In this document: positions 1 through 64,000 of the stretch, piece by piece
Layout of the letters: every line of letters begins with the position of its first letter
Position numbering within the stretch: position 1 is the stretch's first letter
Assembly (NCBI RefSeq): GCF_000423405.1
Contig: NZ_AUHX01000004.1
Span: 186,001 to 250,000, forward strand
Source: Mesonia mobilis DSM 19841
Lineage (GTDB): Bacteria > Bacteroidota > Bacteroidia > Flavobacteriales > Flavobacteriaceae
DNA: 64,000 bases
Direction of reading: 5' to 3'
Program-made: the position numbers and the translations under genes
Notes under the pieces: model-generated
Told to the model about the DNA's origin: nothing
The model's input: only the letters and a program-made list of their open reading frames with translations
Databases searched by the model: none

Positions 1-286
1 CTCTATTTCGTAAATATAAACGTATTTTATCAGGATGTTCTTCAGCATAGGCCATACACTTTTCTCGAGTACCATCACTACTGCCATCTTCGCCAATAAT
101 AATCTCAATAGGAAAAGTGGTCTGCTGCATTAAAATACCTTCGAGACACTCTTCGATATAATTCACATGTTGGTAAGCTGCTACACAAACAGAAACCACG
201 GGTTCGATCGAATGTACCGCTTTATCGATACCCAAATACTCTTTTTCTAATTGAAATCGCTGTTCAAAAATTTTAGCAATATCCAT
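1..286 (-). CDS. Glycosyltransferase family 2, N-terminal part (gene runs off the left edge)
   Basis: Only about 95 N-terminal residues are present; the C-terminal part lies outside the window. After a leader of about 28 residues comes the usual opening of a GT-A fold enzyme (VVSVCVAAYQHVNYIEECL, about residues 30-48), then the nucleotide-sugar binding segment EDGSSDGT at residues 66-73. Such enzymes add a sugar from a nucleotide donor to a growing glycan on the cytoplasmic face of the membrane. The ATG abuts the stop codon of the upstream sulfotransferase gene, so it is the last gene seen of the polysaccharide operon. Donor and acceptor cannot be told from this fragment. Confidence 0.85.
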   Translation of the reverse strand, partial: MDIAKIFEQRFQLEKEYLGIDKAVHSIEPVVSVCVAAYQHVNYIEECLEGILMQQTTFPIEIIIGEDGSSDGTREKCMAYAEEHPDKIRLYLRNR

Positions 287-1282
287 TTAGTTAAAATTTA
301 ATTTACCATAAGTATCTTCAAAATATTGGTAAGCAGCCTTAAGATGCTCATCTTCATCAGAAACGGGATTGGAGATTTTAAACTCAAAACTATCGTTGTA
401 AACAGCGGGTTTAAAATCTGGAGAAAAAGCTTTAATTTTTTCAACAATAAGATCAAAAATCCGTTTCGGTTCGCTACAATATTCCTCATAACTAAAACCT
501 AAATACCGATCGCCTAATAATTCCCGATGAGCTAAAATTTCTTTATCTATAAAATAAACTTGCCCGGCTACTTGATGGTATTTATCCAAATCTTTTAAAA
601 TTTCATATTCCCGCGGTTTCCATGAAAACCAGTTTTCTTTAGAACCGGTCCATTTTTCTCGAGCGTTCAGCAAAGAGCGACTGGTGGCAACAGGATTTCT
701 ATATAAATGAAGGTAGATCACATCTTTTAAAGAAGCAGAAGTACTCGCTAAGTACCAGTTTAAAATTTTTCCTTTTAAAAGAAAAGGCTTCCCAAAGGCT
801 TTCTGTATCAAACTGAGTTCCTGATTGGCACTTTCAAAATCAAATTGTTGTGTAAAATCATCTTGTCCCATAGGTACTTGTGGAAAATTGATAAACCTTC
901 TCCAAAAATACCAAAATTCGTGTGGTGCTTTAAAACCTGAGGTTTTCCCGATAGAAGAAGACAGTGCAATTTCTGAACCGTTAATATCCTCAAATTCCTT
1001 TCGATATTGATATTCGGGTTTAGTGACAATATCGTAAATTAAGGCTCCTAAATAAGGGGCTTTATAGAGTCTCGATAAAAAGTTAGAAGGGTAAGCAAAG
1101 CTTTCTTGAGTAGCCATCCACTGTGTAAACAGGGTACTCCCTGACCTAGGATTACCCATTAATAATAAATTAGGGAATGGAGGCCTTTCTGCACGCTCCA
1201 TTTCTAATTGCTCTAATTGAAATAGCTTATCATTTAAGTGCACTAAAGCCTCGTCTAAACTTTTATTTTTTTCAAAACTCAT
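287..1282 (-). CDS. Sulfotransferase family protein
   Basis: A PAPS-dependent sulfotransferase of about 331 residues. The 5'-phosphosulfate binding loop is clear (GNPRSGSTL, about residues 43-51), and a second motif with the usual Arg and Ser (YRNPVATSRSLL) lies in the middle of the protein. Members move sulfate to hydroxyl groups of glycans or small molecules. Its place in the polysaccharide operon suggests sulfation of the exported polymer or its precursor. I chose the ATG at 1282, seven bases after the upstream stop and preceded by GAAAGAAG; an in-frame ATG at 1306 would overlap the upstream gene by 17 bases. Acceptor unknown. Confidence 0.8.
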   Translation of the reverse strand: MSFEKNKSLDEALVHLNDKLFQLEQLEMERAERPPFPNLLLMGNPRSGSTLFTQWMATQESFAYPSNFLSRLYKAPYLGALIYDIVTKPEYQYRKEFEDINGSEIALSSSIGKTSGFKAPHEFWYFWRRFINFPQVPMGQDDFTQQFDFESANQELSLIQKAFGKPFLLKGKILNWYLASTSASLKDVIYLHLYRNPVATSRSLLNAREKWTGSKENWFSWKPREYEILKDLDKYHQVAGQVYFIDKEILAHRELLGDRYLGFSYEEYCSEPKRIFDLIVEKIKAFSPDFKPAVYNDSFEFKISNPVSDEDEHLKAAYQYFEDTYGKLNFN

Positions 1283-1289
1283 CTTCTTT

Positions 1290-3287
1290 CTACTTTTTAT
1301 ATTCAAATATCGAAGCGATCGTTTCGCTTAATGCATAACGTGATTTCCAAGAAAATGTTTCTTGAAAAAGAGCACTGTTCATTCCAAATTTGGCGCTTAC
1401 CTGTGCTTCAACATGTTCTTTTGGAGATAGATTTGTCGTGTAAGACGTGGAAACCTCGATCACTTGATCTACAACTTCACTCAAAGTATAAACTTTTTCG
1501 TTTCCCAAATTATAAACCGGCTCAAAAGTATCAGAACTTTGAATAACCTGTACCAGAGCATCTATTGCATCTCGAATATCTAAACGTACTACATCTTGTT
1601 GCCCGTCATAAACTTTTAAAACTTCAGCATTTTGGGCTTGGGTTACTAACTTACTTAATAAGTCTCTTTCATTAAAACCAGCTAAACCTCCGGAAATACT
1701 ACTTAAACGTATTGACGTATAATTTATGTGTGGCTGTGTATTTGCTAAAGATTTCAATAATAATTCAGAAGCATATTTAGCAATAGCGTAAGAACTTTCA
1801 GGCGAAACCAATTCGCTTTCCAAATGAGGAGTACCGGTTTGTGTACTATAAACACTTTGTGAAGAAATATTGATAATTTTTGCAACCTGATTTTGTATAG
1901 CCTTGGTAAATAACTCTTGCGTAAAGCTTAGACTTTCAGCGATTTCTTTATCTGTTCCATGAGGGCGAGTAAACCCGGCGTGCAATAGAACATCTACGTT
2001 TCCTAAAGAAAGCACACCTTTCTTAAAATCTTGATAATCAAACAACTTCACTAAAGAAGGATCAAAATAATTAAGCGCAACAGCCTTATCTCGTACATAG
2101 CCCCAGATGCTATAAGTTCTTGGATAATCTTTAAGTAACTTAGTAATAAGATTTCTACCAAGATATCCGGTAGCTCCGGTAACCAAAATATTTTGTTGAG
2201 GTTTAATACATATTTTATTGATCTGATCGTAAAACTTTTTAACCTCAGGATTTTTAGTTAAAGAAATAGATTTGTCTGCAGTTTGACGGATACCAAAATG
2301 ATTATAATTCAAAACCAAAGGATCATTCTGCATAGGTAAACCTAACCATTCTTTAATACAGTATTCTACTTCATTAAAACCCATATAAGCTCGTAAACCG
2401 GTTATTCCGGTAAAACGGGCATTCATTTCAAAAAGTTTTAAGCCTTGATCGGTAAACCTTCCTTGTAGATTAAAAGGTCCACGTAAGCCTAATTTTTTAA
2501 ATACAGGATACAGCGGAGTGATAGCTTCCCATACCGCCTTGTTTTCATAGGGAATAATCTCTATAGGTACGCCATTATTGAGTTTATTATAAGATATCAT
2601 CTTTCCAACAATTTCTCCTTCACGATCAGCAACAAGCTGAATAGAGATTTCTGAAATTTGAGGATTAATATGTTGCTTTAATTGCTTATCAAATTGTGCC
2701 CTTAATGGATCATCCTGATGTGGCACTGCCAATTCTTGTACAATATGGATTTCATTAATATGATCAAAATCATCCTCTTTCAAGATAATAGCTATTCCTT
2801 TAGAGGCATAACCATCTCTAGGCTTAGCGATAACAGGCAATGCAATCTCTTTTTGTGCATAAGCCGCTAAAAACGAAGTCTTATCATAAGAGCGAACAAA
2901 AATGTTTGCCATTTTATTCAACTCATTACTCATAAGCTCTTTGTCCCTACATAAATCAATCAAAGATTGTCGAGAAACAGGCACAGCAATATTGTTTTCT
3001 TTAAATAGCCCTAAATGCTTTGATATAATATGCGCATCATCATCATGACCGGGAAAAAATATATCGATCTCATATTCTTTGCATTTTGCAATTACATCTT
3101 CGATATACCCTTTATCGTAAAAACTCTTGGTATAGGCATAAGTATCACATTCATATAAACCATAAGCCATTGGGTTTGTACCAAAACCTACTGTATAAAG
3201 AGGTAAACTTGAAAGTCTACAGGAATTAATTACTGATTGCCCTACTCCACTTCCTATGGATGATATACCTACTCTAATACTTTTCAT
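1290..3287 (-). CDS. Fusion protein: ATP-grasp domain plus NAD-dependent epimerase/SDR
   Basis: About 665 residues with two enzyme domains. The first part (roughly 1-325) resembles ATP-grasp carboxylate-amine ligases of the carbamoyl-phosphate-synthase/PylC type, with an FPGHDDDAH stretch and the later FEMNARFTG metal/ATP site. The second part (from about 367) is an extended SDR with the NAD-binding GATGYLG at about 371-377 and a YAIAK active-site pair. This suggests one polypeptide that makes an amide or peptide-like bond on a sugar and also epimerises or reduces a nucleotide sugar; the substrates are inferred only. The start at 3287 overlaps the upstream aminotransferase stop by ATGA. A longer ORF start at 3362 would lie deep inside that gene and adds nothing conserved. 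Confidence 0.75.
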   Translation of the reverse strand: MKSIRVGISSIGSGVGQSVINSCRLSSLPLYTVGFGTNPMAYGLYECDTYAYTKSFYDKGYIEDVIAKCKEYEIDIFFPGHDDDAHIISKHLGLFKENNIAVPVSRQSLIDLCRDKELMSNELNKMANIFVRSYDKTSFLAAYAQKEIALPVIAKPRDGYASKGIAIILKEDDFDHINEIHIVQELAVPHQDDPLRAQFDKQLKQHINPQISEISIQLVADREGEIVGKMISYNKLNNGVPIEIIPYENKAVWEAITPLYPVFKKLGLRGPFNLQGRFTDQGLKLFEMNARFTGITGLRAYMGFNEVEYCIKEWLGLPMQNDPLVLNYNHFGIRQTADKSISLTKNPEVKKFYDQINKICIKPQQNILVTGATGYLGRNLITKLLKDYPRTYSIWGYVRDKAVALNYFDPSLVKLFDYQDFKKGVLSLGNVDVLLHAGFTRPHGTDKEIAESLSFTQELFTKAIQNQVAKIINISSQSVYSTQTGTPHLESELVSPESSYAIAKYASELLLKSLANTQPHINYTSIRLSSISGGLAGFNERDLLSKLVTQAQNAEVLKVYDGQQDVVRLDIRDAIDALVQVIQSSDTFEPVYNLGNEKVYTLSEVVDQVIEVSTSYTTNLSPKEHVEAQVSAKFGMNSALFQETFSWKSRYALSETIASIFEYKK

Positions 3288-4360
3288 ACAAGTTGTTGAT
3301 TGATAATTTGAATAATTAAATTTGTATGTGCCGTTGACAGTTCTGAAGATAACGGCAAACATAAAATTCTTTTAGAAATAGATTCAGAAACGGGTACCTC
3401 TACTTGAGCCACATAAGGTAATTGATGTAAACTAGGGTAAAAATAACGTCGAGGATTAATACCTTCTTCCAACAAAGCTTCTTTAACCTTTACTAATTTG
3501 TTTTCTTCCTCAAATATAATAGGATAATAACTATAATTCCACTCGGTTCCTTCCCGTATTCTTAATTTTTTAAAATCCCGAAACTTTAATTGATCATCAT
3601 AAGTATTCACCACAACTTGACGCTTAGTAATAATTTCTTTCATATAAGGCAATACCGCTAAACCCATCGCAGCTTGTAATTCACTCATCTTAGCGTTAAT
3701 GCCAATCCCCTGAAAAGCCTCTGGTCCTTGATGCCCAAAATTATGATGATAAAAGCATTGCTGCATCAATTGTTCATTCTTACAAAACAAAGCCCCACCT
3801 TCACCGGTATGAAAAAGTTTAGTCGCATGAAAACTACAAGTACTTACATCGCCATAGTTAAACAACGATTTCCCCTTGTAATTCACCCCAAAACCATGAG
3901 CAGCATCATAGATCACGGCAAGCTGATGCTTTTGAGCAATTTGTTCAATTTCTTCCACCGCACAAGGATTACCGAAAACGTGAGTGGCTAAGATAGCCGT
4001 CGTTTTAGAGGTGATCGCCGCTTCAATTTTAGTTTCGTCAATCGTTAAATATTCAGGATCAATATCAACAAATACCGGCGTACAATGTTCCCAAACAATA
4101 CTAGAGGTGGTCGCCACATAAGAAAAAGGAGTCGTGATCACTTCGCCCTGCTTAGCCAAAACCTTTAAGGCGATTTGCAAAGGTAGGGTACCATTAGTAG
4201 TTGCTAATAAGGGCACAGAACACAAATAATTTTGCAGTTTAAGTTCTAACTCCTTAACCAATTGCCCCCGATTAGTCAACCAAACAGCATCCCAGGCACG
4301 CTTTAAAATAGCCTGATATTCTTCCTGTGGAGGTAAAAAGGTTTGGGTAACATTAATCAT
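3284..4360 (-). CDS. DegT/DnrJ/EryC1/StrS family aminotransferase
   Basis: A PLP-dependent sugar aminotransferase of 358 residues, the normal length. The Schiff-base lysine is Lys181 in SFHATKLFHTGEGG, and the aspartate that contacts the PLP ring nitrogen lies in YDAAHGFG near residue 152. Family members transaminate keto-sugars linked to nucleotides, giving amino sugars for polysaccharides. It overlaps both neighbours by ATGA (3284-3287 and 4357-4360), so translation is probably coupled. Together with the dehydrogenase, epimerases and the ATP-grasp fusion it suggests an amino or amidated sugar in the exported polymer. The exact keto-sugar is not evident. Confidence 0.9.
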   Translation of the reverse strand: MINVTQTFLPPQEEYQAILKRAWDAVWLTNRGQLVKELELKLQNYLCSVPLLATTNGTLPLQIALKVLAKQGEVITTPFSYVATTSSIVWEHCTPVFVDIDPEYLTIDETKIEAAITSKTTAILATHVFGNPCAVEEIEQIAQKHQLAVIYDAAHGFGVNYKGKSLFNYGDVSTCSFHATKLFHTGEGGALFCKNEQLMQQCFYHHNFGHQGPEAFQGIGINAKMSELQAAMGLAVLPYMKEIITKRQVVVNTYDDQLKFRDFKKLRIREGTEWNYSYYPIIFEEENKLVKVKEALLEEGINPRRYFYPSLHQLPYVAQVEVPVSESISKRILCLPLSSELSTAHTNLIIQIINQQLV

Positions 4361-5031
4361 CTTTTTGTTTTATTAGAGTGTACAGAATAATCTTCAGGTA
4401 CCGTTAAATTAAAGAAACCGCCTAATTTTTGCCATTTATCAGGATCTTCCAACTGTCCCACAAATAAAGATTCTGGAGACACATAATTAAAAAAATCGAT
4501 TACTTCTTTATTTCTTCGACGATAAATAGAGGTATAATGTTCCCGATGAGATTCATTTAAATCAAGTAAATTATCAATTGCATGTAAGTTTTCGTAGCAA
4601 TTATAATCAGGAAACTTTTCAAAAAACTCTAATTCTCGATCATACATTTTACAATGTCGGTAGGTATTCCCTAAAGTTTTGCCTTGAGAGTGGTTAACCA
4701 TGGAATCAAACCAAAGATCAGCATCACGCGTAAATAAGATATATTTTGAAGCAGGAAAACGATGATATAAAATTTTATAAAATTCTGGAGAAAACCATGG
4801 GTTATCCTCAAAAACCTGAGATTTTTTAAACGCCGAAGAATGAAATATAGCATCAAAATCGCCTAAAAATCGTAATTTAGACCAAGCTGTACTTCGTTGT
4901 GCATTGTATCCGGCAACACGGTAGCCAAAATCTTTAAAAAATTGACCTACAGAGGTAGTCCCGGTTCGCTGAAACGAAATACAAAAAATTTTTTCTTTTG
5001 AGGGCTGAAGGGAATCAAATAATTTAATCAT
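4357..5031 (-). CDS. Sulfotransferase-like protein
   Basis: 224 residues with an N-terminal phosphosulfate-binding loop, FQRTGTTS at about residues 20-27, and a later KYILFTRDADLWFDS segment that fits the 3'-phosphate site. This is the pattern of a small bacterial sulfotransferase family. It lies between wzt and the aminotransferase gene with 4-base overlaps on both sides, so it is part of the operon. It is the second sulfotransferase here and differs from the one at 287-1282, so the two may modify different positions. Substrate not known. Confidence 0.75.
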   Translation of the reverse strand: MIKLFDSLQPSKEKIFCISFQRTGTTSVGQFFKDFGYRVAGYNAQRSTAWSKLRFLGDFDAIFHSSAFKKSQVFEDNPWFSPEFYKILYHRFPASKYILFTRDADLWFDSMVNHSQGKTLGNTYRHCKMYDRELEFFEKFPDYNCYENLHAIDNLLDLNESHREHYTSIYRRRNKEVIDFFNYVSPESLFVGQLEDPDKWQKLGGFFNLTVPEDYSVHSNKTKR

Positions 5032-6254
5032 ACACTTTCATAAGTTGTTTTCAATAAAAAGGGTTGCCAAATTTCCTCTTCGTGCAACACCTGAAAAGAA
5101 AGCACATTATTAATTCTAAGTTTAGGGCTTCCACTATGCATATCTGAAGCTGAAATATTAATAGAATAAACTCCCTTAGATAATTGTAAATTAGGATGAT
5201 GTAATTTAAACACTAAACGATCACCGGTAATACGAATAGGAGAGTTTAAAGTATTCTTTTCAAAGACAGCAACAGGGCGTTGCTCTTTATCAAAAATAAT
5301 GACAGAAAATTTAGGAATAGCTTTTGAGGCTGGTAATTTAAAACTAAATTTTAAGGCTAAAGGATCTCCCCACTTCAATTGCAATAAAGTATCAGGAGCA
5401 ACTTTATCAGAATTAGCATTTATGAGCTCAACATGCTCAAGTTCTAAGCTCCCATCATTGAAAACTTCATTCGATTCATTATTAGTAAATCGGTTGTAAT
5501 ACAAGTCAATAGCTTTAGAAACTTCTGTTCCCTGAAATTGAGCCCGACCTCTTTCCATCAGGATAATTTGTGAACAAACACGAGAAACCATGGGCATACT
5601 ATGCGAAACAAACACCACAGCCGTTTTGGGTAAAATATCATCAATCGTTTTAAAACATTTCAAGATAAAACCCAGATCACCTACCGCCAACACTTCATCA
5701 ATAATCAAGATATCGGGTTCCATCTGTGCGGCAACCCCAAAACCTAAGCGTACCTTCATCCCAGAACTATAATGTTGTACCGGCATATCGATAAACTCTT
5801 CGATCTCGGCAAAGGCTATAATAGCCTCTATTTTTTCTTCGATTTCCTTACGGGTAAAACCTAAGATAGCGCCATTATTATAAATGTTTTCACGCCCGGT
5901 TAAGATTGGGTTAAACCCGGCTCCCAGTTCGATCAATGCGCCTACCCGACCACGCATAGTAATCTTACCGGCATCAGGATTAATCAACCCGTTCAGCATT
6001 TTTAAAAGGGTACTTTTTCCGGCACCATTATGGCCAATCAACCCAATACACTCCCCACGTCGCAATTGAAAACTAATATCTTTAACAGCCCAAAACTCTT
6101 TGGGGCGTAACTGGCGTTCCTGTTTATTTCCGCCTACATTCGACCAAAGATCTTTTACTCCGTACCACAAACTGGTTTTTAAGTCTTTACAAAACTTTTT
6201 AGAAACGCCTTCTACTTCGACAAGAACTTCGTTTTTTTGCTTTTCTTCCGCCAT
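5028..6254 (-). CDS. wzt: Polysaccharide ABC transporter, ATP-binding protein (Wzt type)
   Basis: 408 residues. The ATPase half has a Walker A GHNGAGKST at about 74-82, the signature HYSSGMKVRLGFG and Walker B ILIIDEVLAVGD. From about residue 255 to the end a separate beta-rich C-terminal domain follows, as in Wzt proteins whose extra domain recognises the modified end of the exported glycan. It works with the permease encoded just upstream (2-base gap) to move a finished polymer across the inner membrane. The presence of the C-terminal domain suggests the polymer carries a terminal mark that is read before export. TagH-like teichoic-acid ATPases are the nearest alternative but do not fit the organism. 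Confidence 0.88.
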   Translation of the reverse strand: MAEEKQKNEVLVEVEGVSKKFCKDLKTSLWYGVKDLWSNVGGNKQERQLRPKEFWAVKDISFQLRRGECIGLIGHNGAGKSTLLKMLNGLINPDAGKITMRGRVGALIELGAGFNPILTGRENIYNNGAILGFTRKEIEEKIEAIIAFAEIEEFIDMPVQHYSSGMKVRLGFGVAAQMEPDILIIDEVLAVGDLGFILKCFKTIDDILPKTAVVFVSHSMPMVSRVCSQIILMERGRAQFQGTEVSKAIDLYYNRFTNNESNEVFNDGSLELEHVELINANSDKVAPDTLLQLKWGDPLALKFSFKLPASKAIPKFSVIIFDKEQRPVAVFEKNTLNSPIRITGDRLVFKLHHPNLQLSKGVYSINISASDMHSGSPKLRINNVLSFQVLHEEEIWQPFLLKTTYESV

Positions 6255-6256
6255 TA

Positions 6257-7114
6257 TTATGCACTTAAACGTTCAACAAAAATTGGGATCGAGATCCGAT
6301 AAAACACCAAGCCTAATAAAAATAACGGAACACAGCAAGCTAAGACCACCCAAAAATAGGTGAGATACTCAGGAGAAGTTCCTACGGCCAAACTGCGGGC
6401 AGTTAAGATCAATGGAGTAAAAGGATTCCATTCCATCACGGTTTTCATCAGTCCATCCTTTTCTGAAACGGCATAAACCACGGGCGTAATATACATTAAG
6501 AATTGAAAACCAAATTTTATCGCTTTTGCCACATCGGTATACAACATCCCTATCGGGGTGATCAATAAACCAATCGTATTTCCCACAAAAACCATCACTA
6601 AAATCCCTAAAGGAAATAATAATAAAGAAGGGTGAAAACCTACTCCAAAATAAAAAACAAAAACCAATAGCAACAAAAACTTAAAAAGACTATTAAACAA
6701 GACTTTATACACGCCAGACACAATCAAGGCTTCTTTCGGAAAATTAATTTTAGACAAAATAGATTTTGAGCTATTTGTAGAGGTGATAGGAGAATTTACC
6801 GATTCGATAATAATAGACCAGAGCAAGGTACCGGTAAACGCAAATAAAGGATAAGGAATACCAGTATCAGTAAGCTCTACCGTACCTGAACTTCGAAGGA
6901 AGATCCATACAAAAGCCGTCGCTAAAGGGGTTACGAATGCCCAAAAAATCCCTAAGATCGATTGCCGGTATTGCGCCTTTATATCACGCTCGGCCAATTG
7001 TCGAGACAAAAAACGGGAACGATAAATATCCTGAAGACTGTCAATGATCAACCTCAAAAAGCTTAAGCCTTGCTCTTTTTGATAGACTTTCTCCAAAGGT
7101 TTTAAGTGTTTCAT
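6257..7114 (-). CDS. wzm: Polysaccharide ABC transporter, permease (Wzm type)
   Basis: 285 residues, typical of ABC-2 type polysaccharide permeases. An amphipathic N-terminus with the family segment LAERDIKAQYRQSILGIFW (about 40-58) precedes about six hydrophobic segments. Partner of the ATPase encoded 2 bases downstream. The pair exports a polymer finished on its lipid carrier from cytoplasm to periplasm. Unusually, the same operon has a Wzc/Wza pair, which is best known from Wzy-dependent systems but also serves ABC-dependent capsules. No wzx or wzy is visible in the part of the operon covered. Confidence 0.88.
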   Translation of the reverse strand: MKHLKPLEKVYQKEQGLSFLRLIIDSLQDIYRSRFLSRQLAERDIKAQYRQSILGIFWAFVTPLATAFVWIFLRSSGTVELTDTGIPYPLFAFTGTLLWSIIIESVNSPITSTNSSKSILSKINFPKEALIVSGVYKVLFNSLFKFLLLLVFVFYFGVGFHPSLLLFPLGILVMVFVGNTIGLLITPIGMLYTDVAKAIKFGFQFLMYITPVVYAVSEKDGLMKTVMEWNPFTPLILTARSLAVGTSPEYLTYFWVVLACCVPLFLLGLVFYRISIPIFVERLSA

Positions 7115-7119
7115 GTAAT

Positions 7120-8097
7120 TTATTTAAAAGTGTGCCAAGTTAAATGAAGTCCTTGACGTACATCAAACAAGGGGGTATATTTTAACAAACCTTTGGCCTT
7201 TTCAATATTAGCCAAAGAATCCCGCACATCACCTACACGGGGCGGTCCGTAATTGGGGGTGAGCTCAGATTGAGCAGCAGCTTGCAAACTCTCCCATAAC
7301 ACGTTAAGACTAATTCGTTCGCCATAGGCTATATTATAGACTTCATTATCAGCTTCCGTAGAAGCAAAACAAGCACGGATATTCGCCTGTACGGCATTCT
7401 CTACATAGGTAAAATCTCGGGTTTGTTCGCCATCACCATTAATGGTAGGAGGCACACCCTCTTTAAGCGCTTGCATAAATAAAGGGATCACCGCAGCATA
7501 AGCTCCATTAGGGCTTTGTTTAGGACCAAATACATTAAAATAACGCAATCCGATCGTAGCGATACCATAAGTTTTGGCAAAGACATCGGCATACAGTTCA
7601 TTTACATACTTAGTAACAGCGTAAGGTGATAAAGGGTTTCCGATAATTTCTTCCACTTTAGGCAAACTACGGCTATCGCCATAAGTAGAACTCGAGGCCG
7701 CATATATCATTTTTTTTACCGTAGCACTCTCTTTAACGGCCACCAGCATATTCAAAAAACCGCCTACATTCACAGCATTAGAAGTAATCGGATCATTAAT
7801 TGAACGGGGCACCGAACCCAAAGCAGCCTGATGGCTTACGTAATCCATGTCTTCCACAGCCTTCCGGCAGATATCCAAATCTCGAATATCCCCTTCCATA
7901 AACTCAAAATTGGGATACGTTTCAAATTCTTTGATATTCGCATAATAACCATTAGAAAGGTTATCTAATACGCGTACTTTTTTCGCCTGATACTTCAGCA
8001 GATAAGCCACGAGATTAGAACCGATAAAACCAGCACCTCCGGTCACTAAAAAAGAAGTATGTTGTAAATCTTCAGTATGATAAGAATGTTCAAACAT
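7120..8097 (-). CDS. NAD-dependent UDP-sugar epimerase (WbpP/TviC-like)
   Basis: 325-residue extended SDR with the NAD-binding GGAGFIGSN at about 20-28 and the catalytic YAVTK pair (SPYAVTKYVNE). The context and the N-terminal extension before the Rossmann fold resemble UDP-N-acetylglucosamine/UDP-N-acetylglucosaminuronate 4-epimerases of Vi-antigen-like pathways. The start codon shares one base with the stop of the dehydrogenase gene (TAATG at 8097), so the two are translated as a pair. This is the classical TviB-TviC arrangement, which makes UDP-GalNAc-uronic acid. Assignment to UDP-sugars is firm; the precise sugar is inferred. Confidence 0.85.
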   Translation of the reverse strand: MFEHSYHTEDLQHTSFLVTGGAGFIGSNLVAYLLKYQAKKVRVLDNLSNGYYANIKEFETYPNFEFMEGDIRDLDICRKAVEDMDYVSHQAALGSVPRSINDPITSNAVNVGGFLNMLVAVKESATVKKMIYAASSSTYGDSRSLPKVEEIIGNPLSPYAVTKYVNELYADVFAKTYGIATIGLRYFNVFGPKQSPNGAYAAVIPLFMQALKEGVPPTINGDGEQTRDFTYVENAVQANIRACFASTEADNEVYNIAYGERISLNVLWESLQAAAQSELTPNYGPPRVGDVRDSLANIEKAKGLLKYTPLFDVRQGLHLTWHTFK

Positions 8098-9374
8098 TAT
8101 AAACGGGCATCTATTTCGGTGAACGGCAGGAATGATTTCACATCAAACACCACCGCAGATTCATTTTTAAGTTTTGTAAGGTCGAGTGTTAAAAATTCCT
8201 GATGAGCAACGGTCAATACAATAACATCATATCGGGTGTCAAGCTGGCTACAATCTTCCTGTAAAGAAAAACCAAATAAAGATTGTACTTCTTCAGGGTT
8301 CGCCCAAGGATCACAAACATCGACTTGTAAATTATATTCTGCTAAGCTACGCACTACATCAATAGCTTTCGTGTTTCGGATATCCGGACAATTTTCTTTA
8401 AAGGTAATCCCTAGCACTAAGGCGCGGCCATTTTTAATCTTGGCCTCTTTTTGCACCATCAACTTGATCACCTCTTGTGCCACATACTTCCCCATCCCAT
8501 CATTCATTCGCCTTCCGGCTAAAATGATTTCAGGGTTATAGCCTACTTGAAGCGCTTTTTGCGCCAGATAATAAGGATCGACACCTATACAATGCCCCCC
8601 GACCAAACCGGGCGTATACTTAATAAAGTTCCACTTGGTAGCCGCCGCTTCCAATACGGCATCGGTATCAATGTTTAGTAAACGAAAGATTTTCGAAAGC
8701 TCATTCACAAAAGCAATATTAATATCTCGTTGAGAATTCTCAATCACCTTAGCCGCCTCAGCCACTTTTATCGAAGGGGCCAAATGTGTACCGGCCGTGA
8801 TCACCGAACGATAGACTTCATCGATCAAACCAGCATATTCAGGAGTAGAACCCGAGGTTACTTTAAGTATATGTTTAACCGTATGTTTTTTATCCCCGGG
8901 ATTAATACGTTCAGGGGAATAGCCCACAAAAAAATCTTCATTAAACTTTAATCCGGAAACTTCTTCCAAAATAGGAACACAAACTTCTTCGGTTACCCCG
9001 GGATAAACGGTAGATTCATACACCACCACATCCCCTTTTTGCAAATACTTCCCGATGCTCGCACTCGCTTTTTCTAAAGGAGTCAGCACCGGGTTATGAT
9101 TATGATCGGTGGGCGTCGGTACGGTCACTACATAAAAATTCACATGAGCAAGATCAGTTTCTGCTGAAGAAACTTGCAATTGCCCCTTTAAAGCCTGTTG
9201 TAAATCAGCATCACTTACCTCTAAAGTACGATCACTTCCACCGGCTAGTTCATCCACACGCTGAGCATGAATATCAAACCCTAAAGTCGGATATTCTTCT
9301 GCAAAAGCGACGGCTAAAGGCAAGCCCACATAGCCTAGCCCAATAACACCAATTTGTACTTCTGTTAATTTCAT
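8097..9374 (-). CDS. UDP-N-acetyl-hexosamine 6-dehydrogenase (WbpA/TviB-like)
   Basis: 425-residue nucleotide-sugar dehydrogenase. The N-terminal NAD site is GVIGLGYVGLPLAVAF near residue 9. The catalytic cysteine lies in GLVGGHCIGVDPYYLA, and a C-terminal UDP-binding domain follows. These enzymes oxidise C6 of UDP-GlcNAc or UDP-GalNAc to the uronic acid with two NAD+. The length and the GGHCIGVDPYYL form match the WbpA/TviB group rather than UDP-glucose dehydrogenase (Ugd). It supplies the acidic sugar for the polymer, together with the overlapping epimerase gene. Confidence 0.9.
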   Translation of the reverse strand: MKLTEVQIGVIGLGYVGLPLAVAFAEEYPTLGFDIHAQRVDELAGGSDRTLEVSDADLQQALKGQLQVSSAETDLAHVNFYVVTVPTPTDHNHNPVLTPLEKASASIGKYLQKGDVVVYESTVYPGVTEEVCVPILEEVSGLKFNEDFFVGYSPERINPGDKKHTVKHILKVTSGSTPEYAGLIDEVYRSVITAGTHLAPSIKVAEAAKVIENSQRDINIAFVNELSKIFRLLNIDTDAVLEAAATKWNFIKYTPGLVGGHCIGVDPYYLAQKALQVGYNPEIILAGRRMNDGMGKYVAQEVIKLMVQKEAKIKNGRALVLGITFKENCPDIRNTKAIDVVRSLAEYNLQVDVCDPWANPEEVQSLFGFSLQEDCSQLDTRYDVIVLTVAHQEFLTLDLTKLKNESAVVFDVKSFLPFTEIDARL

Positions 9375-9382
9375 AAAAAATA

Positions 9383-11830
9383 CTATTTCTTTGATTTAAA
9401 TATTCGAGACCAAAAAGAATTGGAGGGTTCATTTTCATGATAGCCATTTCCATAGGTATCCCCATAACCATAGCCGTAGCCGTAACCATAGCCGTAACCG
9501 TATTTCGCCTTTTGCTGAAAATAATTCAAGACAAAACTTACATTTTTCACCTCGCCTTTACGGTATTTTTCATTGATTACATTTAACATGGGGTCTTTGG
9601 TATAATTCTGTCGAACCACATAAAGTGTTGCATCGGTATGGCGAAATAAATTTAAGGCGTCAGAAACTAACCCGATAGGCGGCGTATCTAAAATAATGTA
9701 ATCATATTGATGTTTTAAGGCTTCCATCAATTCATCCATTTGCTCACTCATTAACAATTCCGAGGGGTTAGGCGGCACCGCGCCAGCAGTAATAACATCT
9801 AAATTTTCATAACGAGTAGCCTGAGTAATGGACGCTAAATCTTGCTGCCCCACCAAATAATTCACGATTCCTATTTCATTTTTGATTTCAAAATCATTAA
9901 AGATCTTAGGTTTTCGTAAATCTAACCCAACCAAAACGGTTTTCTTTCCACTTAACGCAAACACCGAAGCCAAGTTCATGGAACAAAAGGTCTTCCCTTC
10001 TCCACTTACCGACGAGGTCAACAAAACGGTTTTACTTCCTTCTAACCCTTTACGTTTATAAATAAACTGTAAACTGGTCCGTAAACCTCGAAAACTTTCG
10101 GCAATTGAAGATTTAGGACGATTATAAACCACCAGATTACTATCTTGTCGACTCTTCCCGATCAATCCTAAGACTGGAATTTGTGACAAACGTTCCACAT
10201 CCTGAACACTATGAATACGGTTATCAAAAAAAACAATCAAAAAAACAAACACCAAAGGAATCGAAAACCCAAAAATTAATGCCATTACATAATTTAGTTC
10301 GGTATTCGGACCAATCTTTCCGCCACCCACATCTTTCGCGCGATCGATCACCTGCACATCACTTACATTGGCTGCTTTCACCAAGCCGGCCTCGTTACGT
10401 TTCGATAAAAAGAGTTTATAGGTTTGCTCACTAATTTGATAGCGACGTTCGATGTTTAACAGATCCTGCTGCTCTTTGGGCAATTGCCGAGCCTGTGCTT
10501 CCAGATCATTAATTTCTTTCCGAACACCACTTATTTCTTGTTGTAGTAACTGCTTTGAACTTTCTATATTCTCCAGCAACACCTCTTTCGTAGCATTAAT
10601 CTGGCGATCAATATCTCCAAAAGCTGGAAAATCGGCTTTCGTACTATACTGATACTTGCTACGTTGCTCGGCCAAAGCAATAATTCGGGATACCCCGCCA
10701 GAAATACTCGGCTCAGAAATTCCGGAAACCGAGGGAGCCGGAACCTGAGAATAGTCAGAACGTGAACGCAAATAACTTTCCAAATTTTGATAATAATCCA
10801 ATTGCCGTTCCAGTTCCCGCAATTCTAGGTCATAGGTATTTAATTCTGTCTTTAAAGAGGCACTTTCCGTAGTCAGATCAATAATTTGGTTTTGCTGCAT
10901 AAAGTCGTTCATTTCCTCTTCCACGGCCTGCAGCTCTCCGGCCTTCACTGCTAAGCTGCTATCGATAAACCGAATAGTTTTGGTGGCAAACAAATTTTTA
11001 CGGTGAAGCATATCTCGGCTTAATACCTTAGCAGTAGTATTTAAATAATCGACAATCTTAGCCTTATTCCCGTCAACCAAGGCTAGATCAATGATAGACC
11101 CTCCTTTGGAACTAGTCCCTACAGAAATATTTTCATACTTTTTGACAACAGCATTAAAATCTAAAAACTGAACATAAAATACATTTCCTTGTTGAGCCCG
11201 CAACCCGTTCGTATGCAATACTCCTTTAAATATTGGAGTTTCAACCTCCTCTTCCAGAGCAAACTTATAAGAATAGTTTTGATCGAGTTGAATTGGAAAT
11301 TTTTCTTTCGTATCATATACCATCAATTTTCCGGCACTCGGAGGCTCCTCAAAAGTCAAAGATAGTTGATATTTCGAATCACTTAAAAATTCGATACGAA
11401 GAGGATGGTTCAGTAACTGTCCGGCCATGGTATCGATCTCCACTGTAAAAGGGGTTTGTCCGTAGGCATCCACCTTTTGATATTCGCCTTCCTTCAGGTA
11501 TTGAATATAATACTGAAGTTCTTCGACCACTTTTTCATTATGGCTTCGCGTTTTCAGAGTAGTTACTGCTGTATTCACCTTATCCGAAATCCCACCCCAG
11601 TTAAAGGTTAAACTGGTATTCGATGTAAAAAAAGGATTTTGATCATCCTTAATACTAATCATCGAGCCTAACCGATACACCGGCAGTTTACGCACATTTA
11701 CATAATAAGCGATCCCTAAACCGATAAGAATACAAATGACAAATAAATACCAATAGCTTAAAATTCGGATCAAAAAGCCTTTAAAATCAAAATTAATCCC
11801 GGCACCTTGTTGTTCAAATTCCTCTTCCAT
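9383..11830 (-). CDS. wzc: Polysaccharide co-polymerase with cytoplasmic tyrosine kinase (Wzc-like)
   Basis: 815 residues. A membrane segment near residues 24-46 starts the Wzz-like periplasmic region, which is rich in coiled coil (about 260-450). A second membrane segment lies near 510-532. The BY-kinase domain follows, with Walker A SVSGEGKTF, Walker A' VLVGLDLRKP and Walker B YIILDTPP. The C-terminus is a tyrosine cluster made of YG repeats (plus-strand positions about 9450-9505), the usual autophosphorylation tail. The protein controls chain length and couples assembly to the outer-membrane channel. It overlaps the wza stop by one base. The YG tail is encoded by a short tandem repeat and so could vary in length. 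Confidence 0.92.
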   Translation of the reverse strand: MEEEFEQQGAGINFDFKGFLIRILSYWYLFVICILIGLGIAYYVNVRKLPVYRLGSMISIKDDQNPFFTSNTSLTFNWGGISDKVNTAVTTLKTRSHNEKVVEELQYYIQYLKEGEYQKVDAYGQTPFTVEIDTMAGQLLNHPLRIEFLSDSKYQLSLTFEEPPSAGKLMVYDTKEKFPIQLDQNYSYKFALEEEVETPIFKGVLHTNGLRAQQGNVFYVQFLDFNAVVKKYENISVGTSSKGGSIIDLALVDGNKAKIVDYLNTTAKVLSRDMLHRKNLFATKTIRFIDSSLAVKAGELQAVEEEMNDFMQQNQIIDLTTESASLKTELNTYDLELRELERQLDYYQNLESYLRSRSDYSQVPAPSVSGISEPSISGGVSRIIALAEQRSKYQYSTKADFPAFGDIDRQINATKEVLLENIESSKQLLQQEISGVRKEINDLEAQARQLPKEQQDLLNIERRYQISEQTYKLFLSKRNEAGLVKAANVSDVQVIDRAKDVGGGKIGPNTELNYVMALIFGFSIPLVFVFLIVFFDNRIHSVQDVERLSQIPVLGLIGKSRQDSNLVVYNRPKSSIAESFRGLRTSLQFIYKRKGLEGSKTVLLTSSVSGEGKTFCSMNLASVFALSGKKTVLVGLDLRKPKIFNDFEIKNEIGIVNYLVGQQDLASITQATRYENLDVITAGAVPPNPSELLMSEQMDELMEALKHQYDYIILDTPPIGLVSDALNLFRHTDATLYVVRQNYTKDPMLNVINEKYRKGEVKNVSFVLNYFQQKAKYGYGYGYGYGYGYGDTYGNGYHENEPSNSFWSRIFKSKK

Positions 11831-12627
11831 TAGCGACTCAATCGATTAGATATTAACAATAATGAAGTAAACAAAGTTACGATCGAAGCTGCAGTGGTAA
11901 ACGTTTGCAAACCGGTTTCTCCTACTCCCCACGACTTTTGCGGTAACGGCTTCACCATGATCAGATCATTAGGTTGTATATAATAATAAGGGGATTGCAC
12001 CGCATTTATATCGGTGAGGTCAATATGATGCACCTGATGCCCTCCCGGATATTGCCGCAAGATCATGACATCGGTACGATCACCTACCGTAGTAATATCA
12101 CCGGCATTAGCAATAGCTTCCATAATACTTACTTCGTCTTTATAGATCACTTGGCTCCCGGCACCTACTTCCCCGATGGTGGTATACCGAATCCCAGCGA
12201 GTTTTACCGTCACAAAAATATTTGCTTCCTCCTTAAAATAGTCTTCGAGTAGTCGGCTCTCTATTTTTTCGCGTACCTCTTCTACCGTATACCCTAATAC
12301 ATTTAATTCTCCAAGCGTAGGAATACGAATATTTCCGTGGGGGTCTATACGAAACCCATCATAATATAACTTTTGTTCACCGGTAGCATTTGCATTACCT
12401 TCATCAATAGGATTAAACATCCCTACCAATTCTTGGTCCAAAGCTTTCACCCGAATACTTAACAGATCATTCACCTGTAAACGATAAGGCTTTTGCATGC
12501 GTTGTACCGCGATGAGGCTGTCAATTTCGTTTTCATGCTCCTGAAGATAGGTCAATTGCTTAGTACTAATACAGGAACCAAAACTAAATACTAGAAAAAC
12601 TAATAAAAGTACGCTAATATATTTCAT
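11830..12627 (-). CDS. wza: Polysaccharide export outer-membrane lipoprotein (Wza-like)
   Basis: 265 residues with a lipoprotein signal peptide (MKYISVLLLVFLVFSFGSC, lipidated Cys19). A Poly_export domain follows from about residue 55 (YRLQVNDLLSIRVKAL) and a SLBB-type domain from about 145 (YTTIGEVGAGSQVIYK). A hydrophobic C-terminal segment near 243-260 may be the short membrane-spanning element. The protein forms the exit channel with Wzc. It is the first gene of the operon; the gap to the divergent gene holds a -7 promoter box. Confidence 0.9.
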   Translation of the reverse strand: MKYISVLLLVFLVFSFGSCISTKQLTYLQEHENEIDSLIAVQRMQKPYRLQVNDLLSIRVKALDQELVGMFNPIDEGNANATGEQKLYYDGFRIDPHGNIRIPTLGELNVLGYTVEEVREKIESRLLEDYFKEEANIFVTVKLAGIRYTTIGEVGAGSQVIYKDEVSIMEAIANAGDITTVGDRTDVMILRQYPGGHQVHHIDLTDINAVQSPYYYIQPNDLIMVKPLPQKSWGVGETGLQTFTTAASIVTLFTSLLLISNRLSR

Positions 12628-12653
12628 TCTCGCGATTAAGTGTGAATCAACAA

Positions 12654-12661
12654 CAAATATA
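12654..12661 (-). promoter_or_regulatory. Probable -7 box for the polysaccharide operon
   Basis: On the minus strand TATATTTG matches the Bacteroidota -7 consensus TAnnTTTG, about 27 bases upstream of the wza start. The -33 region is only T-rich, without a clear TTG, so the call rests on the -7 box and the position. Confidence 0.5.
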
Positions 12662-12738
12662 GTTTTTCAGGATTAATAAAAAAACTTCCCCATCGATAAC
12701 TCATTTTTTTCCCCTTAATTTGTAAAAATTTTAAGAAA

Positions 12739-14604
12739 TTGAATTACGCTTCGATAGAAAACATATCCAAATCATTTGGAGAACGAATAATTTTCAAAGA
12801 CTTATCCTTCGGCATTAATGAAGGGCAAAAAATAGGCTTGATCGCTAAAAACGGAACCGGAAAAACTTCCCTCCTCAAAATCCTTTCAGGAGAAGATCAA
12901 CCCGATCAGGGAGAAGTGAATTACCGCAAATCGATCAAAACTGCCTTTTTACCACAAGAGCCTAACCTTAACCCCAACCTAAGTATTGAGGAAACGATTT
13001 TTGCTTCCGATAATGAAGTCTTAAAGATCATTAATGAATACGAAAAGGCGCTAAAAAATCCGGAAGACACCGAAAGCATGCAAAAAGCTTTCGACCTGAT
13101 GGAAGCCAAACAAGCTTGGGATTTTGAAACCACCTACAAGCAAATTTTATTTCAGCTTAAATTAGACGATTTAGAGAAACAGGTGAAGTATTTATCGGGC
13201 GGACAAAAAAAACGTCTGGCCTTAGCCACGGTTTTATTAGATAAACCCGACCTACTGATTCTCGACGAACCTACCAACCACTTAGACTTAGAAATGATCG
13301 AATGGTTGGAAAGTTTCTTTAAAAAAGAAAATTTCACCTTATTTATGGTGACCCACGATCGTTACTTTTTAGAGCGCGTGTGCAATGAAATTATCGAATT
13401 GGAAGACGGACAACTTTACAATTACAAAGGAAATTACAGCTATTACTTAGATAAGAAAGAAGCTCGGGTAGAAGTTGAAAAAACAAATACCGATAAAGCC
13501 AAGCAACTTTATAAAAAAGAACTCGATTGGATGCGCCGCCAACCCAAAGCACGTACCACCAAATCAAAATCGAGAATCGATGACTTTTCAGAAATTAAAG
13601 CCAAAGCTTCCAAACGCCGAAAAGATCACGTGGTACAGCTCGAGATCAATATGGAGCGGATGGGCAACAAAGTAGTTGAGCTTCACAACATTTCTAAAAG
13701 CTATGAAGGAAAAGAACTCTTCAACAAATTCAGTTACAACTTTCAACCGGGCGAACGTTTAGGGATCATCGGTAAAAACGGAACCGGTAAATCTACCTTT
13801 TTGAATACGCTCACCGGAGCCATCAAGCCCGATTCGGGTAAAATTGTAATCGGTGAGACCATTAAGTTTGGTTATTACACCCAGAAAGGGATTCAGGCAA
13901 AAGAAAACCAGAAAGTAATTGATGTGATTCGGGAGTTTGGAGATTACATTCCGCTAAAAAAAGGACGCCAAATTTCAGCACAACAATTATTAGAACGCTT
14001 TTTATTTGATCGTAAAAAACAATACGATTATGTAGAAAAGCTCAGCGGTGGTGAACGTAAACGTTTATATTTATGTACGGTACTCATCCAAAATCCTAAT
14101 TTTCTAATTTTAGATGAACCGACCAACGACCTTGACATTGTTACCTTGAATGTCTTGGAAAATTTTCTCTTAGATTTCCCGGGTTGTTTAATCGTAGTTT
14201 CCCACGACCGTTATTTTATGGATAAGATCGTAGACCATTTGTTTGTATTCCGAGGGAAAGGAGTAATCGAAGATTTCCCCGGGAATTACTCAGATTATCG
14301 AGTTTACGAAGAAAGTGCTCCCAATGAAACAGCTTCAACAGAAAAAGAGAGCAAACCTAAAAATGATTGGAAAACCTCGAATGAAGAGAAAAAACTCACC
14401 TATAACGAACAGAAAGAATATAAAAAACTAGAACGAGACATTTCGAAACTGGAGAAAGAGAAAGAAAAACTTCAGCAAGAATTTTTAAAGGAATTAACCG
14501 AAGAAGAAATTAAAGACAAATCGATAGCGCTTCAAAAATTAGAAGATAGCATTGAAGAAAAAACAGAACGCTGGTTCGATCTTTTAGCTAAAATGGAAGA
14601 GTAA
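12739..14604 (+). CDS. ABC-F family ATPase (Uup-like)
   Basis: 621 residues with two ABC ATPase domains in one chain and no membrane segments. Walker A sites are AKNGTGKTS (about 36-44) and GKNGTGKST (about 350), each followed by an LSGGQ-like signature (YLSGGQKKR, KLSGGERKR) and a DEPTNHLD or DEPTNDLD Walker B. The linker between them is basic. The C-terminal 80 residues are highly charged and probably coiled coil, as in Uup. ABC-F proteins act on the ribosome or on branched DNA rather than in transport. The start is a TTG at 12739; no in-frame ATG precedes the first beta strand. It is transcribed away from the polysaccharide operon. Confidence 0.88.
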   Translation: MNYASIENISKSFGERIIFKDLSFGINEGQKIGLIAKNGTGKTSLLKILSGEDQPDQGEVNYRKSIKTAFLPQEPNLNPNLSIEETIFASDNEVLKIINEYEKALKNPEDTESMQKAFDLMEAKQAWDFETTYKQILFQLKLDDLEKQVKYLSGGQKKRLALATVLLDKPDLLILDEPTNHLDLEMIEWLESFFKKENFTLFMVTHDRYFLERVCNEIIELEDGQLYNYKGNYSYYLDKKEARVEVEKTNTDKAKQLYKKELDWMRRQPKARTTKSKSRIDDFSEIKAKASKRRKDHVVQLEINMERMGNKVVELHNISKSYEGKELFNKFSYNFQPGERLGIIGKNGTGKSTFLNTLTGAIKPDSGKIVIGETIKFGYYTQKGIQAKENQKVIDVIREFGDYIPLKKGRQISAQQLLERFLFDRKKQYDYVEKLSGGERKRLYLCTVLIQNPNFLILDEPTNDLDIVTLNVLENFLLDFPGCLIVVSHDRYFMDKIVDHLFVFRGKGVIEDFPGNYSDYRVYEESAPNETASTEKESKPKNDWKTSNEEKKLTYNEQKEYKKLERDISKLEKEKEKLQQEFLKELTEEEIKDKSIALQKLEDSIEEKTERWFDLLAKMEE

Positions 14605-14873
14605 ATAAAAAGAGATTAGACCATAGACACTAGAGTTTAGACTTTAATTTAAATTGCCATCCTGAACTTGTCGAAGGATCAAGTCCACCTCGTCATCCCG
14701 GACTCGATCCGGGATCTCATGAATAAGAGCACAAAACAATTTCACTAATACAATTTTAAAAGTCTATGTTCTATTCTCTAGAATCTATTTTCTAAATATC
14801 ATCCTGAGCTGGTCGAAGGATCAAATTCAAAATAAACTTACCTTCATCACGAACAATCTAACTCTTAACTAAA
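14605..14873 (+). repeat. Intergenic stretch with dispersed repeats (families A and B)
   Basis: No gene is seen. Family B (CATCCTGAGCCTGTCGAAGG type) is at 14656-14680 and 14797-14822. Family A (hairpin CCCGGA-CTCGA-TCCGGG followed by ATCTCATGAATAAGAGCAC) is at 14691-14749. The rest is low-complexity CTAGA/TTCTA text. Confidence 0.7.
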
Positions 14874-15641
14874 ATGTGGTTTCAACTTCAATCTTATTTT
14901 AAATTTTTATGGAGCTCCAGCAACCAACACGGAGTTCACTCACCTTTCGTGTATGGTTTGGTAACCAAGTGTTTTTACGATACCAAAAACAAAGCAGCAT
15001 ATCAAAAAATCGCTGACTACCGAAAGAAGATTTTTCAGAATCAGGAACTTATTGAAGTAACCGATTTTGGTGCAGGTTCGAGAGTATTTAAATCGAATAA
15101 ACGCAAAGTTTCAGCAATCGCTAAAAATGCGGGGATTTCTTGGAAAAGAAGCAAATTGTTATTCCGCATCGCTAACTACTTAAACTTTAAAAATGCTTTA
15201 GAATTAGGTACTTCTGTAGGATTAGCAACTTCAAGTTTAGTCGCAAACAAAGACCTAGAAGTCTTAACGATTGAAGGCTGCTCGGAAACCGCTCGAATCG
15301 CTGAAGAAGCTTTCAACAATTTCGATCTAACGAATATTGAATTAAAAACGGGAAAGTTTGAAGAGGTGTTGAAAAAATACCAGCAAAAAATCGATGTGGC
15401 TTACATTGACGGAAACCACTCCAAAGAAGCTACCCTAAAAAATTTTGAATTACTGCTGAAGCTTAAGCACAACGAAAGCTTATTTATTTTTGATGATATT
15501 TATTGGTCTAAAGCGATGCAAGAAGCTTGGCAAGAAATCAAAAACCATCCTGAAGTTACCGTGACCATCGATACCTTTCACTGGGGCTTAGTTTTCTTTA
15601 GAAAAGAGCAGGAAAAAGAACATTTCAGGATTAGAGTTTAA
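14874..15641 (+). CDS. Class I SAM-dependent methyltransferase
   Basis: 255 residues. A Rossmann-fold methyltransferase core starts near residue 106 with ALELGTSVGLATSSL (motif I), followed by the acidic VLTIEGC strand end and IDVAYIDGNHSKEATL, which is typical of O-methyltransferase-like proteins of the class-24 type. The N-terminal 90 residues are conserved-looking but I do not recognise a named domain there. The substrate cannot be told. Both flanks are repeat-rich, so it appears to be a single-gene unit. An unusual HGVHSPFVYGLV segment near residue 21 could serve as a family marker. Confidence 0.75.
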   Translation: MWFQLQSYFKFLWSSSNQHGVHSPFVYGLVTKCFYDTKNKAAYQKIADYRKKIFQNQELIEVTDFGAGSRVFKSNKRKVSAIAKNAGISWKRSKLLFRIANYLNFKNALELGTSVGLATSSLVANKDLEVLTIEGCSETARIAEEAFNNFDLTNIELKTGKFEEVLKKYQQKIDVAYIDGNHSKEATLKNFELLLKLKHNESLFIFDDIYWSKAMQEAWQEIKNHPEVTVTIDTFHWGLVFFRKEQEKEHFRIRV

Positions 15642-16047
15642 GCTAGAAGCTAGAAACTAAAATCGATTTTCTGAAATTATAAAAAATCATTAGATCAATC
15701 AGTAAAAAACTCATTTACTCTTAGACTCTCTGACGGTCATCAAATATTTCTAAGAATCTTCCAGCTTCAAGTTCGACTTCAATTTCAAATTCCAACCCCG
15801 TCATCCTGAGCCTGTCGAAGGATCAATTCCTCTCCGTCATCCCGGACTCGATCCGGGATCCCATGAATAAGAGCACAAATAATTTCACTTAGACAAATTC
15901 AAAAGTCTATGATCTAGATTCTATTTTCTAAAAGTCATCCTGAGCCCGCGAAGGCAAACTCAAAATTCAAAACTCAAAAACTCGCAAACTCAAATACCTA
16001 AAACCTCTTCGACTTCGACTTCAATTTCAAGTTCATCTTCAAAACCC

Positions 16048-16209
16048 CGGCCTACCGAAGATGAGTCGTAAAATTTGAAGTGAAGACTCCGTAAAATTTC
16101 AAGCTGTTTGAGCGATAGCGAGTTCTTGAAATTTAGGAGCCGAACGATAAATTTAGACGAAGCTTCGTAAGCCTAGAGTTTTGTTTCTTTTAGGCAATGC
16201 AAAAGAAAA
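16048..16209 (+). repeat. Family C repeat, copy 1 (about 162 bp)
   Basis: One of three near-identical copies (others at 18134-18295 and 21286-21447). It begins CGGCCTACCGAAGATGAGTC and ends GGCAATGCAAAAGAAAA. The centre forms a hairpin whose AAATTTCA.G / C.TGAAATTT arms flank GAGCGATAGCGAG. This copy is the most diverged of the three. Confidence 0.8.
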
Positions 16210-16474
16210 ATATAATTGGACTCGATCCGGGACCCCATGAATAAGAGCACAAAACAATTTCACTTAAAAAAATTCAAAAGTCTATGATCTAACTTCTAGA
16301 TTCTATTTTCTAAATGTCACCCTGAGCCTGTCGAAAGATGCTTCACTACACTATCGCTCCGTTCTGCATGACAACACAAAAACACGAATACTCGAACACA
16401 TAAATATGATCATCTTATGAAACCGATAAAACTTTCAGCTTCAAGTTCGATTTCAACTTCAATTTAAATTCCCA

Positions 16475-16596
16475 GCCTACTTTTTCACGAGCATAGAAAA
16501 TCAAGCAATAACTTAAGGTGCTGGCTTGCAACGGAGGCCTGCATCCGACGACCGCAAGGGAGAGGAATGCACACTTGGGCAATGCAAAAGAAAAAA
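16475..16596 (+). repeat. Family D repeat, copy 1
   Basis: One of four copies (others 18470-18581, 24881-24974, 26060-26176). Core CATCCGACGACCGCAAGGGA, ending in the same TTGGGCAATGCAAAAGAAAA tail as family C, so families C and D share a 3' module. Confidence 0.75.
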
Positions 16597-16917
16597 CCGT
16601 CATCCCGGACCTGATCCGGGATCCCATGAATAAGAACACAAAACAATTTCACTAATACAAATCCAAAAGTCTATACTCTAGCCTCTAGATTCTATTTTCT
16701 AAATGTCATCCTGAGCCTGTCGAAGGACAACTCAAAAACTCGCAAACACCAATACTCGAACACTTCAATATTCTAAGAAATCGAAAAACCACCCTACTTT
16801 CTACTTCCAACTTCCAACTCCCTACCTCCTAAAACCTATCCCCACTACAAACTCAAAAACTCAAAATGTAACAAACCTCAAAAAAAATCGTCTTACCTTT
16901 AGATACAATCAGCAGCT

Positions 16918-17619
16918 ATGAACAACGTCATCGATATTAAAGGGATTACGCGAAATTTTCAACTCGGTCAAGAAACAGTAAAAGTGTTAAAAGGAATCGA
17001 TTTAATTATTGAAAAAGGAGAATATGTAGCTTTTATGGGGCCATCCGGATCCGGTAAATCGACCTTAATGAATTTGTTAGGTTGCCTCGATACTCCAACT
17101 TCGGGAAGTTACAGTTTAAATGGCGCCGATGTAAGCACGATGACCGATGATCAATTAGCTGAAATTAGAAACAAAGAGATCGGCTTTGTTTTTCAGACGT
17201 TCAATTTATTACCGAGAACAACAGCTTTAGACAACGTAGCTTTACCAATGATCTATGCCGGAAAAAGCAAAACAGAACGAAACGAACGTGCCGCTGAAGT
17301 ATTAAAAAATGTGGGTCTAGCCGATCGTATGGATCACAAACCTAATCAGCTTTCAGGAGGGCAACGCCAACGCGTTGCAGTAGGAAGAGCTTTAGTAAAT
17401 AAACCTTCTATTATTTTAGCCGACGAACCCACCGGAAATTTAGATTCAAAAACCTCGGTAGAGATCATGAATTTGTTCGATGAAATTCATGCTGCCGGCA
17501 ACACGGTTATTTTAGTAACCCACGAAGAAGACATCGCAGAACACGCGCATCGTGTAATTAGACTAAGAGATGGTATAATTGAAAAAGATGAGCGAAAGAG
17601 CTTTCAAAATATTCAATAA
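16918..17619 (+). CDS. ABC transporter ATP-binding protein (LolD/MacB type)
   Basis: 233 residues. Walker [10 protein letters not shown] near 41-49, Q-loop [18 protein letters not shown], signature [15 protein letters not shown], Walker [14 protein letters not shown] and switch His in [12 protein letters not shown]. This is the pattern of the MacB/LolD/FtsE group, which powers lipoprotein release or peptide and macrolide efflux. The usual permease (FtsX/MacB-like) is not next to it: both sides are repeat-filled intergenic DNA. The partner must therefore be encoded elsewhere, or the gene was separated from it. Confidence 0.88.
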
Positions 17620-18133
17620 AAACTCACCTCTCCAATATAATGACGTCATTCCGGACTTGATCCGGAATCTCAAGAACAAGAGCATACAATAACTTCGCTA
17701 AACCAACCAAAAAAACTCGCAAACACAAAAACTCACAAACACAAAAACTCGCAAACACAAATACCCAAATACCCGAAAACCATAATCCAAAAGTCTATGT
17801 TCTAATCTCTAGAATCTATATTCGTTTCCAAAACTTTCACCCTGAGTCTGTCGAAGAATCCGCCATCCCCGACTCGATCCGGGATCTCATGAACAAGAGT
17901 ACACAATAACTTCGCTAAATCAACCCAAAAACTCGCAAACACGAATACTCGAACAGCCGAAAACCACAATCCAAAAGTCTATCTTCTAGCCTCTAGATTC
18001 TATACGCTCTTATAAAAATCCTCCAATTTTCATTTCGAGCGGAGTCGAGAAATCTTTCATCCTGAACTTCATTCAATCATCAACTTCCAACTCTATTCCT
18101 ACCTCTATGACCTAAAACCTACTCCCCAAAAAA

Positions 18134-18295
18134 CGGCCTATCGAAGATGAGTCGTAAAATTTGAAGTGAAAACACCGTAAAATTTCAGGCTGTCTGAGCG
18201 ATAGCGAGTTCCTGAAATTTAGGTGTCGAACGATAAATTTAGAGGAAGCTTCGTAAGCCTAGACTTTTGTTTCTTTTGGGCAATGCAAAAGAAAA
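18134..18295 (+). repeat. Family C repeat, copy 2
   Basis: About 162 bp, nearly identical to the copy at 21286-21447. The hairpin extends to ACACC-(GTA)-AAATTTCAGG paired with CCTGAAATTT-A-GGTGT around GAGCGATAGCGAG. Confidence 0.8.
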
Positions 18296-18299
18296 GAAC

Positions 18300-18405
18300 A
18301 TGAATTCGAAATTGAAATTGAAAAAGATACCTCGATATCTCGGTATGACAGCAAGAAAGTATATTGTAAAATGTATACTGAAAGATGTTGAGATTATAGA
18401 AACTA
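18300..18405 (+). repeat. Family E repeat, copy 1
   Basis: About 105 bp shared with 24979-25090. It contains the near-palindrome ATACCTCGATATCTCGGTAT and the segment GTATATTGTAAAATGTATAC. Confidence 0.7.
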
Positions 18406-18469
18406 GAGACTAGAGCTTAGACGTTAGTTTTTTGGAATTTGGAAGTTTGAATTTAACTAAAAAATGCAG

Positions 18470-18581
18470 CATACTTTTCATGAGCCTAGAAAATCAACCA
18501 AAAAATTAGCGCTGGTGTGGAAAGTCTGCATCCGACAACCGCAAGGGAGAGGAATGTACACTTGGGCGATGCAAAAGAAAA
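18470..18581 (+). repeat. Family D repeat, copy 2
   Basis: Core TGCATCCGACAACCGCAAGG with the shared GATGCAAAAGAAAA tail. It lies just upstream of the 3' end of the convergent gene at 18655. Confidence 0.75.
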
Positions 18582-18654
18582 GCATACGTAAAAGTCATTC
18601 GAATTTAGTGGAGAAAATAGATAATTAAAATTTATTCGTAAAAATGCACAAAAC

Positions 18655-19587
18655 TCAAAACCTTAAATCTATAAATTTCTGTTTATCATCGATACTTTTT
18701 TCTAAGAGACCACCCTGAAGTAAAGAGTTAAAAAAAATTGAAAATTTACGAGCTCCTTTAAAATTTAAATGTTCTAAATCAGCAAAATCTTTATTATTTA
18801 ATGGAAACCTATTAAAATCTAAAAATTCTACATCTGAAAATTTCTTCAATCGAATAGAATCAAATTGTGTTTCATTTACTCCTCCATAATACTTTTTATG
18901 TTGTGGAGATCTAACCAAGTAAACTTGTTTTTTGTTTTGATGACAAAAATTGATTATTTCTCTTAAATAGAATAAATTTATTTCTGAAATCTCACAGCTT
19001 TCTAAGGGTTTTATATCTGAATCGTGAGATTTCAATATACTATCTATTTTAAATTTTTCTAAATATCTATAGCCTCCTATCTCATTAATTAGATTATAAT
19101 CTTGAGTCAAGATTCGAAATAATTGCTTTTTTTTAGCCTGAGAAATAGAATTAATATATTCTAAAGGATTATTTCTTAACAAAGTTAATTCTTGTTCATT
19201 GTTTAAAAATGCTGAATATTTTGGATAACGATGATTTATATACTTTTTTCCAAATATCCAATTATCCATATTTTTATGCAGTTGATTATTCGTGAATTCA
19301 ATAAAAACAGTTTCTATAGATTGATTATTTCTAATTAATTCTTTTACTTTCGGATAGGTGTAAAAATACGATTCTCCAGAACTTGCAAAATTTTTAAAAC
19401 CATTAATTAATGAATCATTAAAAGCACATTCAGGGTGAGAATGCCCTAAAAGTATCAATTTGGAAGAGTTTGATATATCAAATTTAGATTTTCTCCTTGT
19501 ATTTACGTCTAAGAGAAAATTAACCAAACTAGTAAAACAAAGTATTAATATAAAAAACAACAAGATTCTCCTTAAAAACTTTTTCAT
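18655..19587 (-). CDS. SGNH/GDSL-like membrane-anchored protein, partner of an MBOAT acyltransferase
   Basis: 310 residues. An N-terminal membrane anchor (about 5-27) precedes an extracytoplasmic region. LILLGHSHPECAF near residue 46 sits where SGNH hydrolase-like proteins carry GDS, and DLEHLNFKGARKF near 270 fits the DxxH block of that fold. Such proteins often follow an MBOAT gene and complete transfer of an acyl group to a surface glycan (AlgX/AlgJ or DltD-like roles). Here the gene starts 20 bases after the full-length MBOAT reading frame, so they form one transcript. The catalytic serine is not certain (GHS rather than GDS). The assignment is from motifs and context only. Confidence 0.6.
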   Translation of the reverse strand: MKKFLRRILLFFILILCFTSLVNFLLDVNTRRKSKFDISNSSKLILLGHSHPECAFNDSLINGFKNFASSGESYFYTYPKVKELIRNNQSIETVFIEFTNNQLHKNMDNWIFGKKYINHRYPKYSAFLNNEQELTLLRNNPLEYINSISQAKKKQLFRILTQDYNLINEIGGYRYLEKFKIDSILKSHDSDIKPLESCEISEINLFYLREIINFCHQNKKQVYLVRSPQHKKYYGGVNETQFDSIRLKKFSDVEFLDFNRFPLNNKDFADLEHLNFKGARKFSIFFNSLLQGGLLEKSIDDKQKFIDLRF

Positions 19588-19607
19588 AGCAATATAATTT
19601 TCAAAAA

Positions 19608-21035
19608 TTAAAACTGAAAATAGATAAATTCTTGTTCTTGTCCAGAAAACACAAAGATTAAATAGATAATAAATAAATAGATAAAATAGTGAACCTTAGA
19701 TTTACCTTCTATCGTTTCAATAGCAAATTGATTCTTCCGCCCTAACCATTCAAGTAACAAGAAAAATAAAAGCAAAATAAATAAGTAGGTAGGTCTAACA
19801 GAGGGAAAGTCTAATAGACCACGAGAAAAAATACGATGAATAAACCCAAATGCGTGGCTTAAATTCTCAGCCCTAAAAAAGATCTAAGCAAATACAGTTA
19901 AAATAAAAGTGATCCCGATCTGAAATAGCTCTTTAAAAGAAGGAAACCACCGATCATAAGCCACGACTTCTAAATGATTTCGATTATTTCCTCTTAACAA
20001 TAAAGGTAAAAAATAAAGCGCATTAAGACCACCCCAAACAATAAACGTCCAGTTAGCGCCATGCCAAAAACCACTTACTAAAAAGATGATAAACGTATTC
20101 CGCACTTTCATCCACATTCCGCCTCGGCTTCCTCCTAAAGGAATATACAGATAATCCCGAAACCATGTCGAAAGGGAGATATGCCAACGTCGCCAAAATT
20201 CAGCAATATCTCTAGAGAAATAAGGATAGGCAAAATTACGCATCAAATCAAAACCAAAGAGTCGGGATGTCCCAATAGCAATATCAGAATACCCTGAAAA
20301 ATCACCATAGATCTGAAACGTAAAAAATACAGCGCCTAAAACTAAAGTACTCCCGCTATAATCTTCGTAGTTGTTAAAAATCTGATTAACAAATTGTGCA
20401 CAATTATCGGCAATCACTACTTTTTTAAACAAACCCCATAAAATTTGTCGCATGCCGTTAACCGCCAGATCATAATCAAACTGTCGCTTTTTGTAAAATT
20501 GTGGTAATAAATGCGTAGCACGTTCAATAGGCCCGGCCACCAACTGCGGAAAGAAACTCACAAAAGCGGTAAAGGCAATAAAATCTTTGGTAGGCGCAAG
20601 CTTTTTTCGATAAACATCAATAGTATAACTCAAGGTTTGAAACGTATAAAAGCTAATCCCAACCGGCAAGACAATATCTAAGCCTCGAAAATTGAGATCT
20701 TGACCAAAGAACTGAAAAGCCCCGACAAAGTTCTCTAAAAAGAAATTGGAGTATTTAAAGTAACCCAGAAAACCTAAATTCACGAGAATACTCACCCATA
20801 AAAATAGTTTTCGCTTGGTTTGTTGATTTTCTCTTTCGATCAAAATTCCCATCGTATAGTCAACGATCGTACTGAATAAGATCAAAAACAAAAAGCGCCA
20901 GTCCCACATCCCATAAAAAATATAACTAGCGATGGCAATGAGTAAATTTTGTAGCTTTAACTGTTTTTGCAACAACCAATAAAGCGCAAAAACAATCGGC
21001 AAAAAAATCGCGAAATCTAAAGAATTAAATAACAT
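19608..21035 (-). pseudogene. MBOAT family O-acyltransferase interrupted by an in-frame amber codon
   Basis: The frame opens at 21035 and codes for a membrane-bound O-acyltransferase of the AlgI/DltB type, with many membrane segments and the active-site His in SGFWHGANWTFIVWGG. At 19884-19886 the codon is TAG, after 383 residues. The same frame continues past it without any shift for 91 more codons to TAA at 19608. The first downstream residues, IFFRAENLSHAFGFI, continue the normal family sequence, where relatives have Trp at the stop position (TGG to TAG). Read through, the protein would be 475 residues, the usual family length. So either the gene is a fresh nonsense allele, the codon is suppressed, or the base call is wrong. 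It would acylate a surface glycan together with the SGNH protein downstream. Confidence 0.85.
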
Positions 21036-22121
21036 TCAATTGGTGATAATATTCCGTTTTCAAAACTATCGATTTAATTTAAAAATTTAAGAGTTATAAA
21101 GATTTTATTTAAATCCAAGTTCACTTCACCACCACCCCGGACTTGATCCGGGATCCCATGAATAAGAGCACAATTAACTTCATTAAATCAACTCAAAAAC
21201 CAAAATCCTGAGTCCGCGAAGGCAAACTCTAAACTCAAAAACTCCCCTCTACCCTCTAACAACTAAAACCGACTCCCCATAAAAACGGCCTACCGAAGAG
21301 GAGTCGTAAAATTTGAAGTGAAAACACCGTAAAATTTCAGGCTGTTTGAGCGATAGCGAGTTCCTGAAATTTAGGTGTCGAACGATAAATTTAGAGGAAG
21401 CTTCGTAAGCCTAGAGTTTTGTTTCTTTTGGGCAATGCAAAAGAAAAACACAATTCCGGACTTGATCCGGAATCTCAAGAACAAGAGCATACAATAACTT
21501 CGCTAAACCAACCCAAAAAACTCACAAATACAAAAACTCGAATACCCAAATACCCGAACACCTAAAAACCATAATCCAAAAGTCTATGTTCTATTCTCTA
21601 GAATCTATTTTCCAAATGTCATACTGAGCCTGCCGAAGGGTCAACTCCTCTCCGTCATTCCGGACTTGATCCGGGATCCCATGAATAAGAGTACAAAACA
21701 ATTTCACTAAACCAACTCAAAAACTCAAAAACCCGAATACCCGAAAACCATAATTCTAAAAACCTTCCTACATCCTACAACCTACTTCCTAAAACCTAAA
21801 CCCTCTCCTGAGCCTGTCGAAGTTGAGTTACACCACCAATACTGTAGAGGGCTTTCATCCTCAAATCAGGAAAGTTACCAAAACAAAGGTGCATTTACTA
21901 AGAATAGGTCACTACGTAAACTAGTTCACTTGGCTACAAGGAACATCAAGAATAAATAGACAGCTCCCTTGCAAAATTCAAGCCTCACGATTCAATAACT
22001 TCACAGTAAATTTCGAAACAGAATACCACTGGATATAAATACTAATTCCGCTGAGGCTTGCCCTAGAATTAGGGATCAGACAGAGTTTAATTTACAGAGC
22101 CTAAAGTAATAAAACCCGCTA
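21036..22121 (+). repeat. 1.1-kb intergenic region: repeats, then about 280 bp of unique non-coding sequence
   Basis: Family A hairpins lie at 21134-21190, 21453-21510 and 21652-21710. Family B lies at 21206-21226, 21618-21642 and 21804-21822, and family C copy 3 at 21286-21447. From about 21840 to 22121 the text is neither repeat nor low complexity. All six frames are broken by stops and I recognise no gene or RNA family there; it may be the decayed remnant of a gene. Confidence 0.6.
21286..21447 (+). repeat. Family C repeat, copy 3
   Basis: About 162 bp, nearly identical to the copy at 18134-18295, with the same AAATTTCAGG / CCTGAAATTT hairpin and GGCAATGCAAAAGAAAA end. Confidence 0.8.
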
Positions 22122-22409
22122 CTATTTACTGCTCTTTTTATTTAAACTATTTATGAAAGCATATTTTTTCTCTGTAACTGGATCATTAGGCCAAAAATCC
22201 CTAGGAGAACAACTAAGTGCAATTGCAATTAGATTCAAATGAATGATGTTGTACTTTGCTTTTTTAGAAGGAGCTTCAATATCCGATATAAACGTAGTTC
22301 CTTTACCTATTGCTAACGATAGCTGTGTTTGGCTTATACCTTTTTCTTTTCTAAGCTCTTTCACCTTTTCGATTATATCACGTTCTATTTGATCTAATGT
22401 TTCGTGCAT
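22122..22409 (-). CDS. XRE-family helix-turn-helix regulator
   Basis: 95 residues. A single HTH_3 domain spans about 16-75, with the recognition region GISQTQLSLAIGKGTTFISDI and the family core NLIAIALSCSPRDFW. The short basic tail has no sensor domain. It resembles controller-type or phage-type small repressors. It is divergent from the sigma/Cas12f-like operon. The gap of 400 bases holds a perfect palindrome, AGGACTATAGTCCT, 37-50 bases upstream of its start, the likely operator for autoregulation. Whether it also controls the RNA and sigma genes on the other strand is inferred from position. Confidence 0.85.
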   Translation of the reverse strand: MHETLDQIERDIIEKVKELRKEKGISQTQLSLAIGKGTTFISDIEAPSKKAKYNIIHLNLIAIALSCSPRDFWPNDPVTEKKYAFINSLNKKSSK

Positions 22410-22445
22410 AAATACAAAATGAGAAAAAAAACGAATAAAAAACTA

Positions 22446-22459
22446 AGGACTATAGTCCT
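22446..22459. promoter_or_regulatory. Palindromic operator AGGACTATAGTCCT
   Basis: A perfect 14-bp palindrome between the divergent XRE gene and the structured RNA. It contains the GACT...AGTC half-sites typical of controller-protein and XRE boxes. It lies 20 bases upstream of the plus-strand -7 box at 22479, so a bound repressor would cover that promoter's upstream region. Confidence 0.6.
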
Positions 22460-22478
22460 GTAATTTGTAAAGTTTTAT

Positions 22479-22486
22479 TATATTTG
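22479..22486 (+). promoter_or_regulatory. -7 promoter box for the candidate guide RNA
   Basis: TATATTTG matches TAnnTTTG on the plus strand and would start transcription near 22493, just before the first stem-loop. A -33 TTG at the right distance is missing (CTG at 22458-22460). A second match, TAAATTTG at 22498-22505, overlaps the stem-loop and is less likely. Confidence 0.45.
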
Positions 22487-22492
22487 ATTAGA

Positions 22493-22690
22493 AATATTAA
22501 ATTTGCGATCACTTCTTGATTAAACAGAAGCATCGCTTTGAGTCTCGTATAGGAAAAACTGGCGTTTTATAATTATACCACGAGACAATAAGTGTAGATG
22601 CTCACGCCTATAAAATGGTGTGGGCTCACTTATTTGTGGTCAAGGTACACGCCAGTACCTCCTATACAATAAGTTGAGTTCCACGCCTAT
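22493..22690 (+). ncRNA. Candidate guide RNA for the Cas12f-like/sigma system
   Basis: Structured non-coding segment upstream of the sigma gene. (1) Stem-loop GCGAT..CTTCT / AGAAG..ATCGC, 22505-22536. (2) Stem GTCTCGT 22542-22548 with ACGAGAC 22580-22586. (3) Hairpin AATAAGTG 22587-22594 with CACTTATT 22627-22634, enclosing CTCACGCC 22601-22608 paired with GGTGTGGG 22617-22624. Two G-U pairs here would be mismatches on the other strand, which supports a plus-strand RNA. (4) Hairpin AGGTAC / GTACCT at 22643-22660. The loop of stem 2 (ACTGGCGT, 22558-22565) is complementary to ACGCCAGT at 22649-22656, and GTATAGG 22547-22553 to CCTATAC 22661-22667, giving a possible pseudoknot as in Cas12f and TnpB RNAs. 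(5) 22666-22690 repeats the outer parts of 22585-22611 (ACAATAAGT and CACGCCTAT) and could pair with the same arm, like a repeat with its anti-repeat. A guide would begin after 22667 or after about 22687; a T-rich run follows at 22689-22704. Ends are inferred. Confidence 0.6.
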
Positions 22691-22809
22691 TTTTATTTCT
22701 TTACTCAGGTATACTTCTCGCCCATTCAAAGCCTTTCTTCTTTAGCTATCGAAGTTTTCGTTCGCCTTAATCTATTGACCTAACCGGGAGCTTGCTCCTG
22801 CAAACGCGA

Positions 22810-23604
22810 ATGCCTATGCAAACTCATTTCTATACCCAATTACAAAACGGCAAAGCCGAGGCGCTGGAGTTTTGGTACCAACGTTATGCGCGTATGCTGT
22901 GGTATATCGGTCTGCAGTGGCTCAAAGACGACTTTGTAATCGAAAATCTCGTACAAGAATGCTTTTTAAAACTTTGGCAAAATCGAGAAAAGCTGGAAAA
23001 CCCGAAGCACATCTTCTTTTTCCTGCGCTTAGTAATGAAGCGGGAGTGCATCAGCCATTACCACCAACCCAAGCATCAGTTTCAACGCAGCCTCAATCGC
23101 TTGGAATACTATGAAAATTACAGCGACTACCTCCTCAAAGACGATCCTGCGTTAGACGAAGCCCACCGACAGCAGCAGGCAGAAACTCAAGAAAGTTGGG
23201 AGCGGGTTCAAAAAGTATTACCCTTACTCTCCGGCAAGCAGCAAGACCTCATCGAATTATGTTTAGCCCACGGCTTTGAGTACAAAACCATCGCCCGGCT
23301 TACCGGGAGCAGCACCACCGCCGTCTATCGCGAAGTGCAGCGTGCCATTGCGCAACTCCAAAAGATCCTCTGCCAAGATGTAGAGCTGGAAGAGCCAATA
23401 GCGAATAAGGAGACTAAACAAGTCGAGCAAAAGCTTACCGAAACGCAAGTGCAGGTATGGCAACTGCGTTGTAAAGAGCAACGCTCCTTTGCCGAGATTG
23501 CCGAGCAATTGGGCACTTCCACCCAAGAAGTACAGCAGCAGTTTAGCTTGACCTATCAATATACCCAACAACATCCTCAAAAAACTTTAAGCCTAACACG
23601 ATGA
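22810..23604 (+). CDS. ECF-like sigma factor paired with a Cas12f-like protein
   Basis: 264 residues from the ATG at 22810. Sigma region 2 covers about 18-85, with the core-binding FVIENLVQECFLKLWQNRE and the region-2.4-like FFFLRLVMKRECISHYH. Sigma region 4 covers about 128-185, with the helix-turn-helix FEYKTIARLTGSSTTAVYRE. Unusually, a third part (about 208-252) reads like a second region-4 HTH: LTETQVQVW then SFAEIAEQLGTSTQEVQQQ. No anti-sigma gene follows. Instead the stop overlaps the next start by ATGA, so translation with the Cas12f-like protein is coupled. Expected role: direct RNA polymerase to sites chosen by the RNA-guided partner. A TTG start at 22792 is possible but less likely. 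A small hairpin (GGAGC-TT-GCTCC, 22787-22798) precedes the start. The region is more GC-rich than its surroundings, suggesting transfer. Confidence 0.8.
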   Translation: MPMQTHFYTQLQNGKAEALEFWYQRYARMLWYIGLQWLKDDFVIENLVQECFLKLWQNREKLENPKHIFFFLRLVMKRECISHYHQPKHQFQRSLNRLEYYENYSDYLLKDDPALDEAHRQQQAETQESWERVQKVLPLLSGKQQDLIELCLAHGFEYKTIARLTGSSTTAVYREVQRAIAQLQKILCQDVELEEPIANKETKQVEQKLTETQVQVWQLRCKEQRSFAEIAEQLGTSTQEVQQQFSLTYQYTQQHPQKTLSLTR

Positions 23605-24695
23605 ACAAGACCCTCAAACTCACCCGAAAGATCCAAGTGCGGGTCGATCTGCCCACGGCGGAAGAACGCCGGGAAGCGATCGGCAAGCTCTATCATTGGC
23701 AGAGCTGTTGCTACCGCACCGCCAACCTGATGGTCTCCCACCTCTATACGCAGGAGATGATCAGTGATTTTTTCTACCTCACCGAAGGACTGCGACTCAA
23801 ACTCTGGGATGAGAAGAAAGATCCCGACGGAGTCTTGAATACTTCGCGCATCAACACGCTCTATCAAGTGGCTTCCAAGCGTTTTAAAGGCGAAATGCCT
23901 ACCAATATCATTACCTGTTTAAAAGGGAGCCTTTACAGTGAGTTTATGCGGTACCGGGAAGACTACCGTTTTGGCGAACGCTCGATCCCCAACTTTAGAA
24001 AAGACATGCCCTTTCCCTTTAGTCGGGACGAAGTCCGCCAATTTACCCACAAACCCGAACAAAAAGCCTTTGGCTTCCGTTTGTTTGGTATACCGCTCCA
24101 CACCTACTTAGGGAGAGATCATAGTGATAAGTACCAACTCTTACACCGCTATGCACAAGACCAGCTCAAACTCTGTACCTCGCAATTGCAGCTCAAAAAA
24201 GATAAGATCTATTGGCTGCCAGTATTTGAATTTGAAAAAGAGACGCACGCGCTTAACCCGGGAATCGTCGCAGAAGCCTCCCTCTCGCTAGCCCATCCCC
24301 TCGTGGTAAAGGTCGGCAAGAAACGCCTGGCGATCGGTACGCTAGAAGAGTTTTTACACCGCCGGCTGGCGATACAAGCCGCGATCAAGCGCGCACAAAC
24401 TGGAGCCACCTATGCCCGATCGGGCAAAGGGCGCCGACGCAAACTAAAAGCCGTTGCAAAATTTAAAGCCACCGAGCGCAACTACGTACGTTCACGCCTG
24501 CACCTCTACAGTCGGCGGCTCATCGATTTTTGCCTGCAACAACAAGCCGGCACTTTGCTGCTCTTGCAACAAGACGCCAAAATCGAACTCGCCAAGCAAG
24601 AAGACTTTATCCTCCGCAACTGGAGCTACAACGAACTCCTCACCTACATTCAATACAAAGCCCAAAAAGTAGGAATTGAAGTAGTCGTCGGGTAG
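23601..24695 (+). CDS. Nuclease-dead Cas12f/TnpB-like protein
   Basis: 364 residues. The N-terminal part (1-60) has the TnpB/Cas12f opening (KLTRKIQVRVDLPTAEERRE, then a helical YHWQSCCYRTANLMV). GERSIPNFRKDMPFPFSRD at about 125-143 matches the Cas12f-type WED segment. A RuvC-like half follows from about 219. Where active enzymes have GIDxG, this one has GIVAE (221-225). Where they have a VVED-like RuvC-II strand it has LLLLQQD (319-325). The bridging helices (SGKGRRRKLKAVAKF) are basic, and NWSYNELLTYIQYKA (340-354) is the helix before the zinc finger. The chain then stops at VGIEVVVG, so there is no CxxC pair and no RuvC-III Asp. I infer an RNA-guided DNA binder that cannot cut. The ATGA overlap with the sigma gene and the structured RNA upstream point to RNA-guided transcription. 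Alternative: a decaying TnpB, but the long intact frame argues against it. No tnpA or transposon end is seen. Confidence 0.8.
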   Translation: MNKTLKLTRKIQVRVDLPTAEERREAIGKLYHWQSCCYRTANLMVSHLYTQEMISDFFYLTEGLRLKLWDEKKDPDGVLNTSRINTLYQVASKRFKGEMPTNIITCLKGSLYSEFMRYREDYRFGERSIPNFRKDMPFPFSRDEVRQFTHKPEQKAFGFRLFGIPLHTYLGRDHSDKYQLLHRYAQDQLKLCTSQLQLKKDKIYWLPVFEFEKETHALNPGIVAEASLSLAHPLVVKVGKKRLAIGTLEEFLHRRLAIQAAIKRAQTGATYARSGKGRRRKLKAVAKFKATERNYVRSRLHLYSRRLIDFCLQQQAGTLLLLQQDAKIELAKQEDFILRNWSYNELLTYIQYKAQKVGIEVVVG

Positions 24696-24880
24696 GTTTG
24701 TTTTAGAGGTTAGAGGTTAGGGATTAGGTAGTAGGTTTTAGGAAGCAGGTATGGGGAGATTAGCTATTAGAGGTTAGAGGTTAGAACCTAGAGACTAGAG
24801 TTTAGAACCAGGAAAAACGAGACAGGACTTCTGGAGTTTGGAATTTGGAATTTGGAAGTTGAATTTTAACTAAACCCCGG

Positions 24881-24974
24881 CATACTTTTCAAGCTTAGGA
24901 AAATAAGCCTAGATTTTTTTGCATCCGACGACCGCAAGGGAGAGGAATGCATACTTGGGCAATGCAAAAGAAAA
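24881..24974 (+). repeat. Family D repeat, copy 3
   Basis: Shorter copy: it lacks part of the middle present in the copies at 16475 and 26060 but keeps TGCATCCGACGACCGCAAGG and the TTGGGCAATGCAAAAGAAAA end. Confidence 0.75.
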
Positions 24975-24978
24975 GAAG

Positions 24979-25090
24979 CATGAATTGAAATTGAAATTGA
25001 ATTCGAAGTTGAAAAGATACCTCGATACCTCGGTATGACAGTATGAAAGTATATTGTAAAATGTATACTGAAAGATGTTGAGATCATAGA
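24979..25090 (+). repeat. Family E repeat, copy 2
   Basis: About 110 bp matching 18300-18405 (GATACCTCGATACCTCGGTA, then GTATATTGTAAAATGTATAC, then AAAGATGTTGAGAT). Confidence 0.7.
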
Positions 25091-25872
25091 ATTTAGAATC
25101 TAGAACCTAGAGACTAGAGTTTAGACGTTAGTTTATGGAAGTTAGGAGTTGGAAGAGAGAAGTTAGAAAAAACAGGATGCGATGCTGAATCAAGTTCAGC
25201 ATGACGGTTGGAATTTGATTTTTGGAATTTGATTTTTGGAATTTAGAGTTTAAAAATTTACTTCTTAAAAACCAAGTCAAAAAGTCACTTCGAGTGATTT
25301 TAAACAGCGATAGCAAGTTTAAAATTGTATCGAGAAGCAGCACTAAAATTGAGAATTTAAACTCAAAATGAGAACAACGAGGGTGCTTGCACACCCGCAA
25401 GGTGAGGTCTTCAAGACACTCACTAAGTGAGCTTCGCTCATCTGCAACGCGTGGGTTAATTTATGTATACCAAAAGCTGATAAGATCATAGAATTTAGAA
25501 TCTAGAACCTAGAGACTAGAGTTTAGACGTTAGTTTATGGAAGTTAGGAGTTGGAAGAGAGAAGTTAGAAAAAACAGGATGCGATGCTGAATCAAGTTCA
25601 GCATGACGGTTGGAATTTGATTTTTGGAATTTAGAGTTTAAAAATTTACTTCTTAAAAACAAAGTCAAAAAGTCACTTCGAGTGATTTTAAACAGCGATA
25701 GCAAGTTTAAAATTGTATCGAGAAGCAGCACTAAAATTGAGAATTTAAACTCAAAATGAGAACAACGAGGGTGCTTGCACACCCGCAAGGTGAGGTCTTC
25801 AAGACACTCACTAAGTGAGCTTCGCTCATCTGCAACGCGTGGGTTAACTTATGTATACCAAAAGCTGATAAG
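25082..25872 (+). repeat. Direct tandem duplication, 402 + 389 bp
   Basis: Copy 1 is 25082-25483 and copy 2 is 25484-25872. They are almost identical; copy 2 lacks one 14-base TTTTTGGAATTTGA unit and has a few substitutions. Each copy contains a 9-bp stem ATTTTAAAC / GTTTAAAAT around AGCGATAGCAA, and the inverted repeat CTCACT-A-AGTGAG. The near-identity suggests recent duplication. Matching minus-strand ORFs of 90 codons in each copy diverge after the 14-base gap and are not taken as genes. Confidence 0.85.
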
Positions 25873-26059
25873 AACCTAGAATTTAGAGAATAGAAACTAG
25901 AGCTTAGACGTAATTATTTGACATTTGGAGTTTGGAATTTGGAATTTAGAAGTTGGAAACAGTAGGATGAGATGCTGAATCAAGTTCAGCATGACGGCTG
26001 GAGATTGAAATTTGGAAGCTGGAAGTTGGGAGCTGGAAGTTGAATTTTAATTAACCTGG

Positions 26060-26176
26060 CATACTTTTCATGAGCATAGAAAATCAAGCAATAACTTAAG
26101 CGTTGGCGTGTAACGAAGAATCTGCATCCGACGACCGCAAGGGAGAGGAATGCACCTTGAGCAATGCAAAAGAAAA
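26060..26176 (+). repeat. Family D repeat, copy 4
   Basis: Full-length copy closest to the one at 16475-16596; it shares GAGCATAGAAAATCAAGCAA and the CGACGACCGCAAGGGAGAGG core. Confidence 0.75.
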
Positions 26177-26429
26177 ACACAATTCCGGACTTGATCCGGA
26201 ATCTCATGAATAAGAGTACACAATAACTTCACTAAACCAACCCAAAAAACTCGCAAACCCAAAAACTCACATACTCGAATACTCGAAAACCACAATTCTA
26301 AAAAACCTATAACTTCCTACTACCTAAAACCTAACCCCTCTCCTGAGCCTGCCGAAGGATCAACTTCAATTTCAATTTCAACTTCAAATTCATTTTCCTT
26401 ACTTTTACCTTCAGCTAAAATTCAATTGA

Positions 26430-26630
26430 ATGCTAGAGAACATTTCAGAAAAAACACAATTAATCCTGGTGATCATCGTACTAGCCGTTTTATTTTTTGC
26501 GGTGGTGAAAAACAACAACCGCAATAAAGAAAAACGCTACGATCGAAAATCTCGTAATTTCAGAAAAAACTTTTACGAAAAAAGAAAAGAAAAAGACAGT
26601 CCTGACAACATTAAAGATAAACCCGAGTAA
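26430..26630 (+). CDS. Small single-span membrane protein, unknown function
   Basis: 66 residues: a hydrophobic segment at about 10-27 (LILVIIVLAVLFFAVV), then a strongly charged tail rich in Lys, Arg and Asn. I do not recognise a family. It lies 58 bases upstream of the cobalamin adenosyltransferase gene on the same strand and may be co-transcribed with it. Such one-span proteins with basic tails are common in this group. It follows the repeat block directly. Confidence 0.55.
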   Translation: MLENISEKTQLILVIIVLAVLFFAVVKNNNRNKEKRYDRKSRNFRKNFYEKRKEKDSPDNIKDKPE

Positions 26631-26688
26631 CCCCATAGATACTCCCTAGATAGTTGCACAAAAGCCCTATCCATCTAAAATAAAAATC

Positions 26689-27264
26689 ATGAAAATATAT
26701 ACAAAAACCGGAGATAAAGGTACCACCGCACTTTTTGGAGGCACACGCGTCCCTAAACACCATATCCGTATCGAAAGTTACGGCACCGTCGATGAGCTAA
26801 ATGCTTACATTGGTCTTTTAAAAGACCAAGACATCGATCAGAAATTTAAAGAGATCTTGTTCGATATTCAGCACCAACTCTTCACCATTGGAGCAGAATT
26901 AGCCACAGACCCGGAGAAAGCTAAACTTAAAAACGGGAAAGACCGCCTAAACATTCAAAAGGTAGCAGCAAAAGAAATTGAGTTTTTAGAACAAGAAATC
27001 GATCGCATGAACGACGACTTACCGGTAATGACACATTTTATTCTTCCCGGCGGCCACCCGGCCGTGTCATATTGTCACATTGCCCGTTGTGTTTGTAGAC
27101 GCGCAGAACGCTTAGCAACAGCACTCTACGATTTAGAACCTTTTGAAGAGGCCATTTTAAAATACTTAAATCGATTATCAGACTACTTATTTGTACTGGC
27201 ACGAATGTTGTCTAAATCATTGCAAGTAGAAGAAATAAAATGGATTCCCAAAAAATCTTCCTAA
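26689..27264 (+). CDS. Cob(I)alamin adenosyltransferase, PduO type
   Basis: 191 residues. It carries the N-terminal ATP-binding motif YTKTGDKGTTALFGG (residues 4-18), SYGTVDELNAYIG, and the C-terminal cobalamin and trimer motif RCVCRRAERLATAL. The enzyme moves the adenosyl group of ATP to cob(I)alamin, giving coenzyme B12. In this organism it would serve methylmalonyl-CoA mutase, whose GTPase chaperone MeaB is encoded at 37679. Length is normal and no residue appears lost. It is followed by a promoter for the next gene. Confidence 0.92.
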   Translation: MKIYTKTGDKGTTALFGGTRVPKHHIRIESYGTVDELNAYIGLLKDQDIDQKFKEILFDIQHQLFTIGAELATDPEKAKLKNGKDRLNIQKVAAKEIEFLEQEIDRMNDDLPVMTHFILPGGHPAVSYCHIARCVCRRAERLATALYDLEPFEEAILKYLNRLSDYLFVLARMLSKSLQVEEIKWIPKKSS

Positions 27265-27346
27265 CTTTAAACCCCAGTAAAATTAAGGGTTTAGTTACCT
27301 GAAAAACAAGTTCTTGAAAATAATGATGAAATAATAGATTTTTTAC

Positions 27347-27376
27347 TTGACTTTTACGTCGAAAAATTTATTTTTG
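27347..27376 (+). promoter_or_regulatory. Promoter TTG-N19-TATTTTTG for the DUF2795 gene
   Basis: Both elements of the Bacteroidota housekeeping promoter are present: -33 TTG at 27347-27349 and -7 TATTTTTG at 27369-27376, 19 bases apart. The start site would be near 27383, 16 bases before the ATG. Confidence 0.75.
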
Positions 27377-27398
27377 CACAAAACTAAAACACAATAAG

Positions 27399-27620
27399 AT
27401 GTATTGGACTTTAGAATTAGCATCTTACTTAAGCGATGCTCCTTGGCCGGCTACAAAAGACGAGTTAATAGATTATGCAATTAGAACGGGTGCACCACTA
27501 GAGGTGGTAGAAAACCTACAGTCTATTGAAGACGAAGGTGATTCTTACGACTCTATTGAAGAGATCTGGCCAGATTATCCTACCGACGAAGATTACCTTT
27601 GGAACGAGGATGAATATTAA
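27399..27620 (+). CDS. DUF2795 domain protein
   Basis: 73 residues, very acidic. The segment LSDAPWPATKDELIDYAIRT followed by GAPLEVVENL is the DUF2795 pattern. The last 25 residues are mainly Asp, Glu, Tyr and Trp. Function unknown. Proteins of this kind are often encoded next to secA in Bacteroidota, and secA follows here after a terminator. It has its own strong promoter and terminator, so it is probably an abundant one-gene transcript. Confidence 0.8.
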   Translation: MYWTLELASYLSDAPWPATKDELIDYAIRTGAPLEVVENLQSIEDEGDSYDSIEEIWPDYPTDEDYLWNEDEY

Positions 27621-27642
27621 AACAACACAAAAAGTAATAAGT

Positions 27643-27671
27643 AAAAGTCTCTCTCTAGAGGCTTTTTTTTT
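27643..27671 (+). terminator. Intrinsic terminator
   Basis: Stem AAGTCTCT / AGAGGCTT followed by a run of nine T. It separates the DUF2795 gene from secA. Confidence 0.75.
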
Positions 27672-27701
27672 GCTTATTTTTAAATAAAAACAATAACCAC
27701 T

Positions 27702-30700
27702 ATGGGTTTTTTAGACGCTGTACTAAAAATGTTTGTGGGCGATAAATCTGAAAAGGATGTCAAATCCATTCAGCCAATTGTCGAGCAAATCAAAGCATTA
27801 GAAAGTGAATTCGAAAAGCTTTCTTTAGATGAATTAAGAAATAAAACCACTTTTTTTAAGTCAAAAATAAAAGAAGCTACCAAAGCGGTAGATCAGCAAA
27901 TTATCGAGCTGCAAGAAAAAGCAGAAAATTCTGAAGATATTGCTGAAAAAGAAGATATCTACGCGCAAATTGATACACTTAAAGATGAAGCCTATTCCAT
28001 TTCTGAAGGTATTCTAAACGAAATTCTTCCGGAAGCTTTCGCAACCGTAAAAGAAACGGCAAAACGTTTCGCGCATAACGAAACTTTAGAAGTAACTGCA
28101 ACCGAGTTCGACAGAGAAATTTCAGCAATAAAAGATAACGTAACCTTAGAAGGTGATAAAGCCTTGTGGAGCAATTCTTGGAATGCTGCCGGAAAGCAAG
28201 TCACTTGGGATATGGTTCACTACGATGTTCAGCTTATTGGTGGTGTCGCGATGCACCAAGGTAAAATTGCAGAGATGCAAACCGGTGAAGGGAAAACCTT
28301 AGTGGCAACCCTTCCGGTATATTTAAATGCCTTAACCGAGCGTGGTGTACATTTGGTAACGGTAAACGATTACTTGGCAAAACGTGATAGCGCCTGGATG
28401 GCACCTATCTTCGAATTCCACGGGATGAGTGTAGATTGTGTAGATCATCACCGACCTAATTCAGCAGCGCGACGTAAAGCCTATAATGCCGATATTACCT
28501 ACGGTACCAATAACGAGTTTGGTTTCGATTATTTACGTGATAATATGAGTCACTCGCCAAACGATTTGGTACAACGTCCACACAATTATGCCATTGTCGA
28601 TGAGGTCGATTCTGTATTGATCGATGATGCGCGTACGCCATTAATTATCTCCGGTCCTGTACCTAAAGGTGACGTACACGAATTCGATGCTTTAAAACCT
28701 CAGGTTTCTAAAGTGGTAGAAGCACAACGTAAATATTTAGTGGGTGTTCTTGCCGATGCTAAAAAATTAATCGCTAGCGGCGATACCAAAGAAGGTGGAT
28801 TCTTATTATTAAGGGTTTACCGTGGTTTACCAAAAAACAAAGCTTTAATTAAGTTTTTAAGTGAAGAAGGAATTAAACAATTACTTCAGAAAACGGAAAA
28901 CCAATACATGCAAGATAACAATCGGGAGATGCATAAAATAGATGCAGAATTATACTTCACGATTGAAGAGAAAAGCAACCAGATCGACTTAACAGATAAA
29001 GGGGTGGAGTTCCTTTCTGGGAAGGAAGATCCTAACTTCTTCGTGATGCCCGAAATGGGAATCGAGATCTCTAAGATTGAAAACTTAGGACTTTCTAAAG
29101 AAGAAGAAGCAGAGAAAAAAGAAGAATTATTTAGAGACTTTAGTGTAAAGAGTGAACGTATTCATACACTTCGTCAATTACTAAAAGCCTATACCCTATT
29201 CGAAAAAGACACCGAATATGTGGTGATGGATAATAAAGTAAAGATCGTCGATGAACAAACCGGTCGTATTATGGACGGTCGTCGTTATAGCGATGGTTTA
29301 CACCAAGCGATTGAAGCGAAAGAAAGTGTAAAAATTGAAGATGCTACACAAACCTTTGCAACGATCACGCTTCAAAATTACTTTAGAATGTACCGTAAAC
29401 TGTCAGGGATGACGGGTACTGCGATAACAGAAGCAGGCGAATTCTGGGAAATCTACGAATTAGATGTAGTTGAAATCCCTACCAATAGACCGATTGCCAG
29501 AGACGATAAAGACGATTTAGTTTACAAAACTAAACGGGAAAAATACAACGCGGTTATTGAAGAAGTAACCAAACTTTCACAGGCCGGTCGCCCGGTATTA
29601 ATTGGTACAACTTCAGTAGAAATTTCTGAATTGTTAAGTAGAATGCTTCAAATTAGAAAAGTACCACACAACGTATTAAATGCGAAATTACACAAGAAAG
29701 AGGCAGATGTTGTAGAACAAGCCGGACAAAACGGTATGGTGACCATCGCCACCAACATGGCAGGTCGTGGTACCGATATTAAACTTTCTAAAGAAGTAAA
29801 AGCTGCCGGTGGTTTAGCCATTATCGGTACCGAGCGTCACGATTCTCGTCGAGTAGATAGACAGTTAAGAGGTCGTGCCGGTCGTCAAGGAGATCCGGGT
29901 AGTTCTCAGTTCTACGTTTCTTTAGAAGATAACTTGATGCGTTTATTCGGTTCTGAAAGAATTGCCAAGTTAATGGATAGAATGGGGCTGGAAGAAGGTG
30001 AAGTAATTCAACACGGAATGATCTCTAAATCCATCGAACGTGCGCAGAAAAAAGTTGAAGAAAATAACTTTGGTGTTCGTAAGCGTTTATTAGAATATGA
30101 CGATGTAATGAATGCACAGCGTGAAGTAATCTACAAGCGTCGCTACCACGCATTATTCGGAGAGCGTTTACGTGTAGATATCGCTAATATGATTTTTGAT
30201 ATTGCAGAAGCAATTACAGAAACCAACAAAACAGCGAACGATTATAAAAACTTCGAGTTTGAATTAATCAGATACTTCTCAATGGATGCTCCGGTAACTG
30301 AACAAGAGTTTGAAAAAACAAATATTCAGAATCTAAGCGCTAAAGTGTATAACGCGGCTTATCAAAATTATCAAGATAAGATGGAGCGTAATGCAGAATT
30401 AGCCTTTCCGGTAATCAAAAACGTATACGAAGAACAAGGTTCACGTTTCGAGCGTATTGCCGTACCATTTTCAGATGGTTCTAAAACGCTTAATGTAGCC
30501 ACGAATCTAGAAAAAGCATACGAAACAGAAGGTAAACAATTAATTACCGACTTTGAAAAGAACATCACCTTAGCCATTATCGACGATGCTTGGAAAACGC
30601 ACCTTCGTAAAATGGATGAGTTGAAGCAAAGCGTTCAGTTAGCGGTTCACGAACAAAAAGATCCTTTATTAATTTATAAGTTTGAAGCTTTTGAATTGTT

Positions 30701-31064
30701 TAAAGCGATGTTAGATGAAGTGAATAAGGACGTAATTTCATTCTTGTTTAAAGGAGAAATCCCGCAGCAACAACAAACCAATATTCAGGAAGCTAAAGAA
30801 ACTCCTAAAGAAAAGGTAGAAACCAGCAAAGAAGAAATCCCGAATATCGACGAGCGTGCTGCACAATCGAGAGCTGCCGGACAAACACAGCCGCAACAAC
30901 GACCACAAAAAACGGAAACGATTAAAAGAGACCAACCTAAAATTGGTCGTAACGATCGAGTAACCATTAAAAATGTGGTCAATGGAGAATCGAAAACGGT
31001 AAAATACAAACAAGCCATCCCGTTAATTGAAAACGGAACTTGGGTACTTACCAAGCATTCATAA
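27702..31064 (+). CDS. secA: Preprotein translocase ATPase SecA
   Basis: 1120 residues, longer than the roughly 900 of proteobacterial SecA, as usual in Bacteroidota. The motor has Walker [15 protein letters not shown], the [16 protein letters not shown] block, GMTGTA, and [13 protein letters not shown] with [18 protein letters not shown]. The extra length lies partly in an insertion between the DEAD motif region and the preprotein cross-linking domain. After the helical scaffold ([19 protein letters not shown]) come a Gln-rich linker and a basic end. The Cys-rich zinc motif of many SecA proteins is absent. It drives export through SecYEG. A terminator follows directly. Confidence 0.95.
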
Positions 31065-31084
31065 ATAACTTTTATGTATAAAGT

Positions 31085-31120
31085 TAAAAATCCCAAATAC
31101 TAGTGTTTGGGATTTTTTTA
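31085..31120 (+). terminator. Intrinsic terminator after secA
   Basis: Perfect stem AATCCCAAA / TTTGGGATT with an 8-base loop, followed by a T run. Confidence 0.8.
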
Positions 31121-31131
31121 TATTTATACTT

Positions 31132-31707
31132 ATGAAAAATATAGGCACTCAACATAAAAAAATCTCCTTAAAGCAAAAACTAAACCTTGCTATTTCAACA
31201 ACGATTGTATATGCTGTACTTCTATTTGCTTTACAGTACATTTTACCATTTGAAAAACAAGACACAGGCTCAATAATTCTACAGAGTATTTTATTTGGTT
31301 TTGTATTCGTGTTTGCTAATACTTATTTATTCAATCGAAATTCTGAAAGCATCACTAATTTCTTTTCTAAGAATACCAATACGATCACTAGCGATCAGGA
31401 AGAAATTATAGCGGGAGGACCGGCAAATTTATTTAGAGGAATTGAAGCTGTTGGCGGTAAATTATTTTTAACTAAAGAAGGTTTAGTTTTCAGCTCTCAT
31501 AAATTCAATATTCAACGAGGGGAAACAAAAATTTTATATTCAGCTATTGAAAAAATTGAACCTTTTAATTACACCAAAATCATGAGATTTGACAACATTT
31601 TAAAAGTTCATACAAAAGAAGGAAAAACCTATAAGTTTGTTGTAAATGAAAGAGAAGTCTGGATGAAGAATATCGAAGAGCAACTTCAAAAATCAAAAGG
31701 TTGCTAA
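31132..31707 (+). CDS. Two-span membrane protein with a GRAM/PH-like domain
   Basis: 191 residues. Two hydrophobic segments (about 20-38 and 46-66) anchor the N-terminus. The rest (about 85-185) is beta-rich with GKLFLTKEGLVFSSHKFNI and LKVHTKEGKTYKFVV, the strand pattern of a GRAM-like domain. Such domains bind lipids or lie near membranes. I infer only the fold. It starts 12 bases after the secA terminator and has no partner nearby. Confidence 0.55.
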   Translation: MKNIGTQHKKISLKQKLNLAISTTIVYAVLLFALQYILPFEKQDTGSIILQSILFGFVFVFANTYLFNRNSESITNFFSKNTNTITSDQEEIIAGGPANLFRGIEAVGGKLFLTKEGLVFSSHKFNIQRGETKILYSAIEKIEPFNYTKIMRFDNILKVHTKEGKTYKFVVNEREVWMKNIEEQLQKSKGC

Positions 31708-31958
31708 TTAGACTCGTATTCTATTCTAAGGCAAAACTGTAACTGAGATTGGAGGAATTATTTTAAAACAAAACCCTAATTCAATAACAAAAGATGCTTC
31801 ATTCATTTATCGCTTCATTCTGAAAGATAAAAAGCACTTACATTATGTGTCATTCCGACAATAGGAGGAATCTTTTCTTACTCTAATTATAGATTGAACA
31901 AAACTCTTATCATATATAAATATTCTAAATAACATAATTTTCTATACTTTTATAGTTG

Positions 31959-32264
31959 ATGAAAACTTTAGGAACTCACAACTATTATGTATACATTTTA
32001 ACGAACAGAAATAAAACTGTTCTTTATACCGGTGTTACTAACAACCTTAAAGACAGGCTTTATTTCCATAGAAATCCAAATTCTAAAAATTCTTTCACAA
32101 AAAAATACAATTGTTTCTTTTTAGTTTACTTAGAACATTTTCAAAATATTCAAGAAGCAATAAAAAGAGAGAAACAAATCAAAGGTTATAGCCGCACAAA
32201 AAAAGAAACTTTAATTAATAATTTAAATCCAGAATGGCATTTTTTTAATGATCAATTTGAATAA
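31959..32264 (+). CDS. GIY-YIG endonuclease-domain protein
   Basis: 102 residues from the ATG at 31959. The small GIY-YIG fold is clear: YYVYILTN with the VLYTGVTNNLKDRLYFHR continuation, the catalytic Arg in the helix, then a conserved Glu in EAIKREKQIKGYSRTKKE and the Asn in NNLNPEW. Stand-alone proteins of this type are frequent in Bacteroidota genomes, often in several copies inserted between genes. The cellular role is unsettled. Flanks are intergenic with repeat-like text (ATTCTGAATGACAA). Confidence 0.85.
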   Translation: MKTLGTHNYYVYILTNRNKTVLYTGVTNNLKDRLYFHRNPNSKNSFTKKYNCFFLVYLEHFQNIQEAIKREKQIKGYSRTKKETLINNLNPEWHFFNDQFE

Positions 32265-32529
32265 ATGGATCTTCTGTATTTATAATTTTATACTTAGGCT
32301 TTAATGACTGCCTAAAAAAGATTCTTGATTTCGCTAATGCTCCATTCTGAATGACAAATAAAACTGATAACCACTATCATCGCAAGCAGAGTCAAAAAAT
32401 ATTTTCAACTTTAAGAAATGTTTCACTTAGCTCCTTCAATATTCTACTTCACAATTTAGAGAAGTAATTCAGAAAAAATAAGGGAGCATTTATTAATTTA
32501 GCAACTTTAAAGCTGAATACAACTTACAG

Positions 32530-33012
32530 ATGAAAAATTTTAGAATAGAATTTAGATGGGCTATCATTTTTAGCATGTTCACGCTACTTTGGATGTACTT
32601 TGAGAAAAGTATGGGTTGGCACGACGAGCTTATTTCAAAACATGCAATTTACACCAACCTCATCGCGATTCCTTACCTTATCATTTTTGTAATTGCATTG
32701 ATCAACAAAAGAGAAAAAGACTTTAACGGAGTAATGACCTGGAAACAAGGTTTAGTTTCCGGAACAATTATTTCAGCGATTATTGCAGTATTTACCCCTT
32801 TAGTGCAATACATTGTTTCGTATTACATCTCACCCGACTATTTTAATAATATTATTACGTATACGGTTGAATCTGGCAGAATGAGTCAGCAAGGTGCGGA
32901 AGCTTATTTTAACTACAACTCCTACTTAATTCAGGGGATTTTCTTCAGCTTAGCGATGGGAATTGTAACTTCTGCTATTGTTTCGATTTTTGTGAAGAAG
33001 AAAGCGAAGTAA
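32530..33012 (+). CDS. DUF4199 membrane protein
   Basis: 160 residues with four hydrophobic segments (about 10-27, 42-58, 78-98 and 130-152) and the family-like N-terminus. This is the DUF4199 pattern common in Bacteroidota; the function is unknown. It converges on the M23 peptidase gene, and the 3' ends overlap by 38 bases (32975-33012), so the two transcripts are antisense to each other at their ends. The family carries a GxxTxxxAxx-type small-residue helix near the end. Confidence 0.75.
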   Translation: MKNFRIEFRWAIIFSMFTLLWMYFEKSMGWHDELISKHAIYTNLIAIPYLIIFVIALINKREKDFNGVMTWKQGLVSGTIISAIIAVFTPLVQYIVSYYISPDYFNNIITYTVESGRMSQQGAEAYFNYNSYLIQGIFFSLAMGIVTSAIVSIFVKKKAK

Positions 33013-33682
33013 TTTTTAAAAGCAAATTAGGATCGGGACAATTTTTTCGATAGAAATCTAAATTTTCAATACTGCAAACACCGGGGTAATCTCCGGTTTT
33101 TTGTTCGATATCTTTGATGAGCTGAAAGTGTAAATGTGGCGCATAATCTCCGTTGACTTCTGCCTCGCCTAACTCAGCTATTTTTTGACCGGCAGCCACT
33201 TGTTTTCCTTCGTTTAAATCTTCAATTGAAGCTGAACTCAAGTGACCGTAAAGAGTATAAAATTCAACTTCATTAATAGAATGTTTCAGTATAATCGTCG
33301 GACCGTAATCGCCAAAATTAGTGTTATTCTGAAAGCTATGCACTTCTCCCGCCAACGGACTAAAAACTGCGGTGTAAGCATTTGCCCACAAGTCTAAACC
33401 AATGTGAATATCCCGATCTTCAATAGTTTGTTTACCAAAATGTTCACTGCGTCGGTACAAATTTCGCTTTTCTAAATAGCCACCAACTGCCACTCGTTTA
33501 TCGCTAGACTGCAATTGTTGCTGAATATAATCTTGCATTGCTTGAGGTGAAGTAAGATCTACTTCAGCTAAACCTTCATTAGAAACAGAAAGGTCTAGCG
33601 GCAAATAATCTTCAGCTTTAAAATCACCCAAAACAGGTGTAAAACTAGCAGTTAATTGCGTTAAATATTCAGTAAAAGTCAT
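32975..33682 (-). CDS. M23-family (LytM-type) peptidase domain protein
   Basis: 235 residues. The zinc-binding set is present: H93 and D97 in DIHIGLDLW, H147 in YGHL, and H183/H185 in PHLHFQL. These give the HxxxD...HxH arrangement of peptidoglycan endopeptidases. There is no obvious signal peptide or membrane anchor, which is unusual for a wall hydrolase, so it may act in the cytoplasm or leave by another route. The 3' end overlaps the convergent DUF4199 gene. Confidence 0.8.
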   Translation of the reverse strand: MTFTEYLTQLTASFTPVLGDFKAEDYLPLDLSVSNEGLAEVDLTSPQAMQDYIQQQLQSSDKRVAVGGYLEKRNLYRRSEHFGKQTIEDRDIHIGLDLWANAYTAVFSPLAGEVHSFQNNTNFGDYGPTIILKHSINEVEFYTLYGHLSSASIEDLNEGKQVAAGQKIAELGEAEVNGDYAPHLHFQLIKDIEQKTGDYPGVCSIENLDFYRKNCPDPNLLLKITSLSSSQKSKQ

Positions 33683-33803
33683 CGTGCATTTTTTTGCTAA
33701 AAATAAAAATGTTTTGCTCTTTCGAACAAAACATTTTTGAAAACAGGAAGGTTTACAAACCTTAACTCAATCTAAAACCAAACTTAATCAATTATTTTCC
33801 TGT

Positions 33804-35282
33804 TTATTTGATTAACACATCGCTAAAACGCGCGTTGATATTAATACTACTATCGGTATTTCTAGATTTATGATAACCGTTAATCAATTGGTTACCGTAA
33901 CTATCCATCACGTTGGCTTTTAAATTTTCAGGATATTTCACGTCGCTTCGAGAACCGTTATAAGTAAAGTTGAAGGATGAACTTGGCAACTTCAACACCA
34001 AATCACTATTTTCTAAACTAATATCTAAACGTTTAAAATCGTTACCGGTGTTATTAATGGTTAACTCACCAAAAGACCCTGAAATTATTCCCGTTTCTTC
34101 TAACTCATCGATCACCACATCACTCGCATTAGAAGACAGCTTAATGCTTTTTGCTGAATTAATTTTACAATCTTTTACATAACTCACGCGCATACTTCCG
34201 TGTTCCCAACTTTCAATATCTATTGGTGAATAAGAAATTTGTAAAGCATTGTCTTTACCGGTAATATTTTTTGCGGTAAAGCCCGCGTGTGCCACCGATC
34301 CTCTTAAATTATTCACATCGTCTTCTAGCGTTAGATCGCCGTGTCTTACATTAAAATGAACTTTGGCGTTCTTAGGCATCTTAATGACTAGAATTCGTTT
34401 TACTTTTTCTTCTGCTCTACGCATCAAAGGCATCGACATAGGATTACCATTACCACGGCTACTGTATTGCATACTCACCACTTTACCGTTTGGAGTTGTG
34501 GTTACAGTTTTCGTCATATTGCCATTTTCACCACCAAATTGTTGTGCCCAAGCTTCTACTTGCTTACCAAAACGCTCGCCCCATTCTTCCATTTGTTTTT
34601 CGATCTCTTGCTCACGTTTTTTAAGCTCGCCGCTGCGCTCCATCTGTTCCATTTTGCGCTCTAACTGTTCTGCCCAAACGGCAGCATCTTTTTCAAAATT
34701 CTTTCCCCATTCTTCCATCGCCACTTCAAAGTTTTTCCCAAACTTTTGTTCAACTTGCTTTTCGTAACGCTCTACGTAAGCTTCTCCTTCGTCTTGATAG
34801 GCTTCATAATCAAACTTCAAGCTACTTAAACCTTCTGCAAACTCTGGTGGTAACGGATGGTTAGACATTTTTTGAAGCATTGGGCCTACCATATTTTGCA
34901 TAAGCGGAGCGATCATTTCTCTGTTTACGGCACTTATAGCATTTCCCATTTCAGCAAAATCACCTACTCCGGCGTCACTCCCGTTAGAGAAAATTGAAAT
35001 TTTTCCGCTGTTTCCTAAAACTTCTAAACGCCATAACTCTGCGATCTTCTGAAGTTCTTCTTTGCTAAATTCATCGGAAGAAACTTTAGCTTCTACTTCT
35101 ACTTCATCTCTATTCCAGGTTTCGAAAACCACGTGCGTACGTTTGGTATTTAAATCGATAAACACATCTTCATCTACATTAAACGACTCTGTTAATTTAT
35201 CTACTTCTGTTTGAGCATTCACACTTACCTGAAACAAGAACAGTGCTGCAATTACGAGGGGTTTTATAATATTCTTTTTCAT
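33804..35282 (-). CDS. Exported protein with beta-helix-like C-terminus and a long charged insert
   Basis: 492 residues. It begins with a Sec signal peptide (MKKNIIKPLVIAALFLFQVS, cleaved near VNAQ). The first 100 and the last 230 residues look like the DUF4097-type adhesin/beta-solenoid proteins that often follow anti-sigma genes. Between them, about 140-260, is a charged helical stretch dominated by EEWGKNFE- and QMEEWGERFGKQ-like units, probably coiled coil. It is the last gene of a sigma/anti-sigma operon (7 bases after the anti-sigma gene) and is likely one of its targets. I know no biochemical function. Confidence 0.6.
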   Translation of the reverse strand: MKKNIIKPLVIAALFLFQVSVNAQTEVDKLTESFNVDEDVFIDLNTKRTHVVFETWNRDEVEVEAKVSSDEFSKEELQKIAELWRLEVLGNSGKISIFSNGSDAGVGDFAEMGNAISAVNREMIAPLMQNMVGPMLQKMSNHPLPPEFAEGLSSLKFDYEAYQDEGEAYVERYEKQVEQKFGKNFEVAMEEWGKNFEKDAAVWAEQLERKMEQMERSGELKKREQEIEKQMEEWGERFGKQVEAWAQQFGGENGNMTKTVTTTPNGKVVSMQYSSRGNGNPMSMPLMRRAEEKVKRILVIKMPKNAKVHFNVRHGDLTLEDDVNNLRGSVAHAGFTAKNITGKDNALQISYSPIDIESWEHGSMRVSYVKDCKINSAKSIKLSSNASDVVIDELEETGIISGSFGELTINNTGNDFKRLDISLENSDLVLKLPSSSFNFTYNGSRSDVKYPENLKANVMDSYGNQLINGYHKSRNTDSSININARFSDVLIK

Positions 35283-35289
35283 CTTTCTT

Positions 35290-35913
35290 TTAAATTTGCT
35301 CTCCTTGAATGTTCTGTAAATTTTCTTTTTTAATTTCTTTCAACTTATCTTTTAATTTGAATAGAAGATCTAACCTTAGCTCTAAATTATTGATCAAGGC
35401 GCTTACCGTTTGTTCATCGATACCACTTTCTTTTATTTCTGAATTTAGACGCTGATATTCTTTATCTAACTGTTCTAATTGAACCATAAAAGAATCGATT
35501 AACTCTTTATTTTCTGAAGTTACCGTAAGCTGTGATAATTCGGTATTAATATTTGCCAGATAGTAATCTTCGATCTGTTTAAATTCTGGAGAAATGTCAC
35601 TTAAATACAATTCTTTCTCTGCTGAAGTTTCTTCAGTTTGCGTTGTATTTACTACTGCATTATCTAAAGGCTTCCCGGCTCCCGGATTCTGAAATATGAA
35701 CCAAGAGAACACACCGACCGTTACAATAAAGACCGCTGCGATCTTCATCCAATAAAAACGATTATTAGTATTGGTTTGGGGTTCTTCTACTTCTTGTTGT
35801 GGCATACGTTGCGCTAACAACTGCTCAAATCTTTTTTCGTGACCGTTTAACATGTTTGTTTGTTGCACGCCTTTTCTATCTTCTTTAAATAAGTCTCTAA
35901 GATCCTGTGCCAT
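35290..35913 (-). CDS. Probable anti-sigma factor, single-span membrane protein
   Basis: 207 residues: an N-terminal cytoplasmic part of about 50 residues, one membrane segment near 52-71 (WMKIAAVFIVTVGVFSWFIF), and an extracytoplasmic helical region rich in Glu, Leu and Lys. There is no HXXXCXXC zinc motif. It overlaps the sigma gene by 17 bases. Position and topology fit an anti-sigma factor that holds the ECF sigma factor at the membrane; the sequence alone would not prove it. Confidence 0.65.
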   Translation of the reverse strand: MAQDLRDLFKEDRKGVQQTNMLNGHEKRFEQLLAQRMPQQEVEEPQTNTNNRFYWMKIAAVFIVTVGVFSWFIFQNPGAGKPLDNAVVNTTQTEETSAEKELYLSDISPEFKQIEDYYLANINTELSQLTVTSENKELIDSFMVQLEQLDKEYQRLNSEIKESGIDEQTVSALINNLELRLDLLFKLKDKLKEIKKENLQNIQGEQI

Positions 35914-36442
35914 TGTAATATGATTTTAACTTTTTCTGCAATTTTTTCTTTCCACGATGCACGAGCGTTCTCGAACTCACAGCTGTGATGCCTAATATTT
36001 CTGAAATTTCTTCGTGATCGTAACCTTCTACTAAAAATAACATTACAGGGTACTTGTACTTTTCCGGTAATTGTTCAATTTCATTTTTCACCAAGTCGAT
36101 GGTAACATCGTCACCGATCGACCAGTTATCGTCTTCTTCTACAGTTCCTAAAGTTTGCTCGTTGATCGCTGTAAAGTTCATTTTCTTCGCCTTTAACATA
36201 TCGATACTTTTATTGATCACGATACGTTTTAACCAGGCTCCAAAAGTCACTTCACCCGTAAATTGATGCAGTTTTAAAAAGGCTTGTATAAAACCTTCTT
36301 GCATCGCCTCTTCGGCATCGTGAGCATTTTTTAAAAACCGCAATGCTACATAGTACATCCCATCACAATACTTATTGTAAAGTTGCATCTGGGCTTTCCT
36401 ATCATTTCGCTTGCAAGCTTCTATGAGTTCTGTTTGTAACAA
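35897..36442 (-). CDS. ECF-type RNA polymerase sigma factor
   Basis: 181 residues. Region 2 has HDAEEAMQEGFIQAFLKL and WLKRIVINKSIDMLK. Region 4 has LPEKYKYPVMLFLVEGYDHE then EISEILGITAVSSRTLVHRG. This is a standard group-4 sigma factor of the RpoE kind. Unlike the sigma factor at 22810 it has the usual length and a linked anti-sigma gene. It probably controls its own operon, including the exported protein at 33804. Confidence 0.9.
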   Translation of the reverse strand: MLQTELIEACKRNDRKAQMQLYNKYCDGMYYVALRFLKNAHDAEEAMQEGFIQAFLKLHQFTGEVTFGAWLKRIVINKSIDMLKAKKMNFTAINEQTLGTVEEDDNWSIGDDVTIDLVKNEIEQLPEKYKYPVMLFLVEGYDHEEISEILGITAVSSRTLVHRGKKKLQKKLKSYYNGTGS

Positions 36443-36537
36443 AATAATCTTGGTTAGTTACTATTCATTTATAAAGACATCTTAAAATCGCTAATGTTGC
36501 AAAAATTATTATTTAAATTTAGCAGAAAATATTCTGA

Positions 36538-37119
36538 ATGCGAAGAAAGATAAAATGGACCATTATTATCTTAATGGTCATTGTACTCGGTGGCACGATC
36601 GGTTTTTATATCTGGAAAGGTGAAACCAAATCATACAGCCCGGAAGATACCACCAAATACCAAAAAGGAACATTAAAAGTTGAAGTGGTTTACAACCGAC
36701 CTTATAAAAAAGGAAGAGATATTTTTGGCGATCTTGTGCCTTACGGAGAAGTTTGGCGAACCGGAGCTAATGAAGCAACTACTTTTGAAGTAAACCGAGA
36801 TATTATGGTCGATGGCACCAAATTACAATCAGGAAAATACACGCTTTGGACAATACCCAATCAAGATTCTTGGAAAGTTATTTTTAATGAAAAAATGTAT
36901 ACTTGGGGAATCGATCTCACTACACAAGAGGCAGCTCGCGATCCGGAATATGATATGCTCACACTCGAAGTACCGGTAAATAAAAATTTAAAGGCTGTTG
37001 AGCAATTCACCATTTATTTTGACGATCAGCAAAACTTAAATGTTATGTTTTTAGCTTGGGATCATACAGTAATTGCCGTCCCGTTTAAAACTGCAGAAAA
37101 CAAAAAGCCTGAAAATTAA
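36538..37119 (+). CDS. DUF2911 protein with N-terminal membrane anchor
   Basis: 193 residues. One hydrophobic segment at about 7-26 anchors it. The DUF2911 core follows: KVEVVYNRPYKKGRDIFGD, then PYGEVWRTGANEATTFE and KYTLWTIP. The domain is a beta-sandwich of unknown function found in many Bacteroidota. It is divergent from the ECF sigma gene. A bidirectional terminator separates its end from the convergent ohr gene. Confidence 0.85.
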   Translation: MRRKIKWTIIILMVIVLGGTIGFYIWKGETKSYSPEDTTKYQKGTLKVEVVYNRPYKKGRDIFGDLVPYGEVWRTGANEATTFEVNRDIMVDGTKLQSGKYTLWTIPNQDSWKVIFNEKMYTWGIDLTTQEAARDPEYDMLTLEVPVNKNLKAVEQFTIYFDDQQNLNVMFLAWDHTVIAVPFKTAENKKPEN

Positions 37120-37131
37120 TTTCAGGCTTTT
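37103..37131. terminator. Bidirectional terminator
   Basis: AAAAGCCTGAAA / TTTCAGGCTTTT around ATTAA, between the convergent DUF2911 and ohr genes. The arm includes the end of the DUF2911 gene. Confidence 0.75.
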
Positions 37132-37158
37132 GTTTTATTTCAACTTCAATTAAATTGA

Positions 37159-37584
37159 CTATTCGTCTAATAATAAATTTAAAGTTACGTCAATGTTGTC
37201 TCTCGTCGCTCTAGAATAAGGACAAACTTCGTGCGCTTTATTCACTAACTTCTCTCCTGTTTCTACATCTACGCCTGGTAAATAAGAATCTAAGACTACC
37301 GATAGGTCTAGGTCGCCTTCATCAGACTTTCCTATACTTACAGAAGCGGTTACGCTAAAATCACCAAGATCTACGCCTTCTTTTTCTGCAATTAATTCTA
37401 AAGCACTACCATAACAAGCTGCGTAAGCTGCACCAAATAATTGTTCTGGGTTTGTACCATCGCCGCCTTCGCCTCCTAAACCTTTAGGAACGCTTAACGA
37501 TTTATCTATTTTACCGTCATCTGTTTTTACATTTCCAGATCTTCCTCCAGAAGCTGTAGCTTTACCGGTATACAAAGTTTTCAT
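37159..37584 (-). CDS. ohr: Organic hydroperoxide resistance protein (OsmC/Ohr family)
   Basis: 141 residues, the usual length. The two active cysteines are present: C57 in AYAACYGSALELIA and C121 in HEVCPYSRATRDN. An early Arg/Gly-rich strand GGRSGNV supports Ohr over OsmC. The enzyme reduces organic hydroperoxides with lipoyl or thiol donors in the cytoplasm. No OhrR-type regulator gene is adjacent. Confidence 0.92.
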   Translation of the reverse strand: MKTLYTGKATASGGRSGNVKTDDGKIDKSLSVPKGLGGEGGDGTNPEQLFGAAYAACYGSALELIAEKEGVDLGDFSVTASVSIGKSDEGDLDLSVVLDSYLPGVDVETGEKLVNKAHEVCPYSRATRDNIDVTLNLLLDE

Positions 37585-37653
37585 AATTTTAAATTTTAGT
37601 TTTTGTTAGTTTCAATATATAAAGTAATCAAAGGCTTTTCAAAAATGAATTCA

Positions 37654-37661
37654 TAAATTTG
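37654..37661 (+). promoter_or_regulatory. -7 box upstream of the MeaB gene
   Basis: TAAATTTG matches TAnnTTTG; the start site would be near 37668, about 11 bases before the TTG start. No -33 TTG at the right spacing. Confidence 0.45.
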
Positions 37662-37678
37662 TCCTAAATAATTTTGCT

Positions 37679-38764
37679 TTGACCCAAAAGAAAAAAGATT
37701 CTGCATTGCACGAAACACCAGGTGTTTCACTTCCTAAAAGTGTAAGCGCTAAAAGTGCTGAACGCATTAAAAATCTTCGGAAGAAAAAAGTAAATCCGCA
37801 AGAGTTAGTCGAGCAAATCATTAAAGGGAATAAAACTGCCTTAAGCCGAGCAATTACTCTAGTTGAAAGTTTACAAATTAAACATCAAGACGATGTAAAC
37901 GCAATTATTGAAGGCTGTTTACCTTATGCCAATAAATCGATTAGAATCGGGATTACAGGAGTTCCCGGTGTAGGTAAAAGCACTTTTATTGAAGCCTTCG
38001 GAAATTATTTAATTAGTTTAGGCAAGAAAGTCGCGGTCTTAGCGGTAGACCCTTCGAGTTCCGTCTCTCACGGAAGCATTTTAGGAGACAAAACCCGAAT
38101 GGAAGAATTGGTAAAACAAGAAAATGCTTTTATAAGACCAACTCCGTCTGGAGATTCGTTGGGTGGCGTGGCACAAAAAACACGAGAATCGATTATTTTA
38201 TGTGAAGCGGCAGGTTTTGATACTATTTTAATTGAAACCGTTGGCGTTGGTCAAAGTGAAACGATGGTTCACAGTATGACCGATTTCTTTTTATTGCTGA
38301 AATTAGCTGGAGCCGGAGACGAATTGCAAGGTATTAAACGTGGCATTATGGAAATGGCCGATGCGATCGTGATTAATAAATCCGATGGTGAAAATAAAAA
38401 ACCGGCCGAACAAGCCAAATCTGAATTCAGAAAAGCGCTTCACCTCTACCCAGAAACCGAAAGTGGTTGGAAACCTAAAGTCAAATTAGCCAGTGCTTTG
38501 CACCAACAAGGAATTGAAGAAATTTGGGAAATGATCGTTACTTATGAAAAAATGGTCAAAGAAAATCAATTCTTTCAGCACAAGCGACAAGAACAAAACA
38601 AATTTTGGTTATTACAAACGATTAACGATCGACTGAAGGCTAACTTTTACCAACAAGAAGAAATTAAAATTCAACTAAAACAGCAACTAAAAGCCATAGA
38701 AAATAATGAAACTACACCTTTTGTTGCTGCTAATTTTTTACTGAATCTCGCTAAAGATCTATAA
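37679..38764 (+). CDS. meaB: Methylmalonyl-CoA mutase-associated GTPase MeaB
   Basis: 361 residues. G1 loop GVPGVGKSTF (about 104-113), VLAVDPSSSVSHGSILGDKTRM, the switch region ETVGVGQSE, and NKSDG for guanine recognition. MeaB (ArgK) is a SIMIBI GTPase that guards the B12 cofactor of methylmalonyl-CoA mutase during loading and catalysis. The mutase genes are not in the window; the adenosyltransferase at 26689 belongs to the same pathway. The start is TTG. The 3' end overlaps the convergent epimerase gene by 6 bases. Confidence 0.92.
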   Translation: MTQKKKDSALHETPGVSLPKSVSAKSAERIKNLRKKKVNPQELVEQIIKGNKTALSRAITLVESLQIKHQDDVNAIIEGCLPYANKSIRIGITGVPGVGKSTFIEAFGNYLISLGKKVAVLAVDPSSSVSHGSILGDKTRMEELVKQENAFIRPTPSGDSLGGVAQKTRESIILCEAAGFDTILIETVGVGQSETMVHSMTDFFLLLKLAGAGDELQGIKRGIMEMADAIVINKSDGENKKPAEQAKSEFRKALHLYPETESGWKPKVKLASALHQQGIEEIWEMIVTYEKMVKENQFFQHKRQEQNKFWLLQTINDRLKANFYQQEEIKIQLKQQLKAIENNETTPFVAANFLLNLAKDL

Positions 38765-39700
38765 GAATTTCTCCTTATACCAATCGATTTGGTATTGAAG
38801 TCCTTCCTTTAAACCGGTCGTCGGGTTATAATCTAATAATTTTTTGGCTTTATCGATGTTTGCATTGGTACGCCATTGATCTCCAGGACGCTTTTCAATT
38901 ACATTCATTTCAACTTTTTTCCCTAAGAGTTCTTCCACATAATCGATACCATCTTGTGTGGTATGTTCTACTTCTGTTCCTAGGTTAATGATCTCACCGT
39001 TTACACTTTCGTAACGATTAACTACAGCAACAATACCGTCAACAATATCTCCTACATAGGTAAAGCTTCTTAAATGCTTTTCACTACCATTAAATAACGG
39101 GAAAGCTTCTTTATTAAAAGCGCAAGCAATTAATTTAGTGTAAAGTTTCTCTGGTCTTTCTCTTGGGCCGTAAACCGAGTATAAACGCAAACTACAGGCA
39201 CTCATTCGCTTGCTTCTAGATTCTGCTAAGACTAATTGTTCTGCTGCTAATTTGGTTACTCCGTAATTTGAAGCCGGCATCGGTGCCACACTTTCAGGGA
39301 AAGTGGCTTCTAAACCGTAAATTGAAGAAGTACCAATATTTACAAATTGCTTTAAGTTTTTGTTTTGATGCGCAAACTTGATCAGTTTTTCTGTAGCAAT
39401 AATATTGTTAGTTAAATACTCTTCAAACGTGCAACTACTTGAAATACCGGGTTGAGCCGCAAAATGAATAATAAAATCGAAATCTGTTGATAATGGTTTA
39501 TAGCTTTCTTCCACACGAAGATCAACTTCAATTACTTCGACACCTGCTTTAATTAAATCTTCTGCGTTTAATTTTTTAAGAGAGAGGTCGTAGTAATCAT
39601 TAAAGTTATCTAAGCCTACTACTTCGTGACCTTCTTTTTTAAAACGTTCTGCAGTATGAGAGCCAATAAAGCCGGCTGCTCCGGTAATAAGTATTTTCAT
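38759..39700 (-). CDS. NAD-dependent nucleotide-sugar epimerase (UDP-glucuronate 4-epimerase-like)
   Basis: 313-residue extended SDR with GAAGFIGSHTAERF at 7-20 and the YGVTKLAAEQ active-site pair. YGPRERPEKLYTKLIACAF and the family end FNPTTGLKEGL-like stretch (YNPTTGLKEGLQYQIDW) resemble UDP-glucuronate 4-epimerases and related proteins. It stands alone on the minus strand, divergent from a glycan-modification operon at 39837, so it may supply a sugar to it. The substrate is not certain. Confidence 0.8.
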   Translation of the reverse strand: MKILITGAAGFIGSHTAERFKKEGHEVVGLDNFNDYYDLSLKKLNAEDLIKAGVEVIEVDLRVEESYKPLSTDFDFIIHFAAQPGISSSCTFEEYLTNNIIATEKLIKFAHQNKNLKQFVNIGTSSIYGLEATFPESVAPMPASNYGVTKLAAEQLVLAESRSKRMSACSLRLYSVYGPRERPEKLYTKLIACAFNKEAFPLFNGSEKHLRSFTYVGDIVDGIVAVVNRYESVNGEIINLGTEVEHTTQDGIDYVEELLGKKVEMNVIEKRPGDQWRTNANIDKAKKLLDYNPTTGLKEGLQYQIDWYKEKFL

Positions 39701-39810
39701 AGAATTTTATTAATCCTTATCAATTCATTTTAAGAACACGCAAAATACAAAGTCATTTTTTAAATAATAGAGATATATAAAAACTTTTATAGAAAATTTA
39801 CATTAATTGA

Positions 39811-39818
39811 TACATTTG
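39811..39818 (+). promoter_or_regulatory. -7 box of the glycan-modification operon
   Basis: TACATTTG matches TAnnTTTG. It lies between a possible TTG start (39807) and the ATG at 39837, which argues for the ATG as the true start of the next gene. Confidence 0.5.
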
Positions 39819-39836
39819 CACCCAATATTAAAATTT

Positions 39837-40550
39837 ATGGAATACGAATTTACCATTATTGTACCCGTATACAATGAAGAAGAAAACTTATTGCGCGTAG
39901 AAAAGCAATTAGCAAATTACCTTACTATAGGTTCAAAAAAAAGTTGTATTTTATTTGTTAATGATGGTTCTAAAGATAACAGTTTAGCCTTAATAAAAGA
40001 TATTTGTGAACGTCAAATGGCTTTTCATTATATCTCTTTTGAAAGTAACCAAGGCCTAAGTGCAGCAATTAAAGCTGGTTTTGATTATGCAACTACACCT
40101 TTTATAGGTTATATAGATTCTGACCTACAAACTGATCCTGAAGATTTTAATTTATTATTAGAACATATCGAAGATTATGAACTTGTAACAGGAGTAAGAG
40201 CCAACAGAAAAGATTCTTTCAAAAAAAATATGTCTTCAAAAATCGCTAACGGAATTAGACGAAGCTTTACTAATGATGGTATGGATGACACTGGCTGCCC
40301 ATTAAAAGTGATCAAATTAGACTATGCAAAACGTATCCCTATGTTTAAAGGTTTACATCGTTTTTTACCTGCCATGATCTTACTTCAAAAAGGAAAGGTT
40401 TTACAAGTACCAGTAAGGCATTACCCTAGAATTGCAGGAAAAGCAAAATTTCATCTTACCAATAGGTTAATAGGTCCCTTTTTAGATTGTTTTGCCTATT
40501 TATGGATGAAAAAAAAATATATTAATTACAAAGTAAATGAGAACGCATGA
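39837..40550 (+). CDS. Glycosyltransferase family 2 (polyprenyl-phosphate type)
   Basis: 237 residues. It opens with FTIIVPVYNEEENL, then CILFVNDGSKDNS (the nucleotide-binding DGS) and FIGYIDSDLQTDPED (the metal-binding DSD-like site). The small size without membrane segments resembles enzymes that charge polyprenyl phosphate with a sugar, such as ArnC or DPM1. The next two genes, with 4-base overlaps (40547-40550 and 41161-41164), encode an LpxB-N-like protein and an ArnT-like transferase. The three probably make a lipid-linked sugar and move it to an envelope glycan or lipid A. Which sugar is unknown. Confidence 0.85.
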   Translation: MEYEFTIIVPVYNEEENLLRVEKQLANYLTIGSKKSCILFVNDGSKDNSLALIKDICERQMAFHYISFESNQGLSAAIKAGFDYATTPFIGYIDSDLQTDPEDFNLLLEHIEDYELVTGVRANRKDSFKKNMSSKIANGIRRSFTNDGMDDTGCPLKVIKLDYAKRIPMFKGLHRFLPAMILLQKGKVLQVPVRHYPRIAGKAKFHLTNRLIGPFLDCFAYLWMKKKYINYKVNENA

Positions 40551-41164
40551 GCAGTTGGCAAATTTATGCTGTTGGCTTAATTGCTCAATCTTTATTTTCC
40601 GGAAGACTTCTTTTACAATGGATTCTTTCTGAAAAACATAAAAAAGTACTCACTCCTTCTTTATTTTGGAAATTAAGCCTATTTGCTTCTTTTTTATTAT
40701 TTGTATACGGCTATCTAAGGGAAGATTTTGCTATAATGCTTGGGCAAGCTATTACTTATTTTATTTACATAAGAAACTTGCAACTACAAGGTGAATGGCA
40801 AAAAGCACCTTTAATTTTAAGAATATTCCTGTACTTTTTTCCGTTGTTAATTGTTATTTACTCTTACAATAACAATGCTTACGATATTGAAAAACTCTTT
40901 TATAATGATGCCATACCTCTTTGGCTTTTAATTTTAGGCTCTGGAGCTCAAATGATCTTCAATTTACGTTTTTTTTACCAATGGATTTATTCTGAAAGAA
41001 AAAAGAAATCGAGCTTACCATTAGGGTTTTGGATACTTAGTTTAGTGGGTGCTTTATTAATTTTGGTTTATGCCATATTAAGAAAAGATCCCGTACTTTT
41101 TATTGGTCACATTACCGGATGCTTTATCTATATTCGTAATATAATTTTAAGTAAAAAATCATGA
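40547..41164 (+). CDS. Membrane protein with two LpxB-N-terminal-like (LAB_N) domains
   Basis: 205 residues, six or so hydrophobic segments. The same block occurs twice: SGRLLLQWILSEKHKKVLTP at 18-37 and then FNLRFFYQWIYSERKKKSSL near 137-156. Each is followed by a FW..S..G/A..LL..Y motif and a final YIRN. This is the LAB_N domain, found at the N-terminus of LpxB in some bacteria and alone elsewhere. Here it is duplicated with no LpxB domain. It may handle the undecaprenyl or lipid A substrate. The position between GT2 and an ArnT-like gene supports a lipid-modifying role, but no reaction is known to me. Confidence 0.8.
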   Translation: MSSWQIYAVGLIAQSLFSGRLLLQWILSEKHKKVLTPSLFWKLSLFASFLLFVYGYLREDFAIMLGQAITYFIYIRNLQLQGEWQKAPLILRIFLYFFPLLIVIYSYNNNAYDIEKLFYNDAIPLWLLILGSGAQMIFNLRFFYQWIYSERKKKSSLPLGFWILSLVGALLILVYAILRKDPVLFIGHITGCFIYIRNIILSKKS

Positions 41165-42780
41165 TTACAAAAGAACGCCACAGCTATTATTTACTTATTA
41201 TTATCGGACTTATATTTTTTGTAAATCTAGATGCGATTTATGTAAATATTATGGAAGCCCGGAATTTTATAACCGCTCGAGAAATGATTAATCTAAATAA
41301 CTGGTTATTAACCACTTTAAACGATGTACCTCGCTACCAAAAACCGCCGCTTCCTACTTGGTTAACAGCTCTTTTTGGAAACTTAGCAAATTTTAAAAGC
41401 TTAATATTACTAAGGCTTCCTGCTGCTTTGTGCTCCCTATTATTAATTTTTGGGTTTTATAAAATCTTACCAAAATTTAAGATCTCGACAGAGCAATCGT
41501 TTCAAGCTGCTTTAATTTTAGCGACTTCGTTTTATATTATATTTTCAGGCAGAAATGGGCAATGGGATATTTTTACTCACGCCTTTATGATGATTTGCAT
41601 CTATTACCTCTGGAAATTTTTTAATAACGATAATAAACTTTATGTGCACGCAATTTTAGCTGCATTATTTTTCGGATTTTCCTTTTTAAGTAAAGGTCCT
41701 GTCTCGCTCTACGCACTTTTATTACCGTTTATAATTAGCTACGGGATTGTTTATAAATATCAAAATTTCAAGAAACGTTGGCTTCCTCTAATTAGCTTTC
41801 TTTTAATTGGTTTACTCATCGGTGGTTGGTGGTTTATTTATGTGCGTTTGGCAGACCCTGCTGCTTTTTTAAAAATTGCTGAAAAAGAAACTACCAATTG
41901 GGGAAATTACAACATTAGACCTTGGTACTATTACTGGAGCTTTTTTACTCAGAGCGGAATTTGGACTATTCCGTCTTTGGTAGCCTTACTTTACCCTTAC
42001 CTTAAGAACAAAGTCACCAATAAAAAGGCCTATTTATTTTCCTTTTTATGGACAATTATTTCCGTAATTTTACTTTCTGTTATTCCAGAAAAAAAATCTC
42101 GGTATTTGCTTCCTGTTTTAATTCCGATGGCATTTAACACCAGTTTTTATGTAGAATACCTAATAAGAAAATTTAAAGAACTTCCTTCCAAAGAAAAATG
42201 GGTTGTATATTTTAATCACGGCTTAATTGCGCTAATCGGTTTGGCATTTCCTATTGCCGGTTATTTTGTATTAGATATTGAAGGAGTTTATTGGATTTAT
42301 TTTTTACTCACTTCTGTTGGTTTGGTTGTTGCAGCTTTAGTGATGTTCCTCAACCTTAAAAAACAAATTTACACGAAAGTATTTTATGCTACAATTGGTT
42401 TTGTATGTATAATTATATCTTTTGGTCTTCCGTTGGTAGATACTTTATTAAACAACCCAAAGTTTCATAATTTTAATGAACTTCACGCTTTTGCCGAAAA
42501 AGAAAATTTTAAACTTTATGATTACGGCGGAAAAACACCAGAAATCATTTGGGAATATGGAGAACCTATTCCAACTATTCAAAAAGACAGCCTATACACC
42601 CCAAATATTGAAAGATTTGGAATTATTATGGCTGAAAAAGATTCTTCGATTGTAGAAAAATTCACCAATTATAAAATTATAGCTTCAGACCGATACGATT
42701 TAAATTATGTTAATCCTGAAAAAGGCGGTTATAAAAGCAGATTAATTAGAAAATTTTATTTGTTACAGAAAGAAAACTAA
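41161..42780 (+). CDS. ArnT-like membrane glycosyltransferase (PMT/GT83-type)
   Basis: 539 residues, about eleven membrane segments. The first periplasmic loop has the conserved acidic site ARNFITAREM and a YQKPPLPTW block, as in ArnT and related lipid-linked sugar transferases. It also has KGPVSLYALLLPF and a C-terminal periplasmic part. It takes a sugar from a polyprenyl carrier in the periplasm. It is the last gene of a three-gene unit, and its 3' end overlaps the convergent PAP2 gene by 4 bases. Acceptor: lipid A or another envelope glycan, not decidable here. Confidence 0.85.
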   Translation: MITKERHSYYLLIIIGLIFFVNLDAIYVNIMEARNFITAREMINLNNWLLTTLNDVPRYQKPPLPTWLTALFGNLANFKSLILLRLPAALCSLLLIFGFYKILPKFKISTEQSFQAALILATSFYIIFSGRNGQWDIFTHAFMMICIYYLWKFFNNDNKLYVHAILAALFFGFSFLSKGPVSLYALLLPFIISYGIVYKYQNFKKRWLPLISFLLIGLLIGGWWFIYVRLADPAAFLKIAEKETTNWGNYNIRPWYYYWSFFTQSGIWTIPSLVALLYPYLKNKVTNKKAYLFSFLWTIISVILLSVIPEKKSRYLLPVLIPMAFNTSFYVEYLIRKFKELPSKEKWVVYFNHGLIALIGLAFPIAGYFVLDIEGVYWIYFLLTSVGLVVAALVMFLNLKKQIYTKVFYATIGFVCIIISFGLPLVDTLLNNPKFHNFNELHAFAEKENFKLYDYGGKTPEIIWEYGEPIPTIQKDSLYTPNIERFGIIMAEKDSSIVEKFTNYKIIASDRYDLNYVNPEKGGYKSRLIRKFYLLQKEN

Positions 42781-43334
42781 GCAAATCTCTTCACTAAATA
42801 TTGCTGAAGCTTATAGAACACAAAACCAAACAAGGCTCCGATAATCATTCCGGTAATTACATCGCCAGGGTAATGTTTCCCAACATAAATTCTGCTATAG
42901 CCTACAATTGCTGCCCAAAAGATTAATGATACAAAAGCATACTTGTACCAATGCTTCAAAATATTTCCTAAATAAAATGCCAATGCCATCGAACTTGCTG
43001 CGTGAGCAGAAAAGTAACCATAACTTCCGCAGTAATCTAACAGCATTCTTCCTTCAGCTATAAAATCTTCTTTACAAGGTCGTGGACGTTCAAAATAATC
43101 TTTAAACACATTGGCAAGCTGGTCGGTACACGTTATAAGTCCCGCAACCAAAACCACCGTTACGATAGTAGGCTTTAAGCCATAGTTTTTATATAAAAGA
43201 TAGAGCAAAAACGCATATAGCGGAATGGAAGCAAATTTATGGGTAATAAACACCCAAAACCAATCCCAGGTTTCGGAGCCTAAATTATTCAGGTATAGAA
43301 AAAGTTCTTGATCGAGCTGAATTAATTCTTCCAT
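42777..43334 (-). CDS. PAP2-family lipid phosphatase
   Basis: 185 residues with about five membrane segments. The acid-phosphatase motifs are all present: KDYFERPRP (K...RP), YFSAHAASS (SxH) and GYSRIYVGKHYPGDV (SR...H...D). These enzymes remove phosphate from lipid phosphates, such as undecaprenyl diphosphate or lipid A 1-phosphate, in the periplasm. It faces the lipid-modifying operon head to tail and overlaps its end by 4 bases. It shares one base with the upstream 77-residue gene, so it is part of a MATE / acidic protein / PAP2 unit. Confidence 0.9.
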   Translation of the reverse strand: MEELIQLDQELFLYLNNLGSETWDWFWVFITHKFASIPLYAFLLYLLYKNYGLKPTIVTVVLVAGLITCTDQLANVFKDYFERPRPCKEDFIAEGRMLLDYCGSYGYFSAHAASSMALAFYLGNILKHWYKYAFVSLIFWAAIVGYSRIYVGKHYPGDVITGMIIGALFGFVFYKLQQYLVKRFA

Positions 43335-43567
43335 TAATCATCTTCTTGATAACGTTCGACTTCGCGATCGTAAAACTCTGAAGCTTCTCGAATTAAAGTT
43401 TCCGCCTCATTTTCTAATTCTTCCTCATCATTTTTATCAAAATCTTCTAACCATTCTACCTCATCGTCTTGTAGGTTAATAATAAAGCGAGGAAATTCTG
43501 TATGAATGACGAAAATTGCTTCTGGATAATCGGTGTTATCGCCTAATATAAATCTTGGAAATTGCAT
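43334..43567 (-). CDS. Small acidic protein, unknown function
   Basis: 77 residues, strongly acidic: the last 40 residues are mainly Glu and Asp (DEEELENEAETLIREASEFY). The N-terminal part MQFPRFILGDNTDYPEAIFV looks beta-stranded. I do not recognise a named domain. It lies between a MATE exporter gene (10 bases upstream) and the PAP2 gene (overlapping by 1 base), so it is translated with them. Confidence 0.65.
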   Translation of the reverse strand: MQFPRFILGDNTDYPEAIFVIHTEFPRFIINLQDDEVEWLEDFDKNDEEELENEAETLIREASEFYDREVERYQEDD

Positions 43568-43577
43568 GAATTTATGT

Positions 43578-44939
43578 TTATAAGAGGTCTTTAATCACAC
43601 CTCTTTCAATTAGTTTTTTACTTAAATAATTAAATCGAATATACAATAATATTGAAGATGCTGTTAAACCTGCCAACAAACCAAACCAAATTCCCATACT
43701 GCCCATTGCGCTTTCTTTTCCTAATAAATAAGAAACCGGGAAACCAATTACCCAATAGGCAAAAAAACAGATCAATGTTGGGTATCGTACGTCTTGCAAA
43801 CCACGTAAAGCTCCTAAAATTACCACTTGCAAACCGTCACTTAACTGAAATAGCGCCGCAACGATCAATAATTGCGCTGCTAAGGCGATTACTTCTGCAT
43901 TGTCGATATAGAAAACGGGCAATAGATCTTTCAGCAATATAAAACCTAAAGCAAAAAAAGCTTCAATAATAAATACTAAAAAGAAAGTTGAAAAAGCGAT
44001 TCGGCGTAATTCTTCGTAATTATGCTGCCCTTTTTGATTTCCTACACGAATGGTTGCCGTCACGCCAATACCAACAGCGATCATAAACGTCATCGAACTT
44101 AGGTTTAGTGCGACTTGATTGGCAGCTTGCGCATTGGTACCTAAAGTTCCTGCTAAAAACACCGATGCGGTAAAAATTGCCACCTCAAAAAGCATTTGTA
44201 AAGCAGTAGGAAATCCTAAATTAAATAAGCGCTTGAAAATTTTCTGTTGAAGTGATTTTTTTGCCCATATAAAATAGGTGCTGAATTTCTTTTTCTTTTT
44301 TAAAATGAAATATATAAACCCCAACATAAAAAATCTTGAAATTAACGTACCAATCGCCGCTCCTTCTAATTCTAACCTCGGAAAAATCCAGACACCGTAA
44401 ATCAATAGATAATTAAAAAGTACATTTACCAAGTTCGCTCCAATCGTGGCGTACATAGCATATTTGGTTTGCGAAAGTCCATCGCCAAATTGCTTAAATG
44501 CCTGAAATACCATTACCGGAACTAACGAAAAAGCAACAATATCAATATATGGCAAGGCTAAATCTACCACTTCTGAAGGTTGATCGAGGTAATACAAAAC
44601 CGGTTTAGAAAACCAAACGACTCCAAACAACAGCAACCCAATAATCGTACACATCACGATACCGTGCTGAAAATACGAACGACCTTTCTCTATATTTCGA
44701 GCGCCATCTGCCTCTGCAATTAGCGGCGTAATTGCAAAACTAAACCCGATCCCAATCGATAAGGCGATAAAAATTAAACTATTTCCTAACGAAACTGCGG
44801 CTAATGGAGCTGCACCTAACCTACCGACCATAATGTTATCGGCAAGCCCGACCAACACATGACCTAATTGCCCCAACATTACCGGGTAAGCAATATTCAG
44901 GTTTTTTTTAAATTCTTTTGTGTAAGCTGTGAGTTGCAT
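43578..44939 (-). CDS. MATE-family multidrug efflux protein
   Basis: 453 residues and about twelve membrane segments in two related halves. The first helix pair PVMLGQLGHVLVGLADNIMV (about 19-38) and the repeat in the second half are typical of the NorM branch. It would export cationic drugs or metabolites with Na+ or H+. It is the first gene of a three-gene unit with the small acidic protein and PAP2. It is divergent from the metalloprotease at 45069. Confidence 0.9.
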   Translation of the reverse strand: MQLTAYTKEFKKNLNIAYPVMLGQLGHVLVGLADNIMVGRLGAAPLAAVSLGNSLIFIALSIGIGFSFAITPLIAEADGARNIEKGRSYFQHGIVMCTIIGLLLFGVVWFSKPVLYYLDQPSEVVDLALPYIDIVAFSLVPVMVFQAFKQFGDGLSQTKYAMYATIGANLVNVLFNYLLIYGVWIFPRLELEGAAIGTLISRFFMLGFIYFILKKKKKFSTYFIWAKKSLQQKIFKRLFNLGFPTALQMLFEVAIFTASVFLAGTLGTNAQAANQVALNLSSMTFMIAVGIGVTATIRVGNQKGQHNYEELRRIAFSTFFLVFIIEAFFALGFILLKDLLPVFYIDNAEVIALAAQLLIVAALFQLSDGLQVVILGALRGLQDVRYPTLICFFAYWVIGFPVSYLLGKESAMGSMGIWFGLLAGLTASSILLYIRFNYLSKKLIERGVIKDLL

Positions 44940-45068
44940 CGCTCTTCATTAAATGGCGTGCAAAGATATTGGAATTAGCGGAATTCTATTTTAAAATATA
45001 ATGAAGTTTTATGACTACTTTAATAGAAAAACAATGTTGAAACTTTTAAATTGAAAGTAGATATTTAA

Positions 45069-45671
45069 ATGATGAATTACACCAACAAAGAAATACCACT
45101 TTCCATAAAAGATCAAGTTGAAGTTGCTCTAACCCATTATCCGCAACTCAAGGATACCCCCATTGCATTTCGGTTTAAAAAAGAGATTAAAAAATCGACT
45201 ATGCAAGCGCAACCAACGTATGCAAGTATCTTTAAAAGCCGAAAAAATAGAGCCTATGTAATTTTAATTTCTGAAAAGTTTCATATTGAAGGAGAAGAAT
45301 TTTCAATTCTAGATGTGGAAGACGATGTGCTTATTGGCTGGATTGGTCACGAGTTAGGGCACGTGATGGATTATCGCGATCGAAGTACATTAAATATGAT
45401 CTCTTTTGCCTTAAAATACTTATTTTCTACTACTCACATTCAAGAAGTGGAACGTGCCGCAGATACTTACGCTGTAAAACACGGAATGTATCAATACATT
45501 TTGGCAACGAAGAATTTTATTTTAAATAACACCAGTATTTCACCCAAATATAAAAACAGAATAAAACGTTTATACATGTCGCCAGAAGAAATTATGGAAC
45601 TGGTAAATCACCTCGATATTGCTGATGTTGAAAAAGAGGTTGAAAAAGAACTTCAGAAAGAGAGTTTATAA
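45069..45671 (+). CDS. Zinc metalloprotease-like protein (HELGH)
   Basis: 200 residues. The gluzincin-type site HELGH is at 94-98, preceded by LIGWIG, and the likely third ligand lies in EVERAADTYAV near 126-131. This is the pattern of M48-like or related small peptidases, but the M48 membrane parts are missing. The C-terminal 45 residues are helical and charged. I know no substrate. The start is ATG-ATG; either may be used. It is followed by a hairpin and a long bidirectional terminator. Confidence 0.7.
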   Translation: MMNYTNKEIPLSIKDQVEVALTHYPQLKDTPIAFRFKKEIKKSTMQAQPTYASIFKSRKNRAYVILISEKFHIEGEEFSILDVEDDVLIGWIGHELGHVMDYRDRSTLNMISFALKYLFSTTHIQEVERAADTYAVKHGMYQYILATKNFILNNTSISPKYKNRIKRLYMSPEEIMELVNHLDIADVEKEVEKELQKESL

Positions 45672-45717
45672 ATCTTTCGATATTCGTTAAGAAAAAGCTG
45701 GTTTGATGCTCTAGGTG

Positions 45718-45744
45718 AGATGCTGAATCAAGTTCAGCATGATG
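45718..45744. repeat. Family A hairpin (reverse orientation)
   Basis: ATGCTGAA-TCAAG-TTCAGCAT, the same loop as the repeats at 25181 and 25583 but outside the main repeat sea. Confidence 0.7.
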
Positions 45745-45760
45745 TAGACAAACATTTAGA

Positions 45761-45807
45761 ACTAAAAATCACCTTAATCTGGTTTTTTAAGATAAGGTGA
45801 TTTTAGT
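45761..45807. terminator. Bidirectional terminator
   Basis: ACTAAAAATCACCTTA pairs with TAAGGTGATTTTAGT, 15 pairs with one bulged A. It lies between the convergent metalloprotease and GH3 genes. Confidence 0.75.
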
Positions 45808-45859
45808 ATATATGAGTATTGAATTAAATTCAGCATCTAACTTTTTGATATTTTAAAAA

Positions 45860-47389
45860 CTAAGAATTCTGTTTTACGAACTCAGTGAATTCTTCGTACT
45901 TTTCTTCGCCCATTACTTTTTCCATTTTTACTTGTCCGCCTTTTTTCTTGTAGGCGCCACTCCACTCGTAAAAAATTTCCATCGGGAGTAGATTTACTTT
46001 TACGCCTTTTAAGGCTTTCGATCTCGCTACGCTATAGTTTTTGTTAGCATCTTTTAGATTTTTATCTAAAGCTTCCGCAAGCTCTTCTTCAGAAACAGAA
46101 ATTTCTTGATCGGTACCAATATGCCAAACGTGATGAAATTCGCCATTTATTTTTACAGCGGCAACGGTAAACTCCGGCAGTTCAATATCAAATTGTTCTT
46201 CGAGTTCTTGAATCGCTTTATTCATTTTATTAACTGAAAGCTGAGAACCTACCACATTTAAGAAAAACTTGGTTCTTCCGGTAATTTTTATTTCAGCTCT
46301 TTCTACGTCGGTAAACGCAATGGTATCGCCAATTAAATAGCGCCAAGTACCGGAAACGGTACTAATCAACAATACGTAATCGACATCTTTCTCTACTTCT
46401 GCTAAGGTTTTTACCGGCGCATCTTGTTTTAAAGAACCATCGGGATTTATGTAATCGGGCTCAAAAGGAACAAATTCAAAATACACGCCATTATCGGTCA
46501 CTAACTCCATCGAAGAAGTTTCAGGACGCATTTGGCAAGCTAGAAAACCTTCGGAAGCTAAATAGGTATCGATCACCGTAATTGGTTTATCCATCAAAGC
46601 TTGGAAACTCTTTTCGTAAGGCTCAAAAGCTACTCCACCAGAAGTGTAAACTTGTAAGTTGGGCCAAACCTCGTGAATATTTTTTACGTTATGATAATCG
46701 ATCACTTCTTTTAGCATCAGCTCCATCCAAGAAGGGATTCCGCTTAAAGCACCAATATCCCAGTTTTTGGCATTTTCGGCAATATGCTTTACACGCTCAT
46801 CCCAATCGTCTATTTGTGCAATTTCTTTACCCGGTTTGTAATAGCCTTGAAACCAAAACGGAATATTACTAGCACTAATCCCACTAATTTCTCCTTCTAA
46901 ATGGCCATCTTTTTCTTGAAGGTTGGTACTACTCCCTAACATCATAATTTCTTTCTCAAAAAAATCGGAAGGCATATCGAAATTAGAAAGTGCGGTCACT
47001 TGCTTGATTCCTGCATTTCTAATCGAATCGATCATCTCGTCGGTTACCGGAATACGCTTACTGGTTTTCCCGGTCGTACCAGAACTTAACGCGTAATACG
47101 ATGGATTTCCCGGCCAAGTAATATCTTCTAAACCTTCGTGCAACTTGTACCACCATTGCTCTTGCATTTGATGATAATCGAAATAAGGAACTTTTTCTTG
47201 AAAAGCTTTTGCGATATCGTCTGCTTCTAAAATTTGCTGAAAACCATAATATTTACCAAAAGCGGTGTCTTTTGCTTTTTCTAGTAAACTTTTTAAAACT
47301 TTTTGCTGGTTTTCGATATGTTTTGAATGTGAAACAAAATTTCCTGCAACGTCGATCGCGCCTTTTATTAAAGAACCTATTATTGCCAT
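45860..47389 (-). CDS. GH3 auxin-responsive promoter family (acyl-adenylate) enzyme
   Basis: 509 residues. An acyl-adenylating enzyme of the GH3 family: YYALSSGTTGKTSKRIPVTD gives the ATP-binding loop near 98-117, and later come VIDTYLASEGFLACQ and KITGRTKFFLNVVGSQLS, which hold the second and third adenylate motifs. In plants such enzymes join amino acids to jasmonate or auxin. In Bacteroidota the substrate is unknown. It stands alone on the minus strand. Confidence 0.88.
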   Translation of the reverse strand: MAIIGSLIKGAIDVAGNFVSHSKHIENQQKVLKSLLEKAKDTAFGKYYGFQQILEADDIAKAFQEKVPYFDYHQMQEQWWYKLHEGLEDITWPGNPSYYALSSGTTGKTSKRIPVTDEMIDSIRNAGIKQVTALSNFDMPSDFFEKEIMMLGSSTNLQEKDGHLEGEISGISASNIPFWFQGYYKPGKEIAQIDDWDERVKHIAENAKNWDIGALSGIPSWMELMLKEVIDYHNVKNIHEVWPNLQVYTSGGVAFEPYEKSFQALMDKPITVIDTYLASEGFLACQMRPETSSMELVTDNGVYFEFVPFEPDYINPDGSLKQDAPVKTLAEVEKDVDYVLLISTVSGTWRYLIGDTIAFTDVERAEIKITGRTKFFLNVVGSQLSVNKMNKAIQELEEQFDIELPEFTVAAVKINGEFHHVWHIGTDQEISVSEEELAEALDKNLKDANKNYSVARSKALKGVKVNLLPMEIFYEWSGAYKKKGGQVKMEKVMGEEKYEEFTEFVKQNS

Positions 47390-47921
47390 TTTCTGAAAGA
47401 ATTTCTTAGTTTCTCAAAGATAATTTGAAATGCTTTTGAAAGGAAAAACCCCAACCTAAATGTTTGTTAATTGATGTTAGCGGAAGTCTAAATATAATTT
47501 ATTCCCTTAAAGACTTTAAGCGTTTATTTTTAGTTATTTAAAACTCAGCACTCCTGCAAGGTCTTTTTTTGACTTCGTAAAATATTTTTTTTTAATGTGA
47601 AATACCTACAAGGTTTACCAAACCTTGCAGGAATAATCTTCTCATTAGAATTTTACTAAATTTATAATTTTGAATCTCATCTTGAAAAGTTTTTTCTTAT
47701 CTGGATGCGATTCAGGATCAAGCACGGAATAACGCTAAGCTTTCTTTTAAAATTTGATGAAGAATTTGGGTTAGGGATTGTAGCGGCATCCTTTTTTTGC
47801 TTTGATAAGTGGCAAAAAAAGATATAGCGTAAAGCCCGACCAACATCAGTTGGGAACCCCCTGAAAAAAGACGAAAAAATCGTTGTTAATGTTTATATTT
47901 GTAGCCTAAAATATTTTCAGG
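47390..47921. repeat. 0.5-kb intergenic region with repeat-like hairpins
   Basis: No gene is seen. CCTGCAAGGT near 47551 and ACCTTGCAGG near 47625 form an inverted pair, with an inner AAGGTTT-acc-AAACCTT hairpin. At about 47777-47855 a separate element has CTTTTTTTGC paired with GCAAAAAAAG and the tail AGATATAGCGTAAAGCCCGA. Both look like dispersed elements of this lineage, different from families A to E. The end holds a -7 box. Confidence 0.55.
47894..47901 (+). promoter_or_regulatory. -7 box for the GNAT gene
   Basis: TATATTTG matches TAnnTTTG, 20 bases before the TTG start at 47922. No -33 TTG at normal spacing. Confidence 0.45.
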
Positions 47922-48521
47922 TTGGATAAAGAAGTGATTATAGACAGGGTTGCCGAAATTTTGAAAGAAACACCGGCATCGATGCAGATTGTAAAAAAAG
48001 GTGGAGATCGTGATGCGCGTTTTAAATATTTAGCGCGACATATGGTTGAAAAAGCAATTGCTAAAGATGCATTGATCCTTTCTTCTAACGAAATGGGAAT
48101 TGCGATCGTGTTGCGTAACAGCACGAGCAAAACCGGCTTTTTTAAAGAAACGATTGAAAATATAAAATTGGTTTTAAATGTAACGGGCTTTAAAAATGTT
48201 TCGACCATTTTAAAGAACCAGAAGTACATTAAAAATCAGCGTCCTGCGAACGAAGACTACTTATATTGCTGGTTTTGGGGAATTTCTAAAGATGCGCGTG
48301 GTGCCGACACTCAGGTTGGTAAAGAGATGAAAGATGAATTTTTACGTCGCGCTCATTTATACAATTTACCGCTTTATGCTGAAACACAAACCCGAAGAAA
48401 CACGATCGTTTATCAAAAATTTGGATTCGATTTATTTCATACTTGGGAGCGTGAAGATGGTAAAACGATGTATTTTATGAAATACGATCCTACCAAACAC
48501 GAAGATAAATACACGAAATAA
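47922..48521 (+). CDS. GNAT-fold acetyltransferase-like protein
   Basis: 199 residues. YLYCWFWGISKDARGADTQ followed by LPLYAETQTRRNTIVYQKFG matches the acetyl-CoA site and the late beta-alpha part of GNAT proteins, with the usual FGFDLFHTW end. It is a cytoplasmic enzyme that probably acetylates a small molecule or an amine; the substrate is unknown. The start is TTG, with no ATG before the first helix. Its 3' end lies 1 base from the convergent outer-membrane gene. Confidence 0.75.
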   Translation: MDKEVIIDRVAEILKETPASMQIVKKGGDRDARFKYLARHMVEKAIAKDALILSSNEMGIAIVLRNSTSKTGFFKETIENIKLVLNVTGFKNVSTILKNQKYIKNQRPANEDYLYCWFWGISKDARGADTQVGKEMKDEFLRRAHLYNLPLYAETQTRRNTIVYQKFGFDLFHTWEREDGKTMYFMKYDPTKHEDKYTK

Positions 48522-48522
48522 T

Positions 48523-49062
48523 TTATTCTGAAAGTCGGTAAATAAATCCGAAGGTAAATGTATCGTAACGTTTGCCGAAACTGCGAATATTATATTCTGC
48601 AAATAAATGTAGGTGCTCACCCAGCGGCAAAATTCCCATCAACTTTAAATTGGCGGCGTGGTTAATGTTTCCGGTTGTGAAGAATAATTCTGTGGTATCG
48701 GGGTTTCGCTCATCGATAGGAAAATTATTGGCCACATAACCTAAACCTGCATAAATATTAGCAGTAGAAACTTGAAAGATCTGGTAATTGGCTCCCAGAC
48801 CAAATGCGTGGTAAGTCTCGGTATTTTGGGCAATAACATCTCTTCTAAAAAATAAGTTGTACTCTCCGTAGAGATTCCACTTTTCATTTAAATGATATTG
48901 AGATTTTAGATGAATACCCCATTCGTCTTGTAAACCGGTGCTTATGTTGGCGCCCAAACCAAAATCGATGGCTTGTTGCGAAAAAGCAGAAAAGCCTCCG
49001 ATAAAGAGGCTTAGTATGATTAGAGAATTTTTCAATCTATTTACTGGCAAAAAGTTCGACAT
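48523..49062 (-). CDS. Outer-membrane beta-barrel protein, unknown function
   Basis: 179 residues: signal peptide (LKNSLIILSLFIGGFSAFSQ), then alternating strands such as WNLYGEYNLFFRRD and HLHLFAEYNIRSFG ending in an aromatic FTFGFIYRLSE, the usual barrel end. The ATG at 49062 overlaps the sigma-54 regulator by 26 bases. A TTG at 49035, right after that stop, would give a more typical signal peptide and may be the true start. Probably a small porin-like or structural barrel. Confidence 0.65.
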   Translation of the reverse strand: MSNFLPVNRLKNSLIILSLFIGGFSAFSQQAIDFGLGANISTGLQDEWGIHLKSQYHLNEKWNLYGEYNLFFRRDVIAQNTETYHAFGLGANYQIFQVSTANIYAGLGYVANNFPIDERNPDTTELFFTTGNINHAANLKLMGILPLGEHLHLFAEYNIRSFGKRYDTFTFGFIYRLSE

Positions 49063-50200
49063 CTTTTTTATCGATTTTAGTTCCGCCTAAGATAATTAAA
49101 CGTTCGATAACATTTCGCAATTCCCGAATATTTCCCGTCCAATCGTATTCTTGCAAAAGCTGAAGCGCTTCTTTACTGAATTCTTTTTGCTGCGTGCCTT
49201 GTTCTTCTGCTACTTTTTTAGTGAAATGATCGACCAATAACGGAATATCGTCTCGGCGATCGTTAAGCTTTGGTACTCGAATTAAAATAACCGCTAAACG
49301 ATGGTATAGGTCTTCTCGAAATTTTTTGTCTTCAATTTCTTTTTTCAGGTTCTTATTGGTCGCCGCTACCACACGTACATTTACTTTTATGTCTTTATCG
49401 CTCCCTACACGCTGAATTTTATTTTCTTGCAACGCTCGTAAAACTTTGGCTTGTGCCGGCAGACTCATATCGCCAATTTCATCTAGAAAAATAGTTCCGC
49501 CGTTTGCAGCTTCAAATTTACCGGCGCGATCTTTATTGGCAGAAGTAAAAGCTCCTTTTACGTGACCAAATAATTCACTTTCTATTAATTCTGAAGGGAT
49601 CGCGGCGCAATTCACCTCGATCATCGGGCCTTTAGAACGTTCACTCTTTTGATGCAACCAATGTGCAACCAATTCTTTACCGGTACCGTTTTCTCCGGTA
49701 ATAAGCACACGCGCTTCGGTTGGTGCTACTTTCTCGATCATTTCTTTGATCTGGTTGATTTCGCTAGATTCACCAATCATTTGATATTGCTTGCTTACCT
49801 TTTTCTTTAATCGCTTATTTTCGGTTACCAATTCTTTACGGTCTAAAGCTATTCTCACCGTATTTAATAATCGGTTTAAATCTGGCGGTTTAGAAATGTA
49901 ATCGAAAGCGCCAAGCTTCATCGTATCGACAGCTGTTTCTAGATCGCCGTGACCGGAAATCATCACAAAAGGTGTTTCCGGTTTTATTTTTTTAGTAGCT
50001 TCTAAAACTTCAATGCCATCCATTTTTGGCATTTTGATATCGCAAAGCACTAAATCGTAATCTTCTTCTTTTATTTTTTCCATCGCAGCTAAACCATCTT
50101 CGGCTTCTTCTACGAGGTAATCTTTACTTTCTTCGGTAAGTATTTTTTTTAGCACCCTTCTAATGGCTGCTTCATCTTCAATAACCAGTATTTTAGACAT
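49037..50200 (-). CDS. Sigma-54-dependent response regulator lacking a DNA-binding domain
   Basis: 387 residues. The receiver domain has the phosphorylation site Asp54 (LVLCDIKMPKMDG). The AAA+ domain has Walker A GENGTGKELVAHW, the sigma-54 contact loop as GAFTSA rather than GAFTGA, Walker B GGTIFLDEIGDM and the sensor REDLYHRLAV. The usual NtrC Fis-type HTH (about 60 more residues) is missing: the chain ends at KIDKKDVELFASK soon after the AAA+ lid. It may act on free sigma-54 holoenzyme or with a partner that binds DNA. It shares an operon with two outer-membrane proteins. No histidine kinase gene is adjacent. Confidence 0.88.
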   Translation of the reverse strand: MSKILVIEDEAAIRRVLKKILTEESKDYLVEEAEDGLAAMEKIKEEDYDLVLCDIKMPKMDGIEVLEATKKIKPETPFVMISGHGDLETAVDTMKLGAFDYISKPPDLNRLLNTVRIALDRKELVTENKRLKKKVSKQYQMIGESSEINQIKEMIEKVAPTEARVLITGENGTGKELVAHWLHQKSERSKGPMIEVNCAAIPSELIESELFGHVKGAFTSANKDRAGKFEAANGGTIFLDEIGDMSLPAQAKVLRALQENKIQRVGSDKDIKVNVRVVAATNKNLKKEIEDKKFREDLYHRLAVILIRVPKLNDRRDDIPLLVDHFTKKVAEEQGTQQKEFSKEALQLLQEYDWTGNIRELRNVIERLIILGGTKIDKKDVELFASK

Positions 50201-50202
50201 AA

Positions 50203-51102
50203 TTATATTTTAAATTTGAGTCCGCTACGAATGTAAAATGTATTATCATTTTCGATTACAAACACATCGTCTCGATCGTTATTTCTTATTCTATATTCAT
50301 TATAAACCGTATGACCAGCGTAGCAGTAATATAATAAATGATCGGTAAAGTAATGCTCAAAACCAATCCCTAAAGTAACATTGGTCATCGAAATATTTTC
50401 ACCTATTCTAGATGAACCCGCAACTTGCACATTGTTCTGAATATTAGCGAAAAAATTATCTAAAGTAGCAAATGCCTGTAAATGATTTTTATCGTTGAAG
50501 CTATAACGAATTAATGATTTTGGCACTCCGGCTGTATACGACCAGGTTTTATTGATTTCTCTGTAGTAATTTACTAAAGGGATAGGATAATTTCTTCCGG
50601 GCGTTGTGCTATAGATAAGACCTAAAATCCAACGATAGGGTTTGCCTACTACTACTTCTCCTTCTTTACGTTCTTTCACGTCGTTTATCGCATAGATTGC
50701 TCCCTGATAAATAAAGTCGTCATTAACCAAAGATGTTTCAAAATTAGAGGCAATTCTTAAGCCTACTTTACCTGCTATTCTCCAATTAGAATTTTTAATT
50801 TTTCTTATATAGCCAACACTTCCTTCAAAACGTTGGGTATTTCCGATACGTTGAGGATCAAAAGGTAATTCTCCTTCAAAATCTAAATCGAGGTAACGAT
50901 ATTCAAGACCGATTACTAAATAATCTTTTTTTATAGGAATTGGAGCTTGAATTAATGCACGGAATCTGTTTAAAGACTGGTTTCCGTTTGAAAAAGGAAT
51001 TCTTAAATACTCAATTCTCGCTAGATCTGTAGTTTGAGATTGTACAGAAAATGATATTAAACAAATGCTAAGTATGAAAAATATCTTTTTATAATTGGTC
51101 AT
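50203..51102 (-). CDS. DUF6268 outer-membrane beta-barrel protein
   Basis: 299 residues with a signal peptide (MTNYKKIFFILSICLISFSV...QSQ) and regularly spaced strands ending with FYIRSGLKFKI. The segment GLEYRYLDLDF and the length fit DUF6268. It lies 2 bases upstream of the sigma-54 regulator gene, so they are co-transcribed. Function unknown; probably a barrel of 12 or more strands in the outer membrane. Confidence 0.75.
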   Translation of the reverse strand: MTNYKKIFFILSICLISFSVQSQTTDLARIEYLRIPFSNGNQSLNRFRALIQAPIPIKKDYLVIGLEYRYLDLDFEGELPFDPQRIGNTQRFEGSVGYIRKIKNSNWRIAGKVGLRIASNFETSLVNDDFIYQGAIYAINDVKERKEGEVVVGKPYRWILGLIYSTTPGRNYPIPLVNYYREINKTWSYTAGVPKSLIRYSFNDKNHLQAFATLDNFFANIQNNVQVAGSSRIGENISMTNVTLGIGFEHYFTDHLLYYCYAGHTVYNEYRIRNNDRDDVFVIENDNTFYIRSGLKFKI

Positions 51103-51209
51103 AGAGTTAGTTTAGTTATGCTTAAATAAACACAATGAGCCAATTTAATAGAATAGTGTTAAAAGATAATTGTTCTTAACTTTATTTTGGGGAATTCTTA
51201 AAAAACTCC

Positions 51210-52508
51210 TTAATATTTTAACCAGCGATATAACTCTTTATAACTCGGTTTTTTACCATACATTAATATACCAACTCGATAAATTTTAGCTGCGATCCAA
51301 ACTAAAGCGAAAATAGACAAGACTAAAATGAGTATTGAAAGTAAAATTTCCCACCATGCGACACCAAAAGGAATACGCATTAACATTACCACCGGAGAGG
51401 TTAAAGGTATGTATGAAAAAATGGTACTCACCATCCCGTGAGGATTATCGATCACAGAAAAGAAACCTACATAAATCCCTAGCATAAGTGGGATAATGAT
51501 AGGAAACATAAACTGTTGCGTATCGGTTTCACTATCGACAGCTGCGCCAATAGCAGCGTAAACCGAACTGTATAAAAAGTAACCGCCAATAAAATAAATT
51601 AAAAAGCAACCGATGATTTTTGCTAATGGAAGATGAACAATATCGGTTAATAATTTTCTGATTTCATCTTGAGAACCTGCATCTAATTGCGTGGCAGGAA
51701 CGGGAGTTGAGCTTGAAATATCGACGCCAAAAATACCGGTGACCACAAAAAGAAGTATGCTTCCAAAGACAATCCAAATGGCGAATTGAGTTATTCCTGC
51801 GAAACTTGTCCCGAGAATTTTACCGATCATTAATTGGATAGGTTTAACCGAAGAAATAATGATCTCGATAATGCGGTTGGTTTTTTCTTCAATTACACTG
51901 CGCATCACCATATTCCCATAAATAATAATGAACATCATTAACAAGTAACCGGCGGCTCCCCCAAAAAACATTTTTACGTAATTGGAAAGTTTTGAGGTTT
52001 CTTCACCTGAAAAATTTTCGATCTGAAGGTTTACTTCTGTTTTTGCTTGATTAATTGCATTTAGATCTACGCCGCGTCGTTGCAACTCTTTTTCAGTTAA
52101 AACGGAAGAGATTTTATTTTCAATTTGATTAATAAAAGAAATACCCGGCGCTTTATTGGCAAAAAATTCAGTATGCTTTGCTAAGTATTGATTATCGGTA
52201 GAATTGGGGAAAAACAACAATCCGTAATAATCTTTTTTATCTACCGAATCGATCGCAGCTTCTAATGGCATATCTGAAAAATCGAAATAGCTAATATCTT
52301 CATCTGAAGAAAATTCTGAAAAGAAAGTTTCACTTTCATCATAAATAGCCACAATTTTATTTTCATCACTGTTCAAACTACTTAGATAAGCAATTAAAAC
52401 AACCATCCCAACCATAATAATCGGACTCAAAAACGTCATGATCATAAACGTTTTATTACGAACACGAGCCAAATATTCTCTTATAATAATGAGCTTTAAA
52501 TTACGCAT
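51210..52508 (-). CDS. ABC transporter permease (NatB/ABC-2 type)
   Basis: 432 residues. One membrane segment near 20-42, a large extracytoplasmic part (about 45-170), then about five membrane segments from 180 to 420. VMRSVIEEKTNRIIEIIISS near 205 is the family marker. These permeases with NatA-like ATPases export Na+ or small molecules. The start overlaps the ATPase gene by 8 bases. Confidence 0.88.
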   Translation of the reverse strand: MRNLKLIIIREYLARVRNKTFMIMTFLSPIIMVGMVVLIAYLSSLNSDENKIVAIYDESETFFSEFSSDEDISYFDFSDMPLEAAIDSVDKKDYYGLLFFPNSTDNQYLAKHTEFFANKAPGISFINQIENKISSVLTEKELQRRGVDLNAINQAKTEVNLQIENFSGEETSKLSNYVKMFFGGAAGYLLMMFIIIYGNMVMRSVIEEKTNRIIEIIISSVKPIQLMIGKILGTSFAGITQFAIWIVFGSILLFVVTGIFGVDISSSTPVPATQLDAGSQDEIRKLLTDIVHLPLAKIIGCFLIYFIGGYFLYSSVYAAIGAAVDSETDTQQFMFPIIIPLMLGIYVGFFSVIDNPHGMVSTIFSYIPLTSPVVMLMRIPFGVAWWEILLSILILVLSIFALVWIAAKIYRVGILMYGKKPSYKELYRWLKY

Positions 52509-53430
52509 GCGACTGAATGGTTTTAATAAAAATATCGTTTACTGAAGGAACAACTTCTACAAAATGATTAATACGACCGTGATTCATTAAAAAAGCCAAT
52601 AGATCGTTTTGCGAATATTGTTCTGCGATTTGTATGTTTACTTGTAAGTCTTGATGAATGCTATGAAAAAATGTAGGCTCTATGTTGAATTTTTCTTTTG
52701 CCTGTTGAAGAAAATACTCTTCATTTTCAACCTCTACCCCTACTTGATAGGTATTCGATTTAAATTTCTTTTTGATGGAAGAAACCTTCCCATCTAATAA
52801 TTTATTCGATTTATGAATAAGTGCCATATAATCGCAAAGCTCTTCAACACTTTCCATCCGGTGGGTTGAAAATAAGATCGTCGCACCATCTTCACGCAAT
52901 TTTAAAATTTCATCACGAATTAAATTAGCATTTACAGGATCGAAACCACTAAAAGGTTCATCAAAAATCAGCAGTTTGGGTTGATGTAAAACCGTAACGA
53001 TAAACTGAATTTTTTGAGCCATTCCTTTAGAAAGCTCTTGTATTTTTTTATTCCACCAGTCGCCAATTTCTAAACGCTCAAACCAATATTTTAAACGTTT
53101 TGTAGCTTCTTTTTTAGATAAGCCTTTAAGTTGCGCTAAATACAAAACCTGCTCTCCAACCTTCATACTTTTATACAAACCTCGCTCTTCCGGTAAATAC
53201 CCAATATACTGAATATGTTCTGGTTGAAGCGGTTCTCCATCTAATAGTATTTTACCTTCATCGGGCATCGTAATTTGATTCACAATTCGAATAAAGGTCG
53301 TTTTTCCTGCTCCGTTAGGACCAAGAATACCAAAAATACTTTGTTTGGGAACTTCTATAGAAAGTTGATTTAAGGCTCTAAAATCTCCGTAATTTTTAGA
53401 AACTTTATCTGCGACTAAGAGGTTTTGCAT
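52501..53430 (-). CDS. ABC transporter ATP-binding protein (NatA type)
   Basis: 309 residues from the ATG at 53430. Walker A GPNGAGKTTFIRI, signature ELSKGMAQKIQF, Walker B LLIFDEPFSGFDP and switch His in ILFSTHRMESVEEL. After residue 220 comes a C-terminal domain typical of the NatA/DUF4162 group. Earlier in-frame starts (ATG 53436, TTG 53439) add only three residues. Partner of the overlapping permease gene. Confidence 0.9.
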   Translation of the reverse strand: MQNLLVADKVSKNYGDFRALNQLSIEVPKQSIFGILGPNGAGKTTFIRIVNQITMPDEGKILLDGEPLQPEHIQYIGYLPEERGLYKSMKVGEQVLYLAQLKGLSKKEATKRLKYWFERLEIGDWWNKKIQELSKGMAQKIQFIVTVLHQPKLLIFDEPFSGFDPVNANLIRDEILKLREDGATILFSTHRMESVEELCDYMALIHKSNKLLDGKVSSIKKKFKSNTYQVGVEVENEEYFLQQAKEKFNIEPTFFHSIHQDLQVNIQIAEQYSQNDLLAFLMNHGRINHFVEVVPSVNDIFIKTIQSHA

Positions 53431-53501
53431 ATGCATCAATTATTCAGCAAAAATAGATAAATCTAAATCAATTTATTTTTACAAACTGGCTTAAAAATAA
53501 A

Positions 53502-53534
53502 ACCCATCCTTAAATTGATAGACTTAAGGATGGG
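53502..53534 (-). terminator. Intrinsic terminator after dnaJ
   Basis: 11-bp stem CCCATCCTTAA / TTAAGGATGGG followed on the minus strand by TTTTATTTTT. A second hairpin, AATATCACTA / TAGTGATATT, lies closer to dnaJ at 53559-53586. Confidence 0.75.
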
Positions 53535-53619
53535 AAAAAAATTGCTATGAAAAAGAAAAATATCACTATAACTAAATAGTGATATTCAAATATATATAAA
53601 ATTTTGTTAATAAACCGAT

Positions 53620-54750
53620 TTATGAAAACATATCTTTAACTTTTTCAAAAAATGATTTATCACTCTTTTCAGGGTTTGGCTCAAAATTCTCGTCACCTTG
53701 CATCTTTTCAAAGAAGTCTTTTTGTTCTTTAGAAAGTGTTTTTGGCGTCCAAACATTTACGTGTACCAATAAATCTCCTTTACCGTAACCATTAATACTT
53801 GGGATACCTTTACCTCGCAGTCTTAAGATTTTTCCGCTTTGTACTCCGGCTTCAATTTTAATTCGAACCTTACCACTAACAGTTTGTATTTCTTTAGACG
53901 CACCTAAAGCAGCTTCTGGATAACTTATGTAAAGATCGTAATGCAAGTTATCACCTTCACGCTGTAAACTTTCGTGCTCTTTTTCTTCAATAGCGACAAG
54001 TAAATCTCCTGCAATTCCGTTACCCGGAGCTTCATTACCTTTACCCCCTACTTTAAGCTGCATACCTTCTACAACTCCAGGCGGTATTTTAATAGATACG
54101 GTTTCTTCTTGTACTTTTAAACCTTGCGCATCGGCATCGGATGGTTTTTGGTCGATCATTTGACCGCTACCTCCACAAACATTACAAGGTGAAGCTGTTT
54201 GCATTCTACCTAAAATGGTATTGGTAACGCGTGTTACTTGACCGGTACCGTTACAAGTTGAACAGGTTTTATAAGTAGTACCTGCAGCTTGAACTTTTCG
54301 TTTAACTTTTACCTTCTTCTCTACTCCGTTAGCAATCTCTTCTAAAGAAAGTTTTACACGAATACGTAGGTTACTCCCTTTTGCTCTTCGTTGACCACCG
54401 CCACCAAAGCCGCCAAAACCAGAGAAACCACCTCCGCCACCGCCAAAAGCGCTACCGAAAATATCACCAAATTGACTGAAGATATCGTCCATATTCATAC
54501 CTCCGCCGCCACCGAAGCCACCAGAACCATCAAAGGCTGCGTGACCCATTTGGTCGTAACGTGCTCTTTTGTCAGGATCGCTTAACACCTCATAGGCTTC
54601 TGCAGATTTTTTAAACATATCTTCTGCTTTGGTATCATCCGGATTTTTATCGGGATGGTACTTAATAGCCATTTTACGATATGCTTTCTTTATTTCTGCA
54701 GCACTAGCATTTTTGCTAACACCTAATATGTCATAATAATCTTCTTTCAT
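53620..54750 (-). CDS. dnaJ: Chaperone DnaJ
   Basis: 376 residues from the ATG at 54750 (a TTG one codon earlier is unlikely). J domain with HPD in [10 protein letters not shown], a Gly/Phe-rich linker at about 75-118, and C-terminal substrate-binding beta domains. The zinc region has only two CxxCxGxG motifs (CSTCNGTG and CNVCGGSG) instead of the four of E. coli DnaJ, which seems usual in this group. It works with DnaK and GrpE; grpE is 30 or so bases upstream. dnaK is not in the window. Confidence 0.95.
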
Positions 54751-54782
54751 CAATATAAATTTCTAAAATTTTTAAAATCGGC

Positions 54783-55367
54783 TTACTTACCAGTAACTAC
54801 TTTAGGATATCTTATAATCTTTTCTCCTAAGGTATAGCCTTTTTCTACTACATCTACGATTTTACCTTTCAGCTTTTTCTCTGGCGCAGGAATTTGAGTA
54901 ATCGCCTCGTGCAAATCTGCATCAAATTTGTCACCTGCTTTTACAGCCATTGGCTCTAAACCTTTGTTTTTAAGAGTTTCTCTTAATTTGTTACTGATTA
55001 ATTCTACTCCTTTAAAAAGGTTTTCATCGTCAGATTTTTCAATCTCCTTTAAAGCTCGATCAAAATCATCTAAAACCGGAAGCATAGAAACCATAACGTC
55101 TTGCCCGGCAGTTTTAAACAATTCTACACGTTCTTTGCTGGTTCTTCTTTTATAGTTTTCAAATTCTGCAAAAAGACGCAAAAACTTATCTTTCTCTTTT
55201 TCAACCTCTTGCTTTAGCTTATCGGTTTCAGAAAGTTCTTCTTTTTCTTCTTTAGCATCTTTTGTATCGTTTTCACCTTCAACCTCATCAATCGCTTGAT
55301 CGATGGTTTCTTCTAGGTTTTCTTTTAACGATTCTTCTTCTTTATTTAGCTCTTTATCTTTACTCAT
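54783..55367 (-). CDS. grpE: Nucleotide exchange factor GrpE
   Basis: 194 residues from the ATG at 55367. A long acidic N-terminal coiled coil (1-70), then FLRLFAEFENYKRRTSKER and the C-terminal beta part with ITQIPAPEKKLKGKIVDVVEKGY. It releases ADP from DnaK. An in-frame ATG at 55415 lies upstream of the predicted transcription start and is not used. The gene is followed by dnaJ. Confidence 0.93.
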   Translation of the reverse strand: MSKDKELNKEEESLKENLEETIDQAIDEVEGENDTKDAKEEKEELSETDKLKQEVEKEKDKFLRLFAEFENYKRRTSKERVELFKTAGQDVMVSMLPVLDDFDRALKEIEKSDDENLFKGVELISNKLRETLKNKGLEPMAVKAGDKFDADLHEAITQIPAPEKKLKGKIVDVVEKGYTLGEKIIRYPKVVTGK

Positions 55368-55400
55368 TGTTTTATTCACTTTATAATAATCTTCTTTTGA

Positions 55401-55432
55401 CAAATGTATTGCCAATTCTAAAAAAATGTCAA
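55401..55432 (-). promoter_or_regulatory. Promoter of grpE-dnaJ, TTG-N21-TACATTTG
   Basis: On the minus strand, TTG at 55432-55430 and TACATTTG at 55408-55401, 21 bases apart. The start site near 55394 leaves a leader of about 27 bases. Confidence 0.65.
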
Positions 55433-55486
55433 AATGTCATTCTTATAATTTAAGAATTATTTAAGAATTAAAGTTTTACCAAGACT

Positions 55487-55494
55487 TATTTTTG
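55487..55494 (+). promoter_or_regulatory. -7 box of the YceI gene
   Basis: TATTTTTG matches TAnnTTTG, 33 bases before the ATG at 55528; it shows that an upstream GTG start at 55492 is unlikely. Confidence 0.5.
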
Positions 55495-55527
55495 TGTGTA
55501 ATTCAATTAAACCAAATTATCATAACA

Positions 55528-56205
55528 ATGAAAAAAGTATTTTTAAACATGTTCGTGGTTGCAGCATTAGGTATGTCTGTAATTTCTTGTAAGAATGAAG
55601 CTAAAAATGAAACTGAAGCAAAAGAAGCTGAAGAAGTAGTTGAAGCTACTGAAGAAGCTGCTGTGTATAGCATTTCTGCAGATGAGTCTGTAATTAATTG
55701 GGCAGGAACAAAACCAGTTGGTGGTGGTCACGAAGGAACTATCGCTGTTGAAAGCGGAGAGTTTAGCGTAGCCGGAGAACAAATCGAAAGTGGTAAAGTA
55801 ACGATCGATATGAAATCTATTAAAGCTACCGACCTAGAAGGTGACCAAAAATCTAACCTTGAAGCTCACTTAATGGGAACTGTAGAAGGTAAAGAAGGAG
55901 ATTTCTTTAACGTACAAGAATATCCGAAAGCTACTTTTGAAGTAACCGGTGTTGAAGAAAAAGACGGTAAAACATGGTTAAAAGGAAACTTAACTTTAAA
56001 AGGAAATACTAAAAACGTAAACATTCCTGTAACTACTTCTATGGAAGAAGACAGATTAGTTGTGACTAGTGAAGAATTCACTATCGACAGAACTGATTGG
56101 GATGTAAACTACGGATCTAAATCTGTTTTTGATAGCCTTGTAGGAGATAACGTAATTAGTGACGATATTCAATTAGAGATTAAAGTTGTTGCTAACAAAG
56201 CATAA
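55528..56205 (+). CDS. YceI-family lipoprotein
   Basis: 225 residues. Lipoprotein signal with Cys21 (FVVAALGMSVISCKN), an acidic EAKEAEEVVEATEEA linker, then the YceI lipocalin-like domain: SVINWAGTKPVGGGHEGTI, GKVTIDMKSIKATDL and TFEVTGVEEKDGKTWLKGN. YceI proteins bind isoprenoid-like lipids and are exported. The ATG at 55528 gives a clean signal peptide. A strong terminator follows. Confidence 0.9.
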   Translation: MKKVFLNMFVVAALGMSVISCKNEAKNETEAKEAEEVVEATEEAAVYSISADESVINWAGTKPVGGGHEGTIAVESGEFSVAGEQIESGKVTIDMKSIKATDLEGDQKSNLEAHLMGTVEGKEGDFFNVQEYPKATFEVTGVEEKDGKTWLKGNLTLKGNTKNVNIPVTTSMEEDRLVVTSEEFTIDRTDWDVNYGSKSVFDSLVGDNVISDDIQLEIKVVANKA

Positions 56206-56224
56206 TTATAAAATTAAAGCTTAC

Positions 56225-56262
56225 AAAAAAGCCGCTATTAAAATTGATAGCGGCTTTTTTTA
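56225..56262. terminator. Bidirectional terminator
   Basis: AAAAAAGCCGCTAT / ATAGCGGCTTTTTTT between the convergent YceI gene and the SDR gene. Confidence 0.85.
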
Positions 56263-57162
56263 TATTAAATCTTCTAAAGCAGGACCTATATAATTATAAT
56301 AATAAATAAAACCTAAAGCATCTAATTTTCCATTACTCACTAGTTGACTAGAAAGCACTAAAGTTGACCGTTCACCTAAAATTAACTTCAACATAAACTT
56401 TGGTACTCTAGGCAATAGTATAGGTCTATTTAATTTTTTAGCAATTGCATACGTAAGACGTTTATTACTTACCGGGTTGGGCGCTACTCCATTATAAACC
56501 CCATCTAAATTTTTCTCAATAGCAAATAAAAATATCCTTGCCAGATCTTCAATATGAATCCACGATTGCCATTGCTTCCCGCTGCCTAAAGGTGAACCTA
56601 CATAATTATTCACAACTTTTTTGATGGGAGTTAATGCGCCACCTTTATCTGATAACACCAAACCAATTCTAATTTTACAAACCTCAAGACCGGCATTTGC
56701 AAATTGATCTACGGCAGCTTCCCATTTTACAACAACATCGCCTAAAAAGTTATCGGCCTTGCCGGGAAAATCTTCGTGATATAAAGTGGTTAATGAATCT
56801 GGGTAAACCCCAATTGCACTTGCTGAAACGATTTGTGTAATATCGTTCTCGTTTTCTTGCAAGGTTTTTAAAAGCAAATTAGCAGAATCTAACCTACTAT
56901 TTAAAATTGCTTTTTTATTGGAAGATGTCCAAGGTTTAGAAACACTTGCGCCGACTAAGTTTATAATTTTACTAACGCCATTCAAACAATTTTTATCAAT
57001 TTCACCTGTTTTAGGATTCCAATAAAAACCTTGGTAATTAGGCTTATTTTCAATCTTCTCTTTTGAAGTCGTTAAGTAATTTACCGCTATATTTTCTTTT
57101 TCGCAAAGTTTCACAATCTCAGAACCAACCAAGCCTGTCGCTCCTGTAATTAAAACTTTCAT
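56260..57162 (-). CDS. TIGR01777-family NAD-dependent epimerase/SDR protein (YfcH-like)
   Basis: 300 residues. Rossmann motif GATGLVGSEIV at 7-17, the family block GASVSKPWTSSNKKAILNSR, SASAIGVYPDS and the C-terminal DUF1731 part. Members are NADP-dependent atypical SDRs without a known substrate. It ends right at the terminator shared with YceI. Confidence 0.9.
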   Translation of the reverse strand: MKVLITGATGLVGSEIVKLCEKENIAVNYLTTSKEKIENKPNYQGFYWNPKTGEIDKNCLNGVSKIINLVGASVSKPWTSSNKKAILNSRLDSANLLLKTLQENENDITQIVSASAIGVYPDSLTTLYHEDFPGKADNFLGDVVVKWEAAVDQFANAGLEVCKIRIGLVLSDKGGALTPIKKVVNNYVGSPLGSGKQWQSWIHIEDLARIFLFAIEKNLDGVYNGVAPNPVSNKRLTYAIAKKLNRPILLPRVPKFMLKLILGERSTLVLSSQLVSNGKLDALGFIYYYNYIGPALEDLI

Positions 57163-57274
57163 TTCTTTTTTTTTAGTTGAAAATAGAAAGAATGTTTAGT
57201 TCTGAAATACTAATTAGTACAGGTTTAACACCAAAGAAGTAAATAAATTTCGGCTTTACCTTTTATCGAAGAAA

Positions 57275-57955
57275 TCACACTTTCACAGCACGGAGCATTT
57301 CTCGTTTTCCCGGTGGTCCCGGCAAACGTTCAACTTCAAAACCGCAAGCTTGCATTGCTCTTCTTGCGCTCCCTTTAGCTGAATAAGTGACCAGAACACC
57401 ATTTTGTTTGAGCGCTTTATACATAATTTCAAAAATAGGTTGCTCCCAAAGTTCAGGTTGTACGCGCGCACCAAAAGCATCAAAATAAATAAGATTGAAC
57501 GTATTTTCGTCTTCTATTTCTTTAAAAAACTTCTGCTCTTTAGTAAGCTGAAAATAATCGGTAATCTTTACTGAAGTTTCCCAAGTTGCTTGATGAATAG
57601 CAGAAAAAACTTCTGCAGCCTTTTTCTTTTCTTCTTTAAATTGAATAGAATAATTGAGTTTTTCAATCTCATTCATTTCAACAGGATAAGCTTCAACTCC
57701 TTTATAATGAATAGAAACTTCATGTTTTTCAGCTTCTATTGAAGTGATCAAAGCATTTAAGCCCGTACCAAAACCAATTTCTAAAATATGAATTGGTTGT
57801 GTCGCATTTTTTTCAAGTAAAAAAGCTAATCCCATTTTTATAAACACGTGATAAGCTTCTTGCATCGCGCCGTGTTTAGAATGATATTGCTCGTTCAACT
57901 CCGGAAGATGAATAGTGGTTGAACCGTCTCCTGTGGTGATTATTTCTCGTTTCAA
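57275..57955 (-). CDS. mnmD: tRNA 5-methylaminomethyl-2-thiouridine methyltransferase domain protein (MnmD)
   Basis: 226 residues from a TTG at 57955, two bases after the upstream stop; this start gives KREIITTGDGSTTIHLPE, the normal family beginning. The longer ORF start at 58027 would overlap the upstream gene by 70 bases. SAM site ILEIGFGTGLNAL, later IYFDAFGARVQPELW and the C-terminal LPGPPGKREMLRA. It corresponds to the methyltransferase half of MnmC, which acts on tRNA wobble uridine; no oxidase half is fused. Confidence 0.85.
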   Translation of the reverse strand: MKREIITTGDGSTTIHLPELNEQYHSKHGAMQEAYHVFIKMGLAFLLEKNATQPIHILEIGFGTGLNALITSIEAEKHEVSIHYKGVEAYPVEMNEIEKLNYSIQFKEEKKKAAEVFSAIHQATWETSVKITDYFQLTKEQKFFKEIEDENTFNLIYFDAFGARVQPELWEQPIFEIMYKALKQNGVLVTYSAKGSARRAMQACGFEVERLPGPPGKREMLRAVKV

Positions 57956-57957
57956 AA

Positions 57958-58410
57958 TTACTTGATCAAGAGTTTTTTTATTCTTGGGATGGGTCCGGTA
58001 CATTTTAATTGATGGCAAGAAATACAAAGTTGCACCGCTTGGTTATAATTAGCTTTTGCATTAGCCGGATCGCTCACGATTTTTTCTTCGTACTCGACAA
58101 AAACCTTCGTCATATTTTTAAAACGCTCATCGTAATCTGAGCTGTCGGTCATCGTTGCCGTATGCAGATTTAGCAAGTCGTAACTCAAACTGTCTGGCGT
58201 TTCGCCGTTTAAAATTTGTTCTTTTAAAACTTGATGTTCGGCATACATTTCTTCCATAAAAGAAGCCATTTCAGACATTTGATATAGCTGAAATGGCTCA
58301 TTTACTTCTTCTTTATTATTTGCGACTGTATCTTCTGCTTTATTTTCTTCTGCCTGTTTACAGCTTACTAAAGCGACTATCGCAATACTATATAAAAAGA
58401 ATTTTTGCAT
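57958..58410 (-). CDS. Lipoprotein with a CxxCH (haem-c type) motif
   Basis: 150 residues. Lipoprotein signal with Cys17 (LYSIAIVALVSCKQ), a helical region that could form a four-helix bundle, and CISCHQLKCTGPIPRIKK near the end, whose CISCH would bind haem c. The fold would resemble cytochrome c-prime-like bundles, but only the motif supports this. It lies between the DUF4920 gene (1-base overlap) and mnmD. Confidence 0.6.
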   Translation of the reverse strand: MQKFFLYSIAIVALVSCKQAEENKAEDTVANNKEEVNEPFQLYQMSEMASFMEEMYAEHQVLKEQILNGETPDSLSYDLLNLHTATMTDSSDYDERFKNMTKVFVEYEEKIVSDPANAKANYNQAVQLCISCHQLKCTGPIPRIKKLLIK

Positions 58411-58943
58411 TATTTTTCTTCTGGTTCTTCCATTAAAACTCCGGTAGCCATAAAAGCATATTCTTTTTCAGGCTCGGTGATGGCAGCGATTTCTTCTTCA
58501 GATTTACCGGCATCTTGCGCATAATGTTGTAATTCTTCCACAGAAGTTTCGGTTACATAAGCTTTTCCTTCAACAATGGTTGCTCTATTTTCTGCATTTA
58601 AAGGCACAAAAAAGCTATAATCTTGAAACTTTACGAAAGAAGTTAACGAATCGTCTAACTTCAACGTCATCCAGCATCCTTTTTTCTTACAAACTTTATC
58701 GACGGTCGATTTAAATTTCACGTTTAACGTGTCTCCTACTTGCATGGCTTCAAACTTTTCTTTCATTTCTGAAGCACTGATCACGTTCTCTTCATTTATT
58801 TTTTCACCAAAACTTGCAAAATTACTTTCTGTCGTAATTGCCATATCCTTAGTTTCTTGTGGCTTTTCTTGAGATGATGATTCAGAATTGTCTTTACAAC
58901 TCACTAAAGCTAAAATTGAAAGGGCAAAAATTATTTTTTTCAT
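58410..58943 (-). CDS. DUF4920 lipoprotein
   Basis: 177 residues. Lipid attachment at Cys16 (LSILALVSCKD). FASFGEKINEENVISASEM and the two-cysteine segment VCKKKGCWMTLKL match DUF4920, a periplasmic domain of unknown function that may bind metal or haem. It is the first gene of a unit with the CxxCH protein and mnmD. Confidence 0.8.
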   Translation of the reverse strand: MKKIIFALSILALVSCKDNSESSSQEKPQETKDMAITTESNFASFGEKINEENVISASEMKEKFEAMQVGDTLNVKFKSTVDKVCKKKGCWMTLKLDDSLTSFVKFQDYSFFVPLNAENRATIVEGKAYVTETSVEELQHYAQDAGKSEEEIAAITEPEKEYAFMATGVLMEEPEEK

Positions 58944-59022
58944 AATTTAAATAGGATTTAACTGAATATAATTTAATACAAATTTAAGAATATTAGAAGT
59001 TTTTCAAGTATTTTTAATTTAA

Positions 59023-59030
59023 TACTTTTG
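59023..59030 (+). promoter_or_regulatory. -7 box of the ilvE gene
   Basis: TACTTTTG matches TAnnTTTG, 23 bases before the ATG at 59054. Confidence 0.5.
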
Positions 59031-59053
59031 TAAAAATTTAAAAACACACAACA

Positions 59054-60121
59054 ATGGAAACTCAAAGTACCACTTTAAATATCACAAAAACTTCTTCTTC
59101 GAGAATTAACGAGGTAGATTTTGACAATTTAGCATTTGGAAAGCATTGCTCAGACCATATGATGATTTGTGATTATAAAGATGGGAAGTGGCAAACTCCA
59201 CAGGTTTTACCTTACGGCCCAATTCCTATGGAACCTTCTGCAAAAGTTTTTCATTACGGTCAGGCGGTTTTTGAAGGAATGAAAGCCTTTAAAGACGACA
59301 ACGATAAAATTTGGTTATTTAGACCAGAAGACAATTTTAACCGTATCAATATTTCTGCAGAAAGATTAGCTATGCCGGCTTTTCCTAAAGAATACTTTTT
59401 TGAAGCTTTAGAAACGATTTTAAAATTAGATAAAGACTGGATCAAGAAAGGACGCGGAAATTCATTATACATTCGACCATTCGTGATCGGGACAGAAAAT
59501 GGTGTTTCTGCATCACCTTCAGATGAATATCGTTTTATCATTATTTGCTGCCCGGCAAAAGCTTACTATTCTAACCCTGTAAAAGTAACGATCGCTCAAA
59601 AATACAGTCGTTCTGCCGATGGTGGTGTTGGTTTTGCAAAAGCTGCCGGTAATTATGCTGCACAGTTTTACCCAACCAATTTAGCAAAAGAAAAAGGGTA
59701 CCAACAAGTGATCTGGACAGATGCAAACACGCACGAATATTTAGAAGAATGTGGTACAATGAACGTTTTCTTTAGAGTAGGCGATAAATTAATTACTGCT
59801 CCTACTAACGATCGTATTTTAGATGGAATTACACGTAAATGTATTATTGCGTTAGCTGAAGATGATGGCGTAACTGTTGAAGTAAGACGTGTTCCCGTTA
59901 AAGAAATTGTTGGAGCCGCCAACAACGGAGAATTAAAAGAAATTTTTGGTGCAGGAACGGCTGCGACAATCGTACCTTTCTTAGGTTTTGATTTTAATGA
60001 AAAATATTATGAATTACCGGAAGTTGAAAATTCTTACGGAGCGAGATTCAAACAAAAACTACAAGATATTCAGTATAATCAAGCTGAAGATAAATTTGGA
60101 TGGAGACACGAAGTAAAATAA
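59054..60121 (+). CDS. ilvE: Branched-chain amino-acid aminotransferase
   Basis: 355 residues, the length of the class IV (BCAT type II) enzymes. FHYGQAVFEGMKAF, RPEDNFNRINIS, the PLP Lys in GFAKAAGNYAAQF, and the later NERNV-type EYLEECGTMNVFF and GITRKCII. It makes or breaks down Leu, Ile and Val. A single gene with its own promoter and terminator. Confidence 0.93.
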   Translation: METQSTTLNITKTSSSRINEVDFDNLAFGKHCSDHMMICDYKDGKWQTPQVLPYGPIPMEPSAKVFHYGQAVFEGMKAFKDDNDKIWLFRPEDNFNRINISAERLAMPAFPKEYFFEALETILKLDKDWIKKGRGNSLYIRPFVIGTENGVSASPSDEYRFIIICCPAKAYYSNPVKVTIAQKYSRSADGGVGFAKAAGNYAAQFYPTNLAKEKGYQQVIWTDANTHEYLEECGTMNVFFRVGDKLITAPTNDRILDGITRKCIIALAEDDGVTVEVRRVPVKEIVGAANNGELKEIFGAGTAATIVPFLGFDFNEKYYELPEVENSYGARFKQKLQDIQYNQAEDKFGWRHEVK

Positions 60122-60143
60122 ACTTCTTTCTCTTTTAAAATCA

Positions 60144-60177
60144 CAAAAGCGTTACCAATTTGGTAGCGCTTTTTTTA
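60144..60177 (+). terminator. Intrinsic terminator after ilvE
   Basis: AAAGCGTTACC pairs with GGTAGCGCTTT (one mismatch) and is followed by seven T. Confidence 0.75.
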
Positions 60178-60263
60178 TTCAGTAACTTTTCAAAATGTGA
60201 AATACCGTTTATTGAAAAGCGTTAACAAATCTTAATCTTAAATACCGATTAAGAAAAAATATC

Positions 60264-60271
60264 TATGTTTG
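60264..60271 (+). promoter_or_regulatory. -7 box of the Omp85-like gene
   Basis: TATGTTTG matches TAnnTTTG, 25 bases before the TTG start at 60297. No clear -33 TTG. Confidence 0.45.
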
Positions 60272-60296
60272 CTGCATTCACTTAGAAGGTTTTGAA

Positions 60297-62165
60297 TTGA
60301 GGTATATTGTTCTCTTATGTTGTTTGTTCTGCTTGCCCCTTTTTGCTCAAAAAAAGGATACCTTATCTACGATAGATAAGCGCGATTCAATTCAACTAAA
60401 AAAGAGTGAACAGTTTTATAAAAACCTACAAGAAAAATCGAAAGGCAGTAAATTCACAAAAATGCTGCACGGTTTAATGTTTGAACCGGTAAACCCTTCT
60501 GATGAAAAAAAATCACAACGACAAATTGAAAGTCTTTTAGATCGTAATTTTGCCGAGCACCAAGGGAAGATCATTAGAAAAATTAGAATTACCACCTACG
60601 ATCCTTTTGGTTATAGTGAAAAAGATACCACCGTAAAACCTTCTCGAAGAATCGATAATTTAGGGAACGCCTTACACGCTAAAACCAAACCTTTTACGAT
60701 AAGAGGATTAATTTTATTAGAAGAAAACACTCCGCTCGATTCGTTGATCGTACTCGAATCTGAACGTTTATTACGTCGAAGAAATTTTGTAAGAAGAACT
60801 TTAATTAGACCTGAAGAAATTTCAAAAACCTCAGATTCTATCGATTTACATATTTATGTTTTAGATAGCTGGAGTTTGGGAGTAGATGGAGATATTTCTG
60901 CGAACGACGGAGAAATTAGGCTGACTGAATATAATTTTTTCGGATTAGGGCATCAATACATTGCCGGTTATAAACAAGATTTTGAAAATACAGATCGCCA
61001 AGGCTTTACTTTAGGTTACCGGGCTCAAAACCTCTACAATTCTTATATTAATGCTGAAATTTACCGCGATGTAAACATTGATCAGTCTTATCGAAATTTA
61101 GCTCGAATTAACCGAACTTTCTATTCGCCATACACTCGATGGGCAGGAGAAGTAAGTGCAGAACGAAGGCAGTATTACGAAAATTTTTACGATCAAAATT
61201 TAGATAGTATCCTTCGAAAACCGCTAAAAACAAACACCTTTAATGTTTGGGGTGGTTACGCCATCCCCATCCAAAAAAAAACAGAAAAAGGAGATTTACC
61301 TACGAACTTAATTATTGCCGCAAGGTTTGCACAACGAGAGTTTTTAGAAAAACCCGATGAAAAAGTAGACTCGGTAGCCTTCTTTTCTAATCAAAACATA
61401 AAACTTGGTTCTATTGGTATTCGGCAGGTTAATTATGTTCGGGATCGTTATATTTTTAGAAATGGAGATATTGAAGATATTGGCGTTGGTCATAGTTACT
61501 TCATCCATTCGGGAGTGCAAAACCAAGATGGAAAAAATAATTTTTATTTAGGAGCAGATCTTACGCTTACCAATTATTTTGCCGATTTTGGGTATTTGGC
61601 AGCCAACTTACAATACGGTTCTTATTTTAGAGGTGGTAATGCCAGCCAATCGTTATTTAAAGCGCAAGGAACGTATTTTACTCCTATTTTTCATTTTGGA
61701 AATTGGTATTTACGGCAATTTGTAAAAACCAATATGACGGTAGGTATTAATCGAGAAGATATTATTACCGACCGGCTTAATTTAGGCGGTTATTATGGTA
61801 TTGACGGTTTTAGAAGTGAAGAAGTTTATGGTACCCGAAAGTTTGTGTTTAACTTTCAAACGCAATCGTATGTTCCGTTTAGTTGGCTGGGTTTTCGTAT
61901 GAGTCCGTTTATTGCTTTCGATATTGGTTTTATTGGTGAAGAACCCGACCCTTTTTTTAAAAATGACGCTTACACAAGATTTGGTTTTGGCTTTCTGATT
62001 AGCAACGATTATTTTGTGTTTGAGAATATTCGGCTTTCGTTTTCGCTCTTTCCCAATATGCCAGGACAAGGAGAAAACATCATGCAGTTTAACGGTAATT
62101 TTGATAATCTTTTTCGTTTAGATGAATATAATTTCCGCGAGCCGCATATTTTAGAATATCGCTAA
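60297..62165 (+). CDS. Omp85/BamA-like outer-membrane protein
   Basis: 622 residues. Signal peptide (RYIVLLCCLFCLPLFAQ), then about 80 residues before a region resembling POTRA repeats (KIIRKIRITTYDPFGY and FTIRGLILLEENTPLDSL). The second half is beta-barrel, with the GIDGFRSEEVYGTRKFVFNF segment at the place of the BamA VRGF/Y loop. The C-terminal FREPHILEYR is not a classical aromatic end. It is probably an Omp85-type protein for assembly or transport, but not the main BamA, which is larger. The start is TTG. Confidence 0.7.
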   Translation: MRYIVLLCCLFCLPLFAQKKDTLSTIDKRDSIQLKKSEQFYKNLQEKSKGSKFTKMLHGLMFEPVNPSDEKKSQRQIESLLDRNFAEHQGKIIRKIRITTYDPFGYSEKDTTVKPSRRIDNLGNALHAKTKPFTIRGLILLEENTPLDSLIVLESERLLRRRNFVRRTLIRPEEISKTSDSIDLHIYVLDSWSLGVDGDISANDGEIRLTEYNFFGLGHQYIAGYKQDFENTDRQGFTLGYRAQNLYNSYINAEIYRDVNIDQSYRNLARINRTFYSPYTRWAGEVSAERRQYYENFYDQNLDSILRKPLKTNTFNVWGGYAIPIQKKTEKGDLPTNLIIAARFAQREFLEKPDEKVDSVAFFSNQNIKLGSIGIRQVNYVRDRYIFRNGDIEDIGVGHSYFIHSGVQNQDGKNNFYLGADLTLTNYFADFGYLAANLQYGSYFRGGNASQSLFKAQGTYFTPIFHFGNWYLRQFVKTNMTVGINREDIITDRLNLGGYYGIDGFRSEEVYGTRKFVFNFQTQSYVPFSWLGFRMSPFIAFDIGFIGEEPDPFFKNDAYTRFGFGFLISNDYFVFENIRLSFSLFPNMPGQGENIMQFNGNFDNLFRLDEYNFREPHILEYR

Positions 62166-62251
62166 CTCATTACCTAACTCCTACTACCTAAAACCTAAAA
62201 ATGTTAGGGATAGTCGTGAAAAGCCCGTAAAGCAAAAAAGCATATAAAAAC

Positions 62252-62300
62252 AAGCCTGCAAAGAGCGACCTCAGAAGCTTTTTGCAGGCTTAGTTTTTTT
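62252..62300 (+). terminator. Intrinsic terminator after the Omp85-like gene
   Basis: Stem AAGCCTGCAAA / TTTGCAGGCTT with an 18-base loop, followed by AGTTTTTTT. Confidence 0.75.
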
Positions 62301-62350
62301 GATTTTTTACTGCGGACTTGCAACAGATAGCCCGGCCTCAGGCAACACCA

Positions 62351-62737
62351 TTATTTATCTAATATTTGTTGGATATCGGGTTTAAAATAATTAGAACCTT
62401 TTAAAACTTTTCCATCTTCGCGATAGATTGGTTTACCATCGGCGCCCAATTTGCTCATATTGCTACGTTGTATTTCTTCAAAAACTTCTTCGATCTTATG
62501 TTGCATCCCATGCTCGATAATCGTGCCGCAAAGTATGTAAAGCATATCGCCGAGCGCATCGGCAACTTCAACCATATCGTTATTGTTGGCGGCTTCTAAA
62601 TATTCTTCGTTTTCTTCTTTCATCAAGTTAAAACGAAGCAGGTTTTTGGCTTCTCCCAAACTAGCGGTTAATTCTTCTTTATAGCTTAAACCAAATGCGG
62701 TATGAAATTCTTTTACGGCGTCGATACGTTTCTTCAT
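62351..62737 (-). CDS. All-alpha NTP pyrophosphohydrolase (MazG/HisE-like)
   Basis: 128 residues. The metal-binding set of the MazG superfamily is seen as KEENEEYLEAAN then EVADALGDMLYIL. The rest is helical, with IYREDGKVLKGSNYFKPDI at the end. It probably hydrolyses a nucleoside triphosphate or a related nucleotide to remove damaged or excess ones. Length suits a single-domain member; the true substrate is unknown. Confidence 0.85.
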   Translation of the reverse strand: MKKRIDAVKEFHTAFGLSYKEELTASLGEAKNLLRFNLMKEENEEYLEAANNNDMVEVADALGDMLYILCGTIIEHGMQHKIEEVFEEIQRSNMSKLGADGKPIYREDGKVLKGSNYFKPDIQQILDK

Positions 62738-62771
62738 AAGAATAGATTAATTTTGCCTAAAAATAGAAAAA

Positions 62772-62957
62772 ATGTTTACCGAAGGCCAATGGATGTTCGC
62801 TGTTTTTTTTGTGATCGCTTTTGCTATTGTAATGGTAATTAGCTACAGAAAAGACGCAAAACTTCATCGAAAATATTACAAATGGAGTATTTTAATACTA
62901 ATTGGGTTTTTAGTGTTTATCGCCACCTTATTTGTAATTAAAACATATTTACATTAA
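62772..62957 (+). CDS. Small two-span membrane protein
   Basis: 61 residues with two hydrophobic segments (about 7-24 and 37-57) separated by a basic loop (YRKDAKLHRKYYKW). I do not recognise a named family, but such proteins are conserved in Bacteroidota. It is divergent from the pyrophosphohydrolase and precedes the cyclase gene by 67 bases. Confidence 0.6.
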   Translation: MFTEGQWMFAVFFVIAFAIVMVISYRKDAKLHRKYYKWSILILIGFLVFIATLFVIKTYLH

Positions 62958-63024
62958 GACTACCTTAGTTTTACCTGCTTTTCTGCTGAATTGGTTATAT
63001 TAGAGCTTGAACAAAAATAGCATA

Positions 63025-63771
63025 ATGATTACCAAAATTAAACTCGAAAACAAAACTATTACGGTAGACTTATCGAAACCGCTCGATCTCTCGATCACTT
63101 TAAGCGGAGATGAAAATAACCCGATTGCCTGGTATTTAGAGCAACCAACGATCGAACCGGTACAAGAAGGAAAATGGATCGCTAAGGTTTCTGAAGGCTC
63201 ATCGGTAAATTTTAATAACCTACAATTTAATCCGCACGCACACGGAACGCACACCGAATGTGTTGGCCATATTTCTGAAGATTTTTACAGCGTAAATAAA
63301 GCTTTAAAACAGTTTTTCTTTACCGCAAAAGTGATCTCTTTAGTGCCAGAAAATTATGGCGAAGATGCCGCTATTTCTAAAAAACAATTGCAACATTACC
63401 TGACTAAAAATGAAGCGGAAGCTTTGGTGATTAGAACTTTACCCAATACCAAAAAGAAAAGACGACGAAAATACAGCCATACCAATTGGCCTTATCTGTT
63501 AGAAGAGGCTGCAACTTATATTCGAGAATGCGGGATTAAACATTTATTGATCGACCTGCCCTCGGTAGATAAAGAAAAAGATGACGGACAGCTACTTGCG
63601 CATCGCGCTTTTTGGAATTACCCCGAAAATACTCGAAAAGACGCGACCATTACCGAACTTATTTATGTTTCTAATAAAATTAAAGACGGCGAATATTTAC
63701 TGAATTTACAAATTGCTTCGATTAAAAACGACGCTTCTCCCAGCAAACCGGTACTTTATAAAATACTTTAA
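63025..63771 (+). CDS. Cyclase/arylformamidase-family protein
   Basis: 248 residues from the ATG at 63025; an upstream TTG (63007) would add six residues. The metal site of the kynurenine formamidase/cyclase family is seen as NPHAHGTHTECVGHI. Later LLIDLPSVDKEKDDG and HRAFWNYP follow. Members hydrolyse amide bonds, such as N-formylkynurenine, with a zinc or manganese ion. The substrate here is uncertain; other genes of Trp breakdown are not in view. Confidence 0.85.
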   Translation: MITKIKLENKTITVDLSKPLDLSITLSGDENNPIAWYLEQPTIEPVQEGKWIAKVSEGSSVNFNNLQFNPHAHGTHTECVGHISEDFYSVNKALKQFFFTAKVISLVPENYGEDAAISKKQLQHYLTKNEAEALVIRTLPNTKKKRRRKYSHTNWPYLLEEAATYIRECGIKHLLIDLPSVDKEKDDGQLLAHRAFWNYPENTRKDATITELIYVSNKIKDGEYLLNLQIASIKNDASPSKPVLYKIL

Positions 63772-63959
63772 AATTGAAGTTGAAGATTAAGCAGAAGTTG
63801 AATTCGAAATTGAAATTGAAGTTGAAAATAAATTCGAAGCCGAAGTTTAAGTTGAAATTGAAGTTGATTCGTCATACTGAACTTGATTCAGGATCTCATC
63901 CTAATAGGTTATTCAAATGAAAAAAGTAATTTATTCAACTAAAACTATCAATCGTTCAA
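63772..63959 (+). repeat. Low-complexity and family A sequence
   Basis: GAAGTTGAATTCGAAATTGA-type text (63775-63870), then CTGAA-CTTGA-TTCAG with ATCTCAT after it (about 63871-63900), a family A variant. Confidence 0.6.
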
Positions 63960-64000
63960 ATGAAAACATCTTTAAAACTCGAAGAACTTGCGATGCTATT
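63960..64000 (+). CDS. Start of a gene cut by the right edge (possible DUF4260 protein)
   Basis: Only 13 codons are seen (MKTSLKLEELAML). The LKLEELAML start is typical of DUF4260 membrane proteins, but the fragment is too short for more than a guess. Confidence 0.4.
   Translation, partial: MKTSLKLEELAML

Follow-up and report, generated by a model that had tools for sequence, protein, structure and literature searches.

The window analysed here, a stretch of 64,000 nucleotides from Mesonia mobilis DSM 19841, carries a structured RNA, a gene for an ECF-type sigma factor and a gene for a nuclease-dead Cas12f homologue (dCas12f) on one strand, and it raises the question of what the RNA contributes to the two proteins. 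It could be the guide of the adjacent dCas12f, as an earlier note on this DNA had proposed, or it could be a site upon which a complex guided by another RNA acts.

The sigma factor is encoded on the forward strand at 22810..23604, from an ATG at 22810, with an in-frame TTG at 22792 as a possible alternative start in the ORF listing; the dcas12f ORF (23601..24695, forward strand, 364 aa) overlaps it by ATGA. A Pfam search identified Sigma70_r2 and Sigma70_r4_2 in the sigma protein, and residues 10-257 of its 264 residues match PDB chain 9n9q_C, named 'RpoE' (E=2.9e-65), including the second of two region-4-like domains. Residues 3-364 of the dCas12f protein match PDB 9n9c_A, 'Nuclease-deactivated Cas12f' (E=4e-144), with 58% identity over 361 aa; the protein also matches the NCBIfam model guided_TnpB (E=4.5e-15, 55.8 bits, under the cut-off of 100) and no Pfam family in the Pfam search. 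In an alignment with 9nzo, the RuvC-I Asp is aligned with Ser227 of dCas12f, within an EASLSL motif that is also present in the solved dead homologue, the RuvC-II Glu lies opposite a five-residue gap, and the 9nzo chain runs 92 residues past the end of the match; RuvC-I and RuvC-II are the names that we take to apply to the aligned 9nzo positions. From this loss of motif residues in the alignment, the Cas12f-like protein is predicted to have an inactivated RuvC. Because dCas12f matches 9n9c over its full length and the sigma factor matches the RpoE chain 9n9q_C, the pair is assigned, on sequence similarity, to the known dCas12f-sigmaE kind for which structures have been solved. The earlier note had asked for HMM checks, and the expected sigma-70 region 2/4 and Cas12f/TnpB-type matches were found for the two proteins; its reading of both genes, of their ATGA overlap, of the lost RuvC-I and RuvC-II acidic residues and early end, and of their kinship with other pairs of nuclease-dead Cas12f and ECF sigma factor is in agreement with these results. 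The sigma architecture that it suggested might be new is the one already covered by 9n9q_C, second region-4-like domain included.

Proteins of this dCas12f family are uncommon among relatives, with matches in nine of 199 sampled family genomes (E<=1e-10) and in 18 of 397 genomes of a larger draw (E<=1e-60), in which two genomes of the same genus have no dCas12f match. A further sigma-dcas12f pair, also complete, lies on contig C4 of the genome of origin itself; it is 77% identical and has its own guide RNA. The larger draw supplied 22 full-length dcas12f loci for comparison, a 23rd row (G266) being partial. A search for related loci among genome contigs also returned a Spirochaetales contig, with a single match of 18 residues.

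Scans of the collected loci (3.5-64 kb) found no target for the 3'-terminal part of the upstream RNA; the same scans gave a match pointing to an RNA element downstream of dcas12f. This element, 66-72 nt long, has three hairpins, ends in an ACAAC-type sequence and lies 3' of dcas12f at all 22 full-length loci (12/12, then 10/10 further), in one to four copies per locus; both sides have changed in a compensated manner in 5 of the 17 pairs of the scaffold. In the window, two tandem guide RNAs lie 688 and 1076 bp downstream of dcas12f, inside a segment that occurs twice, 388 bp apart. Their scaffolds occupy 25377..25448 (copy 1) and 25765..25836 (copy 2) on the forward strand, each with E=6.2e-16 for model R2, the training set of which included a window scaffold copy; they are followed on the same strand by guide 1, GCGTGGGTTAATTTAT (25449..25464), and guide 2, GCGTGGGTTAACTTAT (25837..25852). 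A pattern match at +429 in genome G031, considered as a further copy, proved false and is absent from the model search. The conserved position and the scaffold point to a dedicated guide RNA encoded near dcas12f. Both guide-RNA genes, like the second sigma-dcas12f pair, had escaped the earlier note.

The upstream RNA has a different organization. It spans 22512..22687 on the forward strand, where it is matched by model R1 at 128 bits and supported by covariation; the model was built from eight cis leader copies, those that precede a sigma-dcas12f operon, and recovered 59 leaders from 61 sources, among which the near-identical G094c copy was not included. Ahead of it, at 22498..22505 on the forward strand, lies TAnnTTTG, which we take to be the consensus of a -7-type promoter element; 46/59 leaders carry such an element 9-15 nt ahead of the model start, a figure given without a chance control. 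A perfect palindrome, AGGACTATAGTCCT (22446..22459), which may serve as an operator, separates this promoter from a divergent XRE/Cro-type HTH gene (22122..22409, reverse strand, 95 aa; Pfam HTH_3, E=4.8e-7). Within the leader, strand a (22600..22608) pairs with strand b in helix 6 of a hairpin state; strand b (22617..22633) comprises G 22617 and the adjacent 16-nt guide target GTGTGGGCTCACTTAT at 22618-22633; strand c (22668..22687) is an alternative partner of strand b across leaders; and a terminator-like, T-rich stretch follows strand c at 22688..22699, all on the forward strand. In the 58 of 59 leaders measured, the G stands a median of 66 nt (range 65-89) before the leader end.

Both folds are conserved. 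Over the 59 leaders the hairpin structure pairs in 97.3% of cells, with changes on both sides in 27/41 pairs; none of 500 shuffles is as good and slid controls pair in 33-44%, figures that come from an alignment fitted to the structure and biased toward it. The b:c helix, which lies outside model R1, pairs in 93.3% of cells, with 9/17 pairs changed on both sides, against 37-47% in slid controls. When the pieces are compared, the hairpin stretch has a mean predicted energy of -22.4 kcal/mol over the 59 leaders and the b:c duplex one of -21.7 kcal/mol; in the consensus fold and in folds of five whole leaders, the hairpin state persists and the b:c helix does not form. A run of at least four T within 14 nt after strand c is present in 55/59 leaders, as opposed to 6-17 of 59 at seven control offsets. 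As strand b is common to two helices, and the second of these is followed by the T-run, we read the leader, with its mutually exclusive helices, as a candidate attenuator. Neither the leader stretch of the window nor those of two relatives gave an Rfam match at E<=1. The structured RNA that the earlier note had placed at 22493-22690 is thus real by these pair changes and shuffles; what does not stand is its label as a guide RNA.

The leader is found in 36/199 family genomes, compared with dCas12f in 9/199; all nine dCas12f genomes of this draw carry it, and 27 of the 36 leader genomes have no dCas12f match at E<=1e-10. These 27 leader-only genomes yielded one convincing guide-RNA scaffold copy (G021, E=1.1e-9) and two matches at E 0.07-0.08. 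Because the leader is common in genomes without dCas12f, its own function does not require the complex. At the full-length dcas12f loci a leader lies upstream of the sigma gene in 17 of 22 (9/12 and 8/10); it is missing before the sigma gene of the second copy in the genome of origin, of G100 and of both G301 loci, and G063 retains a remnant (E=0.008). Both the sigma and the dCas12f gene follow every one of the 16 cis leaders tested, so that the gene pair proposed by the earlier note is kept in relatives. The 43 other leaders (23 in dCas12f genomes, the other 20 in 18 of the 27 genomes that have the leader only) mostly precede a different kind of operon: homology searches found a SusC homologue downstream in 32 and a SusD homologue in 30, and the 11 without SusC include six in a divergent subfamily and one on a 3.5-kb contig. 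The second leader of the genome of origin (C1:468607-468774, reverse strand) precedes genes for SusC, SusD and an M16 peptidase. The third gene of such susCD loci encodes an M16 peptidase in five of six further loci and an S9 peptidase in the sixth; in the same comparison, locus L071 has an amidohydrolase and L070 is without susC. A small divergent ORF lies upstream of 16/16 cis leaders and of 35/43 other leaders, and the two tested against Pfam are both HTH_3; the XRE neighbor, which had been thought possibly new, has such an ORF in its place at all the cis leaders tested.

The two RNAs are connected by sequence. The 16 nt that follow the downstream scaffold match the site inside the upstream RNA, and for this reason we read the upstream RNA as the target, that is, as a leader carrying the guide target and not as a guide RNA. 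The first 16 nt of 15 of the 35 guides match a G-preceded leader site in the same genome at 12 or more of 16 positions, in 12 of 18 genomes; two of these guides (G266 and G257) need a one-base shift. For one guide, 4 of 251,964 G-preceded control sites reach 12/16. Identity per position over the 15 guides is 0.73-1.00 at positions 1-16, 0.00 at -1, 0.40 at 17 and 0.13-0.40 at 18-35; farther upstream, beyond -1, values are low apart from those at -4 (0.87) and, less markedly, at -9, -10 and -13 (0.53-0.60). The base at -1 is C in 14 of the 15 guide-RNA genes and T in one, and 58/59 leaders have a G just before the target, which is consistent with genomic targets that are preceded by G. Unusual seeds also recur in leaders of the same genome, namely GCGTGACAT from one G144 guide and GCGTGAGT from both G309 guides. 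The remaining 20 guides fall below 12/16, and in six of the 18 genomes (G031, G100, G301, G309, G329 and G380) no guide reaches it. Guides of G100 (three), G257 (one), G329, G380 and G094a seem unrelated to the leader; the unrelated guide of G329 has 26 matches in that genome and 20 in the control. When guides and leaders were exchanged between genomes, 407 of 5000 permutations reached the observed match total and 715 the seed total; exchange is not significantly worse because nearly all targets are alike, and co-variation of guides and leaders within genomes is not demonstrated beyond the few seed variants.

These observations are probably best explained by a guided dCas12f-sigmaE complex that starts transcription past strand b, thereby driving its own operon and SusCD uptake and skipping the attenuator. 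In such a scheme, guide RNAs made downstream of dcas12f would load dCas12f, and the complex would bind the G-preceded 16-bp leader sites and form an R-loop there. Two leaders would be bound, one in front of its own sigma-dcas12f operon and one in front of the SusC-SusD-M16 peptidase operon at another site of the genome. Through its bound sigma factor the complex would then recruit RNA polymerase, with initiation at a fixed distance downstream; the offset, some tens of bp after the R-loop, is presumably that of the solved dCas12f-sigmaE system. Without the complex, transcription from the leader promoter could end at the T-run when b pairs with c. A transcript that starts after strand b would lack this strand, so the b:c terminator could not form and the T-run would be inactive. 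Initiation past strand b gives all three, sigma factor, target site and attenuator, a role in the simplest way.

The chief competing explanation has the guide RNA act on the leader RNA instead of its DNA: a guide resembling strand b would base-pair with strand c while the leader is being transcribed and so keep transcription from terminating. The predicted duplexes of a G125-type guide with strand c of four leaders, at -19.1 to -21.8 kcal/mol, come near the energy of b:c itself. Guides nevertheless match strand b uninterrupted and pair with strand c only with bulges, and the G before nearly every target is what a DNA-side motif would look like, although this G also pairs in the leader. A guide acting on RNA would, moreover, make the sigma factor unnecessary, and we regard this explanation as unlikely.

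In the genome of origin, a pattern covering its own guides has 11 matches at two mismatches or fewer, compared with 5 for the control, and of these only the cis leader and the susC leader match without a mismatch; the other nine comprise three guide-RNA genes and six sites inside ORFs. Against the susC leader the two window guides agree at 13 and 14 of 16 positions, a 7-nt seed included; against the cis leader they agree at 12 and 13 of 16, and guide position 2 is mismatched. Guide-leader matches in relatives reach 16/16 in G322 and 15/16 in G134 and G125, and self-targeting by the window copy is, by this measure, less certain than in these three genomes. Such matches of 12-14 out of 16, together with the second copy on C4 and its own guide RNA, could be taken to indicate that the window copy is decaying, that its guides have drifted and that the second copy does the work. 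Both genes, both scaffolds and the leader of the window copy look intact, and the C4 guide matches no better (13/16); decay is therefore quite improbable.

A third possibility is that the complex blocks transcription in place of starting it, the R-loop in the leader stopping polymerase from the leader promoter in the manner of the TnpB-derived TldR repressors. The target does lie downstream of the promoter-like element seen in 46/59 leaders, but sigma and dCas12f genes both follow all 16 cis leaders and the related protein was solved in a series that includes an RpoE chain, and simple blocking is improbable. That the structured RNA at 22493-22690 is itself the guide RNA of the adjacent dCas12f, as the earlier note held from an RNA that is highly structured and head to tail with the operon, is very improbable and is not borne out, as its 22-nt 3' flank matches nothing but itself in the genome of origin at three mismatches or fewer, the flank form of relatives has 10 matches in nine genomes (three of them the RNAs themselves, against seven for a reversed-pattern control, hence at control level), the RNA occurs in 27/199 genomes without a dCas12f match and so is not confined to genomes with the effector, its 3' flank holds a T-run in 55/59, and a separate, better candidate lies downstream of all 22 full-length dcas12f genes.

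A broader picture can be drawn, to which we attach slightly less than even confidence. In this picture a leader family without an Rfam entry and with two folds controls SusC-SusD operons across the family, and some lineages have placed the leader under a CRISPR-derived complex; the guides would target the shared strand, and initiation would skip the attenuator and switch on the complex's own operon. No description of a leader RNA before susC was found among the literature matches listed, and what may be new here is the leader family as the target of a dCas12f-sigmaE complex. For the study of RNA-guided transcription the locus offers guides and targets that occur in nature, together with a gene circuit in which self-control would be joined to control of nutrient uptake. 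Since the conserved leader also exists without the complex, it can be asked how a CRISPR-derived activator came to be wired into a separate riboregulator.

The closest known relative is the series PDB 9n9c, 9n9m, 9n9o and 9n9q, which we take to be the Flagellimonas taeanensis dCas12f-sigmaE system; its mechanism, as we understand it, is promoter-free initiation set by the guide, with a G next to the target and a start some tens of bp downstream. The window locus resembles it in its full-length dCas12f (58% over 361 aa), in the domain layout of the sigma factor and in the G before the target. At the window locus there are also two tandem guide RNAs and, as the apparent target, a leader with two alternative folds; the comparison with the solved series covers its protein chains. 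The Cas12f/TnpB chains 9nzo, 8hr5 and 7wju are homologous to dCas12f over residues 84-361, 82-361 and 113-362, respectively; unlike them, the window protein has lost the residues aligned with the RuvC-I Asp and RuvC-II Glu and is without the C-terminal part. The leader resembles transcription attenuators, a general class, in having one strand that can enter either of two helices, with a T-run after the second; it differs from them in that this strand also appears to be targeted, as DNA, by a guide, and in that the leader gave no Rfam match at E<=1. TldR proteins are TnpB-like nuclease-dead repressors (PMC13418256) and, like the dCas12f described here, are nuclease-dead RNA-guided DNA binders used for gene control. 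In the part of that source consulted they repress and no sigma partner is mentioned (PMC13418256), whereas in the window an ECF sigma factor gene overlaps dcas12f.

The genome that carries the window pair (numbered G000 here) encodes another complete pair of ECF sigma and nuclease-dead Cas12f genes (L016, G000:C4:162225-163313). This pair has its own guide RNA, located 872 bp 3' of it, and no match to the leader model was found upstream of the pair. In the window itself, the intergenic stretch at 24690-26430 is filled with degenerate repeats, and a duplicated block within it contains both window guide RNAs (25377-25448 and 25765-25836).

Guide-RNA copies also occur in other settings. Those at L124 (G144:C18) and L125 (G162:C12) adjoin dcas12f fragments, and both loci look like decayed systems. 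An additional copy in G094 (L019:7570-7637) is placed between the sigma and dcas12f genes and bears a guide unrelated to the leader. G021, a genome in which no dCas12f was detected, contains a guide-RNA match at 1.1e-9 (L197, G021:C1:23455-23523).

Leaders L073, L078, L159, L183, L185 and L187 form a divergent subfamily with susC absent downstream; judged by eye, some of the neighboring genes in this subfamily resemble those of mobile elements. At L149 (G329:C5) the leader is followed by a short sigma-like ORF of 155 aa in place of susC.

Inspection by eye revealed that an 11-nt sequence, AAAGCCTTCCC, is common to two guides of G100 and a stretch upstream of the sigma gene at L024 in the same genome, where the leader is absent before this gene. 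For a divergent guide in G301, whose start was assigned manually, 14 of 16 positions agree with a site that is preceded by G and lies close to leader L157 of that genome; this site beside the leader may represent a second type of target.
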